A stretch of 37,610 nucleotides of DNA, taken from the NCBI GenBank assembly GCA_017540825.1, contig JAFYAH010000034.1:1-37610 (forward strand), read 5' to 3'. A program made the translations under genes and the position numbers. The notes under the pieces are model-generated. The model worked only from the letters and a program-made list of their open reading frames with translations, ran no database searches and was not told where the DNA came from. This DNA comes from Candidatus Methanomethylophilaceae archaeon (lineage in GTDB: Archaea > Thermoplasmatota > Thermoplasmata > Methanomassiliicoccales > Methanomethylophilaceae). Positions 1 through 37,610 of the stretch are shown here, piece after piece (positions within the stretch are counted from its first letter, which is position 1; each line of letters begins with the position of its first letter).

Positions 1-125
1 AGCAGCTCGGACGACCAGAGGGCCTCGGGATTCCTCGCGCTCATGGGCATACCCAAATCCACCCTGTTCTCAGGCGGAGTGCGAGGTCAGCCAGCCCGAT
101 TAAATCACCCATCCAAAAGTCAAGG

Positions 126-2327
126 GTGCGGAATGACTGTTATAAGTGTGACGGCTTCCAATACTTGTCTGTACCTGAAAGCGTATCCTCGGTCTCCAGT
201 AGTGCTTTCGCCGTAACCGGATTCATTTTTCAGAACGGGATATGCGGCGGGAACTGTTATAAGAACGCAGGAAACAAGAGCTTCGTTCTGATAGATAACA
301 GCAACGGGGCCTGCGGTGAAGGACTCAGTTATTCTATCGATGACGGGGGCACATTGCTGATAACAGGGAAGGGCGCAATGGACGACTACAGCAGGTATGG
401 GGCACCTTGGTATCCGTTCTACGACATCAAGGATGTCATCGTTGGCAGCGGTGTAACGTACATTGGCGATAATGCCTTCTACGACAACCGCTCGATAGAA
501 TCCGTGACTATAAGTGGGGCATCTTCGATAGGGAGTCGGTCGTTCGCCAAATGCAGTTCTCTCGTAAAGGTTACCATCAAAAGCGGGTGTCCCTCCATGG
601 GAACGAGTGCTTTCGATGACTGTGATTCCCTGAATACCGTTGTGTTTGGGAGTGGAGGGTCTTCTATAGGAAATAGGGCTTTCTTCGACTGTGACACGCT
701 GTCCTCGGTTACAATAGGCGCAGGATCATCCTTCATCGGCGACGAGGCATTCGACAGTTGTGATTCTCTGGCCAGTGTTTCGCTAGGGGAATGTCAGAGC
801 ATTGGTGACAACGCTTTCCGCGCTTGCTCGCGCCTGTCAGCTATTATCATTCCGGAAACTGTCACGTACATTGGGGAGGGTGCCTTCTTTAAGTGCACGG
901 AGATTGCCTACGTTACTATTCCAGGTTCGCTGGATTATCTTGGCGACTTAGCTTTCTACCCCATAGAGTTCTATGAGAGGGCGACCCTTCTCGATTATAC
1001 TGTCAAGGACCTTAGCGGGAAGACATTTGAGGGTTCGAACGGTATCCTCTATGCCAAGATGTCTATGCAAACCGGGGACACGATATCCACAGATGGCCTG
1101 ATATACACAGTCACATCCCAAGAGCCCATTACCTTCCAAGTAACAGGGTACGATGGGTCCTTGAAGAATGTAATAATACCATCAGTCATTGCCATTGCAG
1201 AAGAAGAATACGCTGTCACATCTATAGGCAAGCAGGCATTCTACGGCTGCTCCTCCCTGGTTTCCATAGACCTCGGGAACGTATCGGAGATAGGCGTGAA
1301 GGCGTTCGCTAACTGCACCAAGCTGAAGACAGTCGCCGTCGGAGACAGCCTCAAGACGATCAGCGCCTACGGCTTCTACCGCTGCACCAGCCTGGCGAGC
1401 ATCGATCTCGAGGATTCCGCGAAGACGCTGAGGGCTTTCGGGTCGTACTCCTTCTACAAGTGCTCGAAGCTCGCTTCCGTGGCGGTCCCCTCGTTCATGA
1501 CGACCATCGGCTCGTACGCGTTCAGCTTCCCGTTCGAGGACGAGGACGGGAACGACCTGGAGGCCACCGTCGAGTCCCTCAAGGGATACGTTTACAGGCT
1601 CTCGGGCGGCGCCATGGTCCGCCAGCCCGGAATAGAAGTGGGCATCGAGTTCGAGTCCGGAGGCCTGAGGTTCACCACCACCGCGTCCCTTCCCGCCGAG
1701 GTCGAGGTCTCCGGATACAGCGCTTCGGTGAAGAACCTGAGGATTCCATCCGAGGTCGCCGACAGCGGAGCGACCTACGCTGTGACCGCCATCGGCGAGA
1801 ACGCGTTCAAGGGCTGCTCCGCGCTGAGGTCCGCCGACCTCGGGAGCGTCGAGAAGATCGGGAAGCAGGCATTCTACGGCTGCACCAAGCTCGCTGGCGT
1901 CACCGGCGAGAAGGTCAGGAGCATCGGGGTCAAGGCCTTCGCCTACTGCTCAGCTCTGTCCTCTGCGGAGTTCGGGGACGATCTGAGGACCATCAGCGCC
2001 TACGCCTTCTGCAAGTGCAAGTCGCTCCAGTCGTTCTACGCCTCCGACGTCCTGAAGACGGTCGGATCCTACGCCTTCTACAAGTGCCCGGCCCTGTCCG
2101 AAGTGCACACGGGCGAGTCGCTGAAGAAAATCGGCTCCTGCGCCTTCGCATCCTGTCCCGGAATCGAGTCCATAGACCTTCCAGGAACCCTCAAGTCGGT
2201 CGGGTCCAAGGCGTTCAGCGGGCTGACGTTCCAGGGTTCCGGCGGGAACGTGCTGCCCCAGACGGCCAAGGCCCTTCGCGGGCACTCCTTCGAGGGATCC
2301 GGCGGGGTCTTGGTAGCGTCATCCTGA
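126..2327 (+). CDS. BspA-like leucine-rich-repeat surface protein, 5' end uncertain
   Basis: The protein has about 15-20 BspA-type leucine-rich repeats of the form 'IGxxAFxxCxxL.SVxI', preceded by a typical BspA head (CGEGLSYSIDDGGTLLITG followed by APWYPFYDIKDVIVGSGV). Such proteins are usually exported adhesins of gut microbes and methanogens. Here the only start is a GTG with no clear ribosome site, no signal peptide is visible, and the frame stays open to the window edge, so the true N-terminus is probably lost or upstream. There is no C-terminal anchor. Two homologous modules are visible, each with a connecting beta region (around YTVTSQEPITFQVTGYDGS and FTTTASLPAEVEVSGYSAS). Bases up to about 1250 are clearly less GC-rich in third codon positions than the rest, suggesting a recombinant gene. 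It ends in TGA. Confidence 0.8.
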   Translation: MRNDCYKCDGFQYLSVPESVSSVSSSAFAVTGFIFQNGICGGNCYKNAGNKSFVLIDNSNGACGEGLSYSIDDGGTLLITGKGAMDDYSRYGAPWYPFYDIKDVIVGSGVTYIGDNAFYDNRSIESVTISGASSIGSRSFAKCSSLVKVTIKSGCPSMGTSAFDDCDSLNTVVFGSGGSSIGNRAFFDCDTLSSVTIGAGSSFIGDEAFDSCDSLASVSLGECQSIGDNAFRACSRLSAIIIPETVTYIGEGAFFKCTEIAYVTIPGSLDYLGDLAFYPIEFYERATLLDYTVKDLSGKTFEGSNGILYAKMSMQTGDTISTDGLIYTVTSQEPITFQVTGYDGSLKNVIIPSVIAIAEEEYAVTSIGKQAFYGCSSLVSIDLGNVSEIGVKAFANCTKLKTVAVGDSLKTISAYGFYRCTSLASIDLEDSAKTLRAFGSYSFYKCSKLASVAVPSFMTTIGSYAFSFPFEDEDGNDLEATVESLKGYVYRLSGGAMVRQPGIEVGIEFESGGLRFTTTASLPAEVEVSGYSASVKNLRIPSEVADSGATYAVTAIGENAFKGCSALRSADLGSVEKIGKQAFYGCTKLAGVTGEKVRSIGVKAFAYCSALSSAEFGDDLRTISAYAFCKCKSLQSFYASDVLKTVGSYAFYKCPALSEVHTGESLKKIGSCAFASCPGIESIDLPGTLKSVGSKAFSGLTFQGSGGNVLPQTAKALRGHSFEGSGGVLVASS

Positions 2328-2333
2328 ATGAAA

Positions 2334-2362
2334 CCGGGGCTTCGGCCCCATTCCATCCTTTC
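2334..2362 (+). terminator. UUCG-capped hairpin terminator
   Basis: A perfect 5-bp stem GGGGC-TTCG-GCCCC lies 8 bases after the stop of the leucine-rich-repeat gene. It is followed by a pyrimidine-rich tract (ATTCCATCCTTTCC). Confidence 0.55.
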
Positions 2363-2533
2363 CGACGATTCCCTCTAGGCAACGGCCCGGAAGGGAAGCC
2401 TCCGATGTTCCTGTGCGTGATCTCGGGACTGGAATCGGCGTGCTACAGGCGCGAGGACGGGGTGTACGTGGTGCCTATAACGTCTCTGAGGGCCTGACAG
2501 GTTACAAATACGACCTCGTGGACTTCCTGTCTT

Positions 2534-3046
2534 ATGCTGGATGTCGCAGAGCTGGATTTCGTCGACGACGAGGTCTGGGATCTATATTTGGACTCGTTCA
2601 GCGACGCCGAGCGGATTCCTAGGGAGAACCTGGATCGCGCTCTCCGCAGAGGGGCTTCTCTCTTGAAGTATCTCGACGAGGGCAGGTTCATCGGATTCAC
2701 TTTCAGCTTCTCGCACCAGGACATGTCGTTCTTCGTCTATTTCGCCACCGTCCCCAGGGTCCGCGGCGAAGGATACGGCTCCGAGATCCTGGACATGTTC
2801 CGCAGGGCCAATCGCGGAAAGAGAGTATTCCTTGTGACGGAGCCATGCGACAGCGATGCAGTAGACTATAGTCTGCGTGTAAGGCGCCAGGGATTCTATC
2901 GCAGGAACGGCTGCGTGGACGCTGATAAGACTATAGTTTCTGACGGCGAGGAGTTCGACACCATGTTCGTGCAGGGCCGCCTCTCCGACGACGAGATGGA
3001 GTCGCTGGTGAGGCTCTACGAGGACGTCCACAACGGCAGGGTATGA
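2534..3046 (+). CDS. GNAT-family N-acetyltransferase
   Basis: This 170-residue single-domain protein has the GNAT core: a beta4 strand (MSFFVYFATVP) followed by the acetyl-CoA pyrophosphate loop RVRGEGYGSEIL (the R/Q-x-x-G-x-G/A type) and a C-terminal FYRRNGC segment before beta6. It presumably transfers an acetyl group from acetyl-CoA to a small molecule or protein amine; the acceptor cannot be read from sequence. A TATA-like element (GTTACAAATACG, near 2500-2511) places transcription start at about the ATG, so the mRNA is probably leaderless. The next gene follows after 27 bases behind a GGAGAG ribosome site, so the two may be co-transcribed. A second protein of the same subfamily is encoded at 20734-21267. 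Confidence 0.75.
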   Translation: MLDVAELDFVDDEVWDLYLDSFSDAERIPRENLDRALRRGASLLKYLDEGRFIGFTFSFSHQDMSFFVYFATVPRVRGEGYGSEILDMFRRANRGKRVFLVTEPCDSDAVDYSLRVRRQGFYRRNGCVDADKTIVSDGEEFDTMFVQGRLSDDEMESLVRLYEDVHNGRV

Positions 3047-3073
3047 ATCACTATAGTCTAACGGTGGAGAGAG

Positions 3074-3643
3074 ATGTGCGAGAACATCTTGGACGTGAAG
3101 GACAGGGCCGGATTCAGGAGTTGGCTGGAATCCAACCATTCAGTCGAGAGGGAATGCTGGCTGGAGCTGAGGCGCGGAAGGCCGGCTGACCCTGGCGCGT
3201 TCTATTATCTGGACGCGGTGGAGGAGGCGCTGTGCTTCGGATGGATCGACAGCGCTTCCAAGGCGGTGGACGGGGTCAGGTTCCAGAGGTTCAGCCCGAG
3301 GAGGAGGAACAGCCCCTGGTCGGAGCTCAACAAGGAGCGGGTCCGCAGGCTGGAGAGCCTCGGGATGATGACCGACGCCGGGAGGGCCGTGCTTCCGCCG
3401 ATGGGGCCCCGCAGCTTCAGGATAGACCCCGACATAGAAAGGGCGCTGAAGGACGCCCGCGTATGGTCGAGGTTCAGGTCGTTCCCGCCGCTCTACCAGA
3501 GGGTCCGCGCCTACAACGTCGCCTTCTACAAGGAGCGGGACCCGGAAGCCTACCGGAGGTCCCTAGGCCATCTCGTCGATGAGACGAGGAAGGGCCGCAT
3601 GTTCGGGCAATGGGACGACTACGGCCGGCTGACGGGGTATCGA
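3074..3643 (+). CDS. YdeI/OmpD-associated-family protein with lost stop codon
   Basis: The first 189 residues match the YdeI/OmpD-associated family: an N-terminal region with ECWLELRRG, the core CFGWIDSASKAVDG and RFQRFSPRRRNSPWSELN, and the C-terminal GQWDDYGRLTGY where such proteins normally end. The frame then has no stop and runs to 4186, wholly antisense to the nucleoside hydrolase gene. The extra 181 residues look like shadow sequence. The codon right after GY is CGA (3641-3643), one base from TGA, and a convergent terminator hairpin follows about 10 bases later. I therefore take 3643 as the ancestral end. Some family members are linked to resistance to bacteriocins or stress; the role here is unknown. 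The start has a GGAGAG ribosome site. Confidence 0.7.
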
Positions 3644-3649
3644 AGAAAA

Positions 3650-3676
3650 GGAGGGAGCCCCCGAGGGCCCCCTTTG
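3650..3676. terminator. Hairpin between convergent genes
   Basis: GGGAGCCC-CCGA-GGGCCCCC forms a stem with one mismatch. It is followed by TTT on the plus strand and, read on the minus strand, by CCTTTTCTT. It could end transcripts from both sides. Confidence 0.5.
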
Positions 3677-3679
3677 AGC

Positions 3680-4582
3680 TCATCTGGGGAACATGTCCTC
3701 CAGCATGGCCTCGGCCAGCCTGTCCACGTCCTTTATGTCGATGTAATGGTAGCGGCCGTTCTCGTTCGGGCGGAGGAACGTGCGCCCGGGGAACTCCCCT
3801 GTGTCGACTTCCGCCGTGCAGCGGACGAACTCGTAGAGCTCCGGGCGGATGATGGCCTCGACGGCGTTGGCGTCGTACATGGCCACGTAGCCCTCGCCTG
3901 CGGCGTCGTCCCTGTAGCCTTCGAAGATCTTAGCCAGCATGCCTCCGAACTCGCTGCCGCGCCCGTGCTCGATTATGTCCTTCTGGGAGAGCTTCGCGTC
4001 CCTTCCCAGATGCATTGGGGCGAAGACGACGTCTATGCCGGAGCGGACGACCGCGTCCAGGGCCTCGGGGTCGCAGTACGCGTTGAACTCGGCGTACTCG
4101 GTTATGTTCCCGGTGCCGTCCACGGACGCGATCATGGCGTATATGCGCTCTATGAGGCCCTTGGCGTCCGGATGCCTGGACAGTAGGGTCGCGATGTTGG
4201 TCATCGGCCCCAGGGTCAGGAGGGTGGCCGGCTTCCCCACGGTCCTCAGCGCGGAGTAGATCGACTCGACCCCGTCCTCAGAGTCCAGCTTGTACCCGTG
4301 CTCCGGGATCACGTAGTTCCCGATGCCGCTGGCCCCGTGGACGCTGGACGCGTCGGTGGCTGCCCTGGACAGGGGGCTCCCGCTACCTCTGGCGACGGGG
4401 ATGTCCCCTCCGTACTTCTTGGTGAGGAATAGGGCGTTGGCGGTGGTGCGGTCTATGCTGACGTTGCCTGCGACGGAGCAGACCATGCGTATGTCCAGGA
4501 GCGGGCTCTCGAATGCGATCTTCAGCGCGAGGGCGTCGTCAACTCCGGGGTCGGTGTCGATGATGAGCGGGATCTTCTCCAT
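3680..4582 (-). CDS. Inosine/uridine-type nucleoside hydrolase
   Basis: This 300-residue protein is of normal family length. It should cleave the N-glycosidic bond of ribonucleosides to free base and ribose, in purine/pyrimidine salvage. The N-terminal Ca2+-binding motif DTDPGVDDA (residues 9-17) is intact, as are the glycine-rich TLGPMTNIA segment and the C-terminal YDANAV region that normally carries an active-site Asp. It is the second gene of a two-gene unit: the upstream homologue ends 9 bases before its start. The paralogues differ in the metal-site motif and may have different base preferences (inferred). It ends in TGA beside the hairpin at 3650-3676. Confidence 0.88.
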   Translation of the reverse strand: MEKIPLIIDTDPGVDDALALKIAFESPLLDIRMVCSVAGNVSIDRTTANALFLTKKYGGDIPVARGSGSPLSRAATDASSVHGASGIGNYVIPEHGYKLDSEDGVESIYSALRTVGKPATLLTLGPMTNIATLLSRHPDAKGLIERIYAMIASVDGTGNITEYAEFNAYCDPEALDAVVRSGIDVVFAPMHLGRDAKLSQKDIIEHGRGSEFGGMLAKIFEGYRDDAAGEGYVAMYDANAVEAIIRPELYEFVRCTAEVDTGEFPGRTFLRPNENGRYHYIDIKDVDRLAEAMLEDMFPR

Positions 4583-4591
4583 CCGGACCCC

Positions 4592-5542
4592 TCACGACCT
4601 GTAGACCCTGTTCAGCCTGTCGACGAACTCGCTCTTCTTCGCCTTGGAGACGACGGAGACGTTGCACTCGCCGATCTTGGGCATCGAGTCGTAGGTGAAC
4701 CCTTCCTTGTAGAATATGACCATCCCGTAGGTCTCCCCGGGCGCGGTTATGCAGCTCCCGTAGCACTGGGTGGTCTCCTCCACGAAGTCCGGCCACACGA
4801 GGCATCCCATGGCCACGGCGTCGGGCAGGTCCACCGCGGGGATCCCGTTGCCCTTCTTGAACTCCAGCAGCTTGCGGGTGGCGGTGGCTATGAAGCGCTG
4901 GATCTCGCTCCCCTTGCTCATCTCCGCCAGCTTGGCCTCGTCGGTCCAGGTGGGCTCGTCGTCCATGTCGAGGCCGATGACCGTCACAGGGACCCCGAGC
5001 TCCAGCATGACCTTGTACGCGGGGGCGTCCTTGTAGACGTTGAACTCGGCGACGGGGGTGGCGTTCCCAGGGCCGAACCCTGCGGTGCCCATGGACCAGA
5101 TGCGCTTGACCTTCTTCATGGTCTCCCTGTCCTTCTGGATGGCGAGGGCGATGTTCGTGACCGGCCCCAGGGCCATGATCTCGATCTCCCCGGGGTTAGC
5201 CCTGATCGTGTCCAAGATGAAGTCGATGGCGCTCTTCTCCTGGGGCTTCCCCTTCGGGTGTATGATGTCGGCCTCGCCCATCCCGTCCTTCCCGTAGACG
5301 CTGAAGCATTCCTTCTCCTCGCCGGACAGAGGGGTCGTGGCGCCGAGGTAGACCGGGGCGTCGGAGCCTGCGAGCTCGAGCGCGGCCATGCAGTTCTTCG
5401 CTGCCTGGTCCAGGCTGACGTTCCCTGCGGCCACGGTCACTCCGAGGATCTCGACAGTGTCGCTCTTGGCTGCGAGGATGATGGCAGCCGCGTCGTCGCC
5501 TGCGGTGTCGCTGTCTATGATTATCTTGTGCTTCTCTGTCAT
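4592..5542 (-). CDS. Nucleoside hydrolase-family protein, variant metal motif
   Basis: This 316-residue nucleoside hydrolase homologue is the first gene of a pair with the gene at 3680-4582. The start MTEKHKIIIDSD is chosen because the family always begins with this strand and because a TATA element lies about 35-45 bases upstream. The N-terminal motif reads DSDTAGDDA instead of DTDPGxDDA; the metal-ligand Asp residues are kept. MALGPVTNIALAI and the C-terminal VDLPDAVAM segment match the family. It probably hydrolyses nucleosides, but the changed motif and lower similarity make the substrate uncertain. The frame is open further upstream, but that part lies over the Sel1 gene and is not coding. 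Confidence 0.85.
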   Translation of the reverse strand: MTEKHKIIIDSDTAGDDAAAIILAAKSDTVEILGVTVAAGNVSLDQAAKNCMAALELAGSDAPVYLGATTPLSGEEKECFSVYGKDGMGEADIIHPKGKPQEKSAIDFILDTIRANPGEIEIMALGPVTNIALAIQKDRETMKKVKRIWSMGTAGFGPGNATPVAEFNVYKDAPAYKVMLELGVPVTVIGLDMDDEPTWTDEAKLAEMSKGSEIQRFIATATRKLLEFKKGNGIPAVDLPDAVAMGCLVWPDFVEETTQCYGSCITAPGETYGMVIFYKEGFTYDSMPKIGECNVSVVSKAKKSEFVDRLNRVYRS

Positions 5543-5571
5543 GGTTGTCGCACCTGAGCAACGAATCGCCT

Positions 5572-5590
5572 TAGTTTGTTTTAATACTAT
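5572..5590 (-). promoter_or_regulatory. TATA promoter of the nucleoside hydrolase operon
   Basis: Read on the minus strand, TAGTATTAAAAC lies about 35-45 bases upstream of the ATG at 5542 and just after the stop codon of the Sel1 gene. This suggests independent transcription of the two hydrolase genes. Confidence 0.5.
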
Positions 5591-5591
5591 A

Positions 5592-6593
5592 TCAGGAACG
5601 TCTACGTCGCCGCGCCGCGCATCCTCGCGGTCGGAGGCTCTCGAGCATCCTGGCGGCGTCGGCGTGCCCTTGGGCGGCCGCCTTCTCGAGCCATTCCCTG
5701 GCCTTAGACTCCGACCTGCTGGCGCCCTGCCCCGCCGCGTACATGTAGCCGAGGCAGTACTGGGAGTACGCATCGTTTTGCTCGGCCGCTCTGGAGAACC
5801 ATTCGAAGGCGAGATCGTACGACCTCTCCACCCCTCTGCCGCTGTGGTAGGCATATCCCAGGGAGCTCTGCGCGCCGGCATCCCCCTGCTCGGCAGCCAT
5901 CCTGTACCACTTGACGGCTTCGATGTCGGACTGCTGGACCCCGGCGCCGTCGCTGTACATGGTCGCCAGGTTGAACTGGGCCTCGGGAATTCCCTGCTCG
6001 GCAGCTTTCCTATACCACTTGACGGCTTCCGAGTAGGACTGCTGGACACCGGCGCCGTCGCAGTACATGTTGCCCAGGTTATACTGCGCCACCGCATAGC
6101 CGTTCTCGGCGGCCATCCTGTACCACTTGACGGCTTCGGACTCGGACCTGGGTACCGCCGTCCCGCTCTCGCTCATGGCCCCAATGTTGTACTGCGCCGC
6201 CGCATGCCCCTGTATCGCGGCCTTCTCGTACCATTCCAGCGCCTCGGAGTCCGACCGTTCGACCCCTCTCCCGCTCCTGTACATCAGGCCAAGCGCGAAC
6301 TGCGACGGGGCGTGCCCGCGCTCTGCGGCTCCGCGGAACAGCTTGAGGGCCCTCTCGTCGGACCGGGGGGCTCCGATCCCTTTGAGATGCATCAGGCCGA
6401 GGATCGCCTTAGCGTCCAGGTCTCCGCTGGCGGCCTCGGACGAGATCCATTCGAAGGCCTCCCGGTCGTCCGAGAAGCGCGGCATGCCCCTGTCCAGCAT
6501 GTCGAAGAACAGCCAGGCGATCCCCGAGATCGCTCTGTTCTCCTCGCACCACGAGGCTATCGCCGATCCTCCGCAGGAACCATCGTTCTTCAT
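5592..6593 (-). CDS. Sel1-repeat (TPR-like) protein
   Basis: This 333-residue protein consists of about seven complete Sel1-like repeats (pattern AxxxLGxMYxxGxGVxxSxxEAxxWYxxAAEQGx) and a partial eighth, starting near residue 60. They build an alpha-solenoid for protein-protein contacts. The N-terminal about 60 residues are not repeat-like (SWCEENRAISGIAWLFFDML), and the C-terminus is an arginine run (RRRRRRS). The ATG at 6593 is preferred to a longer frame to 6773 because that extension would run into the divergent dph5 gene and does not look coding. No signal peptide is seen, so it is probably cytoplasmic. Its partner is unknown. Near-identical repeats 4 and 5 suggest recent internal duplication. 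Confidence 0.85.
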   Translation of the reverse strand: MKNDGSCGGSAIASWCEENRAISGIAWLFFDMLDRGMPRFSDDREAFEWISSEAASGDLDAKAILGLMHLKGIGAPRSDERALKLFRGAAERGHAPSQFALGLMYRSGRGVERSDSEALEWYEKAAIQGHAAAQYNIGAMSESGTAVPRSESEAVKWYRMAAENGYAVAQYNLGNMYCDGAGVQQSYSEAVKWYRKAAEQGIPEAQFNLATMYSDGAGVQQSDIEAVKWYRMAAEQGDAGAQSSLGYAYHSGRGVERSYDLAFEWFSRAAEQNDAYSQYCLGYMYAAGQGASRSESKAREWLEKAAAQGHADAARMLESLRPRGCAARRRRRS

Positions 6594-6693
6594 GATGTTC
6601 CGAATCGCTTTCCGGGCGGATAAACGATTGGGGCGTCGGAGGCCGGATCTACGGTCCGAAATAGCCTTAAAAGAGGTGCTCCAATCGGGTCTC

Positions 6694-7560
6694 ATGACAT
6701 CCGAACTCGTGTTCGTCGGGCTGGGCCTCAGCGGGACCGACGGAATGACCGTCAAGGCGCTCAACGCCCTCAAGGAATGCGAAATAATCTATGCGGAATT
6801 CTACACCTCGACCCTCATCGGGACCTCCCCCGAAGACCTGGAGAAGGCTATCGGGAAGAAGATCAAGGTGCTGTACAGGGCGCAGGTCGAGGAGTGCGAC
6901 GATATCATCAAGGATGCCATGGAGCACAGGGTCGCCTTCGTCACCGCAGGGGACACGATGCTCGCCACGACCCACGTCGACCTTAGGATCCAGGCGGCGG
7001 AGGCCGGCATCCCCGTGAGGATATTCCACGGGGTCTCCATATTCTCCGGATGCCCGACGTCCCTGGGCCTCCAGCCCTACAAGTTCGGGAGGACGGTCAC
7101 GCTGCCCTTCCTGGAGCAGAACTACCACCCCAAGTCCCCGTACGACCACATAATGGAGAACAAGGCCCGCGGGCTCCACACCATGATACTCCTGGACATC
7201 CGCGCCGACGAGCTCAGGTACATGACCGCCCACCAGGCGATCGAATGGCTCCTGGAGGGCGAGAAGAAGTGGGGGGAGGGGCTGGTCACCGACAAGACCC
7301 TGCTCTGCGTGGCGTCCAAGGTCGGCTCTCCCGAAGAGAAGATCTTCGCAGGATACCCGCAGGACCTCCTGGCCATGGACCTCGGAGAGCCCCTGCAGAC
7401 CCTGGTCCTCCCCGGGAACCTGCACTTCATGGAAGCCTTCGCCCTCGTCAGGTTCGCCAACGCCCCCGAGGAGATAATCGAGGACGAGCGAGGCGTTCCG
7501 AGCCGATTCTCCTATGCGCAATCCCGGAAGGGGGATCCTGCGCGCTTTTGCTTATTCTGA
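6694..7560 (+). CDS. dph5: Diphthine synthase (diphthamide biosynthesis methyltransferase)
   Basis: This protein trimethylates the modified histidine of elongation factor 2 with S-adenosylmethionine, the second step of diphthamide synthesis in archaea and eukaryotes. The 288-residue sequence has the tetrapyrrole-methylase fold: VFVGLGLSGTDGMTVKAL at the N-terminus, YAEFYTS, the FVTAGDTMLATTH loop, and FHGVSIFSGCPTSLGLQPYKFG. The last about 20 residues (after EDERGVPSR) extend beyond the usual end. The start ATG at 6694 matches the family start. It is divergent from the Sel1 gene with 100 bases between; ATAGCCTTAAAAGAG near 6660 is the likely TATA region. Confidence 0.93.
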   Translation: MTSELVFVGLGLSGTDGMTVKALNALKECEIIYAEFYTSTLIGTSPEDLEKAIGKKIKVLYRAQVEECDDIIKDAMEHRVAFVTAGDTMLATTHVDLRIQAAEAGIPVRIFHGVSIFSGCPTSLGLQPYKFGRTVTLPFLEQNYHPKSPYDHIMENKARGLHTMILLDIRADELRYMTAHQAIEWLLEGEKKWGEGLVTDKTLLCVASKVGSPEEKIFAGYPQDLLAMDLGEPLQTLVLPGNLHFMEAFALVRFANAPEEIIEDERGVPSRFSYAQSRKGDPARFCLF

Positions 7561-7735
7561 CGTTCCAGCGGCAGCCCTCGCATTCCTGACGGCAGGTCCC
7601 GACGAACCAGGGACCTATCCAACTCGATGCGGTCTCGATTTCGGGCCCGCGTGAGGACAGGAACAATGCCAGATTGTCGTCGTACGATGTTTCGCAGGCG
7701 TGCTTTAGTTGGATGTGTTGGAGAGTTTATCCCAC

Positions 7736-7747
7736 TCTATAAATACA
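7736..7747 (+). promoter_or_regulatory. TATA box of the DUF4430/ABC importer operon
   Basis: TATAAATA (7738-7745) lies 65 bases before the first gene of the importer operon, predicting a transcription start near 7768 and a leader of about 40 bases. The rest of 7561-7735 shows no gene. Confidence 0.6.
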
Positions 7748-7809
7748 AATGAACGGATTGCCGACATCACTCGTGTCCTTGACCAAGGGCTCGACGGACG
7801 AGAGATAAC

Positions 7810-9492
7810 ATGAGCAGCAAGAACATAGGAATCCTGATTGCGGTCGCAGCCGCGATCGTGATCATCGCTGCCGCGGCCTTCTTCATGAGCAACGGAGGGA
7901 ACGGCGGGAACGGCGGCGACGACAAAGAGGTGACCCCTGTCGCGAAGATCCTCATAGAGGACCAGGACGGGGTCTACTTCTGGACCCAGGGCTCCGGGAG
8001 CACCATCGCCGACTGCCTCGGCAGCGCCTCCCCCGGCGTCACCGTCACCATGACCGACAGCAGCTTCGGCAAGTACGTCGGCGCCATCAACGGGCTGGCG
8101 GCCGACGGGAACAGCTACTGGGCCATATACTCCTACAAGGACGGGGCATGGAAGATGTCCGACCTCGGCGCATCGTCCATGAAGACCAAGGAGAACCCCG
8201 TCGTGGGATTCTTCTACGTGACCACCGAGTCAGCCGAGCCCTACGGCGTCGTAGCCGGAGGGCCTGGAAAGGTCACCGTGCCCGCCGTCTCCAGCGCGAA
8301 GGTCTGGGACGGCAGGACCGACGGGACCATATTCTGCATCCAGGGCATGTCCGGCATGTACTTCTACATCAGCGACGCCACCGGCACGACCATGACCGAG
8401 AGGTTCAAGGCCGCGACCACCGCATACGGCGTCCCCTTCGAGGAGAGCAAGCGCGGCGGCATCAGCAGCTTGTTCGGGAAGGGCAGCGTCCCCAAGACCG
8501 ACTCCGAGGGCAACCCCATGACCGATCCCGAGACCGGCAGCACCGTCTACAACTACTGGGCCCAGTTCGGACTTGTCCGCGGCGTATGGGACTACATGAG
8601 CACCGGGCTGGCCAGCACCAAGGCCGACGACTACTCCCAGATGGCCATCGTCTACGGCGACGGAGGCATGGGGTCCGCTTTCGGCCTCACCGCTCCCGTC
8701 TATCCTGTCGAGGGCAGGGCAGTCGCGACCATCCTCGTCGAGGACCAGAACGGAGTCCGCTTCTGGGCCGAGGGGTCCGGAGAGACCATCGCCGACTGCC
8801 TCGCCGGCGCCTCCCCCGGGGTGACCTTCACCATGACCGACAGCAGCTTCGGCAAGTACGTCAGCGCCATCAACGGGCTGGCTGCCGACGGGAACAGCTA
8901 CTGGTGCATATATTCGTACAAGGGCGGGGACTGGATCATGTCCGACCTGGGGGTCTCCTCCATGAAGACCAGGGAGAACCCTGTCGTGGGATTCTTCTAC
9001 GTCACCGCCGAGAGCGTCGAGCCCTACGGGATCGTGGCCGGCGGGCCCGACAAGGTCGACGTCCCCTCCATCTCCAGCGCGAAGGTCTGGGACGGCAAGA
9101 CCGACGGGACCATATTCTGCATCCAGAGCATGTCCGGGCTGTACTTCTACATCAACGACAACACCGGGCCCCTGATGTCCGACAGGTTCAGGGCAGCCAC
9201 CACCGCCTACGGCGTCCCCTTCGACGAGAGCAGCTACGGCATAAGCAGCCTGTTCGGCATCGCCAGCGCCGTCAAGACCGACTCCGAGGGCAACCCCATG
9301 ACCGATCCCGAGACCGGATACACCGTCTACAACTACTGGGCCCAGTTCGGCCTCAAGGACGGCGCATGGAGCTACATGGACACCACCCTCCCCAACACCA
9401 ACGCCGCCGACTTCGCCCAGATGGCCATAGTCTACGGCGACGGAGGGATGGGATCCGCCTCAGGGCTGACCGCCCCGGTATACGTGGGCTGA
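7810..9492 (+). CDS. Membrane-anchored protein with duplicated DUF4430-like modules
   Basis: The 560-residue protein starts with one N-terminal hydrophobic helix (IGILIAVAAAIVIIAAAAFF, residues 6-25), then a Gly/Asn-rich spacer, so it is probably anchored and faces outward. The rest is a tandem duplication: residues about 44-300 and 304-560 are very similar in protein and DNA. Each half contains two DUF4430-like domains, a fold related to the cobalamin-cradling domain of transcobalamin/intrinsic factor. The first has NGLAADGNSYWAIYSY and the second STVYNYWAQFGL. It is the first gene of an importer operon, followed after 4 bases by the binding protein. I infer that it captures or presents a ligand at the cell surface. 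It ends in TGA. Confidence 0.8.
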   Translation: MSSKNIGILIAVAAAIVIIAAAAFFMSNGGNGGNGGDDKEVTPVAKILIEDQDGVYFWTQGSGSTIADCLGSASPGVTVTMTDSSFGKYVGAINGLAADGNSYWAIYSYKDGAWKMSDLGASSMKTKENPVVGFFYVTTESAEPYGVVAGGPGKVTVPAVSSAKVWDGRTDGTIFCIQGMSGMYFYISDATGTTMTERFKAATTAYGVPFEESKRGGISSLFGKGSVPKTDSEGNPMTDPETGSTVYNYWAQFGLVRGVWDYMSTGLASTKADDYSQMAIVYGDGGMGSAFGLTAPVYPVEGRAVATILVEDQNGVRFWAEGSGETIADCLAGASPGVTFTMTDSSFGKYVSAINGLAADGNSYWCIYSYKGGDWIMSDLGVSSMKTRENPVVGFFYVTAESVEPYGIVAGGPDKVDVPSISSAKVWDGKTDGTIFCIQSMSGLYFYINDNTGPLMSDRFRAATTAYGVPFDESSYGISSLFGIASAVKTDSEGNPMTDPETGYTVYNYWAQFGLKDGAWSYMDTTLPNTNAADFAQMAIVYGDGGMGSASGLTAPVYVG

Positions 9493-9496
9493 ACGC

Positions 9497-10903
9497 ATGT
9501 CCAAACTCTTTTCCAAACCCCTTCCCTCCCGCCGCTCGGACAGGTCCGTCCTCAGGGCAGCCCTCACGATAGGCCTCATACTGGCGGGAGCGGTCATCGC
9601 CGTGGCCGCCACCCCTTCCCACGAGCCTCCCAGGGCGCAGGGCATCATCCTAGATTTCGGAGGGTACGACATTTTTTATCAGGGGATGGAGGATGGAGGC
9701 TCCGACCCGGTCGAGTCCCTCGCGGACCTCTGCGACTACTACTCCATGACCGCCGTCTGGGACGGGGGCTCCCTGAGCAGGGTCGTGAAGGACTCCGAGG
9801 AGTACCCCTCGCCCGGAGACGGTTCCGAATGGAGGCTGTACGTCAACGACAAGGGGACCGTCGGATGGAAGGCGTTCGCGGGCGATCCGAAGAGCGTGCG
9901 CCTGGACGGATACGCCGCGGTGTGCTGGGGGCTCTGCGGCGAAGGCGAGGTCCCGACTCCGGGCGTGGACGCCACGGGGACCTGCTTCTACGGCTACGGG
10001 CAGAGCTACCGCATAGTGTCGCTGGCTCCGTCCTGCACCGAGACGATATGCGCCACCGGGGCCGGAGACGTCATAGTCGGGGCAGACGAGTTCAGCAACT
10101 ACCCAGGATACATCAGGGACAGGCTGGCGACCGGCCAGATAGTGTCGGTCGGCGGATACACCAACCCCAGCTACGAGACCGTGGCCAGGCTCAACCCCGA
10201 CATCGTGATAGGCGTGGGCGACCAGTCGGTGCACCGCTCCGTGATGGACAAGCTCAGGGCCCACGGCGTCCACTGCCTCGCGACGTTCCCCGGGGACAGC
10301 GTGAAGACGATCCTCGACAACACGTACATGGTCGGGGCCGCCATGAACTACCAGCTGAAGGCCGTCCAGACCATCTCGCAGATAGAGGATGCCCTGGACG
10401 CCCTCTCCTCGCAGCTGTCGGAGGGGCCTTCGGAAGCCTCCAAGGTGATGATCTCGCTGTCCGCCTCCAAGTCGCCATGGGTGGCCGGCGGGACGACGTA
10501 CGCTTCCGACGTCATCACCAGGGCCTTGTGCGTCAACATTTATTCCCAGGAGTCCGGCTGGGCGATGGTCAACAGCGAGACCGTGCCTGCCCGCGACCCC
10601 GACTACATAATCGTCGTCTCCTCCGACTACGGGAACACCGACCGGGAGTACGAGGACATGGTCTCCTCGCTCTCCGCGGAGTGGAGGAGCACGGCGGCTT
10701 TCGAGAACGGCAGCATCTACCTTCTCACGGAAGGGGCCACCGACCTGGCGTCGCGCCCCTCCACCCGCATAGCGCAGTTCACCGAACTGATGTGCAGGAT
10801 GGTCCAGCCGGGCGTCTTCGACGACGTCGACCTGCCGCTCCATATCGGCGACGACTACAGGGACTATCTCACCATCACGAAGGAGCTGGGGTTCGAGACA
10901 TGA
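9497..10903 (+). CDS. DUF4430-like domain fused to a BtuF/FepB-type substrate-binding protein
   Basis: The 468-residue protein has an N-terminal signal or anchor helix (LRAALTIGLILAGAVIAVAA, about residues 20-39). A DUF4430-like domain follows (about 48-150, containing WRLYVNDKGTVGWKAF). The rest (from RIVSLAPSCTETI to the end) is a class III periplasmic-binding-protein fold as in BtuF and siderophore-binding proteins: GADEFSNYPGYI, ETVARLNPDIVIG, and GGTTYASDVIT are typical. It should bind the ligand outside the membrane and deliver it to the permease encoded next. Its stop overlaps the next start by ATGA, so translation is probably coupled. Substrate unproven; corrinoid or iron chelate are the likely classes. 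Confidence 0.85.
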   Translation: MSKLFSKPLPSRRSDRSVLRAALTIGLILAGAVIAVAATPSHEPPRAQGIILDFGGYDIFYQGMEDGGSDPVESLADLCDYYSMTAVWDGGSLSRVVKDSEEYPSPGDGSEWRLYVNDKGTVGWKAFAGDPKSVRLDGYAAVCWGLCGEGEVPTPGVDATGTCFYGYGQSYRIVSLAPSCTETICATGAGDVIVGADEFSNYPGYIRDRLATGQIVSVGGYTNPSYETVARLNPDIVIGVGDQSVHRSVMDKLRAHGVHCLATFPGDSVKTILDNTYMVGAAMNYQLKAVQTISQIEDALDALSSQLSEGPSEASKVMISLSASKSPWVAGGTTYASDVITRALCVNIYSQESGWAMVNSETVPARDPDYIIVVSSDYGNTDREYEDMVSSLSAEWRSTAAFENGSIYLLTEGATDLASRPSTRIAQFTELMCRMVQPGVFDDVDLPLHIGDDYRDYLTITKELGFET

Positions 10904-13900
10904 CCGGCATGAGAAAAGCTTGGATTTGGGCCGTCTTGATGGCGGTCGCCGTGGCCGTCCTTCTTTCGGCGGCGCTTCCTTCGGGCGCCCAGGACGACAG
11001 GGCACACGTGCTTATTGACAAAGGGAACGGCGACGTCTTCTGGTCTCCCGCTTCAGGGGGGACGATAGGGGAGGCGCTGTCCTCGGCGGCCGCGTCCAGC
11101 GGTCTGGACATATCGTTCCAGGGAGGAGCGGTCTCGGTCGACGGGGTCACCGATGCGACGGTCGGATCCCAGACCGTGGGATGGAGGCTGTACGAGTGGG
11201 ACGGCGTATGGAGGGACGTGACCTCCGAGAAGGACGTCGGCTCTCCCCTCGTCTCCTCGATAGCCCTCGGCCTGTACCCCGCCGGGTTCGTCCCCACCGA
11301 GACGCCGGCGCACAAGGGGTCCTGGACGCAGGTCCGCGGGAACTCCTCCATGGACGGGACGATGCCCGCTGACCTGGACTCCGGCGAGGCGATGTCCGTC
11401 GAGGTCGCCTGGTCCAGAGGGTCCAACGACTACGTCACGGGGACGGTCCTGGTGGCGCGCGGGAACGCCTACCCGTTCTTCAACGGAGGGTACATGAACA
11501 CCCAGAGCACCCCCGCGCTCTACTGCGTGGACTGGCTCACCGGCGAGACCGAGTGGGTGATGGAGGTCCCCGCAGGGGTCGGGTACGAGACAATGACAGG
11601 CTGCATCGCCGGCGGGTACTACTACCTCCCCACCAGCTACGGCTATATCTACAGGGTCCCGCTCGAGGGCCCCGGGGAGGACTCCCTCTACGTGCAGCTG
11701 TCCTCGAGGCTCCTGACCGGCCCCGACAAGGCCCCTGCGGTCACATATGTGGGGTACAGGGAGGCTGGGTCGGACGAATACATGGAAGCGCCCGTCGAGG
11801 CCCTGGACACGAAGGCCTTTGACGTTCCGGTCAAGGTCGGAAGCGTCTACGACATCGTCATCTCCGACGGGGAGAGGACGTACAGGGGCAGCATGGCCGT
11901 GAACACCGCGGACGCCCTCGGCGTCAAGATATCCGGTTCCACGGCGGAGGACAAGGCCCTGATAGCCGACTTCTCTTCGCGCGTCACCCATTCCTACTCG
12001 GACGTAGTCAAGGCGTACGTCTCCAAGGCCAGGTCCCCGGACATGGAGGGCCGCACTATATACAACACCGGCCCCGCCTCCCTGACGTTCTGCGACGGAG
12101 CGATCTTCTTCGGCACCAGCGCAGGGTACGTCTACGCCATGGACATGGACCTGAACGTGCTCTGGAAGGCCGACGTGGCAGGGCAGAGCTACTTCGACGC
12201 CGTCATGGTGGACGACGGGAGGGTCTTCTCCGGAACGTACAGCGGGAAGCTATACGCCCTGGACTCGTCCACCGGCGAAATAGTGTCCTATGTCAAGGCC
12301 GCCGACTACAAGTCAGCCGTCCACGGGGACGGAGGAAGGGTCAGCACCCCCGTGAAGGTGGGCGACGTCCTGTTCTTCTCCACATCGGACGGGCTGGGGA
12401 TGAGCAGCACCCAGGGCGGGTTCGCCGCATACTCATTCAAGGACGACAGGTTCGAGGAGCTCTTCTCCGAGTCCTCCTACGGCCAGGCGTCCACGTTCAT
12501 GACCCCCGTTTCCTCGGAAGGCTTCGAGGGCGTCTACTTCGCCACGGACTACGGCCTGATGAGGCTGTCCACGGGCATGAAGCTTGAGATCCTCAACGAG
12601 AGCCTGACGGGCATCCGCGCCTCCCCCGTGCTGGCGAACGGGACCGACCTCCTGATGCAGGACTACACCTACGCCAAGAACGGCGTCGGAGGGGCCATGT
12701 ACAGGGTGTCCCTGGACGGGAAGGTCCTCGCCGAGTTCCAGAGGCCGTCCGAGGTCGACCAGTGGTGCATGAGCCCCATGGTGGCCGTGGGGGACCGCAT
12801 ATGCGCAGGGACCGACAACGGGTTCTTCATCGTCAAGGGGGAGATGCCGTCCGTGTCGGAGAACGAGGAGGGCGGAGGGATGAATCCAGTCTGGATCGGC
12901 GTCGGCGCATTCGTCGCGGCCATCGCGGCCCTTCTGATCGCAGCGTACGTGCTGGCTAGGAGGCGCGGCATGTCCCTGGGGAAGTACCTGGCGTCCCTGA
13001 GCGGCTTCCGCAACGACGCCATGTCCAAGACGAAGGCCAACAAGCGCCGTCTTATGTTCGTCCTCGCGACGGGCATTGTCCTGATGCTGGTGATGTTCGT
13101 CTGCTGCCTGGCCTACGGCCCTTCGATGAGCATGTCCCCCTGGGAGGCCATATCGGACCTGGCCTCCGCCGTGGGCAAGGGCGGGAACGGCCTAACCTTG
13201 CCGGAGCTGGTGGTCTACGAGTCCCGCCTTCCCCGCGCCCTCGCGGCCATAGGGGTGGGCGTGGGCCTCGCGATAGCAGGCTGCGTCTACCAGGCGGTAA
13301 TCCGCAACCCGATGGTCGACCCGTACATCATGGGGGTGTCCTCCGGGGCGGGGACCTTCGCCGTGGCCGGGATCGCCAGCGGCTTCACGTTCTTCGGGCT
13401 CCTGGCCAACTCGGACTACATGATCCCGGTGCTCGCGGTCGTGGGCGGGCTCCTCGCCTTCGGTCTGACCATGCTCCTGGCCTCCAAGGCCGGAAGCACC
13501 CCCACCGGCTTCGTCCTCGCGGGGGTGGTCATCGGGCTGGCATTCACGTCGGTACAGACCGTGATCCTCACCACGTCGGACTCCGACAAGCTCCACAACG
13601 CGGTCTCGTGGCTGTACGGGAGCTTCACCAGCGTGGACTGGGGGACGGTATGGCTGATCATGGTCCCGTCGATATTCATATCGCTGGCCCTGTTCATATG
13701 GGCGAAGGAGCTGAACCTGGTCCTGCTCGGGGACGACAACGCCCAGCAGATGGGCCTGAACGTGAAGAGGTTCGACGCCTTCATGCTGATAATGGCCTCT
13801 GTCCTGACTTCCGTCTGCGTCGCATTCGTCGGAATAATCGGGTTCGTGGGCCTGGTAGTGCCTCACGTGTGCCGCATGATACTCGGCGGCGACCACAGGC

Positions 13901-14073
13901 TGGTCCTCCCCGCCTCCATGGTCCTCGGGGCAGCGCTGATGCTCCTCGCCGACCTGCTGGCCAGGATGATAATGATACCCTTGGAGCTCCCGGTAGGCGC
14001 CATAACCACCGTGGTGGGGGTCCCGCTTTTCGCCTATCTTCTTGTAAAGAGGGGGAAGATGTACAATGGATGA
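10900..14073 (+). CDS. Fusion of DUF4430-like domain, PQQ-type beta-propeller and FecCD/BtuC permease
   Basis: This is a single uninterrupted frame of 1057 residues. In order: signal/anchor helix (WIWAVLMAVAVAVLLSAAL, about 7-25); DUF4430-like domain (about 32-110, with VGWRLYEWDGVWRDV); PQQ/YVTN-like beta-propeller (about 140-655, repeated blades such as IFFGTSAGYVYAMDMDLNVLWKAD and VFSGTYSGKLYALDSSTGEI); a transmembrane helix (about 663-685) followed by ARRR; then a complete FecCD permease (about 708-1057) with SRLPRALAAIGVGVGLAIAG, NPMVDPYIMGVSSGA and GFVGLVVPHVCRMILG. The permease part has about 350 residues, the normal full length. Internal ATGs at 12970 and 13021 lack a ribosome site. 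The positive charge after the helix fits a cytoplasmic link into the permease. It overlaps the ATPase gene by 8 bases. Confidence 0.88.
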   Translation: MTGMRKAWIWAVLMAVAVAVLLSAALPSGAQDDRAHVLIDKGNGDVFWSPASGGTIGEALSSAAASSGLDISFQGGAVSVDGVTDATVGSQTVGWRLYEWDGVWRDVTSEKDVGSPLVSSIALGLYPAGFVPTETPAHKGSWTQVRGNSSMDGTMPADLDSGEAMSVEVAWSRGSNDYVTGTVLVARGNAYPFFNGGYMNTQSTPALYCVDWLTGETEWVMEVPAGVGYETMTGCIAGGYYYLPTSYGYIYRVPLEGPGEDSLYVQLSSRLLTGPDKAPAVTYVGYREAGSDEYMEAPVEALDTKAFDVPVKVGSVYDIVISDGERTYRGSMAVNTADALGVKISGSTAEDKALIADFSSRVTHSYSDVVKAYVSKARSPDMEGRTIYNTGPASLTFCDGAIFFGTSAGYVYAMDMDLNVLWKADVAGQSYFDAVMVDDGRVFSGTYSGKLYALDSSTGEIVSYVKAADYKSAVHGDGGRVSTPVKVGDVLFFSTSDGLGMSSTQGGFAAYSFKDDRFEELFSESSYGQASTFMTPVSSEGFEGVYFATDYGLMRLSTGMKLEILNESLTGIRASPVLANGTDLLMQDYTYAKNGVGGAMYRVSLDGKVLAEFQRPSEVDQWCMSPMVAVGDRICAGTDNGFFIVKGEMPSVSENEEGGGMNPVWIGVGAFVAAIAALLIAAYVLARRRGMSLGKYLASLSGFRNDAMSKTKANKRRLMFVLATGIVLMLVMFVCCLAYGPSMSMSPWEAISDLASAVGKGGNGLTLPELVVYESRLPRALAAIGVGVGLAIAGCVYQAVIRNPMVDPYIMGVSSGAGTFAVAGIASGFTFFGLLANSDYMIPVLAVVGGLLAFGLTMLLASKAGSTPTGFVLAGVVIGLAFTSVQTVILTTSDSDKLHNAVSWLYGSFTSVDWGTVWLIMVPSIFISLALFIWAKELNLVLLGDDNAQQMGLNVKRFDAFMLIMASVLTSVCVAFVGIIGFVGLVVPHVCRMILGGDHRLVLPASMVLGAALMLLADLLARMIMIPLELPVGAITTVVGVPLFAYLLVKRGKMYNG

Positions 14074-14869
14074 AGCGCCGCTCTTGGAGCTCAGGAATCT
14101 GAACAAGGTCTACGACGACGGGTTCCACGCCGTCCGCGACGTGTCCTTCAGCCTGCCGGCGGGGAAGCTGGTGGGGCTGATCGGACCGAACGGGTGCGGG
14201 AAGTCCACCATGATGAGGTGCATCAACAAGATGCATCCTATCACGTCCGGGGACGTCCTGATAGACGGTAGGTCGGTATTGGACCAGAGCGTCGCGGAGA
14301 TAGCCAGGCAGGTCGCCAACGTCCCCGCGGAGCTGAAGAACAGCTTCGGCCTGACGGTGTACGAGACGGTCATGCTGGGGCGCTACCCCCACCTAAGGAA
14401 CCTGTGGTGGGAGACCGAGGAGGACGAGACCGAGGTCGTGGAGGCCATGAGGAAGTTCGGCGTACAGCACCTACAGGACAGGCAGATCAACATGCTCTCC
14501 TCGGGAGAGATGCAGAGGGTCCTGATAGCCAAGGCTTACGTCCAGAACCCCAGGCTGATGCTCGTCGACGAGCCCACCTCCCATCTGGACATGAAGTACA
14601 AGTTGAACGTCATGGAGTACCTCCGCGCGATGGTCCGCCAGAACATGACCGCCCTGGTTGCGGAGCACGACATCTCCCTGATGGCCAGGTACTGCGACCT
14701 GTGCGTGATTATGAAGAAAGGGGAGCTGGTCGCCATCGGGAACCCCAGGGAGGTCATCACCGAGGATCTAGTCCGGGACGTGTACGACGTGGTGGCCAAC
14801 GTGGGGTTGGACAAGGACGGGGAGATCTACGTCCTCCCTAAGAGGTTCGTGGGGGACTACGAGCTCTGA
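14066..14869 (+). CDS. ABC transporter ATPase of the BtuD/FepC type
   Basis: This 267-residue ATPase powers the importer. It has Walker A GPNGCGKST (about 41-49), the Q-loop region with PAELKNSF, the signature LSSGEMQRV in place of LSGGQ, Walker B LMLVDEPTS followed by HLDMK, and the H-loop histidine in VAEHD. It starts inside the end of the permease fusion gene (8-base overlap), which fits translational coupling and a 1:1 transporter complex. The family imports vitamin B12, haem or ferric siderophores. The length and order of motifs are normal. It is the last gene of the operon and ends in TGA 44 bases before trm5. Confidence 0.93.
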   Translation: MDEAPLLELRNLNKVYDDGFHAVRDVSFSLPAGKLVGLIGPNGCGKSTMMRCINKMHPITSGDVLIDGRSVLDQSVAEIARQVANVPAELKNSFGLTVYETVMLGRYPHLRNLWWETEEDETEVVEAMRKFGVQHLQDRQINMLSSGEMQRVLIAKAYVQNPRLMLVDEPTSHLDMKYKLNVMEYLRAMVRQNMTALVAEHDISLMARYCDLCVIMKKGELVAIGNPREVITEDLVRDVYDVVANVGLDKDGEIYVLPKRFVGDYEL

Positions 14870-14913
14870 CCCGACCCTTCGACTTTATCTAAACGCATCC
14901 TATGCGGGTGCAT

Positions 14914-15915
14914 ATGGCCGTGTGCATCCGCGTTCCCAAAACCCAGGGCGAGGCAGTCAGGTCCAGGCTGATGTCCGAAGGGAGGCTTGACCTGGGCTCG
15001 AGGATACGTTCCGACGGGGACTTCCTGCTCATACCTGTGGTGGGAGGCCCTATAGAGGGCTACGAGTCCGTGGAGGCCGACGTCGGCTCGCAGGAGCGGC
15101 GCTCCACCGACTACCGGGAGGTCGCCGAGGTCCCGGAGGAGCTGAAAGGCTTTCTGCCGTCGTCCTTCGACGTCGTCGGGGACGTGGCCATGATCAAGCT
15201 CCCGGAGGAGCTCCTTCCGTACAAGGAGGGGATAGGTAGCGCGCTGATGTCGGTGAACAGGAGCATCCGCACGGTATTCCTGGATTCCGGGGTCAAAGGG
15301 GAGTACCGGGTCCGCGACCTCGAGAGGATAGCAGGCTCTGGGCCCTCGGAGACGGTGCACAAGGAGTTCGGCGTCCGCCTGTGGACCGATCCCGCCAAAG
15401 TCTACTTCAACCCCAGGCTGTCGTCCGAGCGCGCCAGGATAGCCTCCCAGGTGAAGGACGGGGAGGTGGTCATAGACATGTTCGCGGGAGTGGCCCCTTT
15501 CGGGACCGTCATATGCAGGCTCGCCAGGCCGGAGGCGGTGTACTCCATCGACCTCAATCCGGAGGCGGAGCGCTTCGCCCGCATCAACGCCGAGAAGAAC
15601 CATGCCGACAGGCTCCGGCCGATGACGGGAGACTCGTCCGAGCTCGTCTACAGCCTCCCCATGGCCGACCGCATCATCATGAACCTCCCTCAGATCGCGG
15701 ACAGGTTCCTCCGCTTCGCTATGGACAGGCTGAAGGTCGGGGGCGTGGCCCACATGTACAAGATAATAGAGCGCGAGGCGTTCCCGGGATTCTGCGACGG
15801 CCTGGTGTCGGGAATGTCCGAGATCGGGTTCGGCATACGCATAGAGAGCTCCGAGCTCAAGACCTACTCGCCCACGATGAGCGTGTACTCGCTTGACATC
15901 TTCCGGGAGTCATGA
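14914..15915 (+). CDS. trm5: tRNA (guanine37-N1)-methyltransferase Trm5-type
   Basis: The enzyme methylates G37 next to the anticodon with S-adenosylmethionine, preventing frameshifts. Seen: an N-terminal D1-like region (MAVCIRVPKTQGEAVRSRL), a middle linker, and a class I methyltransferase domain with VYFNPRLSSERARIA, motif I VIDMFAGVAPFG, the acidic loop YSIDLNPEAE and the NLP motif (MNLPQIADRF). I choose the second ATG at 14914 (334 codons including stop) because TTTATCTAAA at 14884-14893 predicts transcription start there and homologues start with MAVC-like sequence; 14902 is an in-frame alternative. It ends in TGA. Confidence 0.88.
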   Translation: MAVCIRVPKTQGEAVRSRLMSEGRLDLGSRIRSDGDFLLIPVVGGPIEGYESVEADVGSQERRSTDYREVAEVPEELKGFLPSSFDVVGDVAMIKLPEELLPYKEGIGSALMSVNRSIRTVFLDSGVKGEYRVRDLERIAGSGPSETVHKEFGVRLWTDPAKVYFNPRLSSERARIASQVKDGEVVIDMFAGVAPFGTVICRLARPEAVYSIDLNPEAERFARINAEKNHADRLRPMTGDSSELVYSLPMADRIIMNLPQIADRFLRFAMDRLKVGGVAHMYKIIEREAFPGFCDGLVSGMSEIGFGIRIESSELKTYSPTMSVYSLDIFRES

Positions 15916-15943
15916 CGGCCGATGCTGTGAGCCAGTGCTGAAC

Positions 15944-16000
15944 ATTTATATACAACCAATACTGCGAGACGGCAACAAAAGACAGTTAATTTTAAATACC
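15944..16000 (+). promoter_or_regulatory. Two TATA boxes before a small membrane-protein gene
   Basis: TTTATATA near 15945-15952 and TTTTAAATA near 15990-15998 predict starts around 15975 and 16021. Transcripts from the first would contain a possible 18-codon leader ORF (16004-16060) ending two bases before the main ATG. Confidence 0.5.
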
Positions 16001-16062
16001 AACATGGGGGATACTATAAACGTTGAGCCGTCACAGAAAATAAGACGAGCATCAACATAAAC

Positions 16063-16227
16063 ATGAAGAGGTCGATAAAAATGGTCACCATCATCACTGC
16101 AGCTATCGTCGCCGGAATCACCCTCGCAGCCGTCGTCGCAGTCACCTATGCAGCCTTCAGGGCGGACAACGCCAAGGGAGAGACCACCAAGCACTACTAC
16201 CTCGGACAGAACGGCGTTTCCGAGTGA
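16063..16227 (+). CDS. Small single-pass membrane protein, 54 residues
   Basis: The ORF encodes MKRSIKMVTI, a hydrophobic Ala/Val/Ile helix (about residues 8-32, ending VTYAAF), then a charged tail (RADNAKGETTKHYYLGQNG). Basic residues before the helix and the tail after it predict an N-in, C-out single-pass protein or an uncleaved signal anchor. Support for a real gene comes from strong TATA boxes upstream and a strong hairpin/T-tract terminator 20 bases after the stop, which frame exactly this ORF. Codon use is GC-rich and normal for the window. I recognise no family and propose no function. The stop codon is TGA. Confidence 0.6.
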   Translation: MKRSIKMVTIITAAIVAGITLAAVVAVTYAAFRADNAKGETTKHYYLGQNGVSE

Positions 16228-16245
16228 GATCCAAATAACAATAAA

Positions 16246-16290
16246 CGGGGGATTATCCCCCGCCTCCAATTTTTTCTTTCACTTTCTTTC
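16246..16290 (+). terminator. Strong hairpin plus T-tract terminator
   Basis: CGGGGG-ATTAT-CCCCCG (16246-16262) forms a 6-bp GC stem. It is followed by TTTTTT at 16270-16275 and further T-rich sequence to about 16290. Confidence 0.75.
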
Positions 16291-16540
16291 TACGCTGCTT
16301 GCTACTGGCAAGGCTTCCGCATCGTTCGATTTTCGTACCTCCGTCCAGCGCAGAGGGCGCTCTACTGCTTTCGTTCCAATCGAGCGATCCCGGCAATGGA
16401 TGCAGCACTCTGTCGGTTACAGATAAATATAAATATAGGACGGACTTATTCGTTTATTGATAACTCATTATAATTGATGAGCAACTCATGAAACGTCTTT
16501 GTTTTCCTCCCTTGGGCCGGGGGCACCCGACCCTCTCCTA
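16291..16540. other. Intergenic region with an orphan TATA-like element
   Basis: No gene is seen. AGATAAATATAAATATAGG (about 16422-16440) resembles a strong TATA box. It is followed by a small inverted repeat (CTCAT...ATGAG, about 16465-16482) and a T-rich tract near 16497-16506, so a very short RNA is conceivable. Confidence 0.25.
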
Positions 16541-17053
16541 TCATTCTTGCGCAGATGCATCCGATCGCTTCTTCACCGGCTCCAGCGTGACCCCGGTCTG
16601 CCCCTGGTAGTTGCCGGACCTCTGGGAGTAGTCCTTCAGGGTCTCGGAGCTGAGGGTCTCGAACACCATCTGGCAGAACCTCTCGCCTATCGGCAGCTCC
16701 AGAGGCTCGTCCGTCGCGTTGTATGCGCCCAGGGTGAGGGTCCCTTCGAACCCCGCGTCGATCTTCCCGAAGGCCCCTATCGCCCCCCTCCTTATCCAGG
16801 TGGTCCTCATCCAGAGCTGGGCGCAGACGTCGGAAGGCATCCTGACGCGCTCGACGGTCGACACATAGAACATCGTCCTCGGAGGGACGGCCACCGTGCC
16901 CTCCCTCTTGACCTCGGGGTCCCCTCTGACGGAGATCTCGGCGATGCGAAGGTCGTATCCGTTCGGGGTCAGGCTCCTGTCGCTGTAGTCGCTGATGCCG
17001 AGGCGGCCCGTTCTCATGCTCTCCAATATGTCCTTGTCCGAAAGAACAGCCAT
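16541..17053 (-). CDS. dcd: dCTP deaminase
   Basis: This 170-residue trimeric-dUTPase-fold protein deaminates dCTP to dUTP (some archaeal enzymes also hydrolyse dUTP), supplying dUMP for thymidylate synthesis. Seen: N-terminal MAVLSDKDILESM, SLTPNGYDLRI, FYVSTVERVRMPSDV, the nucleotide/catalytic region LWMRTTWIRRGA followed by GKIDAGFEGTLTLGAYN, and the C-terminal GNYQGQTGVTLEP. The start at 17053 matches the family; the open frame upstream is non-coding. dTMP kinase at 24460-25014 works in the same pathway. It is divergent from the S66 peptidase gene across 58 bases. Confidence 0.9.
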   Translation of the reverse strand: MAVLSDKDILESMRTGRLGISDYSDRSLTPNGYDLRIAEISVRGDPEVKREGTVAVPPRTMFYVSTVERVRMPSDVCAQLWMRTTWIRRGAIGAFGKIDAGFEGTLTLGAYNATDEPLELPIGERFCQMVFETLSSETLKDYSQRSGNYQGQTGVTLEPVKKRSDASAQE

Positions 17054-17111
17054 GCGGAGGCGATGCAGAGCGCGATAATAACGTTTAGTAGGGGCTGGCA
17101 TATTCCGTGCC

Positions 17112-18116
17112 ATGATCTTCCCTCCGTTCTTAGCAGAGTCAGGAAAGATAGGCGTCACCGCCCCCTCCTTCGGGGTCGTGGACCCGACGGACGTAGCCCG
17201 CTTCAATAACGCAAGGAGGAGGCTCTCCGCGATGGGGCACGAGACGGTCTTCACGCCCGACGTGTTCACCGCCGACGAGGCCGGAAGGAGCGCCCCGGCG
17301 GAGCAGCGCGTGGCCGAGCTCCGCTCCCTGCTGGAGGACGAGGACGTAGGGTATGTCGTGGCAGCCAAGGGCGGCGACTACCAGATAGAGATGCTCCCCC
17401 TGATGGACTGGGACCACCTGAGGAGCCACCCCAAATGGATGCAGGGGTACTCTGACAACACGGTCCTCCTGTTCAAGGCCACTGCGGAGCACGACGTCGC
17501 CACGATATACGGCGGCAACTTCGGCGACTACGGCATGGAGCCGTGGCACAGGAGCGTCTCCGAGAACCTGGAGATCGTGGAGGGGAGGAGGTCCCAGCAG
17601 GATTCCTTCCCGTTCCACGAGGAGGGGTTCGCCGACAGGGTCACAGGCCTGGAAGGGCTGAGGGAGGAAGCCAGGACGGAATGGGCCTCCTCCTGCGGCG
17701 ACGTGTCCTTCGAAGGGAGGCTCATCGGCGGATGCATGGACGTGCTGGAATGGTTCTACCGCAAGGGCACGGCAGACCCCTCGGGGTTCGTCTCCAGATA
17801 CGGCGGCGAGGGGATAGTCTGGTACATGGAGACATACGACATGGACGAAGGCCGGGTGGCCAGGACGCTGGAGGGCATGGCCGAGGACGGATGGTTCGAA
17901 GGGGCCAGAGGGTTCGTGTTCGGCAGGCCGCTCTTCTTCAAGGGCGAGGACTACGCCGCCACGGTTCGCGACGTCCTCTCCGGGCTGGGCGTTCCGATGG
18001 TGTTCGGCGCCGACGTCGGCCACAAGGCCCCCAGGATGACATTCGTCAACGGCGCCAGAGCGAGGCTCGACGTGTCCGGAGGAGGGTGCAGGCTGACGTA
18101 CCCGGGCTTCGCATGA
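17112..18116 (+). CDS. S66-family (LD-carboxypeptidase/MccF-like) peptidase
   Basis: This 334-residue protein has the S66 serine-peptidase fold. The nucleophile is Ser114 in GYSDNT, followed by the second-domain Glu240 (WYMETYD) and His304 (VGHKAPR), giving the Ser-Glu-His triad. The N-terminal KIGVTAPSFG and YVVAAKGGDYQ also fit. Family members cleave LD-peptide bonds of murein or inactivate microcin C-like aminoacyl nucleotides. Most archaea here lack murein, so self-immunity or scavenging of bacterial peptides is more likely (inferred). It is divergent from dcd and ends in TGA. Confidence 0.85.
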   Translation: MIFPPFLAESGKIGVTAPSFGVVDPTDVARFNNARRRLSAMGHETVFTPDVFTADEAGRSAPAEQRVAELRSLLEDEDVGYVVAAKGGDYQIEMLPLMDWDHLRSHPKWMQGYSDNTVLLFKATAEHDVATIYGGNFGDYGMEPWHRSVSENLEIVEGRRSQQDSFPFHEEGFADRVTGLEGLREEARTEWASSCGDVSFEGRLIGGCMDVLEWFYRKGTADPSGFVSRYGGEGIVWYMETYDMDEGRVARTLEGMAEDGWFEGARGFVFGRPLFFKGEDYAATVRDVLSGLGVPMVFGADVGHKAPRMTFVNGARARLDVSGGGCRLTYPGFA

Positions 18117-18136
18117 TTCCGTCGCCAACCGCGGGG

Positions 18137-18147
18137 AACTTTTAAAG
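18137..18147 (+). promoter_or_regulatory. TATA box of the cation exchanger gene
   Basis: CTTTTAAAG is centred about 27 bases upstream of the ATG at 18169, which fits a leaderless transcript. Confidence 0.5.
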
Positions 18148-18168
18148 CCCGTACCATGATGCCCCGGC

Positions 18169-19128
18169 ATGGATTGGATTCTTCTGGGGATTCCTGTCGG
18201 CATAGTCCTCCTCTACTTCGGGTCGGACTGGCTGGTCAAAGGGGGCAAGGGCCTGGCCCTGCGTCTGGGGATCCCCCCTTTCGTTATCGGGCTCACGATT
18301 CTCGCGTTCGGCTCTTCCGCTCCCGAGTGCATCACGTCCATCGTCAGCACAAGCAATCCCGGGATAATCATCGGGAACGTCATAGGGAGCAATATCGCCA
18401 ACATAGGCCTCGCGATAGGCGCCGCTGGGATCATCGCCCCGATGGCAGCTAAATACTCCACGATGAGGTTCGAGCTCGCCACGATGCTGTTGACTGCCAT
18501 AGCCCTCTTCCTCCTGGCCTTCGTGGGTTACGCGGGCCTCGTGGTCGGACTGGTCTTCGTGGCCTCCCTCCTGGTGTTCGTCTATCTCGTCTACCGGATG
18601 AAGAAGAACGATGAGGAGGGGCAGGAGGTCTACACCTCCGAGGTCGAGGAGGACGAGAAGCCGCTCGGCTATCCGATCCTCGTCGCTCTGGTCGTCGTAG
18701 GCCTAGTGATGCTGTACTTCGGGGCCAGGTTCTTCGTGGACGGCGCTGTCGAGCTCGCCCACATGCTTGGTATCTCCGAGCTCCTCATAGGCCTCATAGT
18801 GGTCGCCATAGGCACATCCCTGCCCGAGATATGCATCAGCGTCATAGCCGCGCGCCGCGGGGAGAACGACATGGCGGTCGCGAACATCGTCGGCAGCAAC
18901 ATATTCAACGTGCTGTTCGTCCTCGGGATCGGAGCCTGCCTGGTCGATGTCCCGATACCCGAGTCCGCGCTGTACTTCCACATGCCGGTGATGATCCTGC
19001 TGACTGTCGGAATGATAGCCTCCGTCCGCCTGAAGAACAGCATATCCCGGCCGGTGGCCGCCTGCTTCATGGCGGTCTATGCAGCCTACGTGGCGATAAT
19101 GATCGCCGTCCCTTCTCTGACCATCTGA
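18169..19128 (+). CDS. Calcium/sodium exchanger of the CaCA family (YrbG-like)
   Basis: The 319-residue integral membrane protein has two inverted halves of about five helices each. Each half carries the signature alpha-repeat: FGSSAPECITSIVST with GNVIGSNIANIGLAIG, and GTSLPEICISVIAARR with ANIVGSNIFNVLFVLG. The paired Glu residues (in APE and LPE) coordinate the cation. A charged cytoplasmic loop (about 145-165, KKNDEEGQEVYTSEVEEDEK) separates the halves. It should exchange Ca2+ for Na+ or H+ at the plasma membrane. Length and motifs are typical of prokaryotic members. It stands alone with its own TATA box. Confidence 0.92.
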   Translation: MDWILLGIPVGIVLLYFGSDWLVKGGKGLALRLGIPPFVIGLTILAFGSSAPECITSIVSTSNPGIIIGNVIGSNIANIGLAIGAAGIIAPMAAKYSTMRFELATMLLTAIALFLLAFVGYAGLVVGLVFVASLLVFVYLVYRMKKNDEEGQEVYTSEVEEDEKPLGYPILVALVVVGLVMLYFGARFFVDGAVELAHMLGISELLIGLIVVAIGTSLPEICISVIAARRGENDMAVANIVGSNIFNVLFVLGIGACLVDVPIPESALYFHMPVMILLTVGMIASVRLKNSISRPVAACFMAVYAAYVAIMIAVPSLTI

Positions 19129-19457
19129 GGGGCCGAGGCGGGGGCGACCCTGCCTTCCGGCCTCCGCGGTCGTCCCTTGTTCAGCACCAGTATGATCTCC
19201 CCCTTGCCGGGGATCCTCAGCCTGAACACGTTGTCCAGGAGCCCTTCGCATCTCTTGTCGGAGCCGCTCGGCTTCAGGCTTATGGCGGACTCCCCGTCCT
19301 CCTCCAGCTCCATTCAGTCGGCTATCGACCGCAGGTCCATGTCCTTGGCGTCCTCGACGCACGCCTTGATGACCAGAGACAGGACCCTCTTGTTGTGCAC
19401 GAGGGCTCTGAACTCTTCTTTGCTGGCCCCTCTTGAAACGGTCTTCTCGGATGTCAT
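19129..19457 (-). pseudogene. Decayed Rpn/PD-(D/E)XK-type transposase-nuclease fragment
   Basis: Reading on the minus strand, the frame from the ATG at 19457 (MTSEKTVSRGASKEEFRAL, then VHNKRVLSLVIKACVEDAKDM) is broken by one TGA at 19314-19316. It continues in the same frame with MELEEDGES and LLDNVFRLRIPGKGEIILVLN. This resembles, from memory, the start of Rpn/PDDEXK-family proteins common in methanogens (a 'CVxDxxDMxxxxI ... FRxRxPGxxExIxLxxN' pattern). The sequence then diverges and runs into the end of the exchanger gene, so the nuclease core is missing. I take it as a nonsense-mutated, 3'-truncated remnant. Confidence 0.5.
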
Positions 19458-19575
19458 GACGCATCGGAATGACGACTCGTCGCAGAGGATATAACGCTCG
19501 CACCGTGCGCGCACGCTAAATCCGCTGGAAGAACGGGAGAAGGGGAAGCGGTTTGACGCGGGGGACCGTCCTTGC

Positions 19576-20535
19576 TCAGGCTCTGTTGAACTTCGACTTG
19601 GGCTGTCTGCAGCGGGGGCAGCGCCAGTCGTCGGGAAGGTCCTCGAACGCCGTTCCAGGCGGGATGCCGTGCGCAGGGTCCCCTTCAGCAGGGTCGTAGA
19701 CGAACCCGCACACGGAGCAGACGTACTTCCCGGAGGCCGTCTTGAAGGTAACCTCTCCGGGAGGGATGGTCTCGGGGGGATCGGACAGATCGACGATCCT
19801 CCTGCCTTCGAGGTTCTCGTATCCCTGGGGGGTGTGGGTCGACAGGTACACTGTCGGGTGATGCGACACGAACTCCCTCACGCGGTCCAGGGTCTCGCGG
19901 GTGGCGTCGCGGTCCTCGTATACGACGGAGAGCTTGTTCTCGTACAGAGCCTCGTCCACGTAAGTGATGTCGCCGTGCATCATGTAGAACAGCCCGTCGT
20001 CCTCGACGATCACCAGGCTGTTCCCCTTGGTGTGGCCGGTCGCCTTTATGTAATGGATGTTCTCGGCCACGGTCTGGGACTCGGGGAAGCAGAAGTACGG
20101 GCCGTCGTCGAAGTCGACCGGCACTATGTTGGGGATCCCCTGCAGCTCCTGGGCGTCGAGCTCGGCCCTGTTCACGTATATCTTGGCGTTGGGGAACGAC
20201 TTCAGCTCCCCGGAATGGTCGCTGTGCTTGTGCGTCAGCAGGATCTTCGTCACCTGCTCCGGCCTGTAGCCCAGGGCGGCGAAGGCCTCCATGTACGTGC
20301 AGATGTCCTTGCCTGTGTATATCAAGGTCTTCTCGTCTGGGACCTCCTCGGGAGTGCCTGCGGGGATCCCCGTGTCCACCAGGATGACCTCGTCGCCGGT
20401 GTCTATGAGGTAGTTCGTGAGCCCGGAGCGGTAGCGCTTCTCCGGATCGAAGGCCTCCATGCCCTCCTCGCCTCCGAAGGCGAACCCCTGGGTCGCGAAC
20501 CCGTCCGTCCTGAACCTTATGGCTTTTATCTGCAT
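19576..20535 (-). CDS. Metallo-beta-lactamase-fold hydrolase with C-terminal rubredoxin
   Basis: This 319-residue fusion has an N-terminal lactonase-like MBL domain with the metal motif THKHSDH (H102, H104, D106, H107), the later His in [11 protein letters not shown] and Asp in [10 protein letters not shown] short linker leads to a complete rubredoxin domain from about residue 269, with [12 protein letters not shown] (C273, C276) and DWRCPRC (C306, C309) as the Fe(Cys)4 site. The rubredoxin suggests electron transfer, though the MBL part looks like a hydrolase rather than a flavodiiron protein. Start 20535 is chosen because TTTATCAA on the minus strand (about 20560-20570) predicts a leaderless start there; 20550 is an alternative. 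Confidence 0.85.
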
Positions 20536-20615
20536 GAGCGACGGAAGCATGTGCGGGTTGATAAACAAGGCTGCGGACGGAACCGGAGCAGACTCATGAG
20601 TTGATGGAAAAGATG

Positions 20616-20702
20616 TGGTGCAAGGGATGGGATTTGAACCCACGGACCACTAAGGACAAGGCCCTCAACCTTGCGTCGTTGGCCATGCTTGACTACCCTT
20701 GC
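20616..20702 (-). tRNA. tRNA-Leu (anticodon GAG)
   Basis: On the minus strand the acceptor GCAAGGG pairs with CCCTTGC, followed by discriminator A and an encoded CCA (20616-20618). The anticodon stem CAAGG/CCTTG encloses TTGAGGG, giving anticodon GAG. A long variable arm and a T-arm GTGGG-TTCAAAT-CCCAT support a class II leucine tRNA. TATAAATG (about 20731-20738) upstream is its likely TATA box and overlaps the stop region of the GNAT gene. Confidence 0.93.
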
Positions 20703-20733
20703 ACTGGTAGACCCTCGTATAATCGACTTACAT

Positions 20734-21267
20734 TTATACCTTTCTATAGTCCAGACCTCGATCCGCGAATCTGAAGGGAGTGCCGGCGGCGCCCATCAGG
20801 GAGGAGTACTCCTCTTTGGAGAGGCCGCCCGTGCACAGCACCGTCCATCCGGCTCCTGCGAACTCGGAACGGATCCCGCACGGGACCAGTCCGTGGCGGG
20901 CGTAGAATCTGACCCTCCTGCTCCGCTCGTCCTGCTCCGGCCCGGGGGACTCCGCGTTGAGGAAGACGCGCCTCCCCTCCATCCTCTTCTTCAGAAGCTC
21001 CAGCGCCTCCCCTCCTATGCCTCTCGAGCGGAGCCCCTCGGACACGGCCAGGAAGCCGAGGAAGCACACGTCCCCGCGGACGAGGTACAGCATGAGCCCT
21101 GCCGCCGCCCCGTCGCGCACGATCGCCTAGAAGCCGTTGCCGTCCTCCGACCCGACCTCCAGCATCTCGTCCACTGATACGCGCTCGTTCGCGGGGAAGG
21201 ACTCCTCGTTGATCCTGGACACGTCCGGGAGGAAGGGGGAGCCCCTGCTCAGAGGGACGAGCTCCAT
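20734..21267 (-). CDS. GNAT-family acetyltransferase with an in-frame UAG codon
   Basis: The frame starts at ATG 21267 (MELVPLSRGSPFLPDVSRIN), overlapping the end of the methyltransferase gene by 19 bases. At residue 47 it meets TAG (21127-21129), then continues in the same frame with AIVRDGAAAGLMLYL and the GNAT core FLGFLAVSEGLRSRGIGGEAL to a TAA. The total of 177 codons equals the length of the related GNAT at 2534-3046, and both halves align to that family. No chromosomal gene in the window ends in TAG, and this order is known to decode UAG as pyrrolysine. Readthrough is therefore plausible, probably at a position normally held by an aromatic residue. A recent nonsense mutation is the alternative. 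The part after the TAG alone lacks the N-terminal substrate half. Confidence 0.6.
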
Positions 21268-22316
21268 TCTCGGCGCTTCCAGCTGTACGCCGCCTTCCCG
21301 AGCGCCAGGACGTTCTCGTCTGGGCTGGTGATGGGGGTCTCGCACCCGGGGGCCAGGATGAACCCTCCGCCCTCGGCCGCCGCGTCCATTATCCTGTAGC
21401 ACTCCTTCGTTATGGACTCCGGCGTCCCCGACATCATCTGCGTCACGGGGTCTATGTTCCCCATGATGGCGAACTTCCCTGCGGCGTTGGCCTTCGCCTT
21501 CGCGGGGTCCACGGCGTGGTCGAAGCTCAGGCAGTCCGCCCCGGTCTCAGGAAGCTGCTTCATCGTTTCCAGGGTGTTGCCGCAAATGTGGACGAAGGCG
21601 GGGATGGAATTGTCCATGGCCTTCACGTCGGCGACGACCTTGGCTATGTGCTCCTTGGAGTACTCCGCGAACATGTCTGGGGGGATGAGGTCCTGCGACG
21701 AGGTGGGGTCGGCCATCCACATGACGGTGGAGCCCGAGTCGATCATGCACCTCTGCATGTCCGACACCAGGACGGTGACCTTCTTTATCAGCGCCTTCAC
21801 GAGGTCCGGGTCCATGAACGTGTTCATGATCATGTTCTCCACGCCCATCACATATCCCGCGGTGGTTATGGGGCCCCAGGACAGGCCGCATATGTGGAGG
21901 TCCTCCGGCAGGATCCTGGCCGTCTCCCGGATGCTCTCGGTGAACACCTTGGTGTAGTTCGGGCAGGTCCTCGCGTCGTAGGGGTCGAACAGCTCCAGGC
22001 GGTCTATGTCCTCCTGGGTGTCCACGATGTGCCCCGGGACGCGGCCGTAGTCGTTCTCGGGGAAGTCCACCTTCATCCCCAGGTCCAGGAACGGCACCTG
22101 GGAGTCGAGGATGGGCTTGACGAAGTCCGAGAGCGTCCTCATGGAGTAGTCGACGGACACCCTGGCGGATATCTTCGGGTCCCATCTGGCGGCCTGTACG
22201 GTCTCGCCAGCGCTGTGGGCGGCCGTGGCCAGCGCGAAGTTGTTCACGGGGACCCTCTCCCCTTCCTCGAACCTTAGGGCCGCCTCGACGCACGCCCTGT
22301 GCCCTGCATCTTTCAT
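21249..22316 (-). CDS. UroD-family methylcobamide:coenzyme M methyltransferase-like protein (MtaA/MtbA type)
   Basis: This 355-residue TIM-barrel protein belongs to the uroporphyrinogen decarboxylase superfamily. It has the zinc ligands of the corrinoid:CoM methyltransferases: His243 and Cys245 in FVHICGNT and Cys325 in LAPGCETPI. These enzymes move a methyl group from a corrinoid protein to coenzyme M in methylotrophic methanogenesis. MtaA, MtbA and other methyltransferase paralogues cannot be told apart by eye, and a corrinoid partner gene is not in the window. The preceding gene on the strand is a dehydrogenase homologue 33 bases away; the following GNAT overlaps it. It ends in TGA. Confidence 0.85.
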   Translation of the reverse strand: MKDAGHRACVEAALRFEEGERVPVNNFALATAAHSAGETVQAARWDPKISARVSVDYSMRTLSDFVKPILDSQVPFLDLGMKVDFPENDYGRVPGHIVDTQEDIDRLELFDPYDARTCPNYTKVFTESIRETARILPEDLHICGLSWGPITTAGYVMGVENMIMNTFMDPDLVKALIKKVTVLVSDMQRCMIDSGSTVMWMADPTSSQDLIPPDMFAEYSKEHIAKVVADVKAMDNSIPAFVHICGNTLETMKQLPETGADCLSFDHAVDPAKAKANAAGKFAIMGNIDPVTQMMSGTPESITKECYRIMDAAAEGGGFILAPGCETPITSPDENVLALGKAAYSWKRREWSSSL

Positions 22317-22349
22317 GCGATGTAATCCCTTAATGGATTCATATTCTTT

Positions 22350-23330
22350 TCAGATGCGGCGGATGACGCTCTCGGTGAACTGGTCGGTCGTCAGGGAGCC
22401 GCCCATGTCCGGGGTCCTGTCCCCGGAGCGGTAGGCCTCGCAGAGCGCGCCCATGACGGCCTCGGCCTCCCTGGCGCGCCCCATGCTGCTCAGCGCCATG
22501 CTACCCCCTATGATCATGGACGTGGGGTTCACGTACGCTGGGTCGACGGGCTCCCTGGGCGCGGTGGAGACAGAGAGGAAGAACTCGTCCCCGACATAGG
22601 CGCTGGGCGATATGTGGTTGCCCCCTGTGAGCCCTGCGAGGATGCCTCCGGCGGTCTTGCCGAACAGGTCCACGCACACGATCGTCTCGTACTCGGACGG
22701 GTCCCTGGTGACGAACGCGGCCCACCTGTGGACCGGCTCCGACGACAGCTCGAACTCCCCCGTCCCGAAGATGTCGCCGAAGCACTCCTCGAACATGGAG
22801 CTGGATTCCGGGAACGTGTCGCTGGTTATGCAGGCGACCTTCCTCTTGCGCTGCAGCTCCGCGACGGACATGGCCTTGGCCATCATCCTGCTGTAGGACG
22901 CCTTCCTCACGTACTTGGTCAGGGTCACCCCGCCCAGGTCCTCCGTCTCCACGATGTCCTTGCCGGGGACGGGGCTGCAGTACCACAGGGACGCGTCTAT
23001 CCCGGGATGCCCCAGGTCCTCCGAAAGCGTGCGGAAGCTGTTGAACACGGCGTACAGGTCTAGCTGCACCCTGAGCATGTTCAGGGGGTCCTTGCGGGGG
23101 TTCCAGCCGATAGGGCCCAGGTCGAGAGGCCCGCAGAGGGCGGTGCTGCACTCGTTGAACAGGTCCAGGGTCTCGTGGGGGAGCATGGAGGCGGTCCTGT
23201 CGTAGGCCGAGGCCCCTATGTCGCTCTCCAAGAGCTCGATGCCGTCGGCAGCCGCCTCTATGATCTCGCGGGCGGAAGTCGTGAGGGACGGGCCTATGCC
23301 GTCCCCTGGGAGGAGTAGTATCTTGTCCAT
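22350..23330 (-). CDS. Isocitrate/isopropylmalate dehydrogenase-family protein lacking catalytic residues
   Basis: The 326-residue protein has the fold signature: LLLPGDGIGPSL at the N-terminus, LRVQLDLYAVFNSFR (usually LDLYANxRPxR), and GNHISPSAYVGDE (usually the GLAPSANIGDE region). Key residues are changed. The metal-binding NLFGDILSD motif reads DLFGKTAGG (K225 and G229 instead of both Asp), the catalytic Lys segment VHKAN reads CITSD, and the NAD-binding HGSAPDIAG loop reads STAPREPVD. It is therefore unlikely to be an ordinary decarboxylating dehydrogenase and may have another reaction or a non-catalytic role. The gene is 33 bases before the methyltransferase gene, suggesting co-transcription. 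Confidence 0.8.
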   Translation of the reverse strand: MDKILLLPGDGIGPSLTTSAREIIEAAADGIELLESDIGASAYDRTASMLPHETLDLFNECSTALCGPLDLGPIGWNPRKDPLNMLRVQLDLYAVFNSFRTLSEDLGHPGIDASLWYCSPVPGKDIVETEDLGGVTLTKYVRKASYSRMMAKAMSVAELQRKRKVACITSDTFPESSSMFEECFGDIFGTGEFELSSEPVHRWAAFVTRDPSEYETIVCVDLFGKTAGGILAGLTGGNHISPSAYVGDEFFLSVSTAPREPVDPAYVNPTSMIIGGSMALSSMGRAREAEAVMGALCEAYRSGDRTPDMGGSLTTDQFTESVIRRI

Positions 23331-23420
23331 GTCTGCGTGTCCTCGCGGTTTGCGGGTCGGGATTGATATTAGCACCGACGTGTTGATAAAGCTATGCGGT
23401 GCGCGCACGCCACATCGCCG

Positions 23421-23458
23421 GAAGAGGAAAAGGAAGGACGCACCTTCGCGATGCGCCC
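23421..23458 (-). terminator. Terminator of the deoxyhypusine synthase gene
   Basis: On the minus strand GGGCGCA and TGCGTCC (with one G-T pair) form a stem with a 9-base loop. The T-rich run TTCCTTTTCCTCTTC follows. Confidence 0.55.
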
Positions 23459-23467
23459 TGAAAGGTT

Positions 23468-24415
23468 TCAGAGGAGCCTGTCGACGAGCGAGGCGTAGAT
23501 CAGGGGGAGGGTGATGGTGGCGTCCCCTTCCACGGTCATCTTCTTGGCGTCGGCCTTGACCTTTCCCCAGGAGACGGCCTCCCTGAGCCTGGCTCCGGAG
23601 AGGGACCCGTCGTACTCCTCGGCGGTGGTGAGGTAGACCGCGTAGTCCAGCCCTCCGCGGAACTGGTTCCACCAGATGACGTGGTGCTTGGAGATCCCTC
23701 CTCCTATCATGAGCGCGCCGGTCCTCTTGGCGTGGTTGGTGACCTCGGACAGCATCTGCTCGTCCCCGAAGAGGTCGATCCTGAACTTCCTGTGGGTCTG
23801 GTAGTACATCCAGAGCTGGCATCCGAAGGACCCGTCGGTGATCCCGGGGACGACTATGGGGACCTTGTTCTTGTAGCACTGGTACATGAGGGAGTCCTCG
23901 TCGTTCATCCTCTTCCCGACCTCCCAGATGATTTCGTGGGTGGTCATGGAGTCCTTTCCCTCGAAGATCTCGTCGAACATGGGGAGGATCTCGCCTTCGA
24001 GCACCTCTCCGTAGCACGAGTCCGGGACCAGGACGTTCCCGAGCCCGGAGATGGAGTACTCGTCCCTGAGCTTCGCGTCGTCCATCATGAAGTCTCCCTT
24101 GAAGTAGTCCTCGTAGGTCCTGGAGATGTCGTGGTCGAGCGTCCCGCAGGTGGTGATGATGAGGTCCACCATGTGGTTCCTGACCATGTCCACGATGACC
24201 CCGTGGGTCCCTGTGGCGTTGATGCACGCGGGGAAGGAGAGGATCCTAAGGCACTCCTTGTCGCCGATCATCTTCTCGGCGATGTCCGCGGCGTCGGCCA
24301 GCTTCTGGGCGGTGAACCCTCCCGCGCGGCCCATGGCCTTCAGGATCTGGTCCACTGTCATCCCTTTCGTGACCTTTATGTCCTCTACCGGAATAAGCTC
24401 GAGTTCTTCAGGCAT
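23468..24415 (-). CDS. dys: Deoxyhypusine synthase
   Basis: The enzyme moves the aminobutyl group of spermidine to a lysine of translation factor aIF5A with NAD. The 315-residue sequence is full length. TTCGTLDHDISRTY and the active-site motif GGGISKHHVIWWNQFRGG, with Lys243 as the covalent lysine, identify it; GSLSGARLREAVSWGKV is the conserved C-terminal region. The start at 24415 matches the family. ACATATTTTAACG on the minus strand (about 24446-24458), overlapping the stop of the upstream kinase, is a probable TATA box with a near-leaderless start. With dph5 it makes two translation-factor modification enzymes in this window. Confidence 0.95.
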   Translation of the reverse strand: MPEELELIPVEDIKVTKGMTVDQILKAMGRAGGFTAQKLADAADIAEKMIGDKECLRILSFPACINATGTHGVIVDMVRNHMVDLIITTCGTLDHDISRTYEDYFKGDFMMDDAKLRDEYSISGLGNVLVPDSCYGEVLEGEILPMFDEIFEGKDSMTTHEIIWEVGKRMNDEDSLMYQCYKNKVPIVVPGITDGSFGCQLWMYYQTHRKFRIDLFGDEQMLSEVTNHAKRTGALMIGGGISKHHVIWWNQFRGGLDYAVYLTTAEEYDGSLSGARLREAVSWGKVKADAKKMTVEGDATITLPLIYASLVDRLL

Positions 24416-24459
24416 GTTATCGTCTCTGCGCCGGGCTAGAGGCACGCCGTTAAAATATG

Positions 24460-25014
24460 TTACTGAAAGGGCCTTAGCGCGGCCAGCATCCTCCGGGCCA
24501 CGTCCTCCGGGGAGCCGGAGCCGTTCACAGGGACCACGCCAGGGACCGCCAGGGCCTTCCTCCGGACCTCCTCCATGGACTCCCGGTTCTCGAACATCTC
24601 GAGCTCCTTCCCGCGGGAGGACACGCGGCCCATGGCGACCTCCGGCTCCACGTCCACGAACAGCATCGCGTCCGGGCGGGGCATCACCGCGGAGAACAGC
24701 CTGAACACCGCGGCGTCCATAGGCGCAGGCAGGTACATCGCGGAGAGGGTGTACCTGACGGCTATGACGTCGCACTCCGCCTTCCTTATCCTGGACGACC
24801 CCAGGAGCATCTCCGCGGACATGAACGCGGCGGCGAAGAGGGCGGCCGGCAGCCCTTCCTTGAGGAGGAGGCGCCTGCAGGTCCTTCCGAGCAGCCCCTT
24901 CCCTGGATGCTCCACGAGCACGACCTCCCTCCCTTCCGAGCGGAGCGCATCCGCCAGGACCTCGGACGCGGTGCTCTTGCCGCTCCCGTCGAGGCCGTCG
25001 ATGCTCAGGAACAT
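24460..25014 (-). CDS. tmk: Thymidylate kinase
   Basis: The 184-residue kinase phosphorylates dTMP to dTDP. It has the P-loop GLDGSGKST near the N-terminus and the DR-like substrate region, here AVRYTLSAMYLPA, with a variant of the usual DR(Y/F) motif. DAMLFVDVEPEVAMGRVSSRG carries Walker-B-like and LID elements. I choose ATG 25014 (MFLSIDGLDG) over the longer frame to 25053 because the family starts there and because the TATA box at about 25032-25040 predicts transcription from about 25010. Some residues around the substrate site are unusual, so a related deoxynucleotide kinase cannot be excluded. Confidence 0.82.
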   Translation of the reverse strand: MFLSIDGLDGSGKSTASEVLADALRSEGREVVLVEHPGKGLLGRTCRRLLLKEGLPAALFAAAFMSAEMLLGSSRIRKAECDVIAVRYTLSAMYLPAPMDAAVFRLFSAVMPRPDAMLFVDVEPEVAMGRVSSRGKELEMFENRESMEEVRRKALAVPGVVPVNGSGSPEDVARRMLAALRPFQ

Positions 25015-25029
25015 GCGCTCCCATCGGGG

Positions 25030-25042
25030 GCCGGATATATAT
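25030..25042. promoter_or_regulatory. Shared symmetric TATA element
   Basis: GGATATATATCGG lies between two divergent genes. It is about 20-25 bases before the tmk ATG (25014, minus) and about 27 bases before the ATG at 25063 (plus). Its TATATATA core is symmetric, so it could drive leaderless transcripts both ways. Confidence 0.5.
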
Positions 25043-25062
25043 CGGCTGTCCATTCATCCGGC

Positions 25063-25437
25063 ATGATGGTCATGGTGCCCGGGGAGGGGCGCGAGGATGC
25101 CCTGGAAGGGAGGAGGGTGCTGGTATGGACCTGCGAGACCTGTGCGAGGCTATGCGGGGTGGGAGGCAGGGAGAAGGCGGAGAGGACGGCGGAGGACCTC
25201 AGGAGCAGGGGGTTCGACGTGGTCGGGGTCGCATCCACCTCGGCTTCCTGCCTCATGCCCAAGGCGATGAGGCTCTCCGAAGGGTCCCCGGAAAGGGACG
25301 TGGTGCTCGCCCTCTGCTGCAGCATCGGCGCGGAGTGCGCCAGGAAGGCCACCGGGAAGGAGGTCGTGAACCCCGTGGAGACGCTGGGCGCAGGATACCT
25401 GGACGAGGGCGGGGTCCCGAGGCTGTCGGACATCTGA
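25063..25437 (+). CDS. Cys-rich MTHFR-C-like small protein
   Basis: The 124-residue protein has seven Cys: WTCETCARLC (24, 27, 31), C63 in TSASCLMPK, and LALCCSIGAEC (85, 86, 92). It ends with KEVVNPVETLGAGYLDEGG. The spacing of a Cys-rich strand, a 'VxLxCxxGxxxxxxxxGKxVxPxxxTLxxG' tail and the overall length resemble the stand-alone form of the methylenetetrahydrofolate reductase C-terminal zinc/iron-sulfur domain found near corrinoid methyl transfer genes. The assignment is tentative. It probably binds an Fe-S cluster or zinc in C1 metabolism (inferred). The start at 25063 is consistent with a leaderless transcript from the shared TATA box. Confidence 0.55.
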   Translation: MMVMVPGEGREDALEGRRVLVWTCETCARLCGVGGREKAERTAEDLRSRGFDVVGVASTSASCLMPKAMRLSEGSPERDVVLALCCSIGAECARKATGKEVVNPVETLGAGYLDEGGVPRLSDI

Positions 25438-25473
25438 TATACATCCTATATTTTACGAGCGTCAGTGGTAGCA

Positions 25474-26004
25474 ATGATAATGCACGAGCTCTCCAAGGAC
25501 AGGGTTTCCCCTGAGAAGTTCATCGCGGTGATCGAGATCCCCAAGGGAAGCAAGGTGAAGTACGAGATCGACGAGGAGACCGGGATGCTGGCCCTCGACA
25601 GGATCCTCTCCACTTCCACCGAGTACCCCTGGAACTACGGGTTCATCCCCAGGACCTACGCGCCGGACGGAGACCCCCTCGACGTCGTCCTCCTGTGCTC
25701 CGAGACCCTGTTCCCCAACATCCTCGTCGAGTGCAAGCCCATCGGCCTGCTGAAGATGGTCGACGGCGACGACCAGGACGACAAGGTCATAGCCGTCCCC
25801 ACCAAGGACCGCCACTTCAGGGACTTCGACAGCATCACCCAGCTCCCCAAGCACCTCACCGAGGAGATCAGGCACTTCTTCTCCGTCTACAAGGCCCTGG
25901 AGGGGAAGGTCACCGAGGTCAAGGAGATGCTGGACGCGGACGCGGCCAAGGAGATGGTCGTCGCCTGCAGAAAGATGTACGACGAGAAGTTCCCCGACAT
26001 GTGA
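25474..26004 (+). CDS. ppa: Inorganic pyrophosphatase (soluble, family I)
   Basis: The enzyme hydrolyses pyrophosphate to two phosphates, pulling biosynthetic reactions. The protein (176 residues from this start) contains FIAVIEIPKGSKVKYEID, YPWNYGFIPRTYA, the catalytic metal motif DGDPLDVVLL, and DRHFRDFDSITQLPKHL. Family I length is normal. CTATATTTTA at 25446-25455 predicts transcription start around 25475, so ATG 25474 or the in-frame ATG 25480 would be used leaderless. It ends in TGA and is followed by the promoter of the rpo7 operon. Confidence 0.93.
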   Translation: MIMHELSKDRVSPEKFIAVIEIPKGSKVKYEIDEETGMLALDRILSTSTEYPWNYGFIPRTYAPDGDPLDVVLLCSETLFPNILVECKPIGLLKMVDGDDQDDKVIAVPTKDRHFRDFDSITQLPKHLTEEIRHFFSVYKALEGKVTEVKEMLDADAAKEMVVACRKMYDEKFPDM

Positions 26005-26021
26005 AGGGCTGCTCCTTTGCT

Positions 26022-26060
26022 GTATAGTTAAATACCACATCCTTATTGCTCAGAAGGAGG
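26022..26060 (+). promoter_or_regulatory. TATA box and ribosome site of the rpo7 operon
   Basis: TATAGTTAAATACC (26023-26036) is followed by a strong ribosome site AAGGAGG (26054-26060), 7 bases before the ATG at 26068. Unlike many neighbours this transcript probably has a short leader. Confidence 0.55.
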
Positions 26061-26067
26061 ACCTACA

Positions 26068-26646
26068 ATGTACACCATGATAAAGGACGTCGAGAGGCTC
26101 GTCTGCATCCCGCCAGCGGAGCTGGGCGAGGACATAGACAGCATCGTCGACAAGCTCACCTGGGAGACGTACGGGGGCAGGCTGGGGGAGGACAAGTCGT
26201 TCACCGTCCTCATCCAGAACGTCAGGCCCGTGGGTCCAGGACGCATCGTCCATGGGAACGGCGGGGTCCATCAGGCCGTGAAGTTCGACCAGATGGTCTT
26301 CAAGCCCGAGAACGACGAGATCATCGAGGGCAACGTCGTGGAGATAGTCAAGTTCGGGGCGTTCGTCAAGTTCGGCCCTCTGGACGGCCTCCTCCATGTG
26401 AGCCAGGTGATGGACGACCGCGTCGACATCGACGAGTCCAACCAGAGGCTCGTGGGCAAGGAGAGCGGAAGGAGCCTGGCCGTCGGGGACGTCGTCAGGG
26501 CGAGGATAGTCAGCCTCGACCTCAACGAGAAGGACCCCCAGGAGAGCAAGATCGGTCTCACGATGCGCCAGACCGGCCTCGGGAAGCTCCAGTGGCTGGA
26601 CGAGGACAACAAGAAGAAGAGCAAGGGGGACGAGCAGGATGAGTGA
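26068..26646 (+). CDS. rpoE1: RNA polymerase subunit Rpo7 (E')
   Basis: Rpo7 forms the polymerase stalk with Rpo4 and helps promoter opening and RNA binding. The 192-residue protein has the N-terminal RNP-like half (MYTMIKDVERLVCIPPAELGE, then SIVDKLTWETYGG) and a C-terminal S1/OB domain (FGAFVKFGPLDGLLHVSQVMDD and ARIVSLDLNEKDPQESKIGLTMRQ). The Lys/Glu-rich tail is common in archaeal members. It starts a compact operon with spt4 (8-base overlap), a DUF359 kinase, rps24e and rps27ae, an arrangement known in many euryarchaea. Confidence 0.95.
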   Translation: MYTMIKDVERLVCIPPAELGEDIDSIVDKLTWETYGGRLGEDKSFTVLIQNVRPVGPGRIVHGNGGVHQAVKFDQMVFKPENDEIIEGNVVEIVKFGAFVKFGPLDGLLHVSQVMDDRVDIDESNQRLVGKESGRSLAVGDVVRARIVSLDLNEKDPQESKIGLTMRQTGLGKLQWLDEDNKKKSKGDEQDE

Positions 26647-26857
26647 CGTCAAGAACCTGGTCGCGTGCAAGAGCTGCAAGAGGCTGTACGACAGCGCACA
26701 GCTCAAGACCTCGGGCCAGACCGCCTGCAGGCTCTGCGGGGGCGCCCTGACCAAGGACTGGCAGGGCTATCTCGCGATCATCGACTTCGAGAAGTCCGAG
26801 ATAGCGAAGACCATGGGCATCTCCGACAACGGGAAGTACGCCCTGAAGGTCCGCTGA
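26639..26857 (+). CDS. spt4: Transcription elongation factor Spt4 (RpoE'')
   Basis: This 72-residue zinc protein pairs with Spt5 on the polymerase clamp and supports processive elongation. Zinc ligands are CKSC (about residues 10-13) and CRLCGG (about 31-36), followed by the conserved DWQGYLAIIDFEKSEIAKTMGI segment. It overlaps rpo7 by 8 bases, so translation is likely coupled. Length is normal. It ends in TGA 5 bases before the next start. Confidence 0.95.
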   Translation: MSDVKNLVACKSCKRLYDSAQLKTSGQTACRLCGGALTKDWQGYLAIIDFEKSEIAKTMGISDNGKYALKVR

Positions 26858-26862
26858 CGCTC

Positions 26863-27369
26863 ATGTTCGAGAGGGACCTGGTGCTGCCTGCTTCCGAGAG
26901 GCAGGCTTTCAAGGAACCTATCGGAGAGGAGCTGCGCGACTCCGACCTGGGGTCGCTCGGCAGAGGAAACCTTTTGGTGACCGTCGGGGACGTGGTATCC
27001 CTGACGTTCAGGAAGCGCGGCATAAGGCCGGACCTGTCCATATACGACGGGTTCACCGAGCGCCGCGAGATGACCGGATTCGCGGAGCTTGTCGAGGACG
27101 AGCCCAAGGAGAGGGTCGTCAGCCCTGCGGGGACGATATCGGCCCAGCTCGCCGATGCGGTCCGCAGGAGCATCGAGGGGTCCGGAAGCGGGCTGATACT
27201 CGTGGACGGGGAGGAGGACCTGGCGCTGCTGCCTTGCATCCTCTACGCTCCCGTCGGGACGAGGATCGTCTACGGATGGCCCGGACGGTGCATGATGCTC
27301 GTGACCACGGACGAGACCATCCAAATGAAGGCCGCCAATCTGGCCGCTAGAATGGAGGAAGCCATATGA
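26863..27369 (+). CDS. GTP-dependent dephospho-CoA kinase (DUF359 family)
   Basis: This archaeal enzyme catalyses the last step of coenzyme A synthesis using GTP. The 168-residue protein has [32 protein letters not shown], the Asp-containing strand [14 protein letters not shown], and [18 protein letters not shown], all typical of DUF359. It lies between spt4 and rps24e, as in many archaea. The last codons overlap the rps24e start (ATGA). The functional assignment follows characterised archaeal homologues. Confidence 0.88.
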
Positions 27370-27680
27370 AAATGGATATAACCCAGCAGAAGGAGAACCC
27401 TCTCCTCAAGAGGACCGAGGTCTGTTTCACGATCGACCACGCCGGCGAGACCACTCCCGGAAGGAACGCGGTCGCGGAAGAGGTCGCAAAGAAGCTGAAG
27501 ACCAAGAGGAACTGCGTCGTCGTAGACAGCATCGAGTCCGTCTACGGGAAGGGCATGTCGAAGGGATACGCCAAGGTCTACGACAGCATGGAGGCCGCTC
27601 TCGAGTACGACCGCAAGCACCTCCTGAAGAGGAACGGGATCGAGGCCCCCAAGGCCGAGGCTCCCGCCGCGGAGGAGTGA
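27366..27680 (+). CDS. rps24e: 30S ribosomal protein eS24
   Basis: This 104-residue small-subunit protein contains [58 protein letters not shown] and an Ala/Pro/Glu-rich tail ([12 protein letters not shown]). The start overlaps the DUF359 stop. Length is normal for archaeal eS24. It is co-transcribed with rps27ae, which starts 5 bases after its stop. Confidence 0.95.
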
Positions 27681-27685
27681 TTAGG

Positions 27686-27871
27686 ATGGCAGCAAAGGCA
27701 GCACCCAAGAAAGCGGCATCCAGCAAGAGGGACGCGTACAAGGTCGAGGGCGGGAAGCTCGTCAGGACCAAGCCCGTTTGCCCCAAGTGCGGGCCCGGGG
27801 TCTTCATGGCCACTCACAAGGACAGGAAGGCCTGCGGACGCTGCGGATACACCGAGTTCAACCAGAACTGA
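27686..27871 (+). CDS. rps27ae: 30S ribosomal protein eS27/S27ae
   Basis: This 61-residue zinc-ribbon ribosomal protein has [27 protein letters not shown], a CxxC...CxxC site, and an N-terminal Ala/Lys-rich extension. The ATG at 27686 has a good ribosome site (GGAGG at the end of rps24e). An upstream in-frame GTG at 27677 is less likely. It is the last gene of the rpo7 operon. Confidence 0.95.
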
Positions 27872-27883
27872 GGGTTCCGATCC

Positions 27884-27920
27884 TGCCGGGGGTTCCCCGG
27901 CCAAACGCCTTTCCTTCTCA
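27884..27920 (+). terminator. Terminator of the rpo7-rps27ae operon
   Basis: A perfect 7-bp stem GCCGGGG-GTT-CCCCGGC (27885-27901) lies 13 bases after the rps27ae stop. The pyrimidine-rich CGCCTTTCCTTCTC follows. Confidence 0.65.
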
Positions 27921-27921
27921 A

Positions 27922-27995
27922 GGACCCGTAGTATAGTCTGGATAGAATGGGGGCCTCCGGAGCCTCGGACTCGGGTTCGAATCCCGACGGGTCCG
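27922..27995 (+). tRNA. tRNA-Arg (anticodon CCG)
   Basis: The acceptor GGACCCG/CGGGTCC is perfect. The anticodon stem GGGGC/GCCTC encloses CTCCGGA, giving CCG. The T-arm is TCGGG-TTCGAAT-CCCGA, the discriminator is G, and no CCA is encoded. Its 3' end is partly repeated 6.8 kb downstream, so it is the likely integration site of the following element. Confidence 0.95.
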
Positions 27996-27996
27996 C
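27983..27996 (+). repeat. Candidate attL in the tRNA-Arg 3' end
   Basis: CCCGACGGGTCCGC, the end of the T-stem plus the acceptor strand, recurs exactly at 34806-34819. A 14-base match at this distance is unlikely by chance. Everything between differs in composition and gene content from the chromosome to the left. Confidence 0.5.
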
Positions 27997-28568
27997 TAGA
28001 CTATCTGTCCAGATGTTTCTTTTCGGCAAGGAATGGTTTTCGGCCCATATCGGCCCTTTTTCAATGTTTATGGGGATTATGCATAATTACTATAGCATAT
28101 ATGCGGAGATTATACGGATTCTCCGTGTATGATCCGAATATTTATTTCAGTTTAAATAACGCGTTTTCGAGCGATTTCGGGCCTCCCGCGGGCTTCCCGG
28201 AGATGGTTGGATGGATGTGCCAATGATGCGGTGGACGGCTCCGGGATATTATTGGGGCGTCTTTTCATGACGTTCTTTTATTAAACAATGTATTTTATCA
28301 TATAACAATCGATTAAATCGAAAATATCGACAGGTTTCTCACAAAGTTATTGCACAGTCAATAACATCCGCTCGGAACGGCATGAAGGGCCTCCTCGGGG
28401 CGGAGGCAGGCGCTTACCGGCCGCCGGGCCGCATGCGCGCCTCATCCTGAGCCCTCGCCGCTAGTGCATCGGCGCCGGGCCGCGGCGTATCGCGATCCCG
28501 CGAATCTGCCCGGCGCCTGAAGTCGACGGTCCGGCTCATGCGCCCGTGCAGGACTCCCTCCTGTAATA
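27997..28568. other. Gene-free flank of the integrated element
   Basis: I see no gene. The first part (to about 28370) is AT-rich with TATA-like sequences (GTTTAAATAACG near 28151). From about 28380 it turns very GC-rich. The end (about 28507-28568) is homologous, in inverted orientation, to the unit at 30618-30681, so the hairpin array begins here. Confidence 0.5.
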
Positions 28569-28742
28569 CTTGTTTGTTGTTAGTTTGTTAGGTTATTAGG
28601 GACGGCCCGGTGCGGTGCTCGGGCCGGTACCTCCTCGCCGGTGCGACGTCCCTCTGACCCTTGTTTGTTGTTAGTTTGTTAGGTTGTTTGGGACGGCCCG
28701 GTGCGGTGCTCGGGCCGGTACCTCCTCGCCGGTGCGACTTAC
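28569..28742 (-). repeat. Left array of hairpin units with A/C-rich linkers
   Basis: Two linkers (28569-28600 and 28659-28691), read on the minus strand, have the pattern CCTAACAACCTAACAAACTA followed by ACAACAAACAAGG. They separate units that are identical over 47 bases (28601-28647 and 28692-28738). Period is 90 bases. In minus-strand sense each unit can fold: GGCCCG and CGGGCC form an inner hairpin, and GGGACG pairs with CGTCCC as a closing stem. Identical units rule out ordinary CRISPR spacers. Confidence 0.8.
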
Positions 28743-28830
28743 CCTCCTAGCGATTGCAGTGTTGTCCGATCCAGGGGACGTAGATGCACACGGTTTTTCC
28801 GGGAATCCCTCTAGAAGGGTCTGATAAGAT

Positions 28831-28841
28831 AGATATATACG
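28831..28841. promoter_or_regulatory. Symmetric TATA element between array and RNA/ATPase genes
   Basis: AGATATATACG holds TATATA at 28834-28839. Rightward it predicts a start near 28862; leftward a start near 28810 that would transcribe the left array. Confidence 0.4.
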
Positions 28842-28861
28842 CGCTACGCGAGGTGCATGGC

Positions 28862-29050
28862 GTGGTGTGTGTGGGATTGCTGGCTGACTTCCGGGTCGCA
28901 CACGGCTTCGCAGCCCGTGTCGCACGCTCCGGCGAGAGGGGGGCTCCGCCGGCGCGCCCCGTCGACGCCTATTCGTCCCGGCCATGTTCCCTCGTCGTGT
29001 GAGCCGCCAGACGTCTGCCCCCGAGGGAAGCGCGGCCCTCGGGGGGCTTC
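28862..29050 (+). ncRNA. Candidate structured RNA of about 190 bases
   Basis: Between the TATA element (28834) and a strong terminator hairpin (29018-29045) there is no convincing ORF but several hairpins: ACACGG/CCGTGT around 28900-28918, CCGGCG/CGCCGG around 28929-28953, and the 10-bp terminator stem. I infer a small RNA or a structured leader. It could instead be the long 5' leader of the gene at 29161 if the terminator is leaky. Confidence 0.4.
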
Positions 29051-29057
29051 TTTCACG
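29018..29057 (+). terminator. Perfect 10-bp hairpin with T-rich tail
   Basis: CCCCCGAGGG pairs with CCCTCGGGGG across an 8-base loop. CTTCTTTC follows. Confidence 0.6.
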
Positions 29058-29160
29058 TTTCTGGCATTCCCTCGGCATCCGGCGCAGCATAGGCGTCGCC
29101 GTCGGTGTGGTCGCGCTCAATCATTATCTAATTGTATCCATATTTCCTTTTGAGGATAAC

Positions 29161-29754
29161 ATGAACTCGGACAAAGAGCTATTCTCCGGCCATGTTCAAG
29201 GCTTCACGGCGCCGGGAGCGGTGGTGGCGTTCGTCGGATCCCGCAACGACGCCCTCCTCTGCGCCGTTTCCTTCTGTCAGGCCTTGGTGGAGGGGCGTCT
29301 AAGGGGGAATCCCGGGCGCGCCATCGCCGTTACGAACGCCATGTTCGTCCGCGCGGGGGAGGACGGCTGCGAGCAGGTATCGGCTCCACGGGGCGTGATA
29401 GTCGCGCCGACCGTCGCAGAGGCCTTCCACGACGCCGTGGAGATCCTCAGGGGCGCAGCAGAGGAAGGCAGGCTCACGGTGGTCCTCCTTGACGCCCCGG
29501 AGGGGGTCCGGGGCATGGAGATAAGCGGCGGGCTCGTCGAGGCCTTCCGCAGTGCGGGGGCCGTGCTCTGGCTGGCGGTGCCCGAGGCTTCCGAGGGGGC
29601 GGTCACCCATACCATCAGGGTGCTGGGGGTCGGGGAATGGAGCCGCGCGGGCGGTCGCCGCGCCGCCAGGGGGACGGGCCTCGTCGCGCGCATCCGCGAG
29701 GGGACCGGCGGGGAAGAGCACACGCTCGCCGTCCCCGAGGCGTCTTGGGCGTAG
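29161..29754 (+). CDS. P-loop-ATPase-like protein of the element, ending in TAG
   Basis: This 197-residue protein starts with MNSDKELFSGHVQGF after a GAGG ribosome site; a longer in-frame start at 28984 is less likely. GAVVAFVGSRNDALLCAVSF occupies the place of a Walker A loop but lacks the GK[ST] core. GRLTVVLLDAPEG looks like Walker B and GAVLWLAVPEAS like the following strand. It may be a degenerate ATPase of a plasmid-like element. It stops at TAG (29752-29754), unlike the chromosomal genes. The same frame stays open for 173 more codons and includes a helix-turn-helix, so UAG readthrough may give a larger protein. The function is unknown. Confidence 0.5.
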   Translation: MNSDKELFSGHVQGFTAPGAVVAFVGSRNDALLCAVSFCQALVEGRLRGNPGRAIAVTNAMFVRAGEDGCEQVSAPRGVIVAPTVAEAFHDAVEILRGAAEEGRLTVVLLDAPEGVRGMEISGGLVEAFRSAGAVLWLAVPEASEGAVTHTIRVLGVGEWSRAGGRRAARGTGLVARIREGTGGEEHTLAVPEASWA

Positions 29755-30276
29755 CCACTAGAGTCCCTCCCGCTTGGAGGGTGGGCCGTCCGTCCCCGCC
29801 CACTCGAACCGCCCAGCGGGTCGCTTCCCTCCGACGTTGCGGAGACAGGAAAGGTCCAGGCCTCATCCCGCGCCGACGGAGGGAAGGGAAGCGCGTCCCC
29901 TGAACCGGGGAGGGAGGCCGCAGCGCGTGAGCTCCGCGACGAGGTGGTCTGGAGGATGTACGGGTCGGGGTTCACCCACAGGCAGATCGGGCAGGCCTTC
30001 GGCGTGACCGACAGGACATCGAAGAACTGGGTGGCGAGGATCAAGGCCCGCTCCCGATGGCCGTTGCGGACTCGGAGGGCACGCCTATGGCGGCTTCTGG
30101 CAGGGCCTCCGCTCGTCCTTCTGACGCCGGACGACATCGGCTCAAGGGCGTGGGGGCCAGGCGGCCGCAGATTGCATCGAAAGCGCCGCCTCCGATCCGA
30201 TGCCGCAGCCTCTTGCGCTTTCCTGACCGACTATGGAAACGGGCGGCATGCCATTCGGAGACGGAGAAGCAGCTAG
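29755..30276 (+). other. In-frame extension with a helix-turn-helix segment
   Basis: The frame of the ATPase-like gene continues after its TAG. It first passes through a Pro/Gly/Ser-rich stretch, then RELRDEVVWRMYGSGFTHRQ and IGQAFGVTDRTSKNWVARIK (about 29929-30054), which is a good helix-turn-helix of the Hin/homeodomain-like type. It ends at a second TAG (30274-30276). After RIKAR the sequence no longer looks protein-like, and an alternative frame (from 30057) looks equally plausible. The segment may be the C-terminal domain of a readthrough product, a separate GTG-started gene (29944), or a remnant. From 30277 to 30468 I see no gene. Confidence 0.35.
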
Positions 30277-30468
30277 CAAAGGCCGGCAACGGCTTCATCC
30301 GCCTCTTCATATCTGTTGTCGGCTGCACCCGAGGCATGCTCGCTGTCAGGCTGTTATGTTGTTCGGGTATGCGATGAGGCCGAAGTCTTCCGATCGTCGT
30401 AGCGTCTCGTACAGCTGGCACTGTGCTCTCTGCAGCAGAGATCGTCTATGTTATGTGTGGTCGAACGA

Positions 30469-30907
30469 CCTAACAACCTAACAAATTAACAATCTAACAA
30501 CAAACAAGGCTACAAAGGGGCCGCCGAGCCGGCGCAGGATCCGAGTCGCCGAGGGGCGCCCGCTGACTCCGGGAATTGGGCAGTCCTAACAACCTAACAA
30601 CCTAACAACAAACAAGGATCACAGGAGGGAGACTTGCACGGGCGCATGAGCTGGACCGCCGACTTCAGGCACTTGGCTGTCCCTAACAACCTAACAAACT
30701 AACAACAAACAAGGATCAGAGGGACGTTGCACCGGCGAGGAGGGGTTGACCCGAGACTGTATCGAACCGCCCCTAACAACCTAACAAACTAACAACAAAC
30801 AAGGAACACACGGGGATAGGTCTGCATGGGCGCGGGTGCTAAGCTGCCTAGGTGGCGCCCGCTTACTTTGGTCATCGGGCAGTCCTAACAACCTAACAAC
30901 AAACAGG
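30469..30907 (+). repeat. Right array of hairpin units with A/C-rich linkers
   Basis: Five linkers lie at 30469-30509 (41 bases), 30585-30617, 30682-30714, 30772-30804 (33 bases each) and 30884-30907 (shortened). They are plus-strand copies of the linkers in the left array. The units between are 75, 64, 57 and 79 bases. The 64-base unit matches the outermost left unit (about 28507-28568) and the 57-base unit matches the 47-base identical left units over its first half. The 75- and 79-base units share their last about 35 bases (GGCGCCCGCT...GGGCAGT). Shared features are GGGA near the start, a TTGCACSGGCG-like core and a pyrimidine-rich end that can pair with GGGA. From 30908 to 31144 I see no gene. 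Confidence 0.8.
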
Positions 30908-31144
30908 GTATCGTCAGCCTGCCTGTTTCTTTCGATTGGCCATCGATGAAGGTATGGGTATATCGTTCCCCCTCGAACCGCCTTTGAATGGGTCTCCGCT
31001 CACTTCCGGCGACCGACCGTTCGTCGATTTTTTCTGTATTATATTATCGCTATTCTTGTAATGATATTGTAATACAATCGTATTTCATGACAGGAGGTCT
31101 TGTATCCACGTTCCGTATACAGGGACGACGTACGGAGGCCGGCT

Positions 31145-32020
31145 ATGGCAAGAGCGGCGAAGAAGGTTGAGAAGCAGGACGTCGACGTCGGCCGCATAGG
31201 CCACTGGGTGATCTCCCCTCCCCAGGAATTGGCCAAGTGCATGATGCAGACCTACGAGGACTTCGACATCCTCCAGAGGTACGTCGACGACACGATCCTC
31301 GAGCTCGGTGGGAAGGCCGGCGTCACCGTGTTCCATCCCTGGCGCCAGAAGGAGGACCTTTGGGAGCTCTCGCCGCACTTCCACGTCCTCTGCTACGGTT
31401 TCCTGAGGACGAAGAGGTTCCTGAAGGAGAACCCGGGATGGATCATAAAGAAGGTCCACCCCAGGGAGCGCATCAGGAGCATACGCCACACCGCCTCCTA
31501 CCTCTCGACGCACATGGCCTCGGTCTCGTCGAGCACGACCCCTCCGACGTCGACTGGGACCTCGACCTCCTCGACCACATGGTCCCCGGAATCAAATCCC
31601 CCGGTGCGAAGTTCACGGAAAATGACTACGAGGATTATTCAGAAGGCAAGGGCAGGATGTGCGGCGACCTCTCCGGCATGGACTGGACGAAATGGGCGGA
31701 GGACCGCCTCTCCAGGGAGACCCGCATATGCTACTGGGGAGGCGCCGCCCGCAACAGGATAAGGCTGGTAGGGATCCACCGCCAGTACAAGATCCGCGTC
31801 TGCCAGGAGTGCGGCGAGATGCTCCGCACCTACGAGGGAGCCGACGATACGATAGGAAACTATGTGAGGTACATCCAGGACAACCCGATCCTGTCCTTCG
31901 CGGAGCACTTCGAGCAGGTGAAGACCGCCTACCTGAGGTTCAAGGACGACCTGAGGGCCGAGGGAATGACCCTCTCGGACTTCAGGATGCGCTGGTACCT
32001 CTCGCTCCCCATGAGGGAAC
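31145..32020 (+). pseudogene. Frameshifted HUH-type rolling-circle replication protein
   Basis: The first frame (MARAAKKVEKQDVDVGRIGH, then WVISPPQELAKC) contains the HUH metal motif SPHFHVLCYGF and a Tyr-bearing RHTASYLSTHM. Near 31510-31520 the reading frame must shift by one base: the next frame continues LGLVEHDPSDVDWDLDLLDH, GIKSPGAKFTENDYEDYSEG, and a CxxC (VCQECGEML). Around 32020 the sequence joins the opposite-strand gene, so the C-terminus is cut off. HUH Rep proteins nick a hairpin origin to start rolling-circle replication. This copy is probably inactive unless the shift is a sequencing error or programmed. The nearby hairpin arrays are candidate origins. Confidence 0.65.
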
Positions 32021-32405
32021 CGAACTCGGGGTCGCCCCAGAGCTTCGCCTTGACGGCTTTTATGAGCCTCGACAGGTCGTCCTTGATGGTCTTCAGGAGC
32101 CCCTCTGCGCACGGCGGCTTGGTGACGAACCACGAGGCGTCCTCGCTGTCCCAGCTCTCCAGGATCGAGGTGGCGAAGCACCTCCTCATCCGGTTGAACT
32201 CGCCCCTCTCCTCGTCGAGGACCTCCATGGTGGCCTCGCTTATCTCGACCTCCTTCGCGGCGGCCCGGGTTTCATCCAATATGTGCTTGGTCAGCTTCTT
32301 TCATTTGATCACGTCTTTGGCGGCGTCCACGGCCGCGGACATCGCCTCGCCCTCCACGTAACCCACGACCACGTTGGCTACGGCCGCGGCTATCACTCCG
32401 AGCAT
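31929..32405 (-). pseudogene. Unrecognised gene interrupted by TGA
   Basis: On the minus strand ATG 32405 opens MLGVIAAAVANVVVGYVEGE and runs to DVIK. It hits TGA at 32301-32303, then continues in the same frame KKLTKHILDETRAAAKEVEI and MRRCFATSILESWDSEDASW to about GDPEFGSLM near 32030. The tail from there to the stop at 31929 is antisense to the Rep remnant and is probably not original. Both pieces have good codon bias, so this looks like one small Ala-rich, mostly helical protein broken by a nonsense mutation and 3' truncated. I do not recognise the family. Confidence 0.45.
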
Positions 32406-32438
32406 GGTCTGGAATCTTCGTTCTGATATTTAGGTGGA

Positions 32439-32740
32439 ACAACCATCCGGCACAACGGGGACGTATCCGACGACGACCTAAGGCAAATGAGGGAGTACTC
32501 TGCGGACTTCGGCGGGGAGGCGGTCCTACTGTACCCCAAGGTGGGTGTCTGCGGGGAGACCGTGTCCTGCAGGGGGGAGACATAGTGGTCAGGACGAGGT
32601 TTCTGGACCTCCTGGACGACCTGGACGGGTGGTGGGAGCGGATAGTCCTTTTGGTTTCGGAAGGGCGACCAAGGTCCGATGTAGAGAGTTTCCTGGAACA
32701 GGGCCGACTTTACATGTCTCGGCTCTTTGCGGCACCATGT
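32439..32740 (+). pseudogene. Remnant of a McrC-like restriction component
   Basis: Frame from about 32454 reads NGDVSDDDLRQMREYSADFG then EAVLLYPKVG. This matches the McrC C-terminal pattern in which a D-x-x-Q-M-x-x-Y helix precedes a V-x-L-L-Y-P strand of the PD-(D/E)XK nuclease. After a frameshift near 32550 another frame continues GDIVVRTRFLDLLDDLDGWW. McrC partners the GTPase McrB to cut methylated DNA. Only the end of the gene is left and no mcrB is present, so it is a fossil. From 32741 to 33051 I see no gene. Confidence 0.45.
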
Positions 32741-33051
32741 TGATGGACGGTCGCCCGTGCGAGTCGCTAATCTCGAACGAACCCGATATGCCTGCGCGTC
32801 TCGTTGCGGCTCCCCTCGTTCTTTACCGCTTTCTGGACATTATTTGCCCGTAGGAGGCGGGAGTTCCGGGCGTCGGCCATCAGCACGCTGACAATATGGG
32901 GCCAATCGATTGCTGCATACATGGAAGGCCATCCGCGCGGCCATGGCCTACCATGGAGACATCAAGCATATATTGATATCGTAGTTTCTTGTTTCACTGC
33001 TATGGTCTACATCTCCAGGCAGGCATGCGCTCAAACGCACGAGGCGGCCCT

Positions 33052-34278
33052 ATGCCGGTGATCGCCATCAGATGCCCCCATTGCGGAGGCATCCCCCAGC
33101 TGGACGATGACAGGGAGTTCGGGTACTGCAGCTACTGCGGGACTCGTATAAAGATCGAGAACCATGTCGTCAACAATAACTTCGACCACAAGGCCACCCA
33201 GATATCCAGGCTGAAGAGCCTTGCTCGCACCCATATGGACAGGGGCGACTACGGCAACGCCCTCGAAGTGCTCAAGGACATCAGCGGCATGGACGACACG
33301 GATCCGGACTACTATCTGCTCCTCATGGAGCTCCATTACCGCCGCGGAGCTTCCGGAGGTGGCCTCCTGTCCGGCATAGAGGAGTCTAGGTCGGCCGCCG
33401 ACCTGATATCCGGCCTCCACGGCAAGTATGCGAGGTACAGCGGAGACCGGAGGACGGTCGCGGATGTGGTGAGGTCGTTCGGCCTGCCCCCCTACGACGT
33501 CGACGGGGAGTTGAGGGCGAAATCCAGGCTCTATGCCGCAAGCTGGGACGGCGGATGGTGCTCCCAGCCCTCTGAATACCGCAATCATGTCGGAGGGGGC
33601 AGGTACGAGACCGTAAGCGGCGTCAGGAACTTCGGACTCTGGGCAGTGGAAAACTGCGAGAAGATGATGGAGTCCCCGCCGTACGAATGCAACATCGCTC
33701 CGCTACTCGTGCTCGACAAGGTCGCGGGCTACAAATGGAACGTCACAGGGGCCAACCGCGCCAAGGAGATTATGCCGTACCTATCGGAGCACAGGCCTGA
33801 ATACCTGGAGCTCCTGAATTCTGGATTATTCTGCGTCAGTACCAGGGGTGGATATATCAAGGTCGGGACGAAGAGTGACTTCCGCGGAGGGGAATGGAAG
33901 TATGAGGACGTTTACAGCACGTTCAAGGTCGTCTACGACGCAGAGATTACTGGCAACAGGGGCATAGACATCAGGCCCGTCATGAGGGGATGGTCCGTCC
34001 TCCTCACCGAGCAGTCCATCGCCGAGTTCGAGAGGAGGAACACCATAGCGGTGACCAAGGGCCTGGTGTTCAAGAAGCCGGACGCCGAGGGCCAGAGAAG
34101 GCACGACGAGGACCTCAGGAGATATGTGGCGGCCCTCCGCGAGTATCGCCGGAAAGCGGTGGAATACCGGGAGCGTTGGAAGTACTCCCAGCTCAGAGGA
34201 TTGTGCCCGGGATGGGTGTGGCAGATATCGGGGCGACTGTCGGCGTCCCCTCCCGGCACCTTCCACCATCAATCATGA
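33052..34278 (+). CDS. Zinc-ribbon protein with TPR-like helices
   Basis: The 408-residue protein starts MPVIAIRCPHCGG and has a zinc ribbon C-x2-C...C-x2-C (CPHC and CSYC, residues 8-31). A helical TPR-like stretch follows (KSLARTHMDRGDYGNALEVL), then a long region I do not recognise (with WCSQPSEYRNHVGGGRYETV), and a charged coiled-coil-like end (RRHDEDLRRYVAALREYRRK). The C-terminus (LCPGWVWQISGRLS) looks like a second zinc ribbon thrown out of frame: one base later the frame gives CGRYRGDC. The start follows no obvious ribosome site; the open frame upstream looks non-coding. Function unknown. It ends in TGA. Confidence 0.65.
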   Translation: MPVIAIRCPHCGGIPQLDDDREFGYCSYCGTRIKIENHVVNNNFDHKATQISRLKSLARTHMDRGDYGNALEVLKDISGMDDTDPDYYLLLMELHYRRGASGGGLLSGIEESRSAADLISGLHGKYARYSGDRRTVADVVRSFGLPPYDVDGELRAKSRLYAASWDGGWCSQPSEYRNHVGGGRYETVSGVRNFGLWAVENCEKMMESPPYECNIAPLLVLDKVAGYKWNVTGANRAKEIMPYLSEHRPEYLELLNSGLFCVSTRGGYIKVGTKSDFRGGEWKYEDVYSTFKVVYDAEITGNRGIDIRPVMRGWSVLLTEQSIAEFERRNTIAVTKGLVFKKPDAEGQRRHDEDLRRYVAALREYRRKAVEYRERWKYSQLRGLCPGWVWQISGRLSASPPGTFHHQS

Positions 34279-34300
34279 AGAATCGAAAAATGGAGGGGCA

Positions 34301-34597
34301 TCAGGCCAAGGGTGCCCAATGTGGGTTCAAGCCGTCCCAAAGGGCGAGGGTGATGCCCTCGCCGATCTTGAATCCGAGGCACTTCCTGACAGCGGGATCG
34401 GAAAGCCATTCGGCGCACGCGTTCAGCGAGTTCGAGGCATACATGGTGAAGACGCACATCGCGACGACCATGCGGTCGAGGCGGACCCCTTTGCTCTTCA
34501 GCCTGCGCATGTAGCCGAGCACGCCCGTCAGCTTGAGGTAGTGGGAGACCGCATTCACCGCCGTACGGAATCGATATATTGTCGTTAGGCGTCTCAT
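34301..34597 (-). pseudogene. N-terminal fragment of an IS4/IS1634-like transposase
   Basis: The 98-residue minus-strand ORF starts MRRLTTIYRFRTAVNAVSHY and contains LDRMVVAMCVFTMYASNSLN followed by ACAEWLSDPAVRKCLG. This is like the N-terminal dimerisation region of DDE transposases that goes '...L..A.....SLnacaeWl..p.vrk.lg'. The DDE catalytic domain is missing and the sequence ends at a TGA soon after. TTTATAC on the minus strand (about 34626-34633) would give a leaderless start at 34597. It may be a decayed insertion sequence or a short expressed leftover. The family call is from memory of the pattern only. Confidence 0.4.
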
Positions 34598-34805
34598 TGC
34601 ATGCCGCTTCGGAGAGTTTGGTTTGTAGTATAAAGGCCGATGCCGCACGGCGCTTTTGTGCCTATCGCACCGCCATCGCTCATGCGTTACCCAATATCGC
34701 GCATGCATGTGCGTATTATAGGATTTGTCGAAGTCAGGAAGGAACAGTGCAATCTGGACGTCAATAAGAGCTATCGCCTGATTGCTGTCACAGACGACTG
34801 CGGGC

Positions 34806-34819
34806 CCCGACGGGTCCGC
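34806..34819 (+). repeat. Candidate attR matching the tRNA-Arg end
   Basis: CCCGACGGGTCCGC is an exact copy of 27983-27996 at the right side of the element. The match does not extend beyond 14 bases on either side. It also forms the start of the longer direct repeat at 34806-34841. Confidence 0.45.
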
Positions 34820-34841
34820 CACATATTCAGGTTCGAATTCC
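34806..34841 (+). repeat. Direct repeat left of the Fic module
   Basis: Starting CCCGACGGGTCCGCCACATA, this 36-base block is repeated at 35784-35819 with about 6 differences. It holds a tRNA T-loop-like TTCGAAT. Confidence 0.55.
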
Positions 34842-34928
34842 CAAGAAAACGATAATTTCATAGTTGCAGTATTGTCTCGTTAAGGTTATCAGTCTGTTTG
34901 GCTATATGAGATAGGAGGGAATTTCGGT

Positions 34929-35102
34929 ATGATCAGCAACGAAGCCATCATCAGAACCAGCAGCGGTTCCGAAGCTCTGGAAGGGCTTACCGTTCCCGAA
35001 GAAATTTGTAATCTGGCTCTTGATTGTCTCGAGGGCAGCACCAGTTTCGACGATGCAATTCGTATGATCGTCGAACGTTATTCGGAGATGCCCAATGTCT
35101 AA
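34929..35102 (+). CDS. VbhA-like antitoxin of a Fic toxin
   Basis: This 57-residue protein starts MISNEAIIRTSSGSEALEGL. S14-E-A-L-E18-G19 matches the inhibitory motif [S/T]xxxE[G/N] of class I Fic antitoxins. In these, the Glu blocks ATP binding in the Fic active site. The second half (DCLEGSTSFDDAIRMIVERY) matches the helical tail of the VbhA family. It ends TAA and overlaps the toxin ATG by 8 bases (35095), the usual coupled arrangement. The lower GC content sets this module apart from the chromosome. Confidence 0.7.
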   Translation: MISNEAIIRTSSGSEALEGLTVPEEICNLALDCLEGSTSFDDAIRMIVERYSEMPNV

Positions 35103-35693
35103 GTACGATTATGAATTCGAATACGATCCCGTCTATTGTTATCCGAGTTCTGACGTCCTTAGGAACAAGATGGACATCAGAGATCAGGATAGGCTGTCAA
35201 AGATTGAGAGGGACATTTCCTTCATCAAGACAACTGAATTGATGAAGAAAGCATCCGGCGTCAGTTCACAACAGAACATCTCTGTTCGATTCATGCATTC
35301 CTATTCGGGAATCTGTATGCTTGGGCGGGGCAGATACGTACGGTGGACATCTCCAAGGGGGCTTCTTTCTGTAAGCACGAATATGTCCTGTCCAATCTCG
35401 ACAAGGTATTCAAACAGATGTCCGAAGAGGATTTTCGCTCCATGGACAAAGATCAATTGGCGCGTGCCCTTGCACATTATCTCGGAGAGATCAATGCAAT
35501 CCATCCGTTCAGGGAAGGGAACGGACGCACACAGCGCGCTTTTGTTAATCAGGTTGCTTTGATGAACGGATTCTATCTGGATTTCTCTTTGATTACAGAT
35601 GTGGAGATGCTGGAAGCCAGTCACCACTCGTTTTTCGTCGATGATTCCAAGATGGAGTCTTTGTTCCTCAAAATAATAAGGGAAGCCAATTGA
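35095..35693 (+). pseudogene. Fic-family AMPylation toxin with a frameshift
   Basis: The first frame gives MSKYDYEFEYDPVYCYPSSD and ends its homology at LMKKASGV (about 35262). One base must be skipped there: the next frame reads FTTEHLCSIHAFLFGNLYAW, then GQIRTVDISKGASFCKHEY, and the complete active-site motif HPFREGNGRTQR (HxFx[D/E]GNGRxxR). Fic proteins transfer AMP from ATP to target proteins. All of the rest of the domain up to 35693 is intact. The single shift near 35255-35265 would abolish the toxin unless it is an assembly error. The antitoxin before it is intact. Confidence 0.7.
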
Positions 35694-35706
35694 CAGAGTT
35701 TGGCAC

Positions 35707-35790
35707 CAAAAAGTAAGTTACAGAGCTTATGCCCGTATGCTAGGTATATGTTACCTTGATTTCTGCTATTGCCTTAAGCGGTTCCCGGCT
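35707..35790 (+). repeat. Intergenic repeat, copy 1
   Basis: The blocks GCTTATGCCC, TATATG and TAAGCGGTTC occur in the same order at 37222-37293. Copy 1 lies after the Fic gene and copy 2 after the AAA ATPase gene. Confidence 0.4.
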
Positions 35791-35819
35791 GGTCCGCCAC
35801 ACATTCAGGCTCGAATCCT
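35784..35819 (+). repeat. Direct repeat right of the Fic module
   Basis: CCCGGCTGGTCCGCCACACA and the following bases are the second copy of the block at 34806-34841. The two copies bracket the antitoxin-Fic pair (about 1 kb). Confidence 0.55.
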
Positions 35820-35864
35820 TTTGATGTCGATTCGACACATCTCAATGATTTTATATTCGGAATT

Positions 35865-35882
35865 TATTGGATATATCCAATA
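35865..35882. promoter_or_regulatory. 18-base perfect palindrome over the promoter of the AAA ATPase gene
   Basis: TATTGGATATATCCAATA is fully self-complementary and contains the TATA-like core GATATATC, centred about 25 bases before the ATG. It is a candidate operator for a dimeric repressor as well as a TATA box. Confidence 0.5.
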
Positions 35883-35898
35883 TATTTGGAACGATATC

Positions 35899-37146
35899 AT
35901 GGAGATCAAGAGGGACAGGTATCTGGAACGCCTGACGAGGCTGCAATTCAAGGGTGGCGTGAAAATCATAACTGGCCTTAGGCGCAGCGGAAAATCCTAT
36001 CTTCTGTTCACCCTTTTCCGTAATCATCTTTTAGAGTCGGGGGTGTCTGAAGGCAATATAATCTCCATAGCGCTGGATTCGATAGAGAACAAGCATCTTC
36101 GTAGCGCCGATGCTCTGTACAGGGAAGTGATCTCGCGCATCACAGACGGCTCCGATTATTACGTCATGATCGACGAGATACAATTCGCCGAGGATTTCGT
36201 GGATTTCGTGAACGGACTGATCGGGAGAAAGAACGTCGACCTGTACATAACCGGCAGCAATTCCAAGTTCCTGTCCTCGGATCTCGTGACCGAGTTCAGA
36301 GGAAGGGGGACCGACATCAACGTCCGTCCGCTGTCGTTCTCCGAATACCGCTCGGCGGTGGATCTGGACGACCGCTCTGCCTGGCACAGCTATCTGACAT
36401 ACGGCGGCCTTCCGGAATCCGTCGACCTGATAGACGAGGACAAGGCGAGCTATCTTTCAGATTTGATTAGGCTCGTGTACATAAGGGACATCATCGAGAG
36501 GAAGAAGGTGAGGATGCCCGATGTGCTGGATGCTGTCTTCGATGTGCTGTCGTCGGCGGTGGGGTCGCTGACCAATCCGAACCGCATATCTGACATAATG
36601 CAGGGCCGTAGGATCAAGGTCGACGGGGAAACAATATCTAGCTACATCTTGCACTTGGAAGACGCATTCCTCTTCGAGAGGTCGAGAAGATTCGATCTCA
36701 AAGGCAGCGAGTATATCGACACGCCGTCCAAATACTATGCTGTCGACCTCGGCCTTAGGAACGCCAAGCTCGGCTTCAGACAGAACGAGTACAACCATCT
36801 TATGGAGAATGCCATCTACAACGAGCTGAGGTACAGGGGGTACTCCGTCGACGTGGGTGTCATTGGTATCAGGGATTACAAGGACGGAAAAAGGGAATAC
36901 AAGCAGCTGGAGATCGATTTCGTCGCGAATAAGGGCAGCGACAGAATCTATCTGCAATCCGCATACAGGATGGACGAGCCGGATAAACAGAAACAGGAGC
37001 TCAGGCCTTTCTTGAAGATGAACGACGCGTTCAGAAAGATATTGCTGGTGGGGGACGATGTCCCGCCTCATGTGAACGACAAAGGGATAACGATAATGAA
37101 CGTCATCGATTTCATGAAGGACTCTGGAAGCCTGGAGAGGATCTGA
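35899..37146 (+). CDS. AAA_14/DUF4143-family ATPase
   Basis: This 415-residue protein has an N-terminal AAA domain with Walker A TGLRRSGKSYLL (residues 25-36), Walker B YYVMIDEIQF and a sensor-like LYITGSNSKFL. A winged-helix-like middle follows, and the C-terminal DUF4143 domain contains QLEIDFVANKGSDRIYLQSA, a PD-(D/E)XK-like E-x-D...Q pattern. Such ATPases are abundant in archaeal and bacterial accessory regions; their job is largely unknown, though defence or toxin-like roles are suspected. Length and motifs are complete. Start 35899 is chosen by the domain start and the promoter palindrome. It ends in TGA. Confidence 0.85.
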   Translation: MEIKRDRYLERLTRLQFKGGVKIITGLRRSGKSYLLFTLFRNHLLESGVSEGNIISIALDSIENKHLRSADALYREVISRITDGSDYYVMIDEIQFAEDFVDFVNGLIGRKNVDLYITGSNSKFLSSDLVTEFRGRGTDINVRPLSFSEYRSAVDLDDRSAWHSYLTYGGLPESVDLIDEDKASYLSDLIRLVYIRDIIERKKVRMPDVLDAVFDVLSSAVGSLTNPNRISDIMQGRRIKVDGETISSYILHLEDAFLFERSRRFDLKGSEYIDTPSKYYAVDLGLRNAKLGFRQNEYNHLMENAIYNELRYRGYSVDVGVIGIRDYKDGKREYKQLEIDFVANKGSDRIYLQSAYRMDEPDKQKQELRPFLKMNDAFRKILLVGDDVPPHVNDKGITIMNVIDFMKDSGSLERI

Positions 37147-37545
37147 TGAGAGAATCAGGTCAGCACTAAGCGATCGCGGACAATGCTGTGTGATTAGGGG
37201 ATTTCAGGCAGAACAAGCTACCGGGCTTATGCCCAAATAAATGTATATGCTGTCGCACTTCCCGATGTCTGGCCAATGTTTTAAGCGGTTCTCCTTTGTG
37301 ACGCAGGACGAGATTACTGTCTAATTAGTTAATGTAATTATGAAACGTTATACTAGTTTTTGGCAGAAGGCTTGCAATGCGATATTCGAGCTCCGACGGG
37401 TTCACTTCCCACTGTACTGCAGTATACTCGAGTACACTGGCAGTTAGATCAGCCATCGATACATTACAACACCCTAACTCCCGGAATCGATTGGTACTAT
37501 CCTTGACTTCTGACATCTATTTGGACAACTGGCTGTGCCAAGAAG
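37147..37545. other. Gene-free AT-rich interval
   Basis: No supported gene is seen. It holds copy 2 of the intergenic repeat (37222-37293). A 63-codon minus-strand ORF (37325-37516) has no recognisable features. Confidence 0.4.
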
Positions 37546-37576
37546 ATTATTTATATTAATAGTACCATATGGTACT
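37546..37576 (+). promoter_or_regulatory. TATA box with an adjoining perfect 16-base palindrome
   Basis: TTATTTATATTA (about 37547-37558) is followed at 37561-37576 by AGTACCATATGGTACT, fully self-complementary and ending right at the ATG (37577). The palindrome covers the predicted transcription start, so it is a strong operator candidate. Confidence 0.6.
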
Positions 37577-37610
37577 ATGCCTACAAAAACCCGTGTCGAA
37601 AAGCGGGGCA
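37577..37610 (+). CDS. Start of a gene cut by the window edge
   Basis: Only MPTKTRVEKRG is visible. The basic N-terminus and the palindrome just before the ATG suggest a small DNA-binding, self-regulating protein, but the family cannot be named from 11 residues. Confidence 0.4.
   Translation, partial: MPTKTRVEKRG

Follow-up and report, generated by a model that had tools for sequence, protein, structure and literature searches.

A probable corrinoid importer with transcobalamin-like lid domains and an in-line beta-propeller in a Methanomethylophilaceae archaeon

Known B12 importers and the four-gene operon

In the BtuCDF system of E. coli, and in the archaeal counterparts represented by the models PRK09535 and PRK09536, a binding protein, a FecCD permease and an ATPase are encoded in one operon; a large outer part, in line with the membrane domain, is unusual for permeases of this transporter class. 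In Bacteroides, additional B12-binding outer proteins are described, namely BtuG, a seven-bladed propeller, and BtuH, both of them outer-surface lipoproteins that work with BtuB (PMC6143338, PMC8941943). A propeller is also paired with a FecB-type binding protein in Mycobacterium, where FecB and Rv3035 (PDB entry 9p3f) are reported as two separate proteins outside any transport operon (PMC12802301). In the Methanomassiliicoccales, BtuC is reported to be abundant in five clades, and one BtuCDF set to adjoin adhesin-like proteins (PMC10804542); the words 'propeller', 'DUF', 'fusion' and 'fused' are absent from the main text of that report. Fusions of modules with the binding protein or the permease, or of a propeller with the permease, were not found described in the open-licence literature searched. 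BtuCDF and BtuC are already known from this order; what appears to be new is the fusion of modules and a propeller to the parts of such an importer. Gut methylotrophic methanogens rely on corrinoid methyltransferases, so the way in which they obtain B12 matters for how much methane they release and for how they compete with bacteria of the gut.

The operon analyzed here lies in a window of 37,610 nucleotides (the whole stretch of DNA under study), which is contig C33 in the 2.37 Mb genome of a gut archaeon. It comprises four open reading frames on the forward strand, at 7810-9492 (P0001), 9497-10903 (P0002), 10900-14073 (P0003) and 14066-14869 (P0004). P0001 and P0002 are spaced by 4 bases, P0002 and P0003 overlap by 4 bases, and P0003 and P0004 by 8. 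As in BtuCDF, a FecCD permease, a Peripla_BP_2 binding protein and an ABC ATPase (P0004, 267 residues, ABC_tran) are thus present within one operon. In NCBIfam, the permease and the ATPase score highest with two archaeal B12 models, PRK09535 and PRK09536, each below cut-off (214.6 bits vs. 461, and 218.2 bits vs. 537); PRK03379 is not reached either (47.3 bits vs. 234), and no operon protein attains any of the curated NCBIfam cut-offs for B12 subunits. Besides these scores, the operon differs from BtuCDF in its extra outer modules and in a propeller inside the permease chain. A preliminary description of the locus had proposed an importer operon in which three of four proteins carry DUF4430-like modules, and domain searches together with profile-profile comparisons bear out this outline: lid-like modules are found in P0001 (four), P0002 (one) and P0003 (one), six in total. 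We consider it likely that these genes specify a corrinoid importer of type II (BtuCDF class), with six domains of the transcobalamin/intrinsic-factor lid fold and an in-line propeller on its outer face. Its ligands would be cobamides, and probably cobinamide too.

Upstream of the operon, a TATA-like TATAAATA (7738-7745, forward strand), read from the sequence against what we take to be the archaeal TATA consensus, is a possible archaeal promoter. A scan for promoters of the sigma-70 style, which would not be expected in an archaeon, found none. A cobalamin riboswitch, raised earlier as one of the things to check for, was found neither within the window nor within six relatives linked to cob genes.

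Lid-like modules of the anchored protein

P0001 (560 residues) has an N-terminal membrane helix followed by a tandem pair of units, each made up of two lid-like modules, all on the forward strand. In unit 1, module 1 (M1, 7936-8226), which resembles the transcobalamin beta-domain, was delineated from a predicted model, a structure match and a profile search, and module 2 (M2, 8308-8718) from the predicted model and from hhalign comparison with module 1; the two modules inside one unit are mutually alike at E 1.3e-28. The modules of unit 2 (8719-9012 and 9085-9489) follow from the tandem repeat of unit 1. This repeat has a period of 780-783 bases and a DNA identity of 82-85%, and P0001 is confirmed as the membrane-anchored duplicate it had been taken for.

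A structure prediction for the P0001 unit, based on 20 rows, has a pLDDT of 92.9. The first Foldseek match of this model in the PDB is the human transcobalamin beta-domain with cyanocobalamin (E 7.7e-4). Upon realignment, 15 entries score at Z 10.6-11.5, namely 14 entries of B12 carriers and 3u7z, a Ruminococcus gnavus protein (Z 11.5), vs. Z 6.3 for the best unrelated solved structure. Module 1 of the model shows the strand-strand-helix-strand-strand ubiquitin-like fold of the solved carrier beta-domains, and matches the 14 carrier entries at Z 10.6-11.2 over 92-93 residues. When the M1 profile was compared with 177,635 PDB sequences, intrinsic factor ranked first, twice (E 0.014), followed by transcobalamin-1 (E 1.2), these being the three matches in all up to E 10. 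The alignment with intrinsic factor covers the helix and the following hairpin, up to a conserved YW. A profile of the whole P0001 family gave two matches in the PDB (E 0.53 and 1.1), which we judged to be due to chance. The likeness to transcobalamin noted earlier therefore stands, on the model fold and on the rank of intrinsic factor. What the modules share with transcobalamin, haptocorrin and intrinsic factor is the beta-domain lid fold (Z about 11), along with a weak but top-ranked sequence similarity; they differ in being arranged in tandem and carried on transporter subunits, in a genome in which a search for the alpha-barrel partner, PF01122, found nothing at E <= 1.

The relation of the modules to Pfam DUF4430 (PF14478, gathering cut-off 23.8 bits) proved to be uneven. 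P0001 falls just under this cut-off (22.1 bits, E 2.2e-4) and one relative of its unit passes it (L097, 28.2 bits), which, together with the Z of 11.5 for 3u7z, is the likeness to DUF4430; when the full P0001 family was searched, 3 rows out of 10 matched at E <= 1, as did 7 of 20 single units. The Pfam model detects no module in P0002 or P0003, nor in their N-domains searched in isolation. Pfam itself bears out the earlier likening to DUF4430 near threshold for P0001, but not for the other two proteins. Comparisons between family profiles nonetheless connect all three, at E 2.7e-9 for P0001 and P0003, 5.2e-9 for P0002 and P0003, and 7.6e-6 for P0001 and P0002. These comparisons were controlled with 40 column-shuffled profiles per pair: five of the six module pairs outscore all 40 shuffles, the weakest of these being M1-P0002, and for the M2-P0003 pair one shuffle in 40 scored equally high. 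By profile comparison, therefore, the modules of P0001, P0002 and P0003 are linked despite the Pfam miss. DUF4430 and cobalamin are both named in a paper on vertebrate binders (PMC4350170) and in one on a Lacticaseibacillus proteome (PMC9963975).

The human transcobalamin beta-domain alone, without the alpha-domain, is reported to bind cobalamin and cobinamide and to have been crystallized with both (PMC5599065). The transcobalamin beta-domain is held to contact the ligand first and, in the rat protein, the ligand is described as anchored by strands from beta3 onward (PMC11107200). For the operon, in line with the surface relay put forward in the preliminary description, we tentatively propose that beta-domains which have no alpha-barrel, some in tandem and others joined to the binding protein and to the propeller-bearing permease, would bind extracellular corrinoids, cobinamide among them, and hand them on into the cell. 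To this proposal we give slightly less than an even chance. The modules would then each bind corrinoid, and P0001, on its single-helix tether, would offer four lids, catching corrinoid at the cell surface. If this is true, prokaryotes have relatives of the vertebrate carrier lid that function in the uptake of B12. The finding connects a domain family without an assigned function to B12 uptake in prokaryotes, and a link between the human intrinsic factor lid and a microbial uptake system becomes directly testable.

Two other roles for the modules have to be weighed against ligand binding. In a corrinoid importer, modules and propeller might serve only as a scaffold, docking the binding protein on the permease, or spacing it from the cell surface, with no contact with the ligand. 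The lid fold is described as ubiquitin-like and widespread (PMC11107200), and the modules of P0002 and P0003 have diverged past Pfam recognition, as a scaffold would allow; however, the resemblance of P0001 module 1 to intrinsic factor runs along the helix and next hairpin, that is, the ligand-anchoring strands in transcobalamin (PMC11107200), and P0001 consists of modules alone behind its membrane anchor. We regard a pure scaffold as rather unlikely, though to be taken seriously. Far less credible is that these archaea use the modules as general-purpose parts of their surface or for adhesion. In a sister subfamily, the transporter does have neighboring proteins in which module-like parts occur along with repeats of the BspA LRR, Big_2 or Flg_new type, but in the subfamily of the window the modules lie within the binding protein and the permease, and P0001 is free of adhesin repeats.

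Modules and propeller on the transporter subunits

P0002 (468 residues) is a membrane-anchored binding protein with an N-terminal module (9632-9961), lid-like from profile comparison only and without a Pfam match, ahead of a BtuF-like Peripla_BP_2 domain (10010-10732; E 1.1e-30) assigned by domain searches and by alignment to BtuF. The module placed ahead of a BtuF-like binding protein in the preliminary description is thus recovered, through its profile link to the P0003 module. To describe the pocket, we used what we take to be the ligand-contact residues of E. coli BtuF (W196, F168, R246, D242, Y50, W66, W85 and F162). Among 12 rows of the P0002 family, the W196 and F168 positions are tryptophan in all 12, R246 is kept in 11 and D242 in 10, the Y50 and W66 positions are each aromatic in all 12, and the W85 and F162 positions are altered. 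In the alignment, E. coli FecB and FepB do not have this pattern, whereas of five further binding proteins taken from relatives, two share part of it.

These data bear on whether the same importer might serve a different ligand, either another tetrapyrrole (F430 or a precursor, or heme) or a ferric chelate. Among solved structures, the P0002 family is closest by sequence to 4m7o, an entry named as iron-binding (E 9.8e-32), with BtuF behind at E 1.5e-15 and heme binders also among the solved relatives; furthermore, the source genome encodes 29 FecCD permeases, so many ligands are served. The BtuF-like pocket pattern, missing from FecB and FepB, and the carrier-lid fold of the P0001 model argue against such a ligand, and we consider it improbable. 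In a corrinoid importer, the P0002 module may help to load or cover its own BtuF-like pocket, much as the mammalian lid closes over its barrel.

P0003 (1057 residues) combines module, propeller and permease in a single chain. The open frame around it extends further 5' (9829-14073); the start was set at 10900 because of the overlap with the P0002 stop and the agreement with relatives. In its model (pLDDT 77.7, pTM 0.62), an N-terminal helix is followed by the module, the propeller and a BtuC-like membrane part. The module (10999-11319) rests on profile comparisons and the model, without a Pfam match, and residues 36-126 show the same order of strands and helix as M1. The PQQ-type beta-propeller (11377-12849; PQQ_2, E 1e-7) matches YxaL at Z 36.5 and the designed Cake8 at Z 35.1, and for this reason probably has eight blades; YxaL, BamB and Cake8 are the closest among the matches listed. 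BtuG is not among these matches, which come from a realigned Foldseek list and are therefore uninformative on BtuG; the present propeller differs from that of BtuG in being of PQQ type, probably eight-bladed, and within the permease chain. The FecCD permease domain (13081-14049; E 3.7e-84), assigned from domain searches, model and tree, is BtuC-like, its membrane part matching BtuC (2qi9) at Z 34.6. An extra membrane helix ahead of the permease (residues 663-688; 12886-12963), predicted from the model, leads into a linker rich in lysine and arginine. Helix and basic linker together would place the propeller outside and restore the permease's usual inside start. The module thought to precede a propeller-permease is thereby substantiated, with PQQ_2 and FecCD identified by Pfam and the module by profile comparison.

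The propeller also matches Rv3035 in its complex with FecB (9p3f), which suits a docking function of the scaffold kind, and that complex is reported to serve the cell envelope rather than transport (PMC12802301). For the importer favored here, module and propeller of P0003 could be a landing platform that docks P0002, as Rv3035 docks FecB; alternatively, they could hold the ligand above the channel or hand it on.

Related loci were taken as the best 80 of 127 from a profile scan of genome contigs, of which 59 are archaeal, full-length and annotated (L085-L142, L151). Among these 59, picking of reading frames found the fusion of module and binding protein in 50; in the other nine, contig ends or longer overlapping frames masked it. 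The propeller-permease fusion is present in 33 of the 59. Because it recurs in this way, and because single-contig genomes are among the matches, the fusion is not an assembly error. The outer part of P0003 has a match at E <= 1e-5 in 85 of 147 genomes of the order, counting unfused propellers, and across these 147 genomes the matches outside the family are weak.

Corrinoid-gene linkage and the permease tree

In 9 of the 59 loci (again from the best 80 of 127), cob genes follow the ATPase. In one representative each, these were identified as CobD (239 bits, cut-off 290.6), CbiB (above cut-off), CbiS (245.2 bits, cut-off 250) and CobS (above cut-off). For a count independent of the operon, every cbiB of the family among the 147 genomes was located, and its surroundings were scored in the resulting 88 genomes. 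A fused permease lies near cbiB in 20 of them, in genera g3, g7, g8, g9, g11 and g12, at a gap of 1665-6295 bases and on the same strand in 17 cases (divergent in three); these loci also hold cobD, and usually cbiS and cobS. The surroundings examined amount to 1.26 Mb, about 1% of each genome, so that by our estimate about one fused case would be expected by chance. Since the genomes are related, the six genera are a safer count than the 20 genomes. Elsewhere, a plain permease lies upstream on the same strand (seven genomes), a module-bearing binding protein is accompanied by a plain permease (two), only the ATPase or binding protein is found, close to a contig edge (four), or some other permease is present (three). 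None of these arrangements is seen in 30 genomes whose available upstream sequence spans 7 kb or more, nor in 22 in which it is shorter.

The operon of the window is itself not adjacent to cob genes, and none of the 26 genomes examined from its genus has a fused permease beside cbiB. In 7 of the 59 loci (best 80 of 127), moreover, a CfbC-like NifH-NifD fusion and a NifD-like gene adjoin the operon. Both observations would suit a ligand other than a corrinoid; the linkage to corrinoid genes across six genera, and the permease tree described below, run counter to it. The tetrapyrrole-reductase-like pair that borders the operon in some relatives is not a B12 gene. Within the window, the gene at 21249-22316, put forward earlier as a cobamide-dependent methyltransferase, belongs to the URO-D family by domain search, a membership that fits a methylcobamide methyltransferase.

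A tree of 93 FecCD domains, 36 of them fused, places all 36 fused permeases inside one clade of 53 rows (100/99), together with plain permeases from cob loci; four further plain cob-locus permeases adjoin this clade (94/83). The permease of the window lies in a subclade of 10 rows (100/98) with the cob-linked G037, G041 and G063. Of the source genome's 28 other permeases, 22 are in the tree, and 20 of these fall outside the 63-row clade. E. coli BtuC is not within the clade of fused permeases, and the E. coli permeases have no firm placement in this tree. Taken together, the cobD-cbiB-cbiS-cobS linkage in six other genera and the tree favor the import of cobamides anticipated in the preliminary description, with the qualification that the window's own copy is unlinked.

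These relationships suggest an ancestral plain btuFCD-cobD-cbiB-cbiS-cobS cluster, in which the binding protein and the permease later gained domains. Two loci with a module on the binding protein and a plain permease (L216 and L217) look like an intermediate. In the genus of the window, the operon would then have been relocated away from the cob genes, this order of events being our inference. The related loci of the Methanomethylophilaceae come from rumen, omasum and deer colon, and from termites as judged by species names.

Variation among related loci

The membrane-anchored first protein of the operon (P0001) has homologues at L068, L069 and L088, three loci related to the operon, that are double as well. 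Because the two units are far more different there than in the window's pair, which is 82-85% identical, the duplications in the window and at these loci may be separate events. At four further loci (L116, L117, L132 and L242), a plain permease comes after the fused propeller-permease and ahead of the ATPase. This arrangement would suit a heterodimeric transporter in which one of the two permeases bears a propeller.

Permeases and a second propeller system in the same genome

The window's own genome, G000 (archaeal, 2.37 Mb), contains 29 FecCD permease matches, i.e., that of the operon itself and 28 others. A second system in this genome, at L083 (G000:C52:11000-30000; 9182-12289, minus strand) and L054, includes a module-bearing propeller protein that is not fused to a permease. 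Next to it are a permease of the split subfamily, encoded separately, and proteins that carry BspA leucine-rich, Big_2 or Flg_new repeats.

Genes adjoining the operon in relatives, and others in the window

At L089, L094, L095, L099 and L138, two genes directly adjoin the operon: one for a protein of about 763 amino acids that joins a CfbC-like NifH to a NifD-like part, and a second NifD-like gene. For L089, the coordinates are 4317-7869 in the record that also contains L080. L098 and L151 also have both genes next to the operon. The substrate of this pair may be a tetrapyrrole.

The window itself encodes a BspA-type leucine-rich-repeat protein of 733 amino acids (126-2327). For a metallo-beta-lactamase/rubredoxin gene, the longest frame spans 19576-20643, and its 5′ end is overlapped by tRNA-Leu(gag) (20616-20702, minus strand); thus, the true start of this gene is probably inside that frame.

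Follow-up and report, generated by a model that had tools for sequence, protein, structure and literature searches.

Type II ABC importers are usually described as systems of a free or membrane-anchored binding protein and separate permease and ATPase subunits, and the permeases of the FecCD family are as a rule stand-alone subunits. In the genome of a Candidatus Methanomethylophilaceae archaeon (GenBank assembly GCA_017540825.1) one gene appears to encode an extracellular beta-propeller and a permease of this family as a single chain. This locus raises the questions of whether such a chain is genuine, which cargo the importer would carry and what a propeller would contribute to a permease.

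Architecture of the Fusion Protein

The gene lies at positions 10900–14073 of the forward strand of the window, that is, the whole stretch of 37,610 nucleotides that was analyzed (contig JAFYAH010000034.1), and forms a single frame of 1057 codons free of stops, as an earlier sequence-only reading had claimed. It was annotated as a 1057-aa fusion of a propeller receptor and a BtuC-type permease on the basis of the open frame, its domains and its retention in relatives. Its start codon shares an ATGA (10900) with the stop codon of the BtuF-type gene upstream, and its last bases, from 14066 on, are also the first of the ATPase gene. The encoded chain comprises, in this order, a signal helix, a DUF4430-type domain, a BamB/PQQ-type beta-propeller, a transmembrane (TM) helix, a linker and a FecCD permease.

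The signal helix (residues 3–24, positions 10906–10971) is hydrophobic and was modeled by AF2 as a helix of low confidence. It precedes a DUF4430-type (transcobalamin C-terminal-like) domain (residues ~31–135, 10990–11304), assigned by a profile-profile match to the DUF4430 domains of the operon, and the extracellular propeller (residues ~140–650, 11317–12849). In the AF2 model of the extracellular part (mean pLDDT 68) an alpha/beta N-domain is succeeded by a beta-propeller and then by the TM helix. The PQQ-type propeller proposed before was borne out by both repeat and fold: residues 409–498 match Pfam PQQ_2 (E 1e-7), Foldseek aligned the propeller with BamB (E 2e-14, TM score ~0.7 by target) and BamB/PQQ propellers are the best PDB matches of the propeller profile (1e-16). 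An insert within the propeller (11701–12039, bounds approximate), recognized in the alignment of homologues, is confined to the window's own subclade.

The membrane-spanning helix (residues 663–688, 12886–12963), seen as a helix by AF2, is followed by a cytosolic linker (12964–13080) that charge analysis showed to be positive. All three features described earlier, namely a signal helix, a TM helix and a linker of net positive charge, are present in the window's fusion. Both the TM helix, detected by hydropathy, and the positive linker (median 40 aa) occur in 54/54 distinct fused homologues, with a net charge of +7.5 in the linker versus −1.5 outside; the proposed topology, with the propeller outside and the linker inside, is therefore consistent with the whole set. 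The permease domain (residues 728–1050, 13081–14049) is complete, as claimed, covering 311/311 positions of the Pfam FecCD model (E 3.7e-84), and its assignment also draws on its placement within its own genome and on its PDB relatives FhuB, HmuU and BtuC. The AF2 model of the full-length fusion, built from a five-row alignment, had a mean pLDDT of 53. Being joined to a propeller receptor, this permease is not a stand-alone FecCD/BtuC subunit; its operon is that of a type II ABC importer, with the binding protein at 9497–10903 and the ATPase at 14066–14869, an arrangement kept in relatives.

The 2.37-Mb genome (G000) carries 29 FecCD-family permease genes. Adjoining FecCD permeases are a 1111-aa exported protein with three tandem BtuF-type binding domains (L049:4641–7976, contig C11) and a frame of 1315 aa that matches BtuF-type, dockerin and EF-hand domains (L046:4775–8722, contig C15), and near paired FecCD permeases there is a 781-aa chain of NifH-type and nitrogenase-component-1-type domains (L048:7324–9669, contig C58). 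In the window, positions 126–2327 encode an adhesin-type surface protein with leucine-rich repeats. An Rfam scan of the window detected one tRNA only and no riboswitch.

Conservation of the Fusion

The search for the same domain order in related archaeal genomes, suggested by the sequence-only reading, located the propeller-permease fusion in ~60 species-level Methanomethylophilaceae genomes among 147 genomes of the order. These include the single-contig assemblies G073, G035, G031, G072, G076, G078 and G037, and full-length fusions are found in Ca. Methanomethylophilaceae RGIG6046 (79% identity), Ca. Methanomethylophilus sp. UBA78, G073 and G035. Separate genes in all close relatives had been named as the outcome that would speak against the proposal, and close relatives are fused. 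Beyond the order, a scan of 300 genomes from the class and 390 from the phylum turned up no fused match. In Ca. Methanomethylophilus sp. 1R26 (L013:7956–11214) the propeller contains a frameshift and the fusion is otherwise intact; the frame is unbroken in its near relative G035.

The fusion is thus real and conserved. That an assembly or sequencing error joined two genes is a reading to which practically no weight is given: split forms do exist in paralogous operons, but the recurrence of the same fusion in ~60 independent assemblies, some of them single-contig, refutes it.

BtuC proteins are abundant and diverse in Methanomassiliicoccales and were linked to rumen methane phenotypes in the main survey of the order (PMC10804542), which concerns the same order and permease family as this locus; the words "fusion", "fused" and "propeller" are absent from its text. 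A full-text search combining Methanomethylophil* with propeller, or FecCD with propeller and fusion, found nothing within the literature covered, and the fusion is apparently an undescribed variant of the BtuFCD importer.

DUF4430-Type Domains of the Operon

The operon comprises the accessory DUF4430 protein (in some operons), a BtuF with an N-domain, the propeller-permease fusion and the ATPase. In the window all of these genes are on the forward strand. The accessory protein (7810–9492) is exported and has two DUF4430-type repeats (~7927–8259 and ~8722–9054) that match Pfam DUF4430 under the cut-off (E 2e-4), and its orthologue L067:11941–12786 matches above it (E 4.9e-6). The BtuF-type substrate-binding protein (9497–10903; Peripla_BP_2, E 1.1e-30) bears an extra N-terminal DUF4430-type domain at ~9614–9985, and the BtuD-type ATPase (14066–14869) matches ABC_tran (E 1.7e-32).

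The DUF4430-like domain attributed to the fusion was upheld indirectly. A direct assignment to Pfam DUF4430 (PF14478, the C-terminal domain of transcobalamin and intrinsic factor) was discarded, with 0/32 homologues above the cut-off, the fusion's own domain being too divergent for Pfam recognition. It is homologous to the domain of the accessory protein (hhalign Prob 95.6, pairwise E 1.3e-8) and to the additional N-terminal domain of BtuF (Prob 98); the accessory-protein domain in turn matches DUF4430 in 4/9 members, with one operon protein above the cut-off. Membership is reached in this way through related domains of the operon, and profile comparison places DUF4430-type modules on three operon proteins. 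PDB searches with the N-domains of the fusion and of BtuF gave no significant match. Among the best PDB matches of the accessory-protein profile are intrinsic factor and transcobalamin, at non-significant values (E 0.17–0.32), which offer a hint only. In the alignment, the fusions L051, L052, L053 and L088 are ~1200 aa long and apparently carry two additional domains of the DUF4430 type after the propeller and before the TM helix.

Corrinoid Context of the Importer

The cargo class, which the sequence-only reading had missed and which is new in this analysis, is most likely corrinoid, as indicated by the operon context. The locus probably encodes a corrinoid (B12/cobinamide) importer of the BtuFCD type, with an extracellular receptor tethered covalently to its permease, because the operon of relatives runs into corrinoid salvage genes and propeller-free orthologues share the same operon position. 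In relatives it continues with genes for a CobD-type aminotransferase, CbiB, CbiZ, CobS and a CobY-like transferase (L069; partly L074), and in L088 the cobD-cbiB-cbiZ-cobS-cobY set is oriented divergently. Linkage to corrinoid salvage was found at the orthologous loci L069, L074, L088, L091–L100 and others, the window itself being without it. Of the 62 genomes that hold both the fused gene and CbiZ, 18 have the two within 10 kb of each other, against a crude expectation of ~1.5; these genomes are related and not independent. In older lineages the operon has the same layout, with permease and BtuF both in plain form (L093–L096, L100, L105, L106); next come L091 and L097, which combine a plain permease with an N-domain BtuF. 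The propeller-free orthologues with cbiZ are basal in the permease tree.

The known BtuFCD systems (type II ABC importer; E. coli BtuC, PDB 1l7v; archaeal CbiZ salvage operons) have the same operon of binding protein, FecCD-family permease and ATPase, and the orthologous loci are linked to cobD-cbiB-cbiZ-cobS-cobY. They differ in that the permease described here bears an N-terminal extracellular DUF4430 domain and propeller on an extra TM helix, and its binding protein an extra DUF4430-type domain.

Homology alone gives a mixed picture: the BtuF-like domain matches binding proteins for iron, for heme and for B12 alike, and FhuB and HmuU come ahead of BtuC among the PDB relatives of the permease. 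Both observations would suit another cargo (an iron-siderophore, heme or other metal chelate), which the propeller would capture much like XusB in Bacteroides. This is regarded as improbable in view of the conserved corrinoid-salvage context and of the best NCBIfam models, which are BtuC for the permease (214.6 vs a cut-off of 461) and a corrinoid ABC transporter ATPase for the ATPase (218 vs 537), both under cut-off; the curated BtuC, BtuD and BtuF scores were not reached. The window's operon has no cbi genes, and the five salvage genes of its own genome are on contig C11 without an adjoining importer. The substrate may have changed in the window's subclade, this copy being detached from salvage genes.

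Fused, Split, Lost and Relocated Propellers

In the permease tree the plain cbiZ-linked permeases are at the base, followed by the sister clades A and B. Clade A is fused (support 99/97), and nested in it are stand-alone second permeases (support 100/99), each encoded in one operon with a fused gene and downstream of it. Judged by its position in the tree, this stand-alone permease is a duplicate of the fused permease without its propeller. With the propeller lost from the duplicate, these lineages likely assemble a heterodimer carrying one propeller, and the window's permease probably pairs with itself, giving a homodimer with two propellers.

Clade B consists mostly of split forms, in which a TM-anchored propeller is encoded by its own gene immediately upstream of that for the permease, and includes the fused members L087 and L057. 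L057 is nested in the tree next to L054, a split form, and at the junction the two differ by a stop that L057 has lost. The distribution of the fused state in the tree needs at least four changes, and fused permeases form a single clade in no bootstrap tree. Paralogous operons also have the split form, with a membrane-anchored propeller gene between btuF and btuC. Going by these sequences, the propeller is also present as independent fusions to BtuC. Read-through of TGA in split operons, where the frames are often in phase, was rejected: the permease start, usually ATG, lies within a few codons of the stop and sometimes immediately after it, so ordinary coupled genes explain them.

In another family (G008) a 1045-aa chain unites a propeller, two TM helices, a DUF4430-type domain and BtuF (L099:481–3618) within a cobD-cbiB-cbiZ-cobS-cobY operon. 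Fused to the permease in some genomes and to BtuF in L099, the propeller thus shifts between the permease and the binding protein of one system; whether as a separate TM-anchored gene, a BtuC fusion or a BtuF fusion, it is always found within a btuFCD operon. The split form in paralogous operons, the fusion to BtuF and the propeller loss from duplicated permeases had all escaped the sequence-only reading. The L099 chain shows apparent PKD domains after the propeller (judged by eye), and the adjoining btuC is interrupted by an in-frame TGA, through either a MAG error or decay.

The duplicated, propeller-free permeases of one clade speak for a further reading, in which the fused gene would also yield a free permease by internal initiation or proteolysis, giving transporters with one or no propeller and a fusion that mainly co-produces its parts. 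The internal ATGs had been said to lack ribosome sites, which is wrong for two of them: the in-frame ATGs at 12880–12882 and 12970–12972 (forward strand) have a GGAGG 8 and 6 nt upstream, respectively, a good spacing that likewise favors this reading. As candidate starts, these two Shine-Dalgarno-like sites were nevertheless rejected, since neither is conserved in the sequence scan and sites of this kind show no enrichment, occurring in 8 of 61 genes where synonymous shuffles would give 10.9. Little credence is consequently given to a free permease.

Possible Role of the Propeller

The sequence-only reading proposed a tethered receptor, gate or second binding platform. A receptor or platform is consistent with all findings, and binding, gating and hand-over are steps that we infer. 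The propeller is most likely a tethered module for corrinoid capture and hand-over, a functional analogue of BtuG of Bacteroides. According to this model, the propeller and the DUF4430 domain would project outside the single membrane and would bind corrinoids or dock loaded BtuF; the tethered module would raise the ligand concentration locally at the BtuC entrance, and BtuF, with the same DUF4430-type module, would deliver the ligand for ATP-driven import by BtuC2D2. More tentatively, the permease may own a high-affinity receptor, so that ligand is passed to the gate, directly or via BtuF, in one chain, some lineages having asymmetric heterodimers with the receptor on one half.

BtuG is a B12-binding surface propeller that acts as a lid, and BtuG1 is fused to a BtuH domain (PMC10404256). 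The BtuG/BtuH systems (PMC10404256, PMC6143338, PMC8941943) share with the archaeal operons an extracellular beta-propeller associated with corrinoid transport and modules that are mixed and fused between proteins. BtuG, however, is a lipoprotein with seven blades that forms a lid on BtuB, a TonB-dependent transporter of the outer membrane, whereas the archaeal propeller is of the BamB/PQQ type and is part of the chain of a cytoplasmic-membrane ABC permease with a TM anchor. BtuG was not among the propeller matches listed by Foldseek or the PDB profile search, in which BamB/PQQ propellers were best, and homology to BtuG is unsupported by sequence or top structural matches.

The same structural matches are compatible with a less probable role, that of a BamB-like docking scaffold for BtuF, the accessory DUF4430 protein or surface-layer proteins, the propeller being a tether or lid and no ligand receptor. 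BamB is a protein-protein scaffold and provides the closest structures, BtuF is retained in the operons seen in full, and the fusion of the propeller to BtuF itself in L099 is what would be expected if both must stay together. The match to BamB is not decisive for function, however, because to our knowledge all PQQ-type propellers resemble BamB, and docking leaves the repetition of DUF4430 modules on each component unexplained.

Implications for Gut Methanogens

An extracellular receptor built into the permease departs from the usual separate-subunit plan of type II ABC importers, and its natural separate, fused and lost variants are material for testing the benefit of a tethered receptor in such a transporter. 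If corrinoid capture by the propeller holds true, a BtuG-like strategy would have evolved separately at an archaeal cytoplasmic membrane. Methane production in the gut methanogens of this group runs on corrinoid methyltransferases, and with this design the importer is probably able to bring its own bait for a scarce vitamin, which points to a possible way, parallel to that of Bacteroides BtuG, for these archaea to compete for B12-type cofactors.
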